IMG/VR virus record: IMGVR_UViG_3300025308_000320 | Coordinates: 1 to 43,014 of that record | Source: a virus | Length of the DNA: 43,014 nucleotides | Direction: 5' to 3' (one strand) | Shown: one piece after another, positions 1 to 43,014 of the stretch | Layout: each line of letters opens with the position of its first letter | Numbering within the stretch: position 1 is the stretch's first letter | Made by a program: the position numbers and the translations under genes | The notes under the pieces: generated by a model | Databases searched by the model: none | Told to the model about the DNA's origin: nothing | The model's input: only the letters and a program-made list of their open reading frames with translations

Positions 1-189
1 ATGGTGATTACCAGCAACAGCCTGTTTGTCTTGCGCGAGCGGGTTGAGGGCGTCGATAAGGATGTTTCGGAGCCACTGGCACTCGATGAATTTGTACGCT
101 TAGTAAACGCGCAAGGGCCGCAGGTCGTGCCGCGTGTTACGAAGAACGACGCTGCTTTCGCCCGGCAATTGGTCAAGAAAACTGAATGA
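1..189 (+). CDS. hypothetical host protein, possibly partial
   Basis: An open frame of 62 codons begins with ATG at the first base and stops one base before the sulP start, so the two are probably co-transcribed host genes. The product is short and charged and ends in a Lys-Lys-Thr-Glu tail. I see no motif, signal peptide or membrane segment and do not recognise the family. Because the window begins exactly here, the true start may lie upstream and this may be only the C-terminal end of a longer protein. Confidence 0.35.
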   Translation: MVITSNSLFVLRERVEGVDKDVSEPLALDEFVRLVNAQGPQVVPRVTKNDAAFARQLVKKTE

Positions 190-190
190 C

Positions 191-850
191 ATGGCTAGGC
201 TGATCCCGGGTTGGCTGGCGCATTACCCAAAGGAAAAGCTGGGGGGCGATGTCGTTGCCGGACTTATCGTCACCATCCTCGTCATTCCGCAGAGCCTGGC
301 CTACGCGCTGCTCGCCGGCTTGCCGCCGCAACTCGGGTTGTATGTGAGCATCTTCCCGGTGATCGCCTACGCGTTGTTCGGCAGCAGCATGGTGCAGGCC
401 GTCGGGCCGGTGGCCATCACGGCGATCATGACCTATTCCGTGTTGAGTCCGATTGCGCAACCGGGTTCGCCGAACTACATCGTGTTGGCTGCTGCGCTGT
501 CGCTGCTTTCCGGATTGATGCTGCTGGCCTGTGGTGCGCTGCGCCTGGGGTTTCTGTCGCAATTGCTCAGTCGCCCGGTGATCAGCGGCTTCATCTCGGG
601 TTCCGCCGTACTGATCATCATCAGCCAACTGAAATACCTGACCGGCGTTGCGCCACATGGAGCGAGCAGCGGGGAGCTGCTGCTCGATCTTGTAAAAAAT
701 CTGCCTCAGGCACATCTTCCGACGCTCGCCATCGGCTTGCTTGCCTTCGCCATTCTCGCCTTCGTTCGCCTGACGCTGGCCGGCTGGCTGGTCAGGGTCG
801 GCCTGGGCATAAGACAGACCGAGATATTCAGTAGGGTGGAAGCGAGATAA
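191..850 (+). pseudogene. sulP: SulP-family anion permease, 5' part, cut by prophage insertion
   Basis: SulP proteins are inner-membrane carriers for sulfate and similar anions, with about 12-14 membrane spans and usually a C-terminal STAS domain. The N-terminal 200 or so residues are typical: a start at MARLIPGW, then the PQSLAYALLAGLPPQLGLY signature of the first core helix, then several hydrophobic spans. The frame ends after 219 codons, in place of the 500 or more usual for the family, and there is no STAS domain. The last ~15 residues (from about GIRQ) look like read-through into phage DNA. ATG 191 is preferred to the upstream in-frame codon at 134 because it matches the family N-terminus and sits one base after the previous stop. 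The remaining part of the gene should flank the right prophage end outside the window. Confidence 0.8.
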
Positions 851-900
851 TTGTGGAACGTAGCGAGCGATAGTGGGATTTATCGGCGGGCCGCGTTAAA
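804..900. other. candidate left prophage end with possible transposase-binding repeats
   Basis: Between the last plausible SulP codon and the gpG terminator lies ~100 bp of non-coding DNA. It holds three copies of GTGG at 836-839, 853-856 and 873-876; the first two extend to GTGGAA. Mu-family ends carry several transposase-binding sites within the first ~200 bp, so these spaced copies are candidates. The exact end and the duplicated target bases cannot be fixed without the right end. Confidence 0.4.
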
Positions 901-917
901 CATCGTTTGCTATTGCG

Positions 918-952
918 AAACACGGCAGCGCCCAAAAAAAGCGCCCGTGTTT
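918..952 (-). terminator. hairpin at the end of the leftward late operon
   Basis: The arms AAACACGG (918-925) and CCGTGTTT (945-952) are perfectly complementary. Inside them GCGC (928-931) pairs with GCGC (941-944), with a two-base bulge. The hairpin overlaps the gpG stop codon and precedes the prophage end. Read leftward it ends in a short T run only, so it is a weak intrinsic terminator or an mRNA 3' end stabiliser. Confidence 0.5.
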
Positions 953-1583
953 AGGTTACCAACTCGCCGAGGACATCGCTGACGATGTCGATCAGTTTCG
1001 CCTCAGCCGAGGGCTGAAGAGTAGCATCGGCGCCGCTGCCGAAGAAGGGCAAATATGGGCGCGCCGGGATGTGAATAGCGAATGCGGCGACCTCTGACCA
1101 CGACTCTCGCACCCGCTTGTGACTGTCCTTTGCAAATATGGCTAAGTTTTTCTTGGTGCCGGTCGCGCCCTGGCGAATCAGCTCACCATTTTGATTGGTG
1201 CGCAGGCGTGTTTTTACTGAGCGCGCTGGAACATCTATGTCAGCACCGAATTGTTGAGCCGCCGCATAGTCCTTGGCAGCGCCGCCGGCGCCGATGAAAG
1301 AGAAGTCGGCGCCGTGGTCTGTTGAGACACTGGCGGCCAGAATCCCGCGGTCCTGCAGGATCATCAGCACTGAGCTGCCATTGTTTCGCTTCAGGCGATC
1401 GGTCTTAGTTGCTTCAGATAGGGGAACCCAGTCCGGCCGACCCTGTGAGGCGAAGTTTTCCTCCGTCTCAGCCTCCAACATTCCGCTGATACGCTGATAC
1501 ATCGACGAGCCGTCGCGCAGGCCGACTTTAGCCTTGGCCAGCATCGTCGATGCCGCTTTGACATTGATTTCAGTAGTGATCAT
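951..1583 (-). CDS. phage virion morphogenesis protein, Mu gpG-like
   Basis: This 210-residue protein fits the phage virion morphogenesis / tail-completion family that includes Mu gpG and P2 gpS (Phage_tail_S), thought to act in head-tail joining. Supporting features are the length, the early MLEAETEENFASQGRP segment followed by a W-x-P-L-S motif, and the late PARPYLPF segment, all typical. It is the last gene of the leftward late operon, directly after gpF as in Mu. There is a 107-bp gap between gpF and this ATG, and no clear ribosome binding site precedes it, unlike its neighbours. The next homologous step in Mu, the protease gene I, is not beside it but at 27795 on the other strand. Confidence 0.85.
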   Translation of the reverse strand: MITTEINVKAASTMLAKAKVGLRDGSSMYQRISGMLEAETEENFASQGRPDWVPLSEATKTDRLKRNNGSSVLMILQDRGILAASVSTDHGADFSFIGAGGAAKDYAAAQQFGADIDVPARSVKTRLRTNQNGELIRQGATGTKKNLAIFAKDSHKRVRESWSEVAAFAIHIPARPYLPFFGSGADATLQPSAEAKLIDIVSDVLGELVT

Positions 1584-1690
1584 GGCTAGACTTGGCTAAT
1601 GGATGCGCGAAACCGGCTGGACCTACGTCCGATAGCCGGCTGACAGGGTGGGGTGCCAGCGTAGGCGGGGCATTGACCACAATAACCGTC

Positions 1691-3040
1691 CTAGGGCCGA
1701 TCAGGAAGCTGATCGGCCTTTTCATTTGGGAACAGCATGATGCCTTTTCGCTGCCCATTTATATAAGCGGTCTTGGCGCGGATCATGTTCCACAAGAGAC
1801 TTCCATCCCTGTTTAATCGCGCGATCACAAGCAGGCCGGCATCCTCAAACAGGCCGATGTAGCGGTGTCGGAATCCATCTTGATACTCCGACAGCCATAC
1901 TTCAAATGGAGATTCCAGGGTCGGCAGGATGAAATTTGCGAAGCGTTCGCGAGCATCGTTGTCTTTTCCAACCAGGTGGCTGATCCATTCATGCCGGATT
2001 GCGACGTCACCGACAGGCGTTTTAACGACGCGCAATGGGCTTTCCTCCGATATTCCAAGCACGCTTGAAATGACGTGCAGAGCCTCTTTCCGGCTGGCGG
2101 CACGATTGAGCAAAGCCGGCGTCGGCAAACGCTGGCTGGCTGGGATGCTGGCTACGTCGGGTCGATCATGATCCTGCCAGGTCTTTTGACCAGCAACGCT
2201 GGCCAGGCAGGTCTTTTTTCCGCCATCGGCAAAGTTGGCAACACCGCCCCAGTCGCAATCAGCAACGATCCCCTGCCGATCGAACCTCGCCCATGCCTCG
2301 CCTGGGTTGTAATCCCAACCCGGATCCGGCCGAAATACACGCTGCTTCCCGCCGGCGTCGGTGTAACGAACGCCCTTGACGGAAACCATGTCGCCATCCC
2401 GATTGATCGGCACTTCGGTTTCGAAAACCATGTCCGTTCCATCTTCCAACGGCACGCCAAGCGCCTCAAATTCCGCCTGCGTCAGCGCGATGATGCGGCA
2501 ACGGCAACCCCAGCCATTAGGCGGCCAGATAACCTTCCAGATCGGATCATCCCAGCGGAAAACCTTGCCATTCAGCGCAGCATGAGCCGGCCTGGTTCGA
2601 CCATCCATGATCGCAACGTAGCGCCAATATGGCCGGTCGACCGCATTCGACACGTACCGCTTGTGTCGACCGGCCATGTAGGCAGTCTGAACGTTGGTCT
2701 GGTAAATCGTGCGCAGGCGGCGAACGCTGCCTAGCTGCGCCTCGGTGATCTCGCCGGTGTCGATGTCGAGCACTTCCTTCTTGCCCCACCAGCCCATCTC
2801 CTCCAGGCGCGGCCGCAGCGTCTTTTTGAACTGTTCAAAGGTTTGGCCGGGTCCGATGGCCTTGGCCGTTTCTGCGCGAATTGTGCGCAGAAGCTCCAGA
2901 CTGGTTGCCTTTGCCACCGTGTAAGCATGAACGTTCGCCTCGCCCATAACTTCGGTGTAATCCCAGGCGAGCTGCTCGCCCTTGCCCGCGAAATAAGCAA
3001 CAGCATCCTTCGGTTCAAGATCTAGGCGTGCCTGAATCAT
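1691..3040 (-). CDS. gpF minor head protein with C-terminal PBECR-type nuclease/toxin domain
   Basis: Residues ~105-185 form the MuF (phage minor head, SPP1 gp7-like) domain, with a conserved arginine-rich helix, the WRYVAIMDGRTRPAH segment and the cysteine motif GWGCRCRI (C179, C181). Such proteins sit at the portal vertex and can travel with the DNA. After a linker, residues ~320-437 form a second domain with RHEWISHLV (H350, H355), ILPTLESPFEVW, RHRYIGLF and NGQRKGIMLF. This layout matches the PBECR2-like fold (Barnase-EndoU-ColicinE5/D-RelE superfamily) known as a toxin tail on MuF proteins. The protein is therefore probably both a structural part and an injected RNase-like effector. No obvious immunity gene follows it. 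It overlaps nothing and starts 3 bases after the portal stop. The MuF call is firm; the nuclease call is from pattern recognition. Confidence 0.85.
   Translation of the reverse strand: MIQARLDLEPKDAVAYFAGKGEQLAWDYTEVMGEANVHAYTVAKATSLELLRTIRAETAKAIGPGQTFEQFKKTLRPRLEEMGWWGKKEVLDIDTGEITEAQLGSVRRLRTIYQTNVQTAYMAGRHKRYVSNAVDRPYWRYVAIMDGRTRPAHAALNGKVFRWDDPIWKVIWPPNGWGCRCRIIALTQAEFEALGVPLEDGTDMVFETEVPINRDGDMVSVKGVRYTDAGGKQRVFRPDPGWDYNPGEAWARFDRQGIVADCDWGGVANFADGGKKTCLASVAGQKTWQDHDRPDVASIPASQRLPTPALLNRAASRKEALHVISSVLGISEESPLRVVKTPVGDVAIRHEWISHLVGKDNDARERFANFILPTLESPFEVWLSEYQDGFRHRYIGLFEDAGLLVIARLNRDGSLLWNMIRAKTAYINGQRKGIMLFPNEKADQLPDRP
1695..1718. other. perfect 10-bp inverted repeat at the gpF stop codon
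   Basis: GGCCGATCAG (1695-1704) and CTGATCGGCC (1709-1718) are perfect inverse complements around a four-base loop. The structure covers the last codons of gpF. On the plus strand it is followed by TTTT, so it could stop rightward (antisense) transcription. In the leftward mRNA it has no T run and may act in processing or in setting gpF and gpG levels. Its role is inferred from structure only. Confidence 0.5.
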
Positions 3041-3043
3041 TGC

Positions 3044-4567
3044 TTAATCTTCAGCCTGACGGCCGTATGCCTCAGCTCCAAACATCGCCCTGGCCAGCAA
3101 CGCCTGCAGCTTGTTCAGATCCATCTTGGGAAATGCAGCCTCGGCCGCAGCCAACGCCTCTTCGAACGAATTGGCGCCATCTATCGCCTCCAGTAGCGGT
3201 TCGACCAGTCCTTCCATGGCCGCCTGCAGCTCCGCATTTGAAACCGCGGCGATCGCGTTATCGATAGCGATCTGCCCCGCATCGCCGCCGGATTCGGCAA
3301 AGCTAGCCGCCTCACTACCTTCCGTTTTTGGCGGTTTTTCCCCGTCGACCGCAGGATTCTTGTTGTCAACAACAGGCAAACCCGGTGGCGTTTCCGGTGC
3401 CTTTTTCTTGCGCCAGCCGTCGCCATATTTCTCGCGAACGGCCTCTTCTTCCAACTCGAAGCCCATGTCTGACACGTTCTTGTCTGCCTCGCTCTCGGCC
3501 TTCTTGTCTTCCTCTTCCTTGATCTGCCGATACACCAGGCACGGCGCCAGGCCGTTGTATTCGCATATCCACGCGATCAGCGTCGAGTTGATGGTTTCCG
3601 ACAGCAAATCCGAGTCGGCCTGTACCAGGTCGAGCCGAACCGACTGGCGTTCCTTGCTCGCTGCTGCCAGCGCGCCGCCGCCGTTGGCCCGCGGCTCTTG
3701 GCCAAGTACTACTTCGGCGATCCAGTCATCCATATACTCACATAGCGAGTGTTGCGTCGTTATGCTGCCGGTCAGCTTGCTTTCGAGCAGATCGATCTGC
3801 ATGCCTTCCGGCGTCATGACCACGCCGTCGTTGCTGATCGCGCGCAGCGCGTCGAACAACGTCGACTTTTCCTTTGGCCCGGCGTTGCGCGGATACTTCC
3901 CCCAGGGTGTCGGCGAGCCGAAGCGGTCGTTCAGCTTGTTCCAGGAGATGATGCCCTTGCGCTTGAAGAAAACCGGCCAATACAACTGCAGGCCGAGGCC
4001 GGTTCCGTAGGGGTTGTCATCCTCCGGATTGCAGCGATGGACAATGAATTTCCGCTCAGGAAGTTCCACGCCGGTCAGCATGTTTTCCTTGGTCAGAAGG
4101 CGCAACTCGGGGCCCGCATTCTCATCGACCTGGACATAGACAAAACGACGCTGCCGGCGCTTGATGATCCGTTTCGGAACGATCCGGTTTTCGACGACCG
4201 TCCAAACAATTTCGCTGACCGAATAGCCCATCACCAGCGCGTCGAGAAGATCCCGACACAACTGGTCGAAGTTGATCGCCTGCAGAATATCGGTCAGCGT
4301 ATCAGCATCGGCGTCGCCGCCATCCGCAACCGCCTTGACCGTCCACTCCCGACCGACCAGCGCACCGATCCGCTTCTGAATCGTCGAAAACACCTTGCCA
4401 TCGCGCTTCAGATCGCGATACAGCTCGATGTTCTGGCCCTTTTCGGTCAGCAGCGGATCATTCCCGCGCAGCACGCCCATGTAATCCGTCTCGAACGGAT
4501 CGCGTTGCCGGTTGGCAACCTCGGTATCGAGCAGCGGCTTTGCCGATGCTTCAGTTTTTTTAGCCAT
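3044..4567 (-). CDS. portal protein, Mu gp29-like (DUF935)
   Basis: The protein has 507 residues, the usual size of Mu gp29-type portals, which form the dodecameric ring through which DNA enters and leaves the head. Typical parts are RDLKRDGKVFSTIQKRI near residue 55, the EWTV strand, the DNPYGTGLGLQLYWPVFFKR segment around residue 190, and NDRFGSPTPWGKYP. The C-terminal third is rich in Lys/Glu/Ala, as is common in this family. It overlaps the terminase gene by 8 bases upstream and is followed by gpF, the Mu order. A ribosome binding site (GGAGGA-like) lies inside the end of the terminase gene. Confidence 0.92.
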   Translation of the reverse strand: MAKKTEASAKPLLDTEVANRQRDPFETDYMGVLRGNDPLLTEKGQNIELYRDLKRDGKVFSTIQKRIGALVGREWTVKAVADGGDADADTLTDILQAINFDQLCRDLLDALVMGYSVSEIVWTVVENRIVPKRIIKRRQRRFVYVQVDENAGPELRLLTKENMLTGVELPERKFIVHRCNPEDDNPYGTGLGLQLYWPVFFKRKGIISWNKLNDRFGSPTPWGKYPRNAGPKEKSTLFDALRAISNDGVVMTPEGMQIDLLESKLTGSITTQHSLCEYMDDWIAEVVLGQEPRANGGGALAAASKERQSVRLDLVQADSDLLSETINSTLIAWICEYNGLAPCLVYRQIKEEEDKKAESEADKNVSDMGFELEEEAVREKYGDGWRKKKAPETPPGLPVVDNKNPAVDGEKPPKTEGSEAASFAESGGDAGQIAIDNAIAAVSNAELQAAMEGLVEPLLEAIDGANSFEEALAAAEAAFPKMDLNKLQALLARAMFGAEAYGRQAED

Positions 4568-5978
4568 GGAGGAATCCTTCTGTTTCAGTCATCGACTCAC
4601 GTGGGCCGCTGCTGGTGTACTCAATCGGAGCCGACGGCTCGCTAGCCGCGTGAATGGCCAGCGCCAGCGCCCAGAAACGGTCGGCGTGGCCATCTGGCGT
4701 GCTCTCCGCAACGAAACGGATATTCCCGGCCGCCGTAGTCACCTTCTGGATCTTGCGCAAGTCGGCGCGAATCGTCTGGTCATCCGGAATGCGCAGCTTC
4801 CGGTCTTCCATCGCGCCCTTCAGCGGATAGGCCAGTGCTTCCTTGACCTGCCCGGAGAAATTGACCGCTTCAACGCGGTGTTCGCCGAACTTGTCCTGCG
4901 CATCATCGGCCCAGCCGATGCCAAGGCCCGTCGAGTCAATACAGATGCGATCGCAAATGGCGAACCACGGATAAAGAATGTCTTCCTGGGCGCTCTTTCG
5001 CATCTTCTCCATCGGGATGACCTTGCGCGTGTAGAGCACGTCGCCCAGCTGCTCGACCACCCACAACACCGTCAAATCCTTCTTGCGCCCGATATCGACG
5101 CCGCAGAACAGTCGGCCGGCAAACACGTCGTCAACATCGCGCTCCCACGGCATGTCGGCGATGTACTCGCATCCGGTGATCAGCTCATATTCAATGAATT
5201 TGCTGTCATCGTCGGAGGGAATGCACATGTATTCCTGGTCGAACGACTCATCGTCAGCAGCGCCCTTCTTGACGAAATCGAAGTACTCGGCCTCGTCCAT
5301 ATCCTGCTGCTCGGCGTCGACCGGAAGTGCCTGCTGCAGCTTGTAGAGAAAGCCCTGGTCGAGCGCATTCTGCAGGGTGACACGATGCAGGCTAAGTTTC
5401 TTCGGATTGCCTTTTTCGAGCGCCTCAAGAATCAGTCTGTTGAAGAAAGAATTTGATCCGCGGTGAGTACTGACGATCTCTAGCGAGCCGCCCCAGGTGA
5501 TACCCGGGTAAGCAATAGCCCACATCTTGCGTTGATCGCGATGCAGCGCGAATTCATCCAGGATACGACCGCCACGCTTGCCGGCCTGCGCATCCGGGTT
5601 GCTCGACATGCTGTGAATGCGGCGACCGCTCGCGAATTCCAGAACGTAGGCCGACAGCTTCTTTTCGGCATCGATGACCATCTCGCCAAGATCCCGGGCA
5701 GCCATGTTCATGATGCCGGCGAACAGCTTGCAATCCTCAATGAACAACCGCGCCTGGATATCGTCCCGGCTACTCACCCACTCATCGTGGCGAGCACCTT
5801 GCTCAGCCGTGCGTTCGCTGGAAGCGAATGACGTCGACCAGCTGATACCGATCTGCCGTGACTTCTCCATCAGCTTCAGACGCGAGCGATCCGTGATCCA
5901 CTTCGACTGGAACGGCAGGAAAATTGCGTCCGGATTGGCCGGGATGATCTTGGCGCGGCCCTTGAGCGGTGCCATCAC
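4560..5978 (-). CDS. large terminase subunit, Mu gp28-like
   Basis: This is the DNA-packaging motor ATPase and nuclease. Visible motifs are a Walker A-like EKSRQIGIS (residues 38-46), the ATPase segment RILDE (138-142, with D141 and E142), and a C-terminal RNase H-like nuclease with acidic residues at D295 in CGVDIGRKKD, D348 in CIDSTGLG and D433 in GHADRFWALALA. At 472 residues it is close to the usual length. It overlaps the preceding small gene by ATGA and the portal gene by 8 bases, so translation is probably coupled. As in Mu, packaging should be by headful from the integrated copy; this is from family knowledge. Confidence 0.92.
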   Translation of the reverse strand: MMAPLKGRAKIIPANPDAIFLPFQSKWITDRSRLKLMEKSRQIGISWSTSFASSERTAEQGARHDEWVSSRDDIQARLFIEDCKLFAGIMNMAARDLGEMVIDAEKKLSAYVLEFASGRRIHSMSSNPDAQAGKRGGRILDEFALHRDQRKMWAIAYPGITWGGSLEIVSTHRGSNSFFNRLILEALEKGNPKKLSLHRVTLQNALDQGFLYKLQQALPVDAEQQDMDEAEYFDFVKKGAADDESFDQEYMCIPSDDDSKFIEYELITGCEYIADMPWERDVDDVFAGRLFCGVDIGRKKDLTVLWVVEQLGDVLYTRKVIPMEKMRKSAQEDILYPWFAICDRICIDSTGLGIGWADDAQDKFGEHRVEAVNFSGQVKEALAYPLKGAMEDRKLRIPDDQTIRADLRKIQKVTTAAGNIRFVAESTPDGHADRFWALALAIHAASEPSAPIEYTSSGPRESMTETEGFLHG

Positions 5979-6310
5979 TCGAACCCCATCAGTTGCTGGT
6001 ACTTATCGATGAAGACTGTCAGTGCAGCATTGTCGGGTTTTTCACGGAGCATAAAAAACTCGCCATCGATGCCCTCGTAGATGATCGACCGAAGCTCGTC
6101 GGCGGCTGCATAGGATTTTTTTACCCGATCGAGCGCGGATCGTTCCCGATTTGTCGCCACGCGATGTAGTTCGGCGATATCCGCGTCGACTGCAGCCAGC
6201 ATCGCCTGATAGTCAGCAATGCTCATCTCGATTCGAATACCACCGACCTTCAACCGAACGCTGTCAGATCCGTGGATTTTGTGGGTTTCGATCTGGACTT
6301 CGCTCATCAC
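5975..6310 (-). CDS. hypothetical protein between small and large terminase
   Basis: A 111-residue acidic protein without a family I recognise. It starts with an ATGA overlap on the small terminase gene and ends in a 4-base overlap with the large terminase gene, so it is clearly part of the packaging operon. The predicted make-up is a short beta-rich N-terminus (SDSVRLKVGGIRIEM) followed by helices. There is no signal peptide or membrane span. Its position suggests a packaging accessory role, but nothing in the sequence proves it. The second ATG at 6307 is an equally possible start. Confidence 0.75.
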   Translation of the reverse strand: MMSEVQIETHKIHGSDSVRLKVGGIRIEMSIADYQAMLAAVDADIAELHRVATNRERSALDRVKKSYAAADELRSIIYEGIDGEFFMLREKPDNAALTVFIDKYQQLMGFE

Positions 6311-6855
6311 ACGATCCCCAACGCTTCGCGGATCGCCCGCTTGGTGTCCTCGGTAACGCCGCCCTTGTTACCCATCGCATCCAGCTTCGCCTTCTGCTCC
6401 TCGAGCAGCTTCTCCCGGGCCAGCTTCGCGACTGTCTGGCGCTCCCGCAAATTCAAACTGCGCGACTCCTGCGCCGCCTTTGCTGCCTTGGCCAGATCGA
6501 GCACATCGCCAATCTCGGCATCTTCCTTGTCCAGTTGCGAGAACGCCGCCCGGGTGGCAAGCGTCGTCACCGCCTGCGCCAGCAAAGCCCCCGACTTGTC
6601 GTCGAAATCCTCGCCCAGCTCGGCGACCAGCGCTGAAGCCGCCGTCGACATGGCACGCTGGGTCTTCATCACCTCCTCAAACCCGCCGCGGTACCGGCCG
6701 AGCGCTGAACGGCTCGGCGCCTCGCTCAAATCAGGAAACGCCTCGCGGATATCCTCGAACAACTCATCCAGCGTCAGCCGGTTCTCGCGCAGGCGCTTCT
6801 CGATGTGCGATCGCACATCGTCCGGCAGCTTTTCGATGCTCGATTTGCGGCCCAT
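6307..6855 (-). CDS. small terminase subunit, Mu gp27-like (DUF3486)
   Basis: The 182-residue protein begins MGRKSSIEKLPDDVR, the standard opening of DUF3486 proteins. An N-terminal helix-turn-helix-like part follows (LRENRLTLDELFEDI, then SRSALGRY), and then a long helical coiled region. In Mu the gp27 product is the small terminase that recognises the packaging start. The ATG at 6855 is chosen over upstream codons because it matches the family start and lies one base after the stop of the preceding gene (TGAGATG). Confidence 0.88.
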   Translation of the reverse strand: MGRKSSIEKLPDDVRSHIEKRLRENRLTLDELFEDIREAFPDLSEAPSRSALGRYRGGFEEVMKTQRAMSTAASALVAELGEDFDDKSGALLAQAVTTLATRAAFSQLDKEDAEIGDVLDLAKAAKAAQESRSLNLRERQTVAKLAREKLLEEQKAKLDAMGNKGGVTEDTKRAIREALGIV

Positions 6856-6856
6856 C

Positions 6857-7147
6857 TCAAGCCCTCGGCTTGGCGATGCCATCGACAAAAGCGCGGCCTT
6901 CGGCCACATCCTGTCCGCGCTCGGTCAGCGTGGCCACTAGCACCGACCCAGCTTCTTCCAGCCTGAGCAGGCCCTGTTCATCCAGCCAGCGCAACTCGGT
7001 TTTCACCTGGTCGCGCGTCACTGAATGACCGAACTGATGCAGCAGATTGGAAAGCACCGAGCTGTTGGCCCGGTACGACGGCGTCTCGCTCAAGATACGC
7101 AGCGAAACAAGGCGAACATCCTTGCGCAAGTAATCGGAAAAGCTCAT
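6857..7147 (-). CDS. winged-helix phage protein, VpaChn25_0724 / Mu gp26-like family
   Basis: A 96-residue protein with a clear winged-helix pattern: N-terminal SFSDYLRKDVRLVSLRIL, then SVLSNLLHQFGHSVTRDQVKTELRWL as helix-turn-helix, then LLRLEEAG as wing, then a TERGQDVAEGR helix. The family is conserved just upstream of gp27-type terminase genes in Mu-like phages; its job is unknown, but a DNA-binding role in packaging or late control is plausible. It overlaps its upstream neighbour by ATGA. Confidence 0.82.
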   Translation of the reverse strand: MSFSDYLRKDVRLVSLRILSETPSYRANSSVLSNLLHQFGHSVTRDQVKTELRWLDEQGLLRLEEAGSVLVATLTERGQDVAEGRAFVDGIAKPRA

Positions 7148-7620
7148 GCCTTGCCTCCATTCAGCAAAAACGAGTGAATCAACTCCAGCGTGTGATTGGC
7201 GCCCTTGAATTCGCCGGCCAGTGTCGAAACGCTGGCGCCAAGATCGTTGATCCGTTCATGCAGGCCGGCCAAATCCTCATGCGTCGGACCCTGATTCACC
7301 GTCGCCTCCAGCTTGCCGATCCGCTCTCGGTGGTCGGAGACAAGACGGTTGAGATCGGAAAAGCGCGAATCCCAGTGCCGTTTACCAGCCTCGCGCGCCG
7401 CCTCTTGTTTCGTGAGCTGATCCTCGATGCCAGTGAACTGCTCTGAACGGCGTGTCTGCTCGTCCTTGCGCGCCGACTCCTGCGTCGCAAAACGCTCATC
7501 GAGACGCTTATCCATCTGCAGCAGAATGAATTTCGCTATACCCGCCACCCCGATGAAGAAGGTCACCAGCAGCCCGATGCCAAAGGTCAGCAGCCCCCAC
7601 AATTCAACCTGAACCATCAT
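7144..7620 (-). CDS. DUF2730-like membrane-anchored coiled-coil protein (Mu gp25-like)
   Basis: The protein (158 residues from ATG 7620) has one N-terminal membrane span (WGLLTFGIGLLVTFFIGVAG) followed by a long charged coiled-coil region. This is the layout of the DUF2730 family found between lysis and terminase genes in Mu-like phages. Function is not established; it may assist lysis or assembly at the membrane. The start at 7620 makes an ATGA overlap with the zinc-finger gene; the next codon (7617) is also ATG. Confidence 0.75.
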   Translation of the reverse strand: MMVQVELWGLLTFGIGLLVTFFIGVAGIAKFILLQMDKRLDERFATQESARKDEQTRRSEQFTGIEDQLTKQEAAREAGKRHWDSRFSDLNRLVSDHRERIGKLEATVNQGPTHEDLAGLHERINDLGASVSTLAGEFKGANHTLELIHSFLLNGGKA

Positions 7621-7832
7621 CTGTTCCACCGTTCCGCATCCCTTTGGCACTCAATACACAACTGACACCCGGGCGCCGCCAGCCGGCGCGCCTCGGGAAT
7701 CTCCTGCTCGCACTCGACACAGATCAGGGCGCTATCACCTGCCGCTGTCTGTGCCCGGCGAGCCCGTTCGGCCAGGGCGTCCTGGCGCATCTCTTGTTCC
7801 CGCGCCTGAGCGCGATCGACGTCGTCACTCAA
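7617..7832 (-). CDS. TraR/DksA-type C4 zinc-finger protein
   Basis: The 71-residue protein has CVECEQ and CIECQ, two CxxC pairs 17 residues apart, preceded by an Asp/Glu/Arg-rich helix. This is the DksA/TraR zinc-finger pattern. Short TraR-like proteins are common in this position in Mu-like phages and may bind the RNA polymerase secondary channel, as F-plasmid TraR does; that role here is inference. It overlaps the Rz stop by 8 bases and the following gene by ATGA. Confidence 0.85.
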   Translation of the reverse strand: MSDDVDRAQAREQEMRQDALAERARRAQTAAGDSALICVECEQEIPEARRLAAPGCQLCIECQRDAERWNR

Positions 7833-8331
7833 CGCTCAATCCCTTTTCAATGACGGCAATAGCCTTGAGTCGGCCGCGGCAGGTGTCGTAACTGCGCTGG
7901 CATCTGTTGGCCCATAACCCGACATCGGCATCGGTGGCAAAGGCGGCATCGGTGCGTAAAGGTTCGCCGGGAGCCGCGGGCACGGCTGCTGGTTTGAGGC
8001 TGGCATTGGCGTTGAGCACCCGGACAACGGTGCTATCAAGGCAACGACGGCCAGTAGTAAGGCGGCGGATTGCATCGGTTTTCTCCTGTGAAAGTTGATC
8101 GCGTGCCGTTTCTTCGGCCGCGAGGCGAATCTGCAGATCGTTGGCTCGTTTTTCAGCAGCGGAGAGGCGACCAATAGCCGCCTGCGCGACGCGCGACTCG
8201 GCCGCTTTCTGGGCCGCCTTTAGGTCCGCAATCTGGGCATCCTTGCGCCAGCCCTCGACCAGCCAGCCCGCGCTGAATATCAGGGCACCAATGACAGCCA
8301 AAACAATGGCCTTGACGGTTTCGCCGCTCAT
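7825..8331 (-). CDS. Rz: inner-membrane spanin (Rz-like)
   Basis: i-Spanins span the periplasm and, with their lipoprotein partner, fuse the inner and outer membranes at the last step of lysis. This 168-residue product has an N-terminal anchor (VKAIVLAVIGALIFSAGWLV) and then a long helical region rich in Ala/Lys/Glu (residues ~30-95). The start ATG at 8331 overlaps the lysozyme stop by ATGA. A second reading frame inside the gene encodes the o-spanin (7836-8075), the classical nested arrangement, which supports the call. Confidence 0.82.
   Translation of the reverse strand: MSGETVKAIVLAVIGALIFSAGWLVEGWRKDAQIADLKAAQKAAESRVAQAAIGRLSAAEKRANDLQIRLAAEETARDQLSQEKTDAIRRLTTGRRCLDSTVVRVLNANASLKPAAVPAAPGEPLRTDAAFATDADVGLWANRCQRSYDTCRGRLKAIAVIEKGLSVE
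7836..8075 (-). CDS. Rz1: outer-membrane spanin lipoprotein (Rz1-like), nested in Rz
   Basis: In a different frame within Rz, a 79-residue product starts MQSAALLLAVVALIAPLSGC, a lipoprotein signal with lipobox LSGC (C20). The mature part is rich in proline (for example PMPPLPPMP), as in lambda Rz1. A good ribosome binding site (AGGAG) stands 6 bases before the ATG. The product should be an outer-membrane lipoprotein that pairs with Rz. Confidence 0.82.
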   Translation of the reverse strand: MQSAALLLAVVALIAPLSGCSTPMPASNQQPCPRLPANLYAPMPPLPPMPMSGYGPTDASAVTTPAAADSRLLPSLKRD

Positions 8332-8828
8332 GGCCGCTCCCCAATGCACTGCGCGTGCTCCGCCTGTCGCCTGTTCCAAAGGCCGCCGCAGATATGCAAG
8401 AAAGCGTCGAGTCTGCAATCCTTGCCCTGGAAAAACCGCCACCGCAGGATCTCGTCGCAAGCCCCTCGGTAATCTCGCGCATTCAGCTTTCGCGCCAACG
8501 TTGAATTGCAGAAAGCACTGGCACCGACGTTGTAGGTCAGCGATAAATAGGCGTCGTATTCATATTGCGTCAGGGGCGCCGAGATACAGCCTTTCAAGGT
8601 CCGCTCATCTCGCTGTATATCGCTCATCGCCCGTGCCAGCGCCTTCGGCGGCGTCGTCTTGTCACCCAGTTTGATATCAGGCCCTGTGCTGCCGAAACCA
8701 TTGGTCGGCTTGTCACCCTTGACAGGCGTGATAGCCCGATCGGTATAGCCCTCATACGAGACAATGCCGACCAGGCCGGCGGCAGACAGTACAAGCGCCG
8801 CCAGTGAAGTTCGAATCACGTTACTCAC
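8328..8828 (-). CDS. SAR-type endolysin (GH24 lysozyme)
   Basis: This is the phage muramidase that cuts peptidoglycan. Residues ~7-24 form a hydrophobic but Ala/Ser/Gly-rich stretch with no strong cleavage site, typical of a signal-arrest-release segment. The catalytic part follows at once: Y-E26-G-Y-T, then VKGDKPTNGFGSTG, with E26 as the likely general acid and T48 matching the conserved threonine. Later DAYLSLTYNVGASAFCNST is a typical GH24 segment. Length is 166 residues, normal for the R21-like group. It overlaps the holin-like gene by ATGA and Rz by ATGA. Confidence 0.92.
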   Translation of the reverse strand: MSNVIRTSLAALVLSAAGLVGIVSYEGYTDRAITPVKGDKPTNGFGSTGPDIKLGDKTTPPKALARAMSDIQRDERTLKGCISAPLTQYEYDAYLSLTYNVGASAFCNSTLARKLNARDYRGACDEILRWRFFQGKDCRLDAFLHICGGLWNRRQAEHAQCIGERP

Positions 8829-9013
8829 GGGGTCACCTGGGTATTCGAAGCAGTAAATTTCTGCACCACATTGCCAGCGATGTAAGACCCGACGGTGCCG
8901 AGCAGCACTGCCTTGTAGTCACCGGTGGTAATGACCTTCTCCCAGACCAGCCAGGTAGCACTGGCCAGCGACAGCAGAGCGAGAACGAATTTTCGCGAGG
9001 CATAAGGGTTCAT
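8825..9013 (-). CDS. small membrane protein, holin candidate
   Basis: The 62-residue product has two hydrophobic segments (FVLALLSLASATWLVW and AVLLGTVGSYIAGNVV) and a short polar tail. It lies immediately upstream of the SAR lysozyme with ATGA overlaps on both sides, the usual place of a (pin)holin. Identity as holin is inferred from size, topology and position, not from a motif. Confidence 0.7.
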   Translation of the reverse strand: MNPYASRKFVLALLSLASATWLVWEKVITTGDYKAVLLGTVGSYIAGNVVQKFTASNTQVTP

Positions 9014-9102
9014 GCCAAAGCGCTCCAGATAACAGCGCCGACGATGGCACCGAAGTAGATCAGCCAAAACACGCCAGCCGCAGACAGGCGGGTGATTGTC
9101 AT
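9010..9102 (-). CDS. 30-residue membrane peptide of the lysis cluster
   Basis: A very short gene with ATGA overlaps on both sides and a good ribosome binding site (AAGGAG, 7 bases before ATG). It encodes one membrane span (GVFWLIYFGAIVGAVIWSALA) with a short polar N-terminus. I do not recognise it. Position suggests a regulator or partner of the holin. Confidence 0.6.
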   Translation of the reverse strand: MTITRLSAAGVFWLIYFGAIVGAVIWSALA

Positions 9103-9281
9103 GAGCGCAACTCCTTGAATTGATCGGTCGCCAGCCAGCAAGGGTCTTGCGAATCTGAGAAAAACCGCGCCCGGTCTATTGCCTCGGGCGCAGCCTTGCA
9201 ATAGCCGTAGCCCGCCAGGCCGGATCTCGGCTTGCTGGCTTCATCTGACGACAGGAAATGTTGGCAATTGCGGCAGGTCAT
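9099..9281 (-). CDS. small Cys-rich protein, first gene of the leftward late operon
   Basis: The 60-residue product starts MTCRNCQHF and has four cysteines (C3, C6, C28, C48) that could bind a metal ion. It has no membrane span. It opens the left late operon and its ATG lies exactly 38 bases after the AAAACGTTTT dyad, with no Shine-Dalgarno sequence before it, as at the two other late operons. Family not recognised beyond similarity in style to small zinc-ribbon-like phage proteins. Confidence 0.7.
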   Translation of the reverse strand: MTCRNCQHFLSSDEASKPRSGLAGYGYCKAAPEAIDRARFFSDSQDPCWLATDQFKELRS

Positions 9282-9329
9282 GCCGGCAGATTGCCGCGCG
9301 CGCGCAAGGCGTACTCACAAAAACGTTTT
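9282..9329 (-). promoter_or_regulatory. late promoter for the leftward operon, with activator dyad
   Basis: Read leftward, AAAACGTTTT (9329-9320) is followed by 38 bases and then ATG (9281). Counting the A of ATG as +1, the dyad centre is at -43.5 and the -10 window (-12 to -7) reads CAATCT, which keeps the A at -11 and the T at -7. A small hairpin CGGCA-ATC-TGCCG sits just before the start. The same geometry occurs at 22775 and 27747. Mor is the likely activator. Confidence 0.7.
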
Positions 9330-9416
9330 GTTTATTGCAGCAAATGAAAGGCGCGCAGAGTGAGGTTTCTCAACCGACAACGAGAATTTTTCTCAACCCT
9401 TATTTTGGAGATAACA

Positions 9417-9701
9417 ATGTCTTATTCGTTTGCAGTCCGCGGTGCCACCGTCGCTCTTGCGCTTGCCGCAGCAAGCCAGGCGTTTGCGAAGGTCGTCGAG
9501 ACACAACCCGAACATGCTGCGGATATGGAGCCGGCCCTGGGCACCGCCAGCGTATTTGCCGAGCTGCTCAAACCAGACGAATCCAAGGATGTTTCGATCA
9601 GCATGAACGGTTGGCTGAACTGGAACCAGCCGGACAAAGAACCGGAATTCTGCGGAGCGTCAGTGACGGTGTCGGTCTGCCACGTCGCGCGGGATTCCTG
9701 A
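9417..9701 (+). CDS. small phage protein of unknown function
   Basis: The 94-residue product begins MSYSFAVRGATVALALAA and goes on with HAADMEPALG and ESKDVSISMNG. I know this layout from a widespread family of short phage proteins found near lysis or tail genes; no function is known. The hydrophobic start could be read as a signal peptide, but relatives have a charged helix there, so export is uncertain. The ATG at 9417 is chosen because TTTGGAGA stands just before it. It lies alone on the plus strand between two leftward operons. The symmetric dyad at 9320-9329 could also drive it. Confidence 0.65.
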   Translation: MSYSFAVRGATVALALAAASQAFAKVVETQPEHAADMEPALGTASVFAELLKPDESKDVSISMNGWLNWNQPDKEPEFCGASVTVSVCHVARDS

Positions 9702-9715
9702 CTCCCGGCAATATT

Positions 9716-9741
9716 AAAAAGGCCCAGAAATGGGCCTTTTT
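9716..9741. terminator. bidirectional intrinsic terminator
   Basis: AAAAAGGCCC (9716-9725) and GGGCCTTTTT (9732-9741) are perfect inverse complements around a six-base loop. Each strand has a five-T run after the stem. It separates two convergent units: the rightward gene at 9417 and the leftward repressor operon ending at 9764. Confidence 0.9.
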
Positions 9742-9763
9742 GCTATTCGGTAACCGTATTCGG

Positions 9764-10279
9764 TCAGCGCTTCCAGCGCTGGTTATACGCGGATCGAAGC
9801 TGGTCGCACTCTGCCCGTTTTGCGCTTTGTTGCGACTGCAGTGCCGCAATCTGTGTCTGGCGGTTATGCTGGTCGAGCATCATGTTTTGGGCGCTTGCCG
9901 CATCCAACGGTGTGCCAGTTGGTGCGCTTGCTGCGATCTGGCCGATCCGCTGCGTGATCCACGCGGCCTCGTTTTCGCATCCCTGGATGCGCTCGTTTGC
10001 CTGATCCCGTTCGCGCTCATCGATGCGCGCCTTGACCCGCTGATTGATGTACTCCTGGTCTTTCTCCAGCTTGGCCTGCTGCGCGCTTTGCAATGGCTCC
10101 GTTGTCGATGCAGTCGGCGCTGCTGCCGGTTTGGTCGGCATGGCATCCGAGCGACGAGCAGAACCAGCGCACGGCCGATCCTGATACACCATCGCGCCGT
10201 CAACCTTGCACCGGTAGGCGTCCTGAGCGAATGCTACGGTCGACGCGAAAAACAGAGCAAAAAAAACGGATTTATTCAT
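9764..10279 (-). CDS. secreted DUF4124-like protein with coiled coil (repressor operon)
   Basis: The 171-residue product has a Sec signal peptide (FFALFFASTVAFA, cut likely after AFA, residue ~19). Next comes AYRCKVDGAMVYQDRPC, the pattern of the DUF4124 domain common in periplasmic proteins of beta- and gammaproteobacteria, with two cysteines that could form a disulfide. The rest, residues ~60-165, is helical and charged, probably a coiled coil. The start at 10279 overlaps the preceding stop by 8 bases. As the last gene of the repressor unit it should be made in the lysogen. Role unknown; an envelope or exclusion function is inference. Confidence 0.75.
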   Translation of the reverse strand: MNKSVFFALFFASTVAFAQDAYRCKVDGAMVYQDRPCAGSARRSDAMPTKPAAAPTASTTEPLQSAQQAKLEKDQEYINQRVKARIDERERDQANERIQGCENEAAWITQRIGQIAASAPTGTPLDAASAQNMMLDQHNRQTQIAALQSQQSAKRAECDQLRSAYNQRWKR

Positions 10280-10931
10280 ACACAAGACCGATAGGGAATA
10301 GCTGGTAGCTGTTTCCTTTCTTTTGTCGCCTGACCCAACCCAATTCATCAGCGAAATACAACCCATAGCGAACCTGCTCTTTCGTAAATTCAGGAAAATG
10401 ACGATAGATTTTGCTCTGCAACTGCCCCGGGTTGTCAAGAACGAGTTGCTGTACCCGTCTCGCGATTAAATGAACCATTGGATCATCAGCAGCAAACGCA
10501 GTCATATCCTGCTTGAATCGCGCCTTGGTTGCTTCGTCATACCGGCTGCCGACCATTTCATAGGCGACCTTCTGCAGACCATTGCGCGTATTCTCTGCTG
10601 AGGCTTGGTCGTATTTGTCCTGATCGCCATCGGGAGAATATTCACCATGAGCAGCGTAGTATTTTTCGAGTGATATTAATGGCTTCCCAAACTGCATCCT
10701 GGGATCTTCTTTGGGAGCAGGATCCGGCCGAGGTCTCTGCGGTGGCGCTTTCGCTGCAATGCTATCCCGGCTCGGCGGCATAACTGGATAGCCTCTGTGC
10801 TGGTCTTCGTAGCGTTTTGGACTATTTCTGATGTAGCGCTTTCGAGTTCCAGCTTCACGCCTGATCATGGCGACAACGCCGATCACCAGTAACGCAATGA
10901 CAATAACGATCAGGAATACCAGAGTCTTCAT
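10272..10931 (-). CDS. membrane-anchored protein with winged-helix-like C-terminus
   Basis: The 219-residue product begins with one membrane span (TLVFLIVIVIALLVIGVVAMI) followed at once by an Arg/Lys-rich stretch (RREAGTRKRYIR), so the long C-terminal part should be cytoplasmic. After a Pro-rich linker (residues ~50-75) comes a helical part. The last ~60 residues (NPGQLQSKIYRHFPEFTKEQ, then ADELGWVRRQKKGNSYQLFP) resemble a winged helix: helix-turn-helix, then a two-strand wing. It overlaps the previous gene by ATGA. It might bind DNA from the membrane, but the wHTH call is by eye. The family is not recognised. Confidence 0.72.
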   Translation of the reverse strand: MKTLVFLIVIVIALLVIGVVAMIRREAGTRKRYIRNSPKRYEDQHRGYPVMPPSRDSIAAKAPPQRPRPDPAPKEDPRMQFGKPLISLEKYYAAHGEYSPDGDQDKYDQASAENTRNGLQKVAYEMVGSRYDEATKARFKQDMTAFAADDPMVHLIARRVQQLVLDNPGQLQSKIYRHFPEFTKEQVRYGLYFADELGWVRRQKKGNSYQLFPIGLVYE

Positions 10932-11497
10932 GAACGGCCTAGCTCGGTTTCCTTCTTTCGTAGTCGGCGCGCGGCTCGTTCTGGCGAAATCATGTGATCT
11001 GCCGCTAACCACATGGCGCCAATCCCAACAAACAGTGCCACAAGTGCCGTGATCGCAAGTTCAGTGTCGTTTAATTTAGAGCGGCCGGTGACCAGAGCAG
11101 CAAAAACAAGCTCAAAAAATACCCCGAGCAAAAAAATTACCCAGCCGTAACCCTCGGCAAATCTGCTTGCCTCGATCCGCAGGTCGTTATCACCATCCAG
11201 GTATTCCACTGTTTTGTGTTGCCACATTCGGCTTAGGCTTCCGGTGCCGCGCCACTTGAGGTACCCATGGCGCGCCTTCAGCTCTCGAAGTAACGCTCTG
11301 GCACGCGTGCCGGCCCGAATGCCAGTATCCCGGAAAAATTCGTTTTCCTCTTTTGCGTCAGCATCCCCCTCCGGTGGGAGACGGTAAGGACAGGACTTTG
11401 GCCCTGGGCATGGCATCTGGATCGTGATTGGTGCATCACTGTTATTGACTACGCCAACGGAGCCATGCAGATGCGTATCACCTGATCGCGCATTCAT
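10928..11497 (-). CDS. two-span membrane protein coupled to the repressor
   Basis: The 189-residue product has a polar N-terminal half with three cysteines (MPCPGPKSCPYRLPPEG), a charged helical segment, then two membrane spans (WVIFLLGVFFELVFAALV and ITALVALFVGIGAMWLAA) and a basic tail (RAARRLRKKE). It starts in a 4-base ATGA overlap with the repressor stop, so it is translated with it and expressed in the lysogen. A superinfection-exclusion or envelope-sensing role is possible but not shown. I do not recognise the family. Confidence 0.75.
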   Translation of the reverse strand: MNARSGDTHLHGSVGVVNNSDAPITIQMPCPGPKSCPYRLPPEGDADAKEENEFFRDTGIRAGTRARALLRELKARHGYLKWRGTGSLSRMWQHKTVEYLDGDNDLRIEASRFAEGYGWVIFLLGVFFELVFAALVTGRSKLNDTELAITALVALFVGIGAMWLAADHMISPERAARRLRKKETELGRS

Positions 11498-11904
11498 TTT
11501 TTCGACCCCATGTCTATTTTTACCCCTCCTTCGATTTTTTCAACCTGCGCCCCAACTCTGCCGTGAATGATCACCTTCCCGGCGTTGGATTGATCTTCGC
11601 CCAAGAGCACCCGTAGAGCGGCATCTTTTAATGATTGTGGGCTGCCGCGATAGCGGGCGATCAAGTAGCGCTCATTGGTACTTAAGACATCCTGCATGGG
11701 GCCTTCACGGTCGCCTGTGATGATGTAACGAACATCAGCCCCTGCCACTGCCATTGCCGAAAGCTGAACAGCTGTCGGGGAGGTATTTCCCGACTCCCAT
11801 TCGGTATATGGGCGACGTGTTACCCCAGCCACTGTCGCGAAATCCTCCTGGTTAAAACCTAGCCGTTTTCGCTCTTCCTTCAGTCGCGCACCAATTGTGC
11901 TCAT
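11494..11904 (-). CDS. XRE-family phage repressor
   Basis: The 136-residue protein has an N-terminal HTH_XRE domain: IGARLKEERKRLGFNQEDFA, then VAGVTRRPYTEWESGNTSPT (HTH about residues 18-37) and a tail typical of CI/Cro-like regulators (GADVRYIITG). The start at 11904 (MSTIGARL) fits the family; the upstream in-frame codon at 11946 would run through the operator and is rejected. It is divergent from the early operon and faces the operator dyad at 11931-11946. There is no LexA-like protease domain visible, so induction may not depend on RecA cleavage. It leads a four-gene lysogenic operon. Confidence 0.88.
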   Translation of the reverse strand: MSTIGARLKEERKRLGFNQEDFATVAGVTRRPYTEWESGNTSPTAVQLSAMAVAGADVRYIITGDREGPMQDVLSTNERYLIARYRGSPQSLKDAALRVLLGEDQSNAGKVIIHGRVGAQVEKIEGGVKIDMGSKK

Positions 11905-11923
11905 ATCCGCCCAAATAAAACAG

Positions 11924-11952
11924 TTGACATGTGCTGATAACAGCACAATAAT
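11924..11952 (+). promoter_or_regulatory. early promoter (rightward), sigma70-type
   Basis: A consensus -35 TTGACA (11924-11929) and a near-consensus -10 AATAAT (11947-11952) are separated by exactly 17 bases. It should start transcription around 11959 and drive the early genes from 12027. It faces away from the repressor gene. Confidence 0.85.
11931..11946. promoter_or_regulatory. repressor operator dyad inside the early promoter
   Basis: GTGCTGATAACAGCAC is a 6-bp inverted repeat around ATAA that fills the spacer of the early promoter almost completely, so bound repressor would block RNA polymerase. The right arm with its flank reads AGCACAAT; the same eight bases occur on the minus strand at 11901-11894, in the first codons of the repressor gene, a possible second half-site for autoregulation. 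Confidence 0.75.
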
Positions 11953-12026
11953 TCACTCACAAACAACGGCGTATTCACCTGCAAAGTTATCGCGCCGCTG
12001 CCCCGTCAAATCCAAGGAGGCCAACC

Positions 12027-12224
12027 ATGACCGTCCCTCACTTCAAAGCCTGGCTTCGTAGCCAGGGTAAAACCATCAACCAGTGGGCCAAGGAAAATGG
12101 TTTCCCGCCCGCGTCTGTCTACCGCGTCCTCAATGGCGTCGACAAGGGCAACTTTGGTCGCGCACACGACATCGCTATCAAGGCCGGTATCAAGTCCACC
12201 GGAACCGATCGTCTCGCAGCTTGA
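12027..12224 (+). CDS. BcepMu gp16-family DNA-binding protein (Ner/Cro-like)
   Basis: The 65-residue protein is close to the phage-associated BcepMu gp16 family: QGKTINQWAKENGFPPASVY, then RVLNG and GRAHDIAIKAGIK. It holds one helix-turn-helix. It is the first early gene and so sits in the place of Mu Ner, which turns down early and repressor transcription; the same role is likely. A strong ribosome binding site (AAGGAGG) lies 6 bases before ATG. Confidence 0.88.
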   Translation: MTVPHFKAWLRSQGKTINQWAKENGFPPASVYRVLNGVDKGNFGRAHDIAIKAGIKSTGTDRLAA

Positions 12225-12232
12225 TCGCCGCC

Positions 12233-12451
12233 ATGTCCATCAAAACCCTCAAGGTCAAACACACCGCCACCTACACGGGCGCAGCACTGGCCTGTATTGA
12301 CGGCTTGCCAGGCGACGACGCCGAGATGACCCCGACCCGGCTTCGCCAACTCGCCGCTGCACTGATCGCCATTGCCGACGAATGCGAAATCCTTCACGAC
12401 ACCACGCGCCGGCACATCCCTGTCCGCCGTGAATACCCTGTCGGTGCTTGA
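12233..12451 (+). CDS. small early protein, unknown
   Basis: The 72-residue product starts MSIKTLKVKHTATYTGAALA and has a helical middle (LRQLAAALIAIADECE). No motif or membrane span is clear. It follows the gp16-like gene by 8 bases in the early operon, without a strong ribosome binding site. Family not recognised. Confidence 0.6.
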   Translation: MSIKTLKVKHTATYTGAALACIDGLPGDDAEMTPTRLRQLAAALIAIADECEILHDTTRRHIPVRREYPVGA

Positions 12452-12468
12452 CATGAGCGACTACCCGT

Positions 12469-12750
12469 TCAGTGGTCGTATTGACCCCGGTACAGATCGG
12501 CTACCGCCCGCACCTCGGCCCACTTCGGCAGCTCCCGCTCAAACGTTGCTGCAATCCCTTCCATGCCGGCAATGCAGTCACGCTCAGACGCTGTTGAAGC
12601 ATCTAGCAGCTCAGCTAACGAATGCATGTCCCGAATCAGATCGGGAGCCTCAATGACCCGGTCTGCGTGCAGTCGCCTGACCAGCAGTGCCAGCGTCCGG
12701 AACACTGCTTCGTCGTATCCGGTTGGCCCCTCTGAGTGCCTCGTGTTCAT
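12469..12750 (-). CDS. small protein encoded against the early operon
   Basis: On the minus strand ATG 12750 follows a good Shine-Dalgarno stretch (GGGAGAAGG) and opens a 93-codon frame. The product is helical and charged (VFRTLALLVRRLHADRVIE, then LAELLDASTAS) with no membrane span. It fills the ~400-bp plus-strand gap between two early genes, so it is probably a real gene placed antisense within the early region. Function unknown. Its transcript would be antisense to the early mRNA. Confidence 0.6.
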   Translation of the reverse strand: MNTRHSEGPTGYDEAVFRTLALLVRRLHADRVIEAPDLIRDMHSLAELLDASTASERDCIAGMEGIAATFERELPKWAEVRAVADLYRGQYDH

Positions 12751-12859
12751 GCCCTTCTCCCTTCGTTGCGATGGCTTCAATTTAGCCACGGGCAACGCAT
12801 TTGCATAGTAGCAAAACGGGAATCTTTTTGGAAAACCCAAAGAACGGAATCGAACCAAA

Positions 12860-13330
12860 ATGAAACACAATTGGAAACGCTTGATACCGCACAGTCTTCG
12901 CGATGCCTTCCGGCTGACGAAAGATCACGGCATTGCCGAAAAGCGTCTGTCGGTCGAGCGCCAGGCCGAGCTGCTCGGCAAGACGCCGGATTGGTTGTAC
13001 AAGTGCATGGCCGACGGCAGCATGCCGGCCAATCTCATCTCGGCATTCGAATCGCTGTGCGGCGCGGATTACGTCTCCCGCTACCTGTCTGTCTCAGGCG
13101 GCAAGCTGGTCATCGACGCCCCGGTTGGTCGTCAGTGCGACGCCACCGACATGCAGGGCCTGCAGGAGATTATCAATAACGCCGTCGGCAAGCTGCTCGC
13201 TTTCCACGCCGGCAGGATCGACAGCGACGATGTCATCGCCGCCGTTACCGAGGCTATGACCAAGCTGGCATGGCACCGCCAGAACGCTGCCAATTACACC
13301 CAGCCGGGCCTTGATCTGGGGGCCGCATGA
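12860..13330 (+). CDS. early regulator with CII/CP76-like HTH
   Basis: The 156-residue product opens with SLRDAFRLTKDHGIAEKRLS, then QAELLGKTPDWLYKCM as a helix-turn-helix and SMPANLISAFESLCG, a pattern like the Phage_CII_2 (CP76) regulators. The C-terminal part (~residues 100-140) is helical. It overlaps the next gene by ATGA. A regulatory role is likely; the target is not known. Confidence 0.65.
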   Translation: MKHNWKRLIPHSLRDAFRLTKDHGIAEKRLSVERQAELLGKTPDWLYKCMADGSMPANLISAFESLCGADYVSRYLSVSGGKLVIDAPVGRQCDATDMQGLQEIINNAVGKLLAFHAGRIDSDDVIAAVTEAMTKLAWHRQNAANYTQPGLDLGAA

Positions 13331-13638
13331 TCAACGAGCGCTACCGAAACGATGCCCAGCAGCGCATCTTGAAGATCGTAATCGTGATGTTCGGGGAGGT
13401 CGTAAATGGTCTGACGCCCAGCGCCATCGCCCGCGAAGTCAAGTGCAGCCCCGCCGTGATGACGCGCGACCTGGCCAATCTGCGCGAAGCCGGCATCGCC
13501 GACAAGGACGAAACCACCGGCTGCTGGCGCCTGACGCCGCGCCTGCCGCAGCAGACCATCAAGGTCTGGGCCTCTATCGACGCCGCCGAGAAGCGCCTGC
13601 AGGAAGCCAAGAACCGCTTTACCCGTAACCCGGATTGA
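13327..13638 (+). CDS. small winged-helix DNA-binding protein
   Basis: The 103-residue protein has a winged-helix pattern: GLTPSAIAREVKCSPAVMTR, then DLANLREAGIADKDETTGCW with wing, as in IclR/MarR-type domains. Many Mu-like phages carry such a gene just before the DUF3102 gene and the transposase. It overlaps the previous gene by ATGA. Confidence 0.72.
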   Translation: MINERYRNDAQQRILKIVIVMFGEVVNGLTPSAIAREVKCSPAVMTRDLANLREAGIADKDETTGCWRLTPRLPQQTIKVWASIDAAEKRLQEAKNRFTRNPD

Positions 13639-13649
13639 TAGGAGAGATC

Positions 13650-14657
13650 GTGTCCGATAACAAAAACCCATTCACGCGTGCCAGCGAAATTGCTGATCAA
13701 AAATTCGCCGAAATCATCGCCCGCCCTGGTCGAAAGGCGAAGACAACCGTTATCGAACCTGATCCGATTATTGACCAGGAGCGTGTAGGCAACGCCATGA
13801 CGGTTATGCGTGATGATGCAAACGCCATGGCGCTGGCGGAAAACCAGCTTTCCGCCCGTGTGCGCGCCGTCGCTGCTCAGGTTGGCTACCAATTGCCAAG
13901 CGACTGTGCAGATCCCGACATGATTCAAAGGGATATTTCGGTAAACATGCGCCGTACCGCCGAAGCCATGCTGCAGATTGGCCTTGGACTCGTCTGCCTG
14001 AAAGAAGCTTGTCAGCACGGTGAATTCCTTGCTCGCCTTGAAGTTCTTCACTTTGACCTTCGTGCAGCCCAGCGCTACATGCAGGTCGCGAAGAAGATTT
14101 CAAATACGTCGACGTCGACGCATTTGCTCAAGGTTATCGACAGCCAAAGCAAGTTGCTCGAGCTGATCGTTCTGGATGACGAAGATCTCGAAGAACTGGC
14201 GATGACTGGCCAAACCGGTGAACTCAAGCTCGACGACGTAGCCACCATGTCGGTGAAGGAACTCCGCGCCAAGGTACGTGAGCTGAAAAACGAGGTCACC
14301 GCTAAAGAAGACGTGCTGACCAACAAGGCCAAGCAGATCAACGCCCTCGAAGAAAAAGTGTCGCGGATGAAGACGGTGCCACCCGACGATGTGTTGCCTG
14401 AACTGCATGCCCAAGCAACCAAGTGGCTCAACGATACCCTGGGTGCGATCCGCGGAACCTTCGCTGCCGCCATCGGCGCAGTCGATCAGCATCACCAGGA
14501 TAACGGCGGCGACAGTCTCGCCTTCCTGGCCGGCGCCATCGGTCAGGTGCAAACCGAACTGGATGCGCTGCGCGACCGTTATGGAATCCCGAACATTGCC
14601 CCGGCGCTGATCCCTGAGTGGGTGACAGACCCGGCATTCAAAACGATCGAGGGATAA
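13650..14657 (+). CDS. DUF3102-like early protein with coiled coil
   Basis: Residues ~100-155 match the DUF3102 pattern (AEAMLQIGLGLVCLKEACQH, then GEFLARL and RAAQRYMQVA) seen in phages and integrative elements. A long coiled coil follows (residues ~205-250). GTG 13650 is chosen as the start because GGAGAG stands 4 bases before it; an in-frame TTG at 13635 overlaps the previous stop and is less likely. It precedes transposase A. Function unknown; a DNA-associated role is inferred from company. Confidence 0.72.
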   Translation: MSDNKNPFTRASEIADQKFAEIIARPGRKAKTTVIEPDPIIDQERVGNAMTVMRDDANAMALAENQLSARVRAVAAQVGYQLPSDCADPDMIQRDISVNMRRTAEAMLQIGLGLVCLKEACQHGEFLARLEVLHFDLRAAQRYMQVAKKISNTSTSTHLLKVIDSQSKLLELIVLDDEDLEELAMTGQTGELKLDDVATMSVKELRAKVRELKNEVTAKEDVLTNKAKQINALEEKVSRMKTVPPDDVLPELHAQATKWLNDTLGAIRGTFAAAIGAVDQHHQDNGGDSLAFLAGAIGQVQTELDALRDRYGIPNIAPALIPEWVTDPAFKTIEG

Positions 14658-14659
14658 AC

Positions 14660-16423
14660 ATGGCCCGCAGCGCTGCCATGACCGAACGCCTGGTGCAGAT
14701 CGCCAGTGCCGCTGCCCAGGCCGGGCACGGCAAGAAAGAGGCGATCTATGCCGAAGCCTGTAGCGGCCTCGGTATCAGCCGGGCAACGCTGCTCCGCCAA
14801 ATCAAGGAAGTGACCGTGAAACCAGAAAGAAAACGCCGCGCCGATTGCGGAAAGACAGCGGTGAGCAGGGAGGAAGCCATCCTGATCAGCGCCGCACTCA
14901 TGGCGTCATTGCGCAAGAGTGCGACAAAGCGGCTGCTGTCGATTGATCAGGCCGTCGAGATGATGCGGGACAACGGCGAGATCCGTTGCGATCGCGTTGA
15001 TACCGAAACGGGCGAAGTATTCACGCTGGCCACCAGCACCATCATCCGCGCCCTGCGTACCTATCGTGTCCACCCGGACCAGTTGCTGGCGCCGGCCCCG
15101 GCCGTCGAGTTGCGCAGCCTGCACCCAAACCACGTCTGGCAGATCGACGCCAGCCTGTGCGTGCTCTACTACCTGAAGGCCGAGAACGAGAAGGAAAGCG
15201 GCCTGCAGGTCATGGAGTACAACCGCTTCTACAAGAACAAACCGGCCAACCTGAAGAGCATCGAGAACGACCGCGTCTGGTCCTACGAGCGGACTGACCA
15301 CAACAGCGGAGCGATTAGCGTCAATTACGTTAATGGCGCCGAGTCCGGCATGAATCTGGCCGAGAGCTTTATCAAATTCATCTGCCAGCAACCACGCGAT
15401 CCGATTCACGGCGTGCCCTACATTCTGATGATGGACATGGGCAGCGCCAACACCAGCGGCCTTTTCAAGAACTTCGCCCGCCGCCTGGGCGTCGAGCTCA
15501 TGCCTCACGCCGTCGGCAATGCCCGGGCAACCGGACAGGTCGAGAACGCTCGCAATATCATTGAACGCAGCTTCGAATCCGGCCTGCGCTTTCAGCCGGT
15601 CGCCAACCTGGAAGAACTCAACGCCCGGGCGCAGCAATGGTCTATCTGGTACAACGCGACAAAAACGCACAGCCGTCATTTCAAGACGCGGACCGAGCAG
15701 TGGATGACCATCACTGAGCAGCAACTGCGCATCGCGCCGCCGGCCGATCTGTGCCGCACGCTGCTGACGCACGAGCCTGAGTCTCGGGTGGTCGATGACT
15801 TCCTGCGCGTCAAGTTTGCCGGTCGGGAGTGGGACGTCTCCGCCGTGCCGCGCGTCATGGTCGGCGAAAAGCTGATGGTCACCTACAACCCTTACCAGCT
15901 CGACACCGTCTTCATCGTCGATTCCGATGCCGAGGGTAACGAGCTGCTGCACGCCGCCCCATCCGTCGAGCGCGGCGAAGACGGTTTTGCCGTCACGGCC
16001 AACGTCATCGGACAAGACTACCGCAAGCACGCCGAGACCGAGGCCGACATCAACCGCCGCGCCGTCGAGCTGGCCACCTACGGCGTGGTCACGCAGGATG
16101 AAGCCGACGCGGCCAGGAAGGCCAAGGCCCTGCCATTCGGCGGTCGCATCGACCCGATGAAGGCCGTGACCGATGCTGACCTGCCCACCTTCCTGCCGCG
16201 CCGCGGTACCGACCTGGTCGTCGGCGTCGGCGCCGTTGCTGCCGAGCGTACGTTCTCCCTGTTCGAAGCCGCCGCCGAACTGGCCCGCCTTGGCGTTGCC
16301 ATGGATGCCGACAAGAATCGCCTGGTCGCCTCTTGGTTCCCGGCCGGCGTGCCCGAATCCGAAATCGCCGGCCTGCAGCAGCGCTTGACGGTGCGCGCCG
16401 GCCTCAAGGTTGTGGGTGGTTGA
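14660..16423 (+). CDS. A: DDE transposase A (Mu A / BcepMu gp10-like)
   Basis: This 587-residue protein cuts and joins the phage ends during integration and replicative transposition. An N-terminal helix-turn-helix (GISRATLLRQIKEV, ~residues 37-50) may bind the ends. The RNase H-like core has D163 in HVWQIDAS, D259 in LMMDMGSAN and E295 in GQVENARN, a D,D35E triad with exactly 35 residues between the last two. A C-terminal beta-barrel part (residues ~375-430) follows, as in the Mu-transposase C domain. ATG 14660 is preferred to the in-frame GTG at 14618, which lies inside the DUF3102 gene. B follows after one base. Confidence 0.95.
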   Translation: MARSAAMTERLVQIASAAAQAGHGKKEAIYAEACSGLGISRATLLRQIKEVTVKPERKRRADCGKTAVSREEAILISAALMASLRKSATKRLLSIDQAVEMMRDNGEIRCDRVDTETGEVFTLATSTIIRALRTYRVHPDQLLAPAPAVELRSLHPNHVWQIDASLCVLYYLKAENEKESGLQVMEYNRFYKNKPANLKSIENDRVWSYERTDHNSGAISVNYVNGAESGMNLAESFIKFICQQPRDPIHGVPYILMMDMGSANTSGLFKNFARRLGVELMPHAVGNARATGQVENARNIIERSFESGLRFQPVANLEELNARAQQWSIWYNATKTHSRHFKTRTEQWMTITEQQLRIAPPADLCRTLLTHEPESRVVDDFLRVKFAGREWDVSAVPRVMVGEKLMVTYNPYQLDTVFIVDSDAEGNELLHAAPSVERGEDGFAVTANVIGQDYRKHAETEADINRRAVELATYGVVTQDEADAARKAKALPFGGRIDPMKAVTDADLPTFLPRRGTDLVVGVGAVAAERTFSLFEAAAELARLGVAMDADKNRLVASWFPAGVPESEIAGLQQRLTVRAGLKVVGG

Positions 16424-16424
16424 G

Positions 16425-17606
16425 ATGACGATCAAACAACTGCTCATCACGCATGGCATTACCCAGCAGGCCCTGGGCGACGGCGCCGGCCTGTCGCGCG
16501 GTGCGCTGTATCGCCTACTGTCAGCCGGCGAATTCCCGGTACGCGACCCGGGCGCCGAGCAGCGCGTATTTGAATTTTTGGCCAAAAACGGCGTTGACCG
16601 TGGAAGCCTCGAAACCCTTTTCTCGCAGCAAAAGAAAGCCCCGGTCGTGTTGACGCACGCCGAGGCCGATCCCGAAGCAACCGTTGAAGAAACCCAGGAG
16701 GAATCCATGTTACTACGAAATGAAACGCTCACGCCCTTGGCCCGGCAGCACTTCGGCTTGGTCCGTAGCCCGTTTGTTGACGACGTGCGCACCCGCGCCG
16801 ATGTCTTCGCCAGCGCCAACACCCGCTATGTCCGCGCCGCGCTGCTCGATGCCGCGCTGAATCATGGCTTCATCGGCATCGTCGGCGAGTCCGGCGCCGG
16901 CAAATCGACACTCCTCGAGGAGCTCGAAGAACGCATCGCCGACGAAGGTCGTCAGGTCATCATCATCCGCCCCTACATCCTGGCCATGGAAGAAAACGAC
17001 CAGAAGGGCCGCACGCTGAAGAGCGGGCAGATCGCCGAGGCCATCATCCGCGCCCTGGATCCTTCCGGCTCGCCGCGTCGCACGCCGCAGGCCCTGTACA
17101 AGCAAGTGCACGACCTGCTCAAGTCGAGCCGCAGCGCCGGCTATAGCCACCTGCTGGCGATCGAGGAGGCGCACTGCTTGCCGGTGGCCACGCTCAAGCA
17201 CCTCAAGCGCTTCCTGGAACTCAAACAGGGCCTCGGCCGTCTGCTCGGCATTTGCCTGGTCGGCCAGCCGGAACTGAAGAACCGCCTATCCGACAAGAAT
17301 CCGGAAGTCCGCGAAGTCGTGCAGCGCTGCGAGCTGGTCGAGCTGCAGCCGCTCGATAACGATCTTGAGGCCTACCTCAAGCACAAGTTCGAGCGCATGG
17401 AGATCAAGCTCGATGACGTGCTCGCCAGCGATGCCTGCGACGCGCTGCGCGCCCGCTTGATCCGCATGCCGCGCGGCGGCAAGCCGAGCGATGCCGTGAG
17501 CCTGTGCTACCCGCTGGTCGTCAACAACCTGGTCACTCGGGCGATGAATGCGGCAGCGGTCGCCGGCTGGCCGAAGGTTGATGGCCAAGTGATCGGAGGG
17601 TGCTGA
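16425..17606 (+). CDS. B: transposition ATPase B (AAA+, ExeA/TnsC-like)
   Basis: The 393-residue protein is the partner that captures target DNA and activates A. The N-terminus has a helix-turn-helix (GITQQALGDGAGLSRGALYR). The AAA+ part has Walker A GESGAGKST (residues 154-162) and Walker B SHLLAIEEAH (E247-E248), then a GQPEL sensor segment. It is longer than Mu B and resembles the BcepMu gp9 / ExeA-type ATPases. The start ATG is one base after the transposase stop (TGAGATG). Confidence 0.93.
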   Translation: MTIKQLLITHGITQQALGDGAGLSRGALYRLLSAGEFPVRDPGAEQRVFEFLAKNGVDRGSLETLFSQQKKAPVVLTHAEADPEATVEETQEESMLLRNETLTPLARQHFGLVRSPFVDDVRTRADVFASANTRYVRAALLDAALNHGFIGIVGESGAGKSTLLEELEERIADEGRQVIIIRPYILAMEENDQKGRTLKSGQIAEAIIRALDPSGSPRRTPQALYKQVHDLLKSSRSAGYSHLLAIEEAHCLPVATLKHLKRFLELKQGLGRLLGICLVGQPELKNRLSDKNPEVREVVQRCELVELQPLDNDLEAYLKHKFERMEIKLDDVLASDACDALRARLIRMPRGGKPSDAVSLCYPLVVNNLVTRAMNAAAVAGWPKVDGQVIGGC

Positions 17607-17607
17607 G

Positions 17608-18273
17608 ATGGGTGCTCATACCGACCCGGTCTGGATGGCCGATTTTCCGGGTGACGGTGCTACCGTCATCCGTGGTCTGGACAGCAAGCCGATCTGTTCA
17701 GTGCCGCATTTTCGGCCTCATATGGAGACTGCTGCCAATGTCGCGCTGATTGAACTGGCGCCGGAGTTGTTCCGTTCCGTCTGCGAGCTGGTCGCTGTCA
17801 TGCGCGCCTCCGACGTTAAGGCTGCGACCACCTGTACCACCGATGACTGGGATGCGGCTCTCGACGACGCCCAATCGCTGATTGACCTTCTGGCAGACGA
17901 CCTCGTCTTCATTGATCCGTCAGTCAGGGACGGAATAGTCGTCTTGCCCATGCCGATGATGACGCCGCCGGCAACAGTTCTCATGTTCAGGGCCGTTGAT
18001 GGCGACGTAACCATCCTCGTCCACGCCGACGACGACCGAAAAACCACGCTTGGTCAGTGGAACATCTCATCTTCAATGTTTACCTTCGTGCATACCTTCC
18101 TCCAGGAAGATGGCCCGCTGTGTGGCGTCCTGCGGCACGAGAAGAAAATCGTCGGAGAAGTCGCCATTTTGCCCGGTCGCCAGTTCAAGCTGACGCTTGG
18201 CGAGCACGTTCAGTCCGTAGAACTAGCCGCGGATGACATCACCGACATCATCAACCTGTTCCAGGGGAGCTGA
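17608..18273 (+). CDS. hypothetical early protein
   Basis: A 221-residue acidic protein starting one base after the B stop, with GGAGGG before the ATG. The N-terminal half is mixed and contains HMETAANVALIELAPELF; the C-terminal half is beta-rich (GDVTILVHADDD, then KIVGEVAILPG). No known motif, signal or membrane span. Placed in the early operon between B and other small genes, so probably a replication accessory. Confidence 0.7.
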   Translation: MGAHTDPVWMADFPGDGATVIRGLDSKPICSVPHFRPHMETAANVALIELAPELFRSVCELVAVMRASDVKAATTCTTDDWDAALDDAQSLIDLLADDLVFIDPSVRDGIVVLPMPMMTPPATVLMFRAVDGDVTILVHADDDRKTTLGQWNISSSMFTFVHTFLQEDGPLCGVLRHEKKIVGEVAILPGRQFKLTLGEHVQSVELAADDITDIINLFQGS

Positions 18274-18274
18274 G

Positions 18275-18640
18275 ATGAGCGCTACCGTGATCGCCTTCCC
18301 CTATTGTGTGCCTGAACACCTTGTGCCGGCCTTCATCGCGCCCGCGTGCACTGGCCAAATCAACACCGCCGATGCCCGGCACGACATCGACAAGCTGCTC
18401 GCCGACCAGCGCCAGGTCTGGGACTGGGCTGTCGCCTCCGGCCTCGCCGTGCTCAGCATCAACGGCGACCGCAACGGCGCCTACCTGTGCATCGCCCCGG
18501 CCGAACACATCTACAAGCTGTTTGGCGAAGAGTGCGCCCAGATCCAGCGCAAGACGCAAGACGGTCTGTGCCTCGAAACCTGGATGGGCCTGGTCGGTCA
18601 CATCCGCGTCTTCTGGCGGGAGGTCAAATGCGTGCATTGA
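18275..18640 (+). CDS. hypothetical early protein
   Basis: A 121-residue protein with a mixed fold (DARHDIDKLLADQRQVWDWA, then GLAVLSINGDRNGAYLCIAP). No recognised family. It begins one base after the previous stop (TGAGATG) and its end overlaps the next gene by 13 bases. Confidence 0.68.
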   Translation: MSATVIAFPYCVPEHLVPAFIAPACTGQINTADARHDIDKLLADQRQVWDWAVASGLAVLSINGDRNGAYLCIAPAEHIYKLFGEECAQIQRKTQDGLCLETWMGLVGHIRVFWREVKCVH

Positions 18641-19401
18641 GCCAGCCATCTGCCACCCGCATGAGCCAGCGCGGCCTGCGCCCGGCCAGCGAGCTGGCAG
18701 AGAATCGCCCGCATGGCGACCGCCTGCGCTACATCGGCGGCTGTCGCTGCGACGCCTGCCGTGCCGCTAACACCGCCTACGAGCGTAGCCGGAACGCGGC
18801 CCGCGCCGCCGGCGACTGGAACGGCATCGTCAGCGCCGACAAGGCCCGGCGCCATATCAAAAAGCTGTCAAAGCTTGGCGTCGGCCGGCGGGCAGTAGCG
18901 GCAGCAACCGATATTTCCGACACAATCCTGTTCGAGATTCGTAGCGGCACGCGCAAGAATATCCGGGCCCGCACCGAGCGGCTGATTCTCGCCGTGACGA
19001 CCGACGTGCGCGGCGAGGCCTTTCTGGTCCCGGCCGGGCCGACCTGGGCGCTGATCGACGAGCTGATCGCCGCCGGCCACACCAAGAGCGAGATTGCCCT
19101 CGGCATCGGCCGCAAGACGCCGGCGCTGCAGCTCGACAAGACGACGATCACCCTGCGCAACGAGGCGGCGGTCAAGCGCCTGCATGCCCGGCTGATCCAG
19201 CCCGATCAGGGGATGGTCAATGCCAGCAAGGCAGTGCGCCTGATCGAGCAGCTACGGGCCGAGCTGTTCCCCGCCAGTCGCATCGCCGCCGAGCTGGGCA
19301 TGCCGGAGGCCGTCGAATCTGGCGCCTTCGTTCTGCCCAGGCGCATCACTAGCGAACTCGAAACCCGCATCGTCGCGCTGCATCAGCGCTTGATGAACTA
19401 G
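18628..19401 (+). CDS. hypothetical early protein with CxCxxC motif
   Basis: The 257-residue product has near its start GDRLRYIGGCRCDACRAAN, a Cys motif that may bind zinc. The rest is rich in Arg/Ala helices and has two helix-turn-helix-like stretches (LGVGRRAVAAATDISD and GHTKSEIALGIGRK), pointing to DNA binding. ATG 18628 has GGGAGG 5 bases upstream; the longer upstream frame overlaps a real gene and is rejected. Family not recognised beyond the Cys motif. Confidence 0.7.
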   Translation: MRALSQPSATRMSQRGLRPASELAENRPHGDRLRYIGGCRCDACRAANTAYERSRNAARAAGDWNGIVSADKARRHIKKLSKLGVGRRAVAAATDISDTILFEIRSGTRKNIRARTERLILAVTTDVRGEAFLVPAGPTWALIDELIAAGHTKSEIALGIGRKTPALQLDKTTITLRNEAAVKRLHARLIQPDQGMVNASKAVRLIEQLRAELFPASRIAAELGMPEAVESGAFVLPRRITSELETRIVALHQRLMN

Positions 19402-19409
19402 GAGCTGAC

Positions 19410-19535
19410 ATGCGCAAGCTGATCAACATCGCAATCGTTCCAGGGCGTGCGCTGCAACGCGTCGTCCTGGCCATCAAGTTCTACACCCGACTCGGTTACA
19501 GCTGGCACCTCGCCTGGTGTAAAGCGGCGCGCTGA
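19410..19535 (+). CDS. 41-residue basic phage protein
   Basis: A short frame with a ribosome binding site (GGAG) before ATG encodes a basic protein ending in FYTRLGYSWHLAWCKAAR. This aromatic-basic ending (RLGYSW..AW) is one I know from tiny proteins of other Mu-like phages. It lies in the 177-bp gap between two early genes in the same direction. Function unknown. Confidence 0.65.
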   Translation: MRKLINIAIVPGRALQRVVLAIKFYTRLGYSWHLAWCKAAR

Positions 19536-19578
19536 CCGCTCAACAACTCATCGCCATTACGTTTAACCAGGAGGAATC

Positions 19579-20193
19579 ATGGAAACAAACAGCCATCCCG
19601 GCTATCTCAAGAATGCCGTTGGCCATCTTGTCCCGATCGAATCGGTCAAGCCGATCGATCTCGCTCGCGACTCGCTGGTAAAAGAGATTGTCGTCAAAGC
19701 CCGCACCATCAGCGGCCAGATCGGCGAATTCAAGGCTGCCACCTTCGACGACATATCGGCCTTCGTTCAGCTTTCGGCCGAGCAGTATCAGGCCAAGCTC
19801 GGCGGCCAGAAGGGCAACGTCACGCTGCTCTCGTTCGATGGCCGCTACAAGGTGCAACGCGCCATCGCCGAGCACATCACTTTTGATGAGCGTCTGCAGG
19901 CCGCCAAGGCGCTCATCGACGAGTGCATTACCGACTGGTCCCAGGGTAGCCGCACCGAAATAAAGGTGCTGGTCAATGACGCTTTCCAGGTCGATCAGAC
20001 TGGCAAAGTCAACACCGGCCGCGTCCTCGGCCTACGCCGTCTGGAGATCAACGACGAGCGCTGGCATCGCGCCATGATGGCCATCGGCGAAGCTGTCCAG
20101 GTCGTAGGCAGCAAAAGCTACATCCGCGTCTATGAGCGCGATGAGTCGAGCGGTGAATACCGCCCGATCCCTCTTGACGTTGCGGCGGCTTGA
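19579..20193 (+). CDS. DUF3164 family protein
   Basis: The 204-residue protein has the typical opening GYLKNAVGHLVPIESVKPID, then QLSAEQYQAKLGGQKGNVTL and SFDGRYKVQRA, all DUF3164 hallmarks. The family is almost restricted to transposable phages, between B and gemA; its activity is unknown. A strong AGGAGG lies 5 bases before the ATG. Confidence 0.9.
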   Translation: METNSHPGYLKNAVGHLVPIESVKPIDLARDSLVKEIVVKARTISGQIGEFKAATFDDISAFVQLSAEQYQAKLGGQKGNVTLLSFDGRYKVQRAIAEHITFDERLQAAKALIDECITDWSQGSRTEIKVLVNDAFQVDQTGKVNTGRVLGLRRLEINDERWHRAMMAIGEAVQVVGSKSYIRVYERDESSGEYRPIPLDVAAA

Positions 20194-20202
20194 GGTGGCG
20201 TG

Positions 20203-21123
20203 ATGTGGTTCCATAACCTGCAGATTTACCGTCTCCCTTCTCCCTGGAATATAACCGCCGACCAGCTGCGCGAGCAGCTCGCTCGCGGCCCGTTCTTCCC
20301 TGCTGCCGGCCATGAAGCACAAACCCGTGGCTGGGCGGCCCCGCGTGTTGATGGCGAGTTGCTTCACGCCATGAATGGCGCTTGGCTCATCCGCCTCGAC
20401 ATCGAGACTCGTCTGCTGCCGCCATCGGTCATCACTGCCGAAGTGCGCGTCCAGGCTGAAAAATTGGAAGAAAACCAGGGCTTTGGCCCCGGCCGTAAGC
20501 AGATGAAAGAACTGCGCGAAAAGGTGACCGCCGAGCTGTTGCCACGCGCCTTCACAAATCGCCGCGGCACCTACGTCTGGATCGATCCGAAAGCTGGGTG
20601 GTTCTGCGTCGATGCCGGTACGCCGGCCAAGGCCGACCAAGTCATCGAGCACCTGCGTCATTGCCTGGATGCATTTCCTCTGACCATGCTTCACACCCAG
20701 GTCTCGCCGCCTGCCGCCATGGCTGGCTGGCTGGCTGGCGAAGCGCCAGACGGATTCACCATCGACCGTGACTGCAGCCTGAAGGCTGGCGGCGAAGAGA
20801 AATCGCAAGTCAGCTACAAACGCTGCCCACTCGATGCTGATGAAGAGATCGGCGGCGAGATCAAGGGGCACCTGGCCAGCGGCAAGATGCCGACAAGCCT
20901 GGCGCTCACCTGGGATGACCGCATCTCGTTCGTGCTCAATGAAAAGCTGACCATCAAGCGCCTGGCCTTCCTCGACCTGCTCAGGGAAGAAGCCGAGCAG
21001 AACGCCGAAACCGCCGACGACCAGTTCAACGCTGACTTCGCGCTGATGACCGGCGATCTGGGGCGCTTTCTGCCGGCGCTGATCAAGGCGTTGGGTGGGG
21101 AGGTGCGTGATGGCGATCTATAA
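20203..21123 (+). CDS. rdgC: RdgC-like recombination-associated protein
   Basis: RdgC forms a ring around double-stranded DNA and limits RecA action in E. coli. This 306-residue protein follows the family closely: MWFHNLQIYRL at the start, HEAQTRGWAAP, LLPPSVITAEV, ELLPRAFTNRRG, then LALTWDDRISFVLNEKLTIK and DADEEIGGEI. ATG 20203 fits the family start; a GTG at 20200 is an alternative. It overlaps the ASCH gene by 14 bases. A phage copy may shield replicating ends from host recombination. Confidence 0.92.
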   Translation: MWFHNLQIYRLPSPWNITADQLREQLARGPFFPAAGHEAQTRGWAAPRVDGELLHAMNGAWLIRLDIETRLLPPSVITAEVRVQAEKLEENQGFGPGRKQMKELREKVTAELLPRAFTNRRGTYVWIDPKAGWFCVDAGTPAKADQVIEHLRHCLDAFPLTMLHTQVSPPAAMAGWLAGEAPDGFTIDRDCSLKAGGEEKSQVSYKRCPLDADEEIGGEIKGHLASGKMPTSLALTWDDRISFVLNEKLTIKRLAFLDLLREEAEQNAETADDQFNADFALMTGDLGRFLPALIKALGGEVRDGDL

Positions 21124-21496
21124 CTTCAAGAAGCAGTTTGCCGGCGCCATCCGTACCGGCAGCAAAACCCAGACCATTCGTGCCCATGGCAAACGCCAGC
21201 CGCCGAAGGTGGGCGACTGGGCCTATTGTTACACCGGCCTGCGCACGCGTGACGTCTGCCGCCTCGGCGCCTTCCGGATCGTGCGCGTTACGCAGATCTC
21301 GATCTCAGCCGGCAGTTGCTCCGTATCGGTGCCTCGTTGCGGCGTTTGGTCCAACTTGTCCGCGGAAGAGATTGAGCAACTGGCGCGGGCCGATGGTTTT
21401 TCTTCGGCCGGCGACTTCTTCGATTTTTTCTCCAGGGAGCACGGAGGAACGCTCGGTGGCCACCTGATCGAGTGGGATCCGGAGACTGCGCAATGA
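21110..21496 (+). CDS. ASCH/PUA-like domain protein
   Basis: The 128-residue protein starts MAIYNFKKQFAGAIRTGSKT, followed by QTIRAHGKRQPPKVGDW and YTGLRTRDVC, the ASCH (PUA-like) pattern. Such domains bind RNA or modified nucleotides. Relatives occur in the early region of B3-like phages. ATG 21110 has GGGGAGG just upstream and lies inside the end of rdgC. Confidence 0.78.
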   Translation: MAIYNFKKQFAGAIRTGSKTQTIRAHGKRQPPKVGDWAYCYTGLRTRDVCRLGAFRIVRVTQISISAGSCSVSVPRCGVWSNLSAEEIEQLARADGFSSAGDFFDFFSREHGGTLGGHLIEWDPETAQ

Positions 21497-21669
21497 ATGG
21501 GGGCGCCCTTATTCAACTTACGCTAGCCGCCAAGCGCGCTGCATTCCCGTTGGCCGCGCCGCGCTACCAGACGCTGACCTTCTTGCCGGTCACCATTTTC
21601 GCTGCTGTGGTCGACGGCTATTACGAGGCCTTTTTCGCCAGCCTTGCCCCGACGGGTGTCCAGTCATGA
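21493..21669 (+). CDS. small hypothetical early protein
   Basis: A 58-residue product in ATGA overlap with both neighbours. A hydrophobic middle (TLTFLPVTIFAAVV) may be a membrane span or a buried helix. No family recognised. Confidence 0.6.
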   Translation: MNGGALIQLTLAAKRAAFPLAAPRYQTLTFLPVTIFAAVVDGYYEAFFASLAPTGVQS

Positions 21670-22124
21670 CGCCCATCCTCACATCCCGCCTGCGCCAGTT
21701 GCGCGCCATCCGCCACAAGGCCGGCGAGCTGCTCGACGATGTCAGTTATCGCGAGATCCTGCAGCGCTGTGCCGGCGTCTCCAGCTCGACGCAGATCCGC
21801 AGCGTCGCCAAGGCCGAAGCGGTGATCGACGAGTTTCGCCGCCTCGGCATCGGAACCCCGCCACCGCGCAAGCCGCTTACGCCACAGCAAAAGAAGATCT
21901 GGTCGCTGTGGCAGAGCCTCGCCGATAAAGGCCATGTGACAGATCGGACCATGCGCGGGTTGTTAGTCTGGGTAAAACGCCAGACCGGCGTCGACGCCCT
22001 GTCGTTCATGACCTGGCCGCAGGAACGCCAGGTCACTGAAAGCCTCAAGCGCTGGCTGGCGCGAGGCGTTGATGACACGGTCAACGGCAAAAAACAGTCA
22101 AAAACGGAAAACGATCATGGCTGA
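21666..22124 (+). CDS. gemA: GemA / gp16 family regulatory protein
   Basis: The 152-residue protein has the GemA core: QQKKIWSLWQSLADKGHVTD, then RGLLVWVKRQTGVDAL and ESLKRWL. In Mu, GemA alters host gene expression and DNA supercoiling and lies just before mor, as here. It overlaps mor by 8 bases. Confidence 0.9.
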   Translation: MTPILTSRLRQLRAIRHKAGELLDDVSYREILQRCAGVSSSTQIRSVAKAEAVIDEFRRLGIGTPPPRKPLTPQQKKIWSLWQSLADKGHVTDRTMRGLLVWVKRQTGVDALSFMTWPQERQVTESLKRWLARGVDDTVNGKKQSKTENDHG

Positions 22125-22608
22125 TCTGTTCGATGCCGGCGACCTGCTGGCGCCGCTGAATGCCCAGTTGCCGGCGGGCATGCACCCAACGCATCGAGCG
22201 ATGGCCGAGGAGATGTATCTGCACCTGGCTGAGGACGAGCAGGCCGTCCAGGAGATTGGCCTTGATCGCCTGGCCGAGTTGGTTGTGGGACAGGTTGATC
22301 GCGTGGCGCAGGAAATCGGCGGCTGTTATTTCTACATGCCGAAGGGTGTCGGCATCGCGCTGTCGGCTCGGGATCGGGAAATTGCCGCTGAGTGGCGCGG
22401 CAACAACGGCCATGTCCTGGCTCGTAAATACCATCTGTCCGAGATGCGTATCGGCCAGATAATGAAAAAATGGCGCCTTGAACAGTTCGCGCTGAAGCAG
22501 AATAAATTCCATGGATCCGGTTTTGACTTACCGACCCTTGGAAAAAAAGGCGTCAAACAGCTGTCGCTGCAGCCGAATGATTTTCAGGAAACCGGCGCCG
22601 ACAAATAA
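22117..22608 (+). CDS. mor: Mor-family late/middle transcription activator
   Basis: The 163-residue protein has the Mor/C layout: an N-terminal helical dimer part (DEQAVQEIGLDRLAELVV), a strand with GGCYFYMPKG, and a C-terminal helix-turn-helix (GNNGHVLARKYHLSEMRIGQ, then IMKKWR). It is longer than Mu Mor because of a C-terminal tail (from ~residue 125). It closes the early operon. Only one Mor/C-type gene is seen, so it probably serves all three AAAACGTTTT promoters. ATG 22117 is chosen as it matches the family; the ribosome binding site is weak. Confidence 0.9.
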   Translation: MADLFDAGDLLAPLNAQLPAGMHPTHRAMAEEMYLHLAEDEQAVQEIGLDRLAELVVGQVDRVAQEIGGCYFYMPKGVGIALSARDREIAAEWRGNNGHVLARKYHLSEMRIGQIMKKWRLEQFALKQNKFHGSGFDLPTLGKKGVKQLSLQPNDFQETGADK

Positions 22609-22756
22609 GAGCGCCGGGCGATTTTTTCGGCAAAGGCGACGTCCTTGTAGCCGGATGGTGCCGTAAATCGATCCTACCCGTGCACAAATGGCTTTGTGCA
22701 CTGTTGGCAAGCCGGCGGCGAGCAGCAAAAAACAACCCCGCGAACTGGCTAAGCAT
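22553..22756 (-). CDS. possible small antisense ORF, 67 residues
   Basis: On the minus strand GGAGG stands 4 bases before ATG 22756 and opens a 67-codon frame that runs back into mor. The product is basic (AARRRLANSAQSHLCTGRI) with no clear domain. The ribosome binding site is its only strong support. The codons around SAQSHLC fall in the 9-bp inverted repeat at 22680. It could be chance. Confidence 0.3.
   Translation of the reverse strand: MLSQFAGLFFAARRRLANSAQSHLCTGRIDLRHHPATRTSPLPKKSPGALICRRRFPENHSAAATAV
22592..22627 (+). terminator. intrinsic terminator of the early operon
   Basis: CCGGCGC (22592-22598) and GCGCCGG (22611-22617) form a perfect 7-bp stem around a 12-base loop that includes the mor stop codon, followed by TTTTTT at 22622-22627. 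Confidence 0.85.
22680..22701. repeat. perfect 9-bp inverted repeat between mor and the fibre operon
   Basis: GTGCACAAA (22680-22688) and TTTGTGCAC (22693-22701) are perfect inverse complements around TGGC. There is no T run after it on the plus strand, so it is not an ordinary terminator; it may be an operator or an RNA hairpin. It does not match the 11931 operator beyond GTGC. Confidence 0.6.
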
Positions 22757-22774
22757 TAAACCTCCGTACTTCAA

Positions 22775-22822
22775 AAAACGTTTTGTTCATGCCGCCATCG
22801 CGCCCGCGCGAAAAATGCGGGC
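22775..22822 (+). promoter_or_regulatory. late promoter of the fibre/appendage operon
   Basis: AAAACGTTTT (22775-22784) lies 38 bases before ATG 22823. The -10 window (-12 to -7 from the A of ATG) reads AAAAAT. The last bases before the ATG, GCGGGC, can pair with GCCCGC a few bases upstream. No Shine-Dalgarno is present. Layout identical to 9329 and 27747. Confidence 0.75.
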
Positions 22823-23176
22823 ATGACATCAACCACTTTCGACTTGATCGGCAAGTACGCAATCGAGAAAGGCCTGCCCTGGTCTTTCCGTTGCGCCCGG
22901 TTCACCGGTCGTGCCAAAACGCCTGTTGATCTCACCGGCAGCAGTGCGCGGCTGGAAATCTATAACGCCCTGACCGGCGAGTTGGTCGCGACGCTGGACG
23001 ATTCCGCCGGCGATATCGTCCTCGGCGGCCCGGCCGGAACAGTTGATGTTGCGCTGGCCGCACAAGTGTCGGCAGGCTGGTCGGCAACGCATCTGCGCTA
23101 TCGCTTCTTCTTTACCGACTCGCTCGGCGTCGAACGGTTATTCATGCGAGGCCGGCTCGGTCTGGTCGAAGACTGA
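22823..23176 (+). CDS. BppU-N-like structural protein
   Basis: The 117-residue product is beta-rich: KGLPWSFRCARF, then TPVDLTGSSARLEIYNALTG, then RYRFFFTDSLGVERLFMRGR. This resembles the N-terminal Ig-like domain of BppU-type baseplate/fibre proteins. It opens the fibre operon. It has no ribosome binding site, in line with the leaderless model. Its exact place on the virion is not known. Confidence 0.68.
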   Translation: MTSTTFDLIGKYAIEKGLPWSFRCARFTGRAKTPVDLTGSSARLEIYNALTGELVATLDDSAGDIVLGGPAGTVDVALAAQVSAGWSATHLRYRFFFTDSLGVERLFMRGRLGLVED

Positions 23177-23595
23177 TGAGCGACGAACAGGAAATCCTGG
23201 TCATCGAGACTGCTGTTGTCGATGTCGTCGAGTTGTCAGGAGACGTCGTCGAGCTGGTCGAGGTGATCGAGCCGCAGCTCGTTGTAGTCGATCCGCCGGC
23301 AGACATTGAAGTTATCGAAATCGGAGCCGAGGTCATTGAGTTGATCGAGGTGGCCGAACAGGGGCCGGCCGGCCCCCCGGGAGGAGACCCCATGCCCTAT
23401 GCCAAGCGTGTCGACGCGGTCGGCGAATCAGTGATTTACCGCGGCGAGGCCATCCCCGGCAGCGCCGACAGCGATCCGGCCTGGCGCATCAGCCGAATCA
23501 CGATGACCGGCGATGACCTGGTCGAGCAATGGGCCAACGCCACGGCGGATTTTGTCCATGTCTGGGCCAGCAGGGAGGCGTATGAGTACATCTGA
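23176..23595 (+). CDS. fibre-like protein with acidic repeats and collagen-like stretch
   Basis: The 139-residue protein has an unusual N-terminal half of Val/Ile/Glu repeats (VVELSGDVVELVEVIE), then a collagen-like EQGPAGPPGGD, then a globular end (YAKRVDAVGESVIYRGEAIP and QWANATADFVHVW) like that of phage fibre or head-fibre proteins. This suggests a trimeric thin fibre. It overlaps the previous gene by one base and the next by 14. Confidence 0.7.
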   Translation: MSDEQEILVIETAVVDVVELSGDVVELVEVIEPQLVVVDPPADIEVIEIGAEVIELIEVAEQGPAGPPGGDPMPYAKRVDAVGESVIYRGEAIPGSADSDPAWRISRITMTGDDLVEQWANATADFVHVWASREAYEYI

Positions 23596-23803
23596 GTATT
23601 TATTACCCGAGGTTGCGACGGTCGAGCGGCTGCGCGATTACCTGGAATGGCATGTCCAGAACGGACGCGGCTCCATGTGCATCGCCATTGATCCGCGCGG
23701 CCTGTCCTACCTGACCGAAAAGCGCGACGTGCGCCTGGCGCTGCCATTTGAAGATGAGGGCGGCCATGATGGTGAGCGAGTCTTCGTGCGAGCGGTGTTT
23801 TGA
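23582..23803 (+). CDS. small hypothetical protein of the fibre operon
   Basis: A 73-residue product with a good ribosome binding site (GGGAGG). It has a helix (VERLRDYLEWHVQNGRG) and an acidic end. No family recognised; probably an accessory of the fibre genes. Confidence 0.62.
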   Translation: MSTSEYLLPEVATVERLRDYLEWHVQNGRGSMCIAIDPRGLSYLTEKRDVRLALPFEDEGGHDGERVFVRAVF

Positions 23804-23816
23804 CCGGAGACCGTAA

Positions 23817-24191
23817 ATGACAACCTGGACTGTACAGAATCGAGAAACCGGTGAAGTCGTGCATGCCTACACTGCCGACGCGGTGAGCCATGCCGATATT
23901 TACCCGTTCGATACCTACAACCACATTCCGCAGCCAGTGGTTGTTGAGGTGGTTGTGCGCGAGATTTCCGGCATAGCGTTCCTGCGCCGATTCACCCAAG
24001 CCCAGCGCATCGCTATACGTGATTTGGCAAAAGCTGTTCCAGAAGTTGATGACTTCATGCGTCTACTTGACGCGACGATTGCGCAAGGCGGGATTGTCAA
24101 TCTGGACGACCCTGACACCATCGCAGGCGTTAACGCACTGGCTATTCTGCTGCCAGATAAAGGGATCGCTCCAGCGGAGATTCTAGCCTAA
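23817..24191 (+). CDS. hypothetical protein, fibre operon
   Basis: The 124-residue product starts MTTWTVQNRETGEVVHAYTA and has a helical centre (FTQAQRIAIRDLAKAVPEVD) and end (LDDPDTIAGVNALAILLPD). The centre resembles a short domain found in small tail or capsid-neighbour proteins of other phages. It shares one base with the next gene. Confidence 0.68.
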   Translation: MTTWTVQNRETGEVVHAYTADAVSHADIYPFDTYNHIPQPVVVEVVVREISGIAFLRRFTQAQRIAIRDLAKAVPEVDDFMRLLDATIAQGGIVNLDDPDTIAGVNALAILLPDKGIAPAEILA

Positions 24192-25741
24192 TGGCAACCG
24201 TCTATTCGCTGGTCTGCTGGGGCGGCAAGGATGGCAAAGCGGTTACTGTCAGCTCGTCCACCGATTTGGTGACGCTGACCAATCACGGATGCCGCAATGG
24301 CAAAGGACTGCAGTTCGCGTCCGGCACCTTGCCGACCGTCGCCGGGGCGGCGCTGGCGCTCAACACAACCTATTTCGCCAAGCGGGTCAGCAGCAGCACC
24401 TTCGAGCTTTACTACGAATCGTCGCTGACGACAAAGATCGATTTCACATCGACCGGCTCAAGCCTGGTGATGAAGGGAGCCTACTACCAAGGGCTGACTG
24501 ATACCAGCCGGTGGGGCACGCGGATTTACGACGGACGGGTGGCATGGAATGCGGCTCGTGCTGCTGCATCGACGGTATTTGATACTGAGGTATGCGAATT
24601 CGGCGATGACTACGACGACCTTGTGGGCGCGTCATTTTCAGTTACCGTGCCCTGTGCGTCGCTGATCATGACCTCGTTGGTCAATGGCGTTCGCGGGGCC
24701 GGGTGGCATGGCGGCATCAAGGGGGCCGGCTATGTGTCGATGGTGCCGAATGGTGGCTACACGGCAATGTCTCCCGGAAATATTCAGGACGCGACTTTCG
24801 ACGGTTTTAGTTGCACGGTGTTATCGACATCTGGGTCCGGTACGGCATTGGGAACATCGGGGCGCGGTGGCAATGTCGTCAAGAGCATGATCTTGAGCGG
24901 GATCAGCACAAGTTTCGGTTTCGGTTTGGCACTAAATGGTGCGATGACCAAGGTGCTGAACTGCCTGATCACAGGACTGCTGCGCGGCGTGGCGACAGGC
25001 TCATACACCTACGGCTCCCTGTGCGCCAACAATACCGTCGTCGGCAACGGAACAGGCATCTACGCGGAAGGGTCCGGCGCATCGACCTATGGCAAGTGGT
25101 ACAACAATGCAGTTTTCGGCAACACCTCAAACTGGTCGCGGGCAGCGCCAGCCGGCGTTGAGGGGGCATCCAATAACACCGGCGAGACAGTCGATGCGAT
25201 TGACCCGTGGGCGGTAGGCGCTGGCGCAACATCAATCGACATCACCAGTGCGGATTTTGTCAATTACGCAGGCGGTGACTTCCGGCCCGCATCTGCATCG
25301 TCGCTGCTCACCGATGCCGGCACCGACTACTACGGTCGACTCGGATTCGACCTCGCTGATGGTGAGGTGCCGAACTATAACAACGGCGGTGCTGAAGGTA
25401 TCGACCTGGGGTGTTTTGAGTTCGATTACGGATATGGGCCGCACCCAACATTGACGGATTTCACTTTCGCCGTGAAAGACGAATCCGGCGGAAATGTCAT
25501 CGATTTCGAATATCGGCTCTATCTCAAAGACCCCGCTGCCGGGATCATCGGCTCGACCGAGCTAGACGGCGCGGAAAACTATGCATCTTCGAGCCGTACT
25601 TGGCAGCACGGCTATTCGAGCAATACCGATGTCGTCCTGCAGATCATCAAGGATGGCTATGAAGAAGCGCTGGTCGAATACATCCTGAACACAACCCCGC
25701 TGACCACCACGGTCTATCTGGCGACCGAACGAAATATCTAA
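24191..25741 (+). CDS. beta-helix appendage/tail-spike-like protein
   Basis: The 516-residue protein is rich in Gly/Ser/Thr/Asn. Residues ~150-320 show the short repeating turns of a right-handed beta-helix (GNGTGIYAEGSGASTYGKWY and NNAVFGNTS), as in phage spikes and pectate-lyase folds. It ends with an Ig-like region (DFTFAVKDESGGNVIDFEYR). No catalytic residues are evident. It may bind host sugars or form an appendage on the particle. Confidence 0.72.
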   Translation: MATVYSLVCWGGKDGKAVTVSSSTDLVTLTNHGCRNGKGLQFASGTLPTVAGAALALNTTYFAKRVSSSTFELYYESSLTTKIDFTSTGSSLVMKGAYYQGLTDTSRWGTRIYDGRVAWNAARAAASTVFDTEVCEFGDDYDDLVGASFSVTVPCASLIMTSLVNGVRGAGWHGGIKGAGYVSMVPNGGYTAMSPGNIQDATFDGFSCTVLSTSGSGTALGTSGRGGNVVKSMILSGISTSFGFGLALNGAMTKVLNCLITGLLRGVATGSYTYGSLCANNTVVGNGTGIYAEGSGASTYGKWYNNAVFGNTSNWSRAAPAGVEGASNNTGETVDAIDPWAVGAGATSIDITSADFVNYAGGDFRPASASSLLTDAGTDYYGRLGFDLADGEVPNYNNGGAEGIDLGCFEFDYGYGPHPTLTDFTFAVKDESGGNVIDFEYRLYLKDPAAGIIGSTELDGAENYASSSRTWQHGYSSNTDVVLQIIKDGYEEALVEYILNTTPLTTTVYLATERNI

Positions 25742-25750
25742 GGAGCAATC

Positions 25751-27229
25751 ATGGCAACCATCGACCTCGATACCGCCGGTAATCTGGCCGCGTCCCAACT
25801 CAAAGAATCGACGAACCCGCGCGGATCGTCGCCCGACGGTAATGTCTATTTCGACCTGGTCAGCGGAGAAATCCAGATCATCACCGCCGATGAGCTGGCG
25901 ACGGTCGATTTCGGCGGCGGCGCCATTGCCAATCCGTTGATCGACGAAGGTGGCGCTGGCGGCGGCATTACCGCGCGGGCGCTTTACAAGTTCGAGCGGA
26001 TGAGCCGCGCGGCCAACGAAACTTTGCGCAAATACGACAAGTTCATGGTCGGTTCGTACAAGTTCGCCGGGGCCTATGAAATGGCGAATGGGCGAAAGAT
26101 TGCCAGCGCTGACATCAAGAAGCTGCGCGCTACCGGCATGGTCTGGCGATCGGCGGCCGGGGCGGTCAATCGCATCTACTTTGGCGCGCGCTCTCTCGGC
26201 AATGTCGAGGCGACCAGTCAGGCGTACTATCAACTTACTGCAGGCGGCGCCCCGGTCAATTTCTCCTACCCGGGCGCGGTCGATGAAATGATCCAGGTGT
26301 TCGGCTCGACGGCCAACGGGGACGTCGGTGCCGGCAACTTCGACAGCCGCACCTATCTGGCGCTCAGCCTGCGCACGTTCGGCAAGGTCCATGACCGCAA
26401 GGTGCTGTCCGATTCCGGCATCATCATCATGGACGGCTTCTCGGCAGGATTCGCCCTCGGCGAGGCCAATCACCTGACCACCGGAAATTACGCGCTGGCT
26501 GACGTCTATGGTGGCTCTGCCATCGCGCCATTTACCGGGATGTCGCTGGAAAAACTGGCCTCTCCGCAAAACGAAACCGGATTCAACGAGGGTTCAGGTG
26601 ATTTCACCTGGGCGCTAAACAACGCCGCCGGCGCGACCCTTGACCAGTGCGTTGCTTATCTGGACGCGCTCGCGGCGACCGACAACGACATCGACACCGG
26701 CGCCGGCGTCACCAATGGCAAGCGTGTCGGGACGTGGTACAGCTACGATGCGCAGGGTCGCATCGTCACACGCTCGGGGGCTGACGGTAACGGTTTATTG
26801 ATCGAGGGTCTGATCGGCGAGGACAAGCAGCGCATCGTGCAGACCACCGACGCCGGCACTGCCCGTACCTATCCTTTTTTCCCGACTGTGATCGTCGATG
26901 TTGGTGATAACGCGCGTTCCGATGGTGCCGCCTGGGGCCATGTGTATTTCAAGGACGGTCCGGGCGCCAACGATTTCAACACGGCGAACGCCGTTACGGT
27001 GCAGGACAAGAATAGCGCCAGCGTGAAAGGACTGATCAGCGGCGCCAACATCGTTTTCGAGTTTCCCTTCGACACGGATACGCTCGGCGGGGTCGCCGGT
27101 ACCAACAAGGTCTGTGTAGTTGAGGTTGAGGGCAACGGCGTCGCGACGGCCGCCAAGACGGAATTCACCATCACCCGCACGGCGACGATCAACGTGTCCT
27201 GTCAGCCCGGGCTGGAAACGAACCTTTAG
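25751..27229 (+). CDS. large structural protein of the fibre operon
   Basis: A 492-residue beta-rich protein (KFERMSRAANETLRKYDKFM near residue 85; QAYYQLTAGGAPVNFSYPGA near 160) without signal or membrane span. A ribosome binding site (AAGGAG) stands before the ATG. It probably makes part of an appendage, but I do not recognise the family. Confidence 0.68.
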   Translation: MATIDLDTAGNLAASQLKESTNPRGSSPDGNVYFDLVSGEIQIITADELATVDFGGGAIANPLIDEGGAGGGITARALYKFERMSRAANETLRKYDKFMVGSYKFAGAYEMANGRKIASADIKKLRATGMVWRSAAGAVNRIYFGARSLGNVEATSQAYYQLTAGGAPVNFSYPGAVDEMIQVFGSTANGDVGAGNFDSRTYLALSLRTFGKVHDRKVLSDSGIIIMDGFSAGFALGEANHLTTGNYALADVYGGSAIAPFTGMSLEKLASPQNETGFNEGSGDFTWALNNAAGATLDQCVAYLDALAATDNDIDTGAGVTNGKRVGTWYSYDAQGRIVTRSGADGNGLLIEGLIGEDKQRIVQTTDAGTARTYPFFPTVIVDVGDNARSDGAAWGHVYFKDGPGANDFNTANAVTVQDKNSASVKGLISGANIVFEFPFDTDTLGGVAGTNKVCVVEVEGNGVATAAKTEFTITRTATINVSCQPGLETNL

Positions 27230-27237
27230 GCACCGGT

Positions 27238-27735
27238 ATGCCACTGATCGCTTCGATCAACGGCGCGACGCGCAGGGTCTATCTCGACCCTGCCGCGGTC
27301 GTTGAAGGTGTTCTGACGTTTCACCCGACCGTCGATCTCTATCCGGATTACAAGTCGCTACGCGCGGCTGATGAGTCTGTGCGCCCGTTCGATGCCTTTC
27401 TCGAAGCCCGCGGAAACGAACCCAAGAACCTCGATGGATCGAAGCGCACGCCGCGCTACACTCGCCTGCTTGGCGGTACCAAGATTGTCATCCCGGCCGG
27501 CGTGACACGCCTCAACGTTACTGGCGAGCTGCTGTCCGACGATGGCTCTGATCCGTTCGACCGCAGCCTGATCACCGGCGCCTGCATCATTGACTACACG
27601 CCACCGGTTGCCGAAATCATCCGTGTGACGATCACGGGTAACGAATACACGCTCACCCAGATCGCGGCAGCCATCTGGGCACACCCTTTCGTTTCAAAGC
27701 TGCTCACCGTCGCCAAATTCCTCGGTCTGAAGTAG
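27238..27735 (+). CDS. hypothetical protein, last of the fibre operon
   Basis: The 165-residue product has YPDYKSLRAADESVRPFDAF and GGTKIVIPAGVTRLNVTGEL, beta-rich and probably structural, and a more hydrophobic C-terminus. Similar small proteins occur beside beta-rich phage structural genes. It ends 11 bases before the next late dyad. Confidence 0.65.
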   Translation: MPLIASINGATRRVYLDPAAVVEGVLTFHPTVDLYPDYKSLRAADESVRPFDAFLEARGNEPKNLDGSKRTPRYTRLLGGTKIVIPAGVTRLNVTGELLSDDGSDPFDRSLITGACIIDYTPPVAEIIRVTITGNEYTLTQIAAAIWAHPFVSKLLTVAKFLGLK

Positions 27736-27746
27736 CACAAAAACCA

Positions 27747-27794
27747 AAAACGTTTTAGCCAGCCATTGTTCGCGCGCCCGCGAACAATGCGGGC
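27747..27794 (+). promoter_or_regulatory. late promoter of the head-tail operon
   Basis: AAAACGTTTT (27747-27756) is followed by 38 bases and then ATG 27795. The -10 window reads AACAAT. GCCCGC and GCGGGC form a 6-bp stem just before the ATG. No Shine-Dalgarno. Same geometry as the other two late promoters. Confidence 0.78.
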
Positions 27795-28772
27795 ATGCCT
27801 ACTGCAAAAACACTTCCAGACCACATCGAAATATTCCGCGCTGGCCGGCAGGTCGATGACGCAGGGAATACTCACGATTTCACCGAGGCGGACGTCGCGG
27901 CCATCGCCAGCGGCTACAACACAGCCCTGCGCGAAGCGCCGCTAACGGTTGGCCACCCGGCCAGCAATCTGCCGGCCTATGGCTGGGTCAAGGGCCTCGG
28001 CGCCGCTGCCGGCATATTGACCATGAACCCACACCAGGTCGAGCCGCAGTTTGCCGAGATGGTTGCATCCGGCCGCTTCAAAAAGCGCTCTGCCTCGTTC
28101 TATCCGCCCACCTCTCCGAACAACCCGACGCCCGGCCGCTGGTATCTGCGCCACGTCGCGTTTCTCGGTGCCCAGCCGCCGGCCGTCAACGGTCTCAAAG
28201 ACATTCAGTTTTCCGAGGGTGACGCTGCCGGCGCCATCTCGTTTTCCGAAACCGCCATCACTCAAAAGGAGATTCTGATGGATGAAGAAACCAAGAAGCA
28301 ACTGGCCGAAACCGCCAAGCAGCGGGATGAAGCACTTGCTCAGAAGGCCTCGGCCGACGCCGAAGTCGTCAAGGCGCGTGCCGAGCTGGCTCAGTTTGCC
28401 GAGGCGCAGCGTCAGTCTCGTCATGCGGCGCATGTCAGCTTTGCTGAGGCCAGCGTCAAGGCCGGAAAGCTGCTGCCGAAGGACAAGGAAACCGCCGTTG
28501 CTGTGCTCGATCAGCTTGCCGAGTCGCAGCCGGTCGAATTCTCCGAAGCCGGCGTCGCCAAGAAGGTCGCACCGGCCGAGTGGTTCAAGGGGCTGATCGA
28601 AGGCGCCAAGCCGCTGGTTGAATTCGGCGAATTTGCCGGTGGCGATACCGGTGGCGAATCGACCAAGGGCATGTCCGATGCCGACATCGACAAGCGTGCC
28701 AAAGCTTACGCGGCTCAGCACAACGTGAGCTACTCCGAGGCTCTTTCCAAGGTCGTGAGCTTCACGTCCTGA
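27795..28772 (+). CDS. prohead protease with scaffold domain (Mu gpI-like)
   Basis: The 325-residue protein has a protease part (residues ~1-155), with TVGHPASNLPAYGWVKGLG (possible active His in GHP), FKKRSASFYPP (possible Ser) and LRHVAFLGAQPPAVNGL, as in Mu gpI. The C-terminal half is a Lys/Glu/Ala-rich helical scaffold. It opens the rightward head-tail operon. A nested start for the scaffold alone exists at 28278. Confidence 0.9.
   Translation: MPTAKTLPDHIEIFRAGRQVDDAGNTHDFTEADVAAIASGYNTALREAPLTVGHPASNLPAYGWVKGLGAAAGILTMNPHQVEPQFAEMVASGRFKKRSASFYPPTSPNNPTPGRWYLRHVAFLGAQPPAVNGLKDIQFSEGDAAGAISFSETAITQKEILMDEETKKQLAETAKQRDEALAQKASADAEVVKARAELAQFAEAQRQSRHAAHVSFAEASVKAGKLLPKDKETAVAVLDQLAESQPVEFSEAGVAKKVAPAEWFKGLIEGAKPLVEFGEFAGGDTGGESTKGMSDADIDKRAKAYAAQHNVSYSEALSKVVSFTS
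28278..28772 (+). CDS. nested scaffold protein (Mu gpZ-like)
   Basis: Within the protease frame ATG 28278 (MDEETKKQLAE) is preceded by a strong AAGGAG 7 bases upstream, so a 164-residue scaffold should be made separately, as Mu makes Z from within I. The product is a coiled-coil-rich protein expected to guide capsid assembly and then be cut. Confidence 0.78.
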   Translation: MDEETKKQLAETAKQRDEALAQKASADAEVVKARAELAQFAEAQRQSRHAAHVSFAEASVKAGKLLPKDKETAVAVLDQLAESQPVEFSEAGVAKKVAPAEWFKGLIEGAKPLVEFGEFAGGDTGGESTKGMSDADIDKRAKAYAAQHNVSYSEALSKVVSFTS

Positions 28773-28806
28773 CCGCCACGATCATCGCCCCTGAAAGGAC
28801 CGCACC

Positions 28807-29766
28807 ATGATGACCCCCGATCAAATCCGCCTGAAGCAGAACCCGATCCTGTCCAGCTTGTTGCTGGGTATGGGTCAGGGTACCTACATTGCGGAACAGC
28901 TGTTCCCGCGCTTGCCGCAAGCCCTGTCCGGCGTCATGCTGGCCAAGCTGGGCGACGAGCGCCTGAAGAAGTACAACCTGCGCCGCGCGCCGGGCGCCAA
29001 GACCAAGCGCGTCGATATCAGCTACGAAGGCAAGACTTACACCGTCAATCAGTACTCGGTGGAAGTGCCGATGCCGCGCGAGCTGATCCGCGAAGCCGAC
29101 GAGTCGCGCAAGCTCAATGTCGGCAATCACCTTGATGTGTCGCGCATCGCCATGGTGACGGCCAACGACATCCTGCTGCTCGACTACGAAATTGAAGTGG
29201 CGACGCTGGCTACCACGTCCGGCACCTATGCCAGCGGACATGTCCTTGCGCTGGCCGGCGGTACCAAGTGGAGCGCCGCTACCGGCACGCCGGTGACCGA
29301 TATTCGCGCCGCTGCCGACGTGATCCGCAAGAAGATCGGCAAGCGTCCGAACAAGCTGACACTGTCGGCCGATGCCTTCTCGGCGTTGGTTATGAATGCC
29401 GAAGTTAAGACCTATCTGCCGAGCACGCAGCAAGGTGTGGCCACAGTTGACCAGCTGAAGAACATCCTCAACGTGCCGGAAATCGTTGTTGGCGATGCGG
29501 TCTGGAAGGATGCCGCCGGCACCGGCGCCGATGTCTGGGGTAACAACGCCATCCTCGCGTATGTCCCCAAGATTGGCGGTAACGGCAGCGACATCAGTCT
29601 CGCTGAGCCTGGCTTTGGCTTCACCAACGTGCTCGAAGGCCACCCGTTCGCGGAGACGCCATATTACGAAGCCAGCGAGAAGTCCTGGATCTACGGCGCG
29701 ACCTACGAGCGGCAGCCGAACGTGGCCTACAACGAGGCCGCCTTCCTGTTCCAGAACCCGAAATAA
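28807..29766 (+). CDS. major capsid protein (B3-like)
   Basis: The 319-residue protein has the make-up of a small HK97-fold capsid protein: an N-terminal helix (YIAEQLFPRLPQALSG), then TYTVNQYSVEVPMPRELIRE, the P-domain-like AADVIRKKIGKRPNKLTLS, and a C-terminal FVL-type end. It follows the scaffold, as usual. A ribosome binding site (AAAGGA) precedes; the second ATG at 28810 is an alternative. Confidence 0.88.
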   Translation: MMTPDQIRLKQNPILSSLLLGMGQGTYIAEQLFPRLPQALSGVMLAKLGDERLKKYNLRRAPGAKTKRVDISYEGKTYTVNQYSVEVPMPRELIREADESRKLNVGNHLDVSRIAMVTANDILLLDYEIEVATLATTSGTYASGHVLALAGGTKWSAATGTPVTDIRAAADVIRKKIGKRPNKLTLSADAFSALVMNAEVKTYLPSTQQGVATVDQLKNILNVPEIVVGDAVWKDAAGTGADVWGNNAILAYVPKIGGNGSDISLAEPGFGFTNVLEGHPFAETPYYEASEKSWIYGATYERQPNVAYNEAAFLFQNPK

Positions 29767-29777
29767 GGGGAGAAATC

Positions 29778-30044
29778 ATGGGACTGATCGCAAAAGTCAC
29801 GGTGGTGACGATGGTCGATGGCCAGCGGCGGGAATTTCAGCCGGGCGAACAATTGCCAGCGCTGCACGCCCACGACGTGGCCAGCCTGAAGGCCATGGGC
29901 GCCATCGAGGACACGGGCGAAACCGAGAAAGCCGCCAAGGTGTCGGCGGCGGCCGCAAAGAAGGCAGCCAAGGAATTCGAGGATGCCCGAAAGCTCGTCC
30001 ATGCCGCCGATGAATCGACTGACACCGGCGCCCCGAGCGCTTAA
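29778..30044 (+). CDS. small head-cluster protein
   Basis: The 88-residue product has a beta-rich start (IAKVTVVTMVDGQRREFQPG) and a Lys/Ala/Glu helix. It sits between capsid and decoration-like genes, with GGGGAG before the ATG. Family not certain; small proteins like this are frequent beside B3-like capsids. Confidence 0.68.
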   Translation: MGLIAKVTVVTMVDGQRREFQPGEQLPALHAHDVASLKAMGAIEDTGETEKAAKVSAAAAKKAAKEFEDARKLVHAADESTDTGAPSA

Positions 30045-30067
30045 CCCCTTTACCAGGAGCAAACACC

Positions 30068-30430
30068 ATGGGTAAGCAATACGACAAGGTACACGCAGCG
30101 ACGGCAATTGCCATCGCTGCGATCGCGGCCAACCGCTTCGTCGGCTTTGATGGCGCGCCCGCCACCAGCGCCGGCGGCAGTCACGATTCGCAAGGTGTCG
30201 CCGAGACCGAGGCGGCCATCGGCCAGGCAGTCAGCCTGATCACCGGCTACTCGGCCCCGGTCGAGGCGGGCGAGGCGATCGCTCAATTCGCCTTCGTCAA
30301 GCCGGCCGCCGACGGCTCCGGCAAGGCGATCACCGGCACGGCAACCGACCACTGCGGCATGGCTCTGGAAGCCGCCGGCGGCGACGGATCGCTGTTTGAA
30401 GTTCGCGTCCTGCCGCATCGTCACACTTAA
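30068..30430 (+). CDS. capsid decoration/cement-like protein (DUF2190-like)
   Basis: The 120-residue protein (AANRFVGFDGAPATSAGG near the start, LITGYSAPVEAGEAIAQF in the middle, CGMALEAAGGDGSLFEVRVL near the end) resembles the DUF2190 class of capsid cement proteins. Position right after the capsid gene supports this. A good ribosome binding site (CAGGAG) precedes. Confidence 0.72.
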   Translation: MGKQYDKVHAATAIAIAAIAANRFVGFDGAPATSAGGSHDSQGVAETEAAIGQAVSLITGYSAPVEAGEAIAQFAFVKPAADGSGKAITGTATDHCGMALEAAGGDGSLFEVRVLPHRHT

Positions 30431-30444
30431 GCCGCGCGCTCGTC

Positions 30445-30945
30445 ATGATCTACGCCACCGTTGCCGACCTGGTTGCCCGCTTTGGCGAGCTCGAGCTGGT
30501 GCAGCTCACCGACCTGGACAACATTCCGCCGTCGATCATCGACGTCGGGCGTGTTGACACCAAGATCGGTGATGCCTGCGCCTTCGTCGACGGTTATGTC
30601 GGGCAGGTTTACCGTTTGCCGCTGGCGGGCTGTCTCAAGCCCGCCACGGTACCCGGTGCTGATCCGAAATACGTGGCGCCGCCGGTGTTGGTGCGCATCA
30701 CCTGCGACCTGGCACGCTATTACCTGCATGACGATCTGGCTCCGGAAAACGAGGTCTATCGTCGCTACAAGGCAGCCGTTAGCGAGCTGGACGCCTTCGC
30801 CAAGGGCAAGGCTCAGTTGTCGTGCCCCTGGGGCGGTTCTCCCGGTGTGCTGATCGGCGCGGATGCACAATCCGGCAATAACGATGTGTGGTCGTCATTC
30901 AGCCCGCGCAGCGTGACGGATGACACTCTGAAGGGCTTCGCATGA
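30445..30945 (+). CDS. head completion protein, Mu gp36-like (DUF1320)
   Basis: The 166-residue product starts MIYATVADLVARFGELELVQ and has RITCDLARYYLHDDLA and EVYRRYKAAVSELDAF, the DUF1320 pattern. Such proteins join head and tail. It overlaps the next gene by ATGA. Confidence 0.88.
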   Translation: MIYATVADLVARFGELELVQLTDLDNIPPSIIDVGRVDTKIGDACAFVDGYVGQVYRLPLAGCLKPATVPGADPKYVAPPVLVRITCDLARYYLHDDLAPENEVYRRYKAAVSELDAFAKGKAQLSCPWGGSPGVLIGADAQSGNNDVWSSFSPRSVTDDTLKGFA

Positions 30946-31457
30946 TCGGCAGCGTCGCACAGGCCTGGACGGACTGGAACTTCATGTCCGGCGAGCTGGA
31001 CATCGTACGCCGGATCAAGGAAGCCATCCAGACCGGACCCGATGCCTGGGCCCGGGTTGTCGGTACCCGTGATGATCTCGATGAGGTCAAGGAAGACCAG
31101 CAGGTGACGCCAGGTGTCTATGTCATCTATGCCGGCTTCTCGGTCAAGGATGCCAGCACGTCACAGGCGACGATAGAGCATCGCTGGCGCATCGTGCTGG
31201 CGGTGTCATCGCTGTCACCCGGGCGCGAGGCGTCGCCCCGCAATCTGGTGGCTGGCAAGTATTTGCCGACGCTGATCCAGGTGCTGCATGGCTACATCCC
31301 GGCCGGTAGCACAACTGGGCTGGTACCGGGTTCGCCGCCGCCCATCTACCCCAACGGCAAGTTCAGTTATTACCCGCTGAGCTTCACGTCGGAAACCATT
31401 TACACAACCCGCAAGGGGCCGGCCATCGGCCCGTTGCCGCTCGATAGGAGATCATGA
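30942..31457 (+). CDS. tail terminator/completion protein, gp37-like
   Basis: The 171-residue protein, with VVGTRDDLDEVKEDQQVTPG and HRWRIVLAVSSLSPGREASP, fits the position and size of gp37-type tail completion proteins of Mu/B3-like phages. The start at 30942 overlaps the previous stop; an internal ATG at 30984 has no better ribosome binding site. Confidence 0.72.
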   Translation: MIGSVAQAWTDWNFMSGELDIVRRIKEAIQTGPDAWARVVGTRDDLDEVKEDQQVTPGVYVIYAGFSVKDASTSQATIEHRWRIVLAVSSLSPGREASPRNLVAGKYLPTLIQVLHGYIPAGSTTGLVPGSPPPIYPNGKFSYYPLSFTSETIYTTRKGPAIGPLPLDRRS

Positions 31458-32209
31458 TGAGCGAAACGAATGGCCTGCTTTTTGCGGGCGACCTGCTGAT
31501 TTCGATCCGCAACCCATCGACCGGTCTGTTCGGCGGCTACAGCCGCCTGCACGCCGACAAGTTTGAAATCAAGACGCCTTCGGACATGATGCAAAAGGTT
31601 TCCAAGGGCCGCAGCACCTTCGGCCAGTCCTGGCTGACCCATTTCGCCGGAAAGCCGGCCGAGTTCGCGCTGACGCTGGATGAACTGTCCCAGGAGACCT
31701 TGGCGCTACAGCTCGCCGGCGAGGTTTCGCCGCTGACGCAGACGGCCGGCGCGCTGTCGGCTATCGACGTCACCGTCGTCCCCGGGAAGTGGGTCGATAT
31801 AGGTTATGAAAATCTCGATTTGACGGCGCTCGTGGTGACTGATTCGGCCGCGGTGACAACCTATGTCAAGGATGTCGATTACGAGGTCAATCCGCGCACC
31901 GGCATGATCTACGTTCCGATCGGCGGTGCTATTGCAGCCGGCCTCGTCAAATTCACTGCGGCCAAGGCCGAATTCACCGGGGCGGTCATCGCCGGCGCCA
32001 AACAGTTTTCAACAACGGTGCGCATGAAACTGGACGGCATCAACCTGATCACTCGCCAGAACATCCTGCTCGAGGCGCAGCAGGGTACCGTCAGTGCTCA
32101 GGATGCCTACGACTTCCTGTCCGGAAAGCTGGCCAGCGTGCCGCTCAAGGGGCTGCTCGAGGTCGCCGAAGGTTACGACAGCCCATTCCAGCTCAAGTAT
32201 TTCAACTAA
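31454..32209 (+). CDS. major tail tube protein (siphovirus type)
   Basis: The 251-residue protein has the make-up of tail tube proteins of D3112/B3-like phages: AGDLLISIRNPSTGLFGGYS, then SKGRSTFGQSWLTHFAGKPA, then an Ig-like part. No sheath gene lies near, so the tail is likely non-contractile. It overlaps the previous gene by ATGA; TAGGAG precedes the ATG. A hairpin terminator follows. Confidence 0.8.
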   Translation: MMSETNGLLFAGDLLISIRNPSTGLFGGYSRLHADKFEIKTPSDMMQKVSKGRSTFGQSWLTHFAGKPAEFALTLDELSQETLALQLAGEVSPLTQTAGALSAIDVTVVPGKWVDIGYENLDLTALVVTDSAAVTTYVKDVDYEVNPRTGMIYVPIGGAIAAGLVKFTAAKAEFTGAVIAGAKQFSTTVRMKLDGINLITRQNILLEAQQGTVSAQDAYDFLSGKLASVPLKGLLEVAEGYDSPFQLKYFN

Positions 32210-32224
32210 GCGGCAACAGCCAAC

Positions 32225-32257
32225 AACGCCCGCCGCAGTGATGCCGCGGGCGTTTTT
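32225..32257 (+). terminator. intrinsic terminator between tail tube and tape measure
   Basis: AACGCCCGC (32225-32233) pairs with GCGGGCGTT (32246-32254) over a 12-base loop, and a TTTTT run (32253-32257) follows. It should cut most transcripts after the tube gene and lower tape measure expression. Confidence 0.85.
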
Positions 32258-32271
32258 CACAGGGGAAACGA

Positions 32272-35200
32272 GTGAGCGAAAAAACGGTATCGGTTGGGCT
32301 GCGGATCGACGGCGATTCGCGGGGCGCGATCACTTCTATCGATACGACCGAAAAAGCACTGCAGCGGTTGGACGCGGCCGGAAAAATAACGCTGCTCGAA
32401 GGTGCTGAGCAGAATAGCCGAGACCTTGCCGTCGAGATCGAGCGGACTCGGCAACGTGTCCAGGCATTGGAGACGACGCTATCCGAAGCCTATGCTGCTG
32501 GCGCAGACGATCAGCAGATCAAGAAGATATCGATGCAGCTTGACGAGGCTCGTCGCGAAGCCGACTCGTTTTCTGCCGCAGCAGATAAAAACAGCGTTTC
32601 CCTCAACCGGCTGAAACTGTCTGCCCGCGAAGCGGGTATCGACATTGCGAATCTCTCCAACGAACGGCTGAAGCTGGAACGCCTGGCGCAGTCATCGGCA
32701 TCACTGCAGAAATCGTTTGATAGCCTGAATATCCGTTCAGCGCAGAAAATTGAAGCCGACATCCTGGAAGTCAATCAGGCGCTGCTCAAACTCGCGCAGC
32801 GCGCCGACGTCAGCGGCGACGAATTCGACCGCGCCTTTGCTGCTGGACAAAAGCGTATCGAGGCGCTCAAGGCCGAGCTGAAGACTGTTCCTGATGAGAT
32901 GGGGCGTGTCGGTCAGAAGGCCGACAACATGCTCTCCCTGTTCGGACGCCTCGGGCTGGCCTTTACAGGCGTCGAGCTGGCCCGCCAGTTCGTCATGGTC
33001 AATGCCGAGCTGGAGAACGTCGAGCGGTCATTCAAGGCGATCACTGGCTCGGTGGAGCAGGCTGCCGCCGAGATGGATTACGCGCGGGGTGTGGCCAGCC
33101 GCCTAGGCCTTGAGCAAATATCAACGGCCAAGGGCTACGCTAGCCTGATGGTGGCAACTAAGGGAACATCGGTTGAGGGCGAGGTAACGCGCCAGGTGTT
33201 CGAATCGGTGGCCCGCTCGATGAGCCTGGCCGGCAAGTCGGCAGCTGATACCGAAGGCGCCTTGTTGGCGCTGCAGCAGATGGCTAACAAGGGCGTCATC
33301 AGCATGGAGGAGCTGCGCGGTCAGCTCGGCGAACGTCTGCCGGGTGCGCTGAATGCCGCTGCTGAAGGCCTTGGCATCACGACGGCGCAACTGATCAAAC
33401 TGACCGAAACCGGCCAGTTGACCGCAGAAGAGTTGTTCCCGGCCCTGGCCGCCGGCCTTAACAAGCTGTATGCCGATGGTGGCGCTGAAACGCTGACGCA
33501 GGAGTGGAATCACTTCAAGAATGCGGTGCAGGATGCCTACGAAACAATCGGTGATGCGGGTGTTATCGACGTCCTGAAAGGATCGCTGGAGAGCATGGAG
33601 GTCGCCATTGTGACGACCAGCACCATGCTGGTCGCCCTGGGCAAGGACATCGGTACTTTCTTTGGCGCCCTGGCCAACGGCGATATTGGCATCAATGGTT
33701 TTTCGGAAAACGCCAAGCGCGCCTTTGCCGAGATCGAGGATGAAGCCCGCGCCCGTCTGGTCAAGGTGGCACAGCACAACGGCGTGATGGCCGCATCGCT
33801 TGACGACCTTGGCAAGGCCGCGCTCACCTCGGCAAAGCAGCAATCGACAGCAGCAACGCAGTCGGCATCTGACTGGACAAAACTCAATGTCGCATTCGGC
33901 ACCGTCAAGGAAGCCGGCGAGGCAGCAACCAAGCAGGCCGAGAAGAATGCTGACGCAACCAAGGCCGAAGGCGAAGCAGCCATGGAGCTGGCCAACTCCA
34001 TCGGCGCCGAGACGGACAAGCAGCTCGCCCGGGTTGACGCTGCCCGCCAGAACGCGGCCGCACTAGCTGCAGTTGCCGAGCGCCGGCGCGAAGAACTGGC
34101 GATGGCCACCGAGCACGTCGCCGCGCTCGAGCACGAGGCTGTTGCCAACGGCGGCGCAACCGAGCAGCAGCAAAAGGTCATCGACGCGCTGAAGAAAACG
34201 GCAGAAGCGCGCCAGGCGGATGCCGACAAGGCCGTTGCCCAGGCCGCGCAGTCGCAGGTGGTCGCCGTACAGGCGCAGGTCGAGGCGGCAGCTTATGAGC
34301 AGGCCCGCGGATCCTTGTCGCGCTGGTCGGCTGAAAAACAGGCGCAGCTCTCGGTCGACCAGGCTGTCATCCGGCTCGCCATCGAGCAGCAGCAGACGAT
34401 CCTCGCCGTCGCCCGGGCAAAGGGCGACGAATACGGTGCTGCCCGCGCCGTCATCGAAATCAAGCGCCTGGAAATCCAGTTGGCCGAGCTGACCGCTCAG
34501 GCCAAGCGGGCCGAGGCCGAGGCGACCATGCTCGCCGTGCAAGCCCGCCGCGAAGAATTGCAGGCGGCGGGGCAACTGACCGCAGCCAAGGAAGCGGAGC
34601 TGCGCGCCCAGGAGGCCGGCGCCAAGGTCAAACAGGTCGAAGCGCAGATCGCTGGCGAACTGGCGAAGCGCATGCGAGAGGTAGCCGAAGCGACCCGTTT
34701 TGCGAGCGCCACAGCAGGATCGTCGACCGGGGGTTTCGATGCTATGACTGGCAGCATGAATCGGGCGGCCGATGCGGCATCACGGTTGCGCAAAGAGCAA
34801 AGTGTCGGCAGCGATACTCGCGGAACCAATCCGGGTGTCGGGGCTAGCGGAAGCACGCTTGATGACCCGACATTCGATCACGGCTCTTTCCTTGACGGTG
34901 GCCACCAGACTAGCCGATCAGTTGGGTCGATGGATGCCCTCTACAAATCCGGCGCCTCAGTCGAGGAAGCCAAAGCTGCCAGCAAATATTTCGGCGAACT
35001 GTTCCAGCGCGCTGTCACGGCCGGATCGTCCCAGGTGCGCTCAACCGATGACAACAATGCCCTGATCGCTACCGCGTCACGCCAGGCGGCCGAGGAAGCG
35101 ATTCGGTTGGCCAAGCAGGAGCTGGCCACCGGTCAGGCGGTGGATCTCGGAACTTCCGTAGCCGACCTTACCCAGCGCAATTTGGCGCAGCTAAGTGATC

Positions 35201-35409
35201 GTAATTTCAACGGCCCGGATGCTTCTTTTCGCGCCTATCGCGATGCCGTCTCGGCGGCCGGTAACGAGGCGAAAAACCAGCCCACCAAAACCATCCGCCT
35301 CGAAATCGGCGCCGGGGACCACCGGGCCGTCGTACACGCTAATTCCCAGGGCGATGCCGACCGTTTCCTCAATGTGCTCGAAGCTGCCGGTATGAGGGCT
35401 AGCCAATGA
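32272..35409 (+). CDS. tape measure protein
   Basis: The 1045-residue protein sets tail length. It has a coiled-coil N-terminus, a tape-measure N-terminal domain (residues ~245-410: RSFKAITGSVEQAAAEMDYA, then ALLALQQMANKGVISMEELR and GQLGERLPGALNAAAEG), then very long Ala/Gln/Glu helical repeats to residue ~820. The GTG start follows AGGGGA. No separate tail-assembly chaperone gene fits in the 62-bp gap before it. Confidence 0.92.
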   Translation: MSEKTVSVGLRIDGDSRGAITSIDTTEKALQRLDAAGKITLLEGAEQNSRDLAVEIERTRQRVQALETTLSEAYAAGADDQQIKKISMQLDEARREADSFSAAADKNSVSLNRLKLSAREAGIDIANLSNERLKLERLAQSSASLQKSFDSLNIRSAQKIEADILEVNQALLKLAQRADVSGDEFDRAFAAGQKRIEALKAELKTVPDEMGRVGQKADNMLSLFGRLGLAFTGVELARQFVMVNAELENVERSFKAITGSVEQAAAEMDYARGVASRLGLEQISTAKGYASLMVATKGTSVEGEVTRQVFESVARSMSLAGKSAADTEGALLALQQMANKGVISMEELRGQLGERLPGALNAAAEGLGITTAQLIKLTETGQLTAEELFPALAAGLNKLYADGGAETLTQEWNHFKNAVQDAYETIGDAGVIDVLKGSLESMEVAIVTTSTMLVALGKDIGTFFGALANGDIGINGFSENAKRAFAEIEDEARARLVKVAQHNGVMAASLDDLGKAALTSAKQQSTAATQSASDWTKLNVAFGTVKEAGEAATKQAEKNADATKAEGEAAMELANSIGAETDKQLARVDAARQNAAALAAVAERRREELAMATEHVAALEHEAVANGGATEQQQKVIDALKKTAEARQADADKAVAQAAQSQVVAVQAQVEAAAYEQARGSLSRWSAEKQAQLSVDQAVIRLAIEQQQTILAVARAKGDEYGAARAVIEIKRLEIQLAELTAQAKRAEAEATMLAVQARREELQAAGQLTAAKEAELRAQEAGAKVKQVEAQIAGELAKRMREVAEATRFASATAGSSTGGFDAMTGSMNRAADAASRLRKEQSVGSDTRGTNPGVGASGSTLDDPTFDHGSFLDGGHQTSRSVGSMDALYKSGASVEEAKAASKYFGELFQRAVTAGSSQVRSTDDNNALIATASRQAAEEAIRLAKQELATGQAVDLGTSVADLTQRNLAQLSDRNFNGPDASFRAYRDAVSAAGNEAKNQPTKTIRLEIGAGDHRAVVHANSQGDADRFLNVLEAAGMRASQ

Positions 35410-35822
35410 CGCAGCCCGCTATCACCCTGACGGCCAATGCCATCCCCCTGAGCCTCGATCCCGACCTGCAGTGGCGTGATGAGTTCGAATGGTTCAGCGT
35501 GATTCAAACCGTCGAGCGCAGCTTGACGGGTGCGTTGATCATTGATCTCGGTACTCGAGTAAAAGGTCGCCCGATCACCCTGGCGCCGCCCGACGACAAC
35601 TCCGCCTGGATGCCGCGTGCGACGCTGACGCAGTTGCAGTCGTGGGAGGCCGACCCGGCCTTGACCATGACACTCGATCTGCGCGGCACCGCCTACACCG
35701 TCGCCTTCCGCCGCCACGACGGCCCGCCGATCGAGGCGACGCCCGTCGAATTCGTCGCTGATCCACTGCCGGGCAGCTTCGGCGACTGGTTTCTCGTCAC
35801 CATCCGACTGATAGAGGTTTAA
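35406..35822 (+). CDS. D3112/B3-like tail protein
   Basis: The 138-residue protein (DEFEWFSVIQTVERSLTGAL, WMPRATLTQLQSWEADPALT, VEFVADPLPGSFGDWFLVTI) is one of the small tail proteins that always follow the tape measure in D3112/B3-like phages; likely a tail tip part. ATGA overlap with the tape measure. Confidence 0.78.
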   Translation: MTQPAITLTANAIPLSLDPDLQWRDEFEWFSVIQTVERSLTGALIIDLGTRVKGRPITLAPPDDNSAWMPRATLTQLQSWEADPALTMTLDLRGTAYTVAFRRHDGPPIEATPVEFVADPLPGSFGDWFLVTIRLIEV

Positions 35823-35824
35823 GC

Positions 35825-38800
35825 ATGGCCATACTTGATGGCGACATTCAAATTCTGAAATCCGAAGTCCTTGACGATGTGCCCGAGGGCGGCGGCATGG
35901 CAACCGGCATTGCGCTCGTCGATGGCGTCTCGAACAACCTGTTCCCGGATATATCGGAGCTCGACCGAACCTTCGGTCGAGTTGCGTTACGCAAGATTTA
36001 TCCCGGCGTCGTCACCGACAACACCGACACCTATGCCGGTACCAATCTGATCGTGGCAAAACCGCCCGCCGACCCAAAGGTCAGCGTGACCTTGTTCACC
36101 ACAAAAAGCTGGTCAGATCATCGCGACGATGCCCGAAATAAACTGGAAAGCTATTTGTCGGCGTCGTCCGAGGGGCGCTGGATGCTCTATGGGAACCACC
36201 TGGCCGGCCAACGCACGTTGCAGATGCACTGCGCGCATTCAGTTGCCTCGCCTACGGTTGACGCGGTATTGGTCCTGATAAAATCGCAGGATACATCGGC
36301 CTACCAGTATGTCCGCGTCTCCCGACTGGTCGCCCGCGAAGAAAATGTCGCTTTCGAAGACGCCAAAGGCGGTTTTTTGCGTGACGTTATCACGCTCGAA
36401 ATATCCGACGCCCTGCGCATAGGCTTTTCCGCCGCAGCGATGGAGCGCTATACCGACGGCTGGTACAGGCCTCCAACTCGCCTGCACACGACCGTCGCTG
36501 CCGATGCGGCTAGCTACTACGGTGTTCAGCCCCTAAAGTTTGCAGCCAACCTCGGCGACCTGACCATCAAGGCGCAAAGTATCTACACCCAGCTCGTCCC
36601 TTCGGCGTTGGCAGAAACACCGATTGTCGATGCCCGCTGCGCTAGCGACCGCACCGTTATCGTGCCGATTGCCGGAGCCCCGGCGCTTTCCTTTATCAGC
36701 ATGCTGACGACCAGCGCCGGAGCCACGACAGTGCGCTACTTCGGTCAGTCGGTCGGGCGTGGCAGTGTCAGCATCAGCCTCGGTGGCGTTACCGTGCCCG
36801 ACGATGGTGACGGCTCGCTGGTTCCGACATCAGGCTACACTGGCACCGTCGATTACGAGGCCGGGTCGGTAGCCATTGCTCACGCCAGCGGAATGGCGAT
36901 TTCCGCAACTTTCGCCGCCGCCCCGGCCTGTGCCGTCGCGCTGGCTGGGCATACCGACAGCACCGAAATAACCGTCGGAAATCGTGGTTACACCTACATC
37001 AAGACGCTCCTCCCGGTGCCGGCGCCGGGGTCGGTTATCGTCTCTTTTATGGCGCAAGGCCAGTGGTATTCACTCTATGACGACGGTGCCGGTGAATTGT
37101 CCGGCGACGAAGGAACTGGCCTCGGTTCGGTCAATTACGCAACCGGATCTGTCGTGCTTACCCTCGGCGCTTTGCCTGATGCCGACACGCAAATCCTTTT
37201 CGGCTGGGGCAGCCCGACGCACTTCGCATCTCACGTCGGATCGTCTGTATTCGCCCCGCCGGGCATTAAATTCACCATCGCTGGCGGCGCGCTCGAGCCG
37301 GGCGCGTTGGATATATCCTACTTGGCTGGCGGTATAACCAAGACGGTGTCCGACAATGGGGCAGGTGGTTTCACCGGCGACGGGTCGGGCTATGTCGATT
37401 ACGCCAATGGGGTGGTCGTCATCAATCCCAGCATGCTCCCCGACAGTGGTAGTGATCTGGCCGTCAATTACCAGCAAGGTGGCCCCACTGCCGAGACATT
37501 TTCCGCCAGTGGCGCCGTCAATAATTTCACGCTGGCCAACCCAGTCAAACCGGGAACCCTGTCGCTGTCGTTCCTGGACGACAAGGGAAACGCCTATATC
37601 GCCACCGACAACGCGACTGGCGAGCTGGTTTTAAAATCGGTCAAGACTAGCGCCGCAAATCTGGGCCTGAGTACGGTTTTGATCACCTCCGCCGGCATCT
37701 CCGGTTCGGTCAATTACAGCACCGGAGCCGTTTCGCTCGCAGCCAGTATTACGGTAAAAAACCAGTACCAAACCGGCTACGTGTGGCAAGAAAGTACGCA
37801 AATAGCTGTGGCCACCGGCGGTATTTCAGCCACCTATCGTGTCGCCAGCGACGCGGCGGGCGGTGTGCAAACCGTGGCTATTCCCCTGCCGGCATTAAGC
37901 ATTGACCTTCTTCCTTCAATCGCCAATGCGCTAGTCCCCGGTAGTCTGGCCTTCACGTTGGCCGGGCATACCTATGTCGACCGCGCTGGAACTCTGATCA
38001 AAGATCCAAACAGCACCACCAATAGCGGATTGGTCGCTGGCGTTGTCAATTACACCAACGGTGTCGCCACTCTGACCGACTACACCGGCGGGGGGGCTCC
38101 GTCCGCCACTGTGTCGTGCCTGACCCGCAAGGGCATCTGGACGGACTGGCGGATCAAGTTTCGCACCGCTGGCGCCCCGCTGCAGTCGGCCTCGCTTTAC
38201 GTATCGGCCAATCGGTCGGATACCAGCGCCATGCTTTCGGCGACAGCTGCCGGTAATGGCGATATCGACGGAACGCTGGTCGATGGTTATGTCGATTCCA
38301 CCACCGGCATCGTCAGCCTGCGCTTTGGCGAAATGGTGATGGCCGCTGGCAACGAGGCAGAATGGTGGTACGCGGCAGGCGACATCGTTGGCGGCCAGAT
38401 TTTTAAACCGCAAATGGTGCTGCCGGATACCGCAAAATATAGCGCCGTGGCTGTTTCCAGCCTGCCGCTGTCGGCCGATATTCTCGGCCTGGACCCCGTT
38501 CGCCTGCCGGTCGACGGTCGCGTGGCGATCTACCGCCCTGGCGACGTCGTCGTCGTTCATCACACCGCCACTACCGCCCCGGAAACAGTTACTAATGGGC
38601 AGGCGGTCAATCTTGGCCGGGTGCGCCTAGCCAAGGTTCGCGTCATCGGCAACGACGGACTTGCGATCACCGCCGGCTACACGCCTGACCTTGACGCTGG
38701 GACGGTGTTGTTCACCGCCGTCAGCGGCTACGCGCAGCCCATCCACATCGAGCACCGCATCGAGGACATGGCGGTCGTGGCCGATGTGCAAATCAACGGA

Positions 38801-39325
38801 GAGCTGCGCCTCAGCAACCGCGCCTTGACGCACGATTTCCCGCTCGGCAGTTATGTCTCCAGCGCACTGATTATTAGCGACCTGCGCGCCAGGGTGTCGG
38901 CGTTTTTCGATCAAGGGACGTGGACCGGTTGGTATGACACCCTGCAGGGAAACGCGGCGACCGGAACTTACAACAAGACGCAGTTTCCGCCAGTGGTAAC
39001 CAATCGGGGCGCCATCGAAGAGCGTTGGGAAATCATTTTCACCAACAGCACGACAGTCAATGTGATCGGCGAGACAGTCGGGCAGATTTTGACGGCTGTG
39101 CCCATTTCCCAAGTCATCGCTCCGCTCAATCCCGCTCAGGCCGTGCCCTATTTCAGCCTCGACCCGCTCGGATGGGGATCCGGCTGGTCGGCCGGCAACG
39201 TGCTGCGCTTCAACACAGTCGCCGCCAATTACCCAGTCTGGTGTGCCCGTACGGTTCTGCAGGGCAACCCGACCACCACCAACGATCAATTCACGCTCGG
39301 TGTCCGCGGCGACGTTGATGCTTAA
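35825..39325 (+). CDS. large tail tip protein with repeated Ig-like domains
   Basis: The 1166-residue protein starts MAILDGDIQILKSEVLDDVP, typical of the large tail protein of D3112/B3-like phages. The N-terminal ~260 residues are unique. From ~340 to ~835 it carries at least six copies of a G-x-V-[ND]-Y-x-x-G-x-V motif (for example GSVNYATGSVVL). These look like tandem beta-sandwich domains. The C-terminus is again distinct. The start follows GAGGTTT. Confidence 0.82.
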   Translation: MAILDGDIQILKSEVLDDVPEGGGMATGIALVDGVSNNLFPDISELDRTFGRVALRKIYPGVVTDNTDTYAGTNLIVAKPPADPKVSVTLFTTKSWSDHRDDARNKLESYLSASSEGRWMLYGNHLAGQRTLQMHCAHSVASPTVDAVLVLIKSQDTSAYQYVRVSRLVAREENVAFEDAKGGFLRDVITLEISDALRIGFSAAAMERYTDGWYRPPTRLHTTVAADAASYYGVQPLKFAANLGDLTIKAQSIYTQLVPSALAETPIVDARCASDRTVIVPIAGAPALSFISMLTTSAGATTVRYFGQSVGRGSVSISLGGVTVPDDGDGSLVPTSGYTGTVDYEAGSVAIAHASGMAISATFAAAPACAVALAGHTDSTEITVGNRGYTYIKTLLPVPAPGSVIVSFMAQGQWYSLYDDGAGELSGDEGTGLGSVNYATGSVVLTLGALPDADTQILFGWGSPTHFASHVGSSVFAPPGIKFTIAGGALEPGALDISYLAGGITKTVSDNGAGGFTGDGSGYVDYANGVVVINPSMLPDSGSDLAVNYQQGGPTAETFSASGAVNNFTLANPVKPGTLSLSFLDDKGNAYIATDNATGELVLKSVKTSAANLGLSTVLITSAGISGSVNYSTGAVSLAASITVKNQYQTGYVWQESTQIAVATGGISATYRVASDAAGGVQTVAIPLPALSIDLLPSIANALVPGSLAFTLAGHTYVDRAGTLIKDPNSTTNSGLVAGVVNYTNGVATLTDYTGGGAPSATVSCLTRKGIWTDWRIKFRTAGAPLQSASLYVSANRSDTSAMLSATAAGNGDIDGTLVDGYVDSTTGIVSLRFGEMVMAAGNEAEWWYAAGDIVGGQIFKPQMVLPDTAKYSAVAVSSLPLSADILGLDPVRLPVDGRVAIYRPGDVVVVHHTATTAPETVTNGQAVNLGRVRLAKVRVIGNDGLAITAGYTPDLDAGTVLFTAVSGYAQPIHIEHRIEDMAVVADVQINGELRLSNRALTHDFPLGSYVSSALIISDLRARVSAFFDQGTWTGWYDTLQGNAATGTYNKTQFPPVVTNRGAIEERWEIIFTNSTTVNVIGETVGQILTAVPISQVIAPLNPAQAVPYFSLDPLGWGSGWSAGNVLRFNTVAANYPVWCARTVLQGNPTTTNDQFTLGVRGDVDA
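36842..38320 (+). repeat. degenerate protein repeat region in the tail tip gene
   Basis: At about 36842, 37124, 37388, 37702, 38040 and 38285 the gene encodes G-[TSYV]-V-[ND]-[YS]-x-x-G-x-V. Spacing is about 245-340 bases. Two copies even share the same DNA, GGTTCGGTCAATTAC. It points to domain duplication in the tail tip protein. Confidence 0.7.
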
Positions 39326-39338
39326 TCGGAGATAAATA

Positions 39339-40478
39339 ATGGCAATCAAACCCGTCAAACACTTCATCTCGACTTTTGCCGGCGCACCGGTGCTGACCGG
39401 CCAAGCTGGCGCGCTGATCGCCGTGCTCGACGCCTGCCTGGTCGATGGATTCAACTTGTTGACACTGGATTCGCTGGTGGTGTCCGGCAATGTGCTGACC
39501 GGAACTAAGGCCGGACATGGCTTCGTCGTCGACCAGGTGATCGCCACTTCGGCCAACGAAGCGGAGTTGATCGGCGAATGGACGATCACTTCGGTGACTT
39601 CCGGCACGTTTTCCGCTGTTGCGACCGGGGTGGCCGATGTCACTGGCACCGGTACGCTGACAGCCAAAGCCGCCAGCGCGGGTTGGCTCAAGGTTTTTTC
39701 AGGCACTAACAAGGCCGCCTACAAATCGGCCGATCCGGCCGCCACCGGCATGATTTTGCGCGTCGACGATACTGGCACGACAGCTGCCCGCGTCGTCGGC
39801 TATGAATCCATGACTGACATCGATACCGGGGTCGGCCCCTTTCCTACGCCCACGCAAATCGGTGGTGGGGGGTATTGGACCAAAAGCAACTCTGCCGACA
39901 GCACCGCTCGTCGCTGGCTGATTGTCATCGACGAGGCCTGTTTATACCTTACGGTTAACCATGTCGGCACGACTAAACACCTTGCCGCCTTTGGCGACTA
40001 CGCCAGCGAAAAGACCGGCGACGCCTACCGCTGCATGCTCCAGTGCTGGTATTCCAACATGGCTAATACTGGCGGCGGCTGGTCGGCAATTGGCTATCAC
40101 GGCTTTTCCGACCCCGGCCAGAACTATCTGCACTCGCCGCGAAGCTACACGCAGATCGGGACATCGGTGTTACTAACCACCAGTTTTATTGGCAAACAAA
40201 ACGTTCCATCTGGAGCCTCCGGCGGGATGGCGTTCCCTTCGATGGCCAATAATGGCCTCATTATTGGCGGCATCGTCGCCAAAGAAATGCAGATCGATGT
40301 CATCCGCTGCCTGGCACTACCTGGTATTTACGCGACGCCACAGGCTTTGCCGATGATCGACCTGGATAAAGTCGGCGATATTTCGGCACTTCCTGGGCGT
40401 ACCTTGATCGCGGCGGAAGTCTGGATTAACTCCGCTCAAGGACGGGTATTTTTCGACCTGACCGGGCCCTGGCGATAA
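39339..40478 (+). CDS. tail structural protein
   Basis: The 379-residue protein (FISTFAGAPVLTGQAGALIA at the start, ARRWLIVIDEACLYLTVNHV in the middle, GRTLIAAEVWINSAQGRVFF at the end) belongs with the D3112/B3-type tail tip genes by place and style. Beta-rich, no signal. GGAGAT precedes the ATG. Confidence 0.75.
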   Translation: MAIKPVKHFISTFAGAPVLTGQAGALIAVLDACLVDGFNLLTLDSLVVSGNVLTGTKAGHGFVVDQVIATSANEAELIGEWTITSVTSGTFSAVATGVADVTGTGTLTAKAASAGWLKVFSGTNKAAYKSADPAATGMILRVDDTGTTAARVVGYESMTDIDTGVGPFPTPTQIGGGGYWTKSNSADSTARRWLIVIDEACLYLTVNHVGTTKHLAAFGDYASEKTGDAYRCMLQCWYSNMANTGGGWSAIGYHGFSDPGQNYLHSPRSYTQIGTSVLLTTSFIGKQNVPSGASGGMAFPSMANNGLIIGGIVAKEMQIDVIRCLALPGIYATPQALPMIDLDKVGDISALPGRTLIAAEVWINSAQGRVFFDLTGPWR

Positions 40479-40479
40479 C

Positions 40480-40836
40480 ATGGCGACGAGCCTCATCCCT
40501 GGACTGATCGGCCATAGCGCGGCGGCGCTGAGTGGCGCGCTTGGGTGCCAGCAGCTCCCTGGCCTGCAGCCTGGTCATGATGTGGAGGATGGTGGTAGGT
40601 ATTACGTCGCCGGAACGGTGGCCATCGCCGCCCCGCTGGACATCCCGGTGCGCCGTCGGGTCCGCCTGATCTGCGCAGTATCCGGGCGCCTCGTCCGCGA
40701 AATATGGTCAGATCCGGCGACCGGAGAATACCGCTTCGAGCAGGTCCGCATCGGCCCGTGGCTGGTGATCGCCCACGACTACACTGCCAGCTACAACGCT
40801 GCCGTCGCCGACAATATCATGGGCATTCCAGAGTGA
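40480..40836 (+). CDS. small tail protein
   Basis: The 118-residue protein has VAGTVAIAAPLDIPVRRRVR and IWSDPATGEYRFEQVRIGPW, the pattern of a small carboxypeptidase-regulatory-like beta domain. It follows the tail gene by one base and shares GTGA with the next. Confidence 0.72.
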   Translation: MATSLIPGLIGHSAAALSGALGCQQLPGLQPGHDVEDGGRYYVAGTVAIAAPLDIPVRRRVRLICAVSGRLVREIWSDPATGEYRFEQVRIGPWLVIAHDYTASYNAAVADNIMGIPE

Positions 40837-41204
40837 ACGTCTCCTCCGAACTGCACGTTCGCAGGCGCCAGGCCTTGATCGACCTGGCCGACAAGGCTGG
40901 CGCTCCCAGCTTCCTCCGCCTGCTTGATGCTGCCGCCGCTGTGATTGTCTCAATCCAGATGGCGTATCCGCTCGGGGTCCCCGATGCGAGCGGCGTGGCG
41001 CTGACGACGACCGGGTACGCACAGATCGTTGCCTCTGCCGATGTAGCCAGCGCCGCCCTTTTCGATGCGAACGGGGCTTGGGTCGCCGATTTTTCCACGG
41101 GATTAACCACCGACGAGCCGCTGCCAGAACTTCCTCTGCCGATGCTTCGCCTCTACGCCGGTGCGTTCATCCGTCTGGCCGGGGCGCATATTGAGTGCGA
41201 CTGA
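40833..41204 (+). CDS. small tail protein
   Basis: The 123-residue product starts at GTG 40833, which overlaps the previous stop. It has HVRRRQALIDLADKAGAPSF and PLPELPLPMLRLYAGAFIRL. The longer upstream frame overlaps a real gene and is rejected. Likely a small tail tip part as in D3112/B3 relatives. Confidence 0.68.
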   Translation: MNVSSELHVRRRQALIDLADKAGAPSFLRLLDAAAAVIVSIQMAYPLGVPDASGVALTTTGYAQIVASADVASAALFDANGAWVADFSTGLTTDEPLPELPLPMLRLYAGAFIRLAGAHIECD

Positions 41205-43014
41205 TCTTCGCTTCTTAGCGCCGCAGCCGGCCGCGCTCGATCTGCGCTTTGGCGCGATCAGCGGGGCGCCCGCTGTTTACATCGATGTCACCCTGACCGC
41301 ACTGCTGCCCAGCGTGGCGCTGACCGCCGAACTGCCAACCGAAATCGACAACGCCGTTAACCGAGGCCCGACATCGTGGCCGCGAACTGTCTGGCAAGAT
41401 TCCGTTCCGGCGGCACTGCGGATCACTGTCCAGAATAGGGTCCCGACTCACCAATCGACGATAGGCTCAACATCGCTGGTCGAAGCCGCTCCGCTGCCGG
41501 TAGAGCACGCGGCGGGCTGGAAATATCTTACAGCCCACCTCGGCTCCGAGTCGGGGATGCCGCTACAAGAGAGTCGCCCGCTTGCCGTGATCAACAACGT
41601 TTTATGGCGGATTTTGACTGCTAAAAAGCTGGACCACCGTCTGTTGTTTGTCGCTGCCCGGCCGCTGGCGGTATCGGCTGCCACTTCCTGGACCACGCTG
41701 TTCAAGCATCGCCGGCCGGCCCCTATCGCCGGCTGGGAACCAGCCATCCATAAATCCGGCTGGCTAGATCAGGTTTTTTCTATCGGCGCCCGCCAGCATG
41801 TGGCCGGCGATTTTCCCTGGAGCAATGCGCGGCCTCTACCGCACGGAAAGTCACCGCATCCGGGTACCGTCACACCGCCGCAGCCTCCGTGCTATCAGCC
41901 ATCCGTCCCGGCTGCTCTGCTTTTCAAGGGGCTACAACCAGCCTCGCTAGGCCTTGTTTTCAAATGCCCAAATAGTGGTGGTAACGACGCCACCGTTGTC
42001 GTCCCCATGCGGAGTATCTATATGCAAACCAACACCGTTACTCTAGTCCTCGCCGCCACCGGCCAGCCGATTCCGGCGCGCGGCGGCCTGCGCCTGTCGC
42101 TCGATGTCGATTCGTGGGGCTGGGGATGGTCGGCCAGCGTGCCCGCCAGCTATCTGACGCTGCTCTCGGCCCCGCTCGGCAATCTGGTTGAGTTGATCGC
42201 TACCGTCAATGGCACGGCCTTCCGGTTGTCGGTCGAGCGAATTAGCCGCGAACGCCAGTTCGGTCAGGCGACGCTGGCCATCTCCGGCAGCGGCCGCGCC
42301 GCTTGGTTGGCTGCCCCCTATGCGCCGATTGTCACCCGCAGCAATAACGGCGCGATGACCGCGCAGCAGTTAATGGCCGATGCCTTAACTGAGAACGGTA
42401 TGGCGATCGGCTGGACTCTCGACTGGCAAATCACAGACTGGTTGGTCCCGGCCGGCGTCTGGAATCACACCGGAACGGCCATGGAGGCCTGCTTGACCAT
42501 CGCCAATGCTGGCGGCGCCTACATTCAGGCGCACCGCACAGACCAGGTGCTATCAGTATTGCCGCGCTACCCATCTACGCCATGGGCCTGGCCGGGCCTG
42601 ACCCCGGACATCGATCTGCCGGAAAATGTCTGCGTCGTCGAGGGCATCGAATGGATCGACAAGCCGACCTACAACACGGTCTTCGTCAGCGGCCAGGAAG
42701 GTGGCATCCTTGCCCATGTCACCCGCCAGGGCACGGCCGGCGACAAGGCTGCGCCGATGGTCACCGACCCACTGACTACCCACAGCGATGCCGGCCTGCA
42801 GCGCGGCACTCGCATCCTGTCCGACACCGGTCGCCAGGCACTGATCAGCCTAAACCTGCCGGTGCTTCCGGAAACCGGAATTATCCTGCCGGGGAAACTC
42901 ATTCGCTACAGCGAAAACGGTAACCAACACATCGGCCTGACCCGTGCCGTCGATATCGCCGCTGATTTCCCAAAAGTTCGCCAGACAGTCAAGGTCGAGA
43001 GTCATGTCCTATAA
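41191..43014 (+). CDS. tail tip/baseplate hub-like protein
   Basis: About 607 residues. The N-terminal third is variable; the rest is typical of the hub proteins of D3112/B3-like tails (gp27/gpD-like), with SVERISRERQFGQATLAISG, EGIEWIDKPTYNTVFVSGQE and GTAGDKAAPMVTDPLTTHSD. TTG 41191 is the preferred start because it lies near the end of the previous gene; a GTG at 41161 is possible. The gene ends exactly at the window end, so later tail genes and the right phage end are missing. Confidence 0.8.
   Translation: MSATDLRFLAPQPAALDLRFGAISGAPAVYIDVTLTALLPSVALTAELPTEIDNAVNRGPTSWPRTVWQDSVPAALRITVQNRVPTHQSTIGSTSLVEAAPLPVEHAAGWKYLTAHLGSESGMPLQESRPLAVINNVLWRILTAKKLDHRLLFVAARPLAVSAATSWTTLFKHRRPAPIAGWEPAIHKSGWLDQVFSIGARQHVAGDFPWSNARPLPHGKSPHPGTVTPPQPPCYQPSVPAALLFKGLQPASLGLVFKCPNSGGNDATVVVPMRSIYMQTNTVTLVLAATGQPIPARGGLRLSLDVDSWGWGWSASVPASYLTLLSAPLGNLVELIATVNGTAFRLSVERISRERQFGQATLAISGSGRAAWLAAPYAPIVTRSNNGAMTAQQLMADALTENGMAIGWTLDWQITDWLVPAGVWNHTGTAMEACLTIANAGGAYIQAHRTDQVLSVLPRYPSTPWAWPGLTPDIDLPENVCVVEGIEWIDKPTYNTVFVSGQEGGILAHVTRQGTAGDKAAPMVTDPLTTHSDAGLQRGTRILSDTGRQALISLNLPVLPETGIILPGKLIRYSENGNQHIGLTRAVDIAADFPKVRQTVKVESHVL

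Follow-up and report, generated by a model that had tools for sequence, protein, structure and literature searches.

Matching terminal tags in prophage repressors and in the proteins encoded next to them, examined from the repressor operon of a B3-like phage

Phage repressors of the kind examined here often carry a short beta-like tag at the C-terminus (consensus FHGxVGQxVxGDIxAPxTxNV), and the same tag is often found at the N-terminus of the membrane protein encoded just 3' of the repressor. As judged from sequence, matched tags are an established property of these repressors and of the proteins, mostly membrane proteins, encoded next door. The tags are diverse between pairs yet alike within pairs. 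The operon from which the comparison was made lies in a virus record of 43,014 bases, which was analysed over its whole length and is referred to as the window. We give an even chance to the proposal that a B3-like phage has this unit as its lysogeny operon, in which the tags would dock the repressor at the inner membrane and so link the envelope to immunity.

Comparison of gene content indicates that the window encodes a B3-like transposable phage. Its transposase is 50% identical to that of Pseudomonas phage B3 (98% of the length covered), and a MuB-like ATPase and a DDE transposase of the B3 kind were matched (phrog_310, phrog_296). The layout is of the Beetrevirus type: repressor and ner are divergent, and lysis and terminase genes lie on the repressor side. 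The - strand encodes an endolysin, terminases, a portal and a minor head protein, while tail genes occupy the + strand. The host is likely to be betaproteobacterial, since relatives of the two-span protein of the operon come from Azospira sp. I13 and from a betaproteobacterial metagenome-assembled genome (MAG).

A preliminary description of this DNA had joined the repressor and three envelope-protein genes in one unit closed by a strong terminator. The four genes are real ORFs on the - strand at verified positions (Table 1), and the overlaps described between them (4 bases between the repressor and two-span genes, 4 between the two-span and winged-helix genes and 8 between the winged-helix and secreted-protein genes) are present, so that the unit is translationally coupled to the repressor. 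The hairpin at its end has a z of -5.13 on the - strand, where 0 of 200 shuffles were as stable, and of -4.02 on the + strand; a plain terminator scan of the window did not list it, probably because the T run forms part of the stem. On the other side of this hairpin, which it shares with the unit, a convergent gene (9417–9701, + strand) encodes a small protein with a signal-peptide-like start; Pfam gave nothing for it at E <= 1, and its PHROG matches are weak.

The repressor matches HTH_3 (E 2.6e-8), and solely HTH families score at or above the Pfam cut-off. It is not of the SOS-inducible CI type, as Pfam finds no LexA-like C-terminal peptidase domain in its 136 residues. The palindrome between the promoter hexamers, together with the copy over the repressor start, would form the layout of an autoregulated phage switch. 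Promoter-like sites number 2 in the window against 2.0 expected in shuffles, which leaves the early promoter weak on its own. In the two-span protein, hydrophobic spans at 120–138 and 147–165 and an excess of K/R over D/E (7 vs 4) after the second span indicate that both termini should be cytoplasmic; the protein also contains the motifs CPG...CP, DAKEENEF and DTGIRAG. Its structural model, with a mean pLDDT of 51.8 and values below 50 for the first 45 residues, is too poor to inform on the tag. The secreted protein scores 22.8 bits against DUF4124, above the cut-off of 22. A search of the DNA of the repressor unit against phages gave no match.

Table 1. Features of the repressor operon and its surroundings in the window
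Feature	Position	Strand	Details
Immunity repressor, 136 aa	11494..11904	-	N-terminal HTH; C-terminal tail KVIIHGRVGAQVEKIEGGVKIDMGSKK, divergent member of the shared tag
Two-span inner-membrane protein, 189 aa	10928..11497	-	N-terminal tag THLHGSVGVVNNSDAPITIQM; relatives L002, L003, L010
Single-span protein	10272..10931	-	Span 5–23; Pro-rich linker; predicted cytoplasmic winged helix about 150–215
Secreted protein, 171 aa	9764..10279	-	Signal peptide; DUF4124-like start
Bidirectional hairpin terminator	9705..9765	-	GGCCCA-4-TGGGCC with A and T runs; 3' of the unit
Candidate operator	11930..11947		Palindrome TGTGCTGATAACAGCACA; between hexamers of the early promoter-like site
Second operator-like copy, 79%	11896..11914		Over the repressor start codon
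Sigma-70-like early promoter	11924..11952	+	TTGACA-17-AATAAT, facing ner; promoter scan
Ner-like HTH protein	12027..12224	+	Divergent from repressor; phrog_925, E 2.7e-23

The repressor of the window ends in IIHGRVGAQVEKIEGGVKIDM and its two-span protein starts with HLHGSVGVVNNSDAPITIQM; the corresponding pairs are IIHGDVGQQMRDNSGEITV and HIHGSAGAVVRKNNGTVIV in genome G113 and RFVFHSDVGQVTNVEG and SFHFHKPVGQVVAPQG in Azospira. Phage B3 has a different tag, again matching between the repressor (ISVTGDGNRTAGRDF) and the next gene (IEVTGSNNIVAGRDF). Two-span tagged partners occur in the window, Azospira, G113, B3, Ps59 and L052, and a one-span next gene with a matching tag is found in the P2-like Burkholderia phages KS5, AP3 and Carl1. 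Among viral relatives, the one closest to the window repressor (L104, 61% over residues 1–107) has a clear tag and an ATGA-coupled one-span tagged partner, followed by another one-span protein. Tagged matches to a repressor-tail profile that were kept (n=28, among which the 113-aa L116 is evidently the tail of a second repressor) have a predicted span in 25 cases and a C-terminal Cys-Tyr-Gly-Cys pattern in 22; for the non-redundant matches (n=19) the counts are 17 and 14. One tagged partner lies near DUF1496, below its cut-off, and that of L028 has a zinc-ribbon-like part plus spans. Partners without a predicted span are those of L056, L059 and L087, and at L108 the tagged partner is the second gene rather than the next.

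The profile was built from 32 non-redundant repressor C-tails (51 before removal of near-duplicates). With a threshold of >= 8 bits it matched 29 of 3042 other ORFs, every one of them on the same strand as a repressor and <=2 kb downstream of it, a zone holding 461 ORFs, against 0 of 2581 elsewhere (p 8e-25). The match is not C-terminal in 26 of them, being mostly N-terminal, and the other three are tails of a second repressor-like ORF. A strict tag pattern was found in 51/164 repressor tails and in 12/1425 control ORF ends.

Within-pair likeness was also evident when partners were swapped. Across 73 loci (those of 93 repressors with a downstream ORF of >= 90 aa) own pairs scored 25.67 and swapped pairs 20.06 (sd 0.56), the own-pair value being reached in 0/20000 permutations. 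For 16 hand-picked tagged pairs the scores were 43.4 and 26.5 (sd 2.1; 0/50000), the own partner being best in 11/16 rows and 9/16 columns. A survey of 343 genomes from the family of G376 supplied 69 further loci. Of these, 27 new non-redundant ones stayed after exclusion of loci lacking a next ORF, of repeats and of loci resembling the first set (the near-duplicate step took 51 to 27); here own pairs scored 24.15 against 21.21 when swapped (157/50000), in a set where some partners were shortened by the start rule or were one gene further on. Chance composition does not account for the likeness, as the own score was reached by <=28/2000 shuffles in 14/16 pairs, the window (15) included; the exceptions, L028 (174/2000) and L029 (297/2000), are not significant alone. 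With a leave-one-out profile of partner tags, the own repressor tail was beaten by at most 16 of 1107 controls, which still contained a few tagged repressors (L025, L105, L106), in 13/16 pairs. This profile failed for L087 and was weak for L056 (60 controls as good) and the window (44). Leave-one-out scoring also gave a modest association between a tagged tail and an internal span in the next gene (5/10 vs 13/79, p 0.026), near-duplicates L015, L017, L019 and L090 having been removed.

Codons at identical residues of matched tags are the same in 62/154 cases (0.40), against 0.37 expected from usage, and nucleotide identity is 0.54. Recent duplication of the tag is therefore unlikely, since the codons are no more alike than usage predicts.

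A profile of the tag run across 18 whole genomes gave 29 matches at E <= 0.01, and by comparison of coordinates by eye 28 of these fall either within a repressor or in the 2 kb that follow it downstream. The genomes were all chosen for holding such repressors and the profile rows come partly from them, so that only the absence of other matches is informative. The sole match away from a repressor is L207 (G1199:C17, 1213–1956, + strand). It lies inside what we take to be a beta-helix-like protein, beside a presumably TIR-like gene, and hints that the tag is a beta-solenoid rung.

This match, the soluble partners and the tagged repressors L021 and L036, for which no tagged neighbour was found, would suit a generic oligomerisation strand that multimerises the repressor and that the neighbours acquired by fusion or exchange at the locus, with no mutual binding. 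We consider such an origin improbable, because the matching of diverse tags within pairs, with codons as usage predicts, suggests continued selection for matching. That the tags bind each other is, from these comparisons, the most likely step of the docking proposal, since binding gives the best explanation for matching that stayed pair-specific as the codons drifted apart.

The window's own pair is at the weak end of the family. Its score of 31 was reached by 15/2000 shuffles and by 2/72 swapped partners, its two-span protein ranks only seventh of the 235 ORFs of the window by tag score, the pair obtains 0.5 bits in the leave-one-out profile, and the partner is absent from the 29 profile matches. 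The tag of the window is divergent and weak by itself, and the case for it rests on close homologues: the pair is accepted because the repressor tail and the two-span protein are homologous to the clear pairs of G113 and Azospira. Drift of the tag may account for this, or the winged-helix protein may have taken over some of its role.

For the single-span protein, the preliminary description had proposed a winged-helix-like end placed in the cytoplasm by its charge pattern, and both parts of this agree with the predictions. An AlphaFold model from the single sequence (mean pLDDT 60.9, with a low-confidence linker) has a winged-helix layout at the C-terminus, with block-mean pLDDT of 72–82 over residues 151–210. 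Helices are predicted at 151–166, 175–178 and 184–196 and strands at 200–205 and 208–213; three helices and a beta hairpin would thus lie within the last about 65 residues, as in a winged-helix regulator. Foldseek of the model gave nothing at E <= 0.001 (best E 0.04, MarR). VIA-align gave Z up to 7.2, with winged-helix domains predominating among the top matches (for example 9fso_F, 1.7 A over 63 residues). A weak flagellar M-ring match to the linker region (E 0.0037, solved-structure profile search) was discounted as composition. The C-terminal part should be cytoplasmic, given the span at 5–23 and 7 K/R vs 2 D/E in residues 28–53. In ToxR and CadC a cytoplasmic N-terminal winged helix is followed by the span and then a periplasmic domain; the order in the window protein is reversed, with the span first and the winged helix last.

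Matches to the winged-helix protein were found in 3/300 genomes of the Azospira order: G314 (52% identity), G417 (34%) and one that is weak and broken. In G314 the relative overlaps the repressor by ATGA. In G417 it comes directly after another kind of HTH repressor-like gene; the locus also has an amidase on the downstream side and, upstream, a ner-like gene in divergent orientation. As both clear relatives directly follow repressors, a repressor and a membrane-tethered winged helix form a recurrent pair; the shared tag is absent from both of these repressors. A search for close relatives gave two stretches in viral contigs, of which none was confirmed, and none in phages.

Relatives of the two-span protein occur in the betaproteobacterial MAG (51%), in Azospira (46%) and, distantly, in G113 (28%), and two of these three are placed after repressors. 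In Azospira and G113 the gene overlaps the repressor by ATGA, opposite a ner gene; the 22.5-kb fragment that carries the MAG relative (L002) showed no repressor. No match to the two-span protein was found in phages (tblastn) or plasmids. The gene 3' of the G113 pair (L010; 2049–3215, + strand) presumably encodes the N-terminal part of a type I restriction HsdR. The three-gene set proposed for the window is borne out in its parts, the two-span, winged-helix and DUF4124-like secreted proteins each separately adjoining repressors elsewhere, but conservation does not extend to the exact set. At L051 the gene that overlaps another prophage repressor by ATGA encodes a short secreted protein, DUF4124-like as judged by eye.

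What follows the repressor varies by phage: besides the DUF4124-like protein of L051, a lipoprotein-like gene is next to the untagged B3-like repressors of JBD25, U3, Fc22 and H71. Such variation would be expected of ordinary lysogenic-conversion cargo, in which genes for unrelated membrane and secreted proteins share the promoter of the repressor while their products make no contact with it. This is an unlikely account of the locus type as a whole, since it leaves the sharing of tags unexplained. For the two untagged genes of the window, those of the winged-helix and DUF4124 proteins, it may nevertheless hold.

Lambda lysogens likewise make a membrane protein together with the repressor, in the RexA/RexB system. 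Rex has an exclusion role (PMC4378225). A similar exclusion could operate here, lysogen-made membrane proteins blocking growth or killing on superinfection and the shared tag acting as the trigger contact between sensor and effector. We regard this as possible but doubtful. The slot after the repressor is expressed in the lysogen, and exclusion genes are described in the same control region of B3-like phages (PMC9936078). However, the exclusion genes tested in Fc02, olg1 and ORF10, do not include the one that follows its repressor. The three downstream proteins of the window had no match in PADLOC (E <= 0.1; a library that may lack Rex models) or NCBIfam, and, unlike in lambda, the repressor itself carries the tag. 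In addition, the periplasmic Cys pattern seen in many tagged partners and the ORF6C-like part of some suggest sensing more than killing.

Matched motifs in adjoining genes, with a membrane helix in the effector, are also described as a hallmark of amyloid-signalling pairs (PMC7889193; see also PMC8086366 and PMC12261475), and this would fit an exclusion function. The NLR/Bell pairs of BASS likewise have short matched motifs in adjacent or overlapping genes (PMC7889193). This repressor kind generally resembles them in its matched motifs, weakly so for the window pair, but a 136-aa HTH repressor takes the place of the NLR partner, and the likeness is one of description that does not imply amyloid.

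The nearest known loci are those of B3 (ORF18, the repressor, and ORF20) and Ps59, which are of the same phage type (Beetrevirus) and have a two-span protein with a matching tag in the same position. Their tag differs from that of the window (TG.N..AGRDF vs HG.VG), no winged-helix or DUF4124 gene was seen at either locus, and similarity between the two-span proteins of B3 and the window was undetectable (tblastn against phages). A search of viral contigs with B3 ORF20 gave no match. In Fc02 (Beetrevirus), RNA-seq shows repc-e4 and the next gene to be co-transcribed in the lysogen (PMC9936078); the like-annotated H71 and Fc22, examined in place of Fc02, have an untagged repressor with a lipoprotein-like gene next to it. 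Gp11 and gp12 of KS5 are annotated as repressor and membrane protein (PMC3091744). The loci of KS5, AP3 and Carl1 share the tag at the repressor tail and the next N-terminus, but differ from the window in a single span, an ORF6C-like part (14.1 bits for KS5 gp12, cut-off 22) and a periplasmic Cys pattern. Searches of open-licence literature returned no described system with the gene set of the window, nor a repressor–membrane protein tag pair.

In the docking proposal, a repressor without an SOS-cleavable domain, ending in a short beta-rich tag, would pair through this tag with its counterpart at the N-terminal, cytoplasmic end of the membrane protein encoded by the overlapping gene. If the tags bind, part of the repressor would be held at the inner membrane. 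The membrane partner, helped in the window by the tethered winged-helix and periplasmic DUF4124 proteins, would then tie immunity to the state of the envelope, and an envelope change would alter the amount of repressor free on its operators. Alternatively, the partner might act once the repressor is drawn to incoming phage DNA. Gene order, overlaps, the winged-helix model, tag sharing in many prophages and its position specificity are direct observations; tag–tag binding, docking, the direction of the signal and the biological output are what we infer from sequence. Envelope control of induction is favoured for partners with periplasmic Cys patterns, and Rex-like exclusion would be the other fitting output.

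More broadly, and with somewhat less confidence than in docking itself, we suggest that in many temperate phages of Betaproteobacteria and Pseudomonas a homotypic beta tag ties the repressor to the envelope. The repressor would be a signalling adaptor, a phage counterpart of the amyloid-like pairs, and assembly of tags at the membrane or on the operators of incoming phage would relay a signal between envelope and immunity. What tells temperate phages that lack an SOS-cleavable repressor when to leave is largely an open question. If true, the proposal would provide an envelope input for such phages, or make a phage detector of the repressor. It predicts tag-dependent binding within pairs and none between pairs, and it offers a candidate role for the 'hypothetical membrane protein' beside many prophage repressors, those of the well-studied B3 and KS5 included.

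Tag-like sequences were also seen in other arrangements. L116, L130 and L147 have second repressor-like ORFs with tagged tails of their own, about 1 kb downstream of the first, and at L116 several tagged ORFs occur in succession. L200 (G954, about 1267–1569, - strand) is a 100-aa ORF with the C-terminal half of a repressor and the tag but without the HTH, either a fragment or a tag-only protein. At L100, L101 and L039, the protein encoded after the untagged repressor is soluble and contains a tag-like stretch some 30–60 residues in (for example VSGDGVVVGQIVAGDVHQ).

Follow-up and report, generated by a model that had tools for sequence, protein, structure and literature searches.

The 43,014-nt stretch of viral DNA analysed here (the window) encodes the transposase and transposition ATPase of a Mu-like phage and contains three sites that, as judged from the sequence, are very likely Mor-dependent late promoters at which transcription starts at the A of the first gene's AUG, yielding leaderless late mRNAs. 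In the proposed mechanism, a dimer of the single Mor-family protein of the phage would bind a dyad centred at -43.5, the host sigma70 RNA polymerase would use a weak nACAnT-type -10 element located at about -12 to -7, and the first transcribed base would be the A of the AUG or a neighbouring one. The late mRNAs would enter translation via this 5'-terminal AUG rather than via a Shine-Dalgarno (SD) sequence. A GC-rich repeat around the -10 element, lying upstream of +1, would fold only in readthrough RNA coming from upstream genes (mor, the repressor side or the preceding late operon), and in such RNA it would mask the AUG.

The dyad AAAACGTTTT, a contiguous 10-bp palindrome, occurs exactly three times in the window (9320-9329 on the minus strand, 22775-22784 and 27747-27756 on the plus strand), against a mean of 0.03 copies expected from dinucleotide shuffles, and its sole one-mismatch copy (41594) lies within a gene. 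Each of the three copies is followed on the correct strand, after exactly 38 nt, by an ATG, which places the centre of the dyad at -43.5 when the A of this ATG is taken as +1. The leftward lysis/terminase/portal/minor-head operon is headed by a gene for a Cys-rich protein of 60 amino acids (9099-9281, minus strand), the rightward protease/scaffold/capsid/tail operon by the head maturation protease gene (27795-28772, plus strand), and a second rightward late operon by a gene of phrog_1084, a family of unknown function (22823-23176, plus strand); in all three the ATG lies at the predicted +1. Anti-SD pairing energies before these ATGs are 0.1, 0.1 and -1.7 kcal/mol, compared with a median of -6.6 kcal/mol for control genes. 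The palindrome, the fixed spacing before the three operons and the missing SD sequences had been reported in the preliminary description of this DNA and all stand. Its statement that the spacers differ is too simple: the three spacers contain a common GC-rich CGCGCxCGCG stretch, end in GCsGGC directly before the ATG, and harbour an inverted repeat flanking the -10-like hexamer, which had been overlooked. This repeat has the form GCCCGC-N7-GCGGGC at the protease (27776-27794, plus strand), where it adjoins the ATG and carries the hexamer AACAAT in its loop (27783-27788), and GCCCGC-N9-GCGGGC at the second rightward operon (22802-22822, plus strand; AAAAAT, 22811-22816), also adjoining the ATG, while at the leftward operon CGGCA-N3-TGCCG lies just 5' of the ATG (9284-9296, minus strand; CAATCT, 9288-9293). 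At the protease promoter only, a longer alternative stem seen in a long fold, CATTGTTCGCG/CGCGAACAATG (27766-27791), overlaps the -10 element and the repeat.

The third late unit (22823-27735) lies between mor and the protease gene and consists of genes without a Pfam match, which are probably tail genes. It appears as an insertion by comparison with the relative L014, where mor directly precedes the protease gene; no relatives of the protein encoded at 22823 were found in viral contigs. Between mor and the next late promoter, at 22680-22701, lies a near-perfect dyad, GTGCACAAA..TTTGTGCAC, a candidate terminator or operator that is kept in L014 at about 8036-8057.

The presumed dyad binder is the product of the mor gene (22117-22608, plus strand), which matches PF08765 (E 4.7e-17, 62.4 bits against a cut-off of 24.9) and has a PDB match to the late activator C. 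Mor and C proteins are known to activate late transcription in Mu-like phages, and in most relatives a mor homologue (PF08765) is the gene directly upstream of the protease. At the Mu promoter Pm, a Mor dimer occupies a dyad (-51 to -36) centred at -43.5 from the mapped start (PMC4287176; PMC4390567). The centre at -43.5 given in the preliminary description is confirmed for the window sites and equals that of the Mor dyad on Pm relative to the mapped start (PMC4287176). It is very unlikely that transcription starts at the ATG with the dyad being bound by another phage protein or by a host protein, as the geometry is that of Mor on Pm, mor adjoins the promoter in most relatives and its family has the activator role described above. 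Such a binder would nevertheless fit the finding that the recognition helix of Mor and the dyad covary no more than is expected from overall relatedness, covariation between the two not being detectable (partial Mantel r -0.04, p 0.70). Phages with similar Mor proteins do tend to have similar dyads (r 0.34), yet the same holds for an unrelated upstream stretch (r 0.33), so that no claim is based on this correlation.

Relatives of the protease were gathered from viral contigs and bacterial genomes, and 34 non-redundant, mostly betaproteobacterial protease promoters were placed in a gap-free alignment anchored on the ATG. The absence of the spacing from close relatives had been regarded in the preliminary description as a refutation of its model, but the spacing is present: the nearest relatives, L014 (AAAATGTTTT) and L016 (AAAGGCCTTT; spacing counted by hand), and L020, with the AAAACGTTTT dyad itself, all have the dyad exactly 38 nt before the protease ATG. 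L016 also carries AAAGCCCTTT, 38 nt and an ATG before the homologue of the window gene at 9281 in its leftward operon. About 30 further relatives have other dyad sequences with the centre at or near -43.5; in some of these the arms are spaced, as in L113 (CTTTTAA-N6-TTAAAAG). Thus, across the 34 promoters the sequence of the dyad varies, yet its symmetry and position are kept. In 8 of the 34, the best palindrome is centred at -43.5, compared with a mean of 0.5 and a maximum of 3 in 300 shuffles, and the half-sites form 122 complementary pairs against 83.6 +/- 7.4 when they are swapped between phages, a value reached in none of 5000 permutations. Since the protease promoters share ancestry, these sequence counts overstate the number of independent events; the half-site permutations, the sites outside protease promoters and the distinct dyads lessen this effect but do not remove it. 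The distance from dyad to ATG is constant although the N-termini of the proteases vary in length. A scan of the whole of IMG/VR for AAAACGTTTT-N35-GGCATG returned only unrelated, mostly AT-rich contigs with one match each; exact patterns miss relatives because the dyad sequence is phage-specific.

The alignment further shows a -10-like nACAnT hexamer near -12 to -7, with C at -1 in 31 of the 34 promoters and A at +1 in all of them, as in a normal initiation site; the hexamers themselves are poor -10 elements, which is a point against the proposed start. All 34 genes begin with ATG, which is partly by construction owing to the anchoring, unlike the position of the dyad relative to the ATG, and no case with GTG or TTG was met where the layout is present. 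In 30 of the 34, this ATG is the only ATG, GTG or TTG codon before the conserved IE[IV]F block, and the window protease likewise has no alternative start codon before its IEIF block. Because no other start codon precedes the block, transcription starting at the ATG would entail leaderless translation.

The lack of an SD sequence extends to the whole collection: none of 60 such ATGs has one of -4.5 kcal/mol or better, compared with 71% of 55 control genes from the window and phage Bise (p 2e-16). With DMS3 added to the controls, the first codons prove to be A/C-rich (A+C 0.76 against 0.60) and the start regions G-poor and weakly folded (minimum free energy -4.2 against -8.3 kcal/mol at equal GC), points that are partly dependent owing to protease homology. 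CA-rich starts have been reported to favour leaderless translation (PMC9031893).

The ATG could in principle reflect mainly a preference of the promoter for initiation at C-1 A+1 T+2, with real translation starting downstream. Two enteric relatives, L122 (2562) and L092 (1903), keep the repeat and the ATG at +1 and have an SD-led start 22-26 nt downstream, so a gene does not necessarily begin at an ATG found at +1; positions +1 and +2 are also AT in several leadered cases (ATT, ATC). As a general explanation this is highly improbable, given the 30 of 34 proteases that offer no other start codon before the conserved block, and a G at +3 that is invariable in this set but absent from the other leadered promoters. 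In L122 and L092 the ATG at +1 opens a short ORF overlapping the SD-led lysis gene and is a possible 5'-terminal upstream AUG. Leaderless translation is usually weak in Proteobacteria, and its use for abundant structural proteins is odd, though only the first gene of each operon would need it.

A natural control for a leaderless versus a leadered start is provided by L020, where two AAAACGTTTT promoters have a common core. The protease promoter ends in GCGGGC followed directly by the ATG, whereas in the second promoter CCGCCTC is followed by ATT and then by CCCACTGGAGGTTGAT-ATG, giving a 19-nt leader with a GGAGG SD sequence.

The inverted repeat is a frequent companion of the ATG. In 34 of 60 late promoters, a perfect stem of 5 bp or more ends no further than 4 nt from the ATG, but such a stem precedes only 6% of random ATGs and occurs in 9% of shuffles. 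Its arms covary, with 102 pairs against 77.3 +/- 6.3 and no equal in 5000 permutations, while nothing comparable appears at neighbouring centres. The late promoters of the set without an ATG at +1 lack it altogether (0 of 7, Fisher p 0.004), and the repeat therefore goes with the AUG and not with promoter activity. MazF-type cleavage at ACA as a source of leaderless mRNA was dropped, as many loops contain no ACA.

The covariation of the arms is what an RNA hairpin would produce, and the loops are A-rich. Both features suit a model in which transcription starts about 20 nt further upstream, the mRNA opens with the hairpin, the hairpin and AUG together form a translation element, and the dyad acts as an operator. 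This is unlikely, since the dyad would then fall at about -24 relative to the start, a position that differs from that of the Mor site on Pm, and the region from -32 to -20 shows no conserved -10-like signal in the alignment of 34 promoters. Moreover, the leadered sibling in L020 (6738) breaks the repeat yet retains the promoter, and Pasteurella AFS-2018a has a clear TATTCT where the geometry of Mor predicts it (counted by hand).

A role for the repeat that agrees with a start at the AUG is suggested by leadered Mu-like phages. In KP12, Komp_PAO1_1, AFS-2018a and Photorhabdus prophages the right arm adjoins the AUG, while the left arm either precedes the predicted start (partly counted by hand) or spans it, and for the Mu I gene the S1-mapped start, as deduced from the oligonucleotide design in PMC4461284, falls close to where the left arm ends. 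A similar arrangement is found in T4 genes e, soc and I-TevI, whose start-codon hairpin has its left arm in front of the late start, so that only readthrough RNA is silenced (PMC3014915). The repeat described here shares with that of T4 gene e its position next to the start codon and a left arm preceding the predicted start, and by analogy may have a silencing role; T4 late mRNAs, however, keep a leader and an SD sequence, while in the phages described here +1 can fall beyond the entire repeat. It is conceivable, with the balance tilting slightly towards doubt, that Mu-like phages in general gate late translation by hairpins split by the promoter. The AUG would be silenced in readthrough RNA, only Mor-made transcripts starting inside or downstream of the repeat would be translated, and in the largest group the start would have moved onto the AUG itself, making the mRNA leaderless. 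Such silencing would explain L122 (2562) and L092 (1903) only partly.

The cultured transposable phages D3112, DMS3, JBD30, B3 and Bise of P. aeruginosa, among them standard laboratory phages, share the layout of the window before the protease gene, but their annotation does not record it. The succession of dyad, spacer, repeat and ATG was identified before both late operons found in D3112, DMS3 and Bise: Bise has CTAAAGCACTTTA and CTAAAAGCCTTTA dyads, and D3112 and DMS3 have TTGAACCCCTTC dyads with the GC repeat and ATG both after mor and at the protease. B3 contains three TTTTCGG-N4-CCGAAAA dyads, only the protease one having an ATG at +1, which speaks against the proposed reading; the three dyads match the three late clusters seen by RNA-seq, at less than base resolution of 5' ends, in Fc02 of the B3 family (PMC9936078). 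Directly after mor, an unannotated ORF of 115 amino acids with the leaderless layout is present in D3112 (L130, 10749-11096) and DMS3 (L133, 3225-3572); the lysis operon probably begins with this gene. The annotated protease starts look incorrect in B3 (L124, 14992, an upstream CTG) and in D3112 (L130, 19793, a downstream ATG); in both, the ATG following the repeat is favoured as the start by homology and by the layout of the promoter. In the D3112 record that ATG is out of frame with the annotated protease.

In Mu, Pm serves not the late operons but the middle operon, to which the C gene belongs; C is a paralogue of Mor. Here, unlike at Pm, one Mor-family protein appears to drive the late operons directly, with the AUG at +1. 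The window promoters resemble Pm in the Mor-family activator, the dyad centre, the weak promoter elements and the use of host sigma70 polymerase (PMC4287176, PMC4390567), but the dyad is contiguous in the window and consists of two 5-bp arms within 16 bp on Pm. With the C-activated Mu promoters Plys, PI, PP and Pmom they have in common the late operons for lysis and protease/capsid. In contrast to the layout proposed for the window, leaders and SD-like sequences precede the sampled Mu genes lys and I; for I, a leader of about 25 nt can be deduced from the oligonucleotides of PMC4461284. The cI transcript from lambda PRM is likewise a phage mRNA starting at the AUG without an SD sequence (cited in PMC9031893); it differs in serving a single regulatory gene instead of structural and lysis operons, and in its activator. 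No earlier report of leaderless late mRNAs in Mu-like phages was found in the open-access literature.

Enterobacteria are considered to have few leaderless mRNAs (PMC9031893). The promoter layout indicates that the start codon probably forms the very 5' end of the late mRNA in this phage and in dozens of relatives, in contrast to the situation known from Mu. If so, D3112, DMS3 and similar phages would open their main lysis and capsid operons with leaderless mRNAs, and gene starts would have to be corrected in reference phages, namely the D3112 and B3 proteases and the unannotated first gene of the lysis operon in D3112 and DMS3. Nature would then also have supplied a collection of leaderless start regions under strong selection, for which leadered sister promoters can serve as controls, and the 5'-AUG pathway would have a use during infection.
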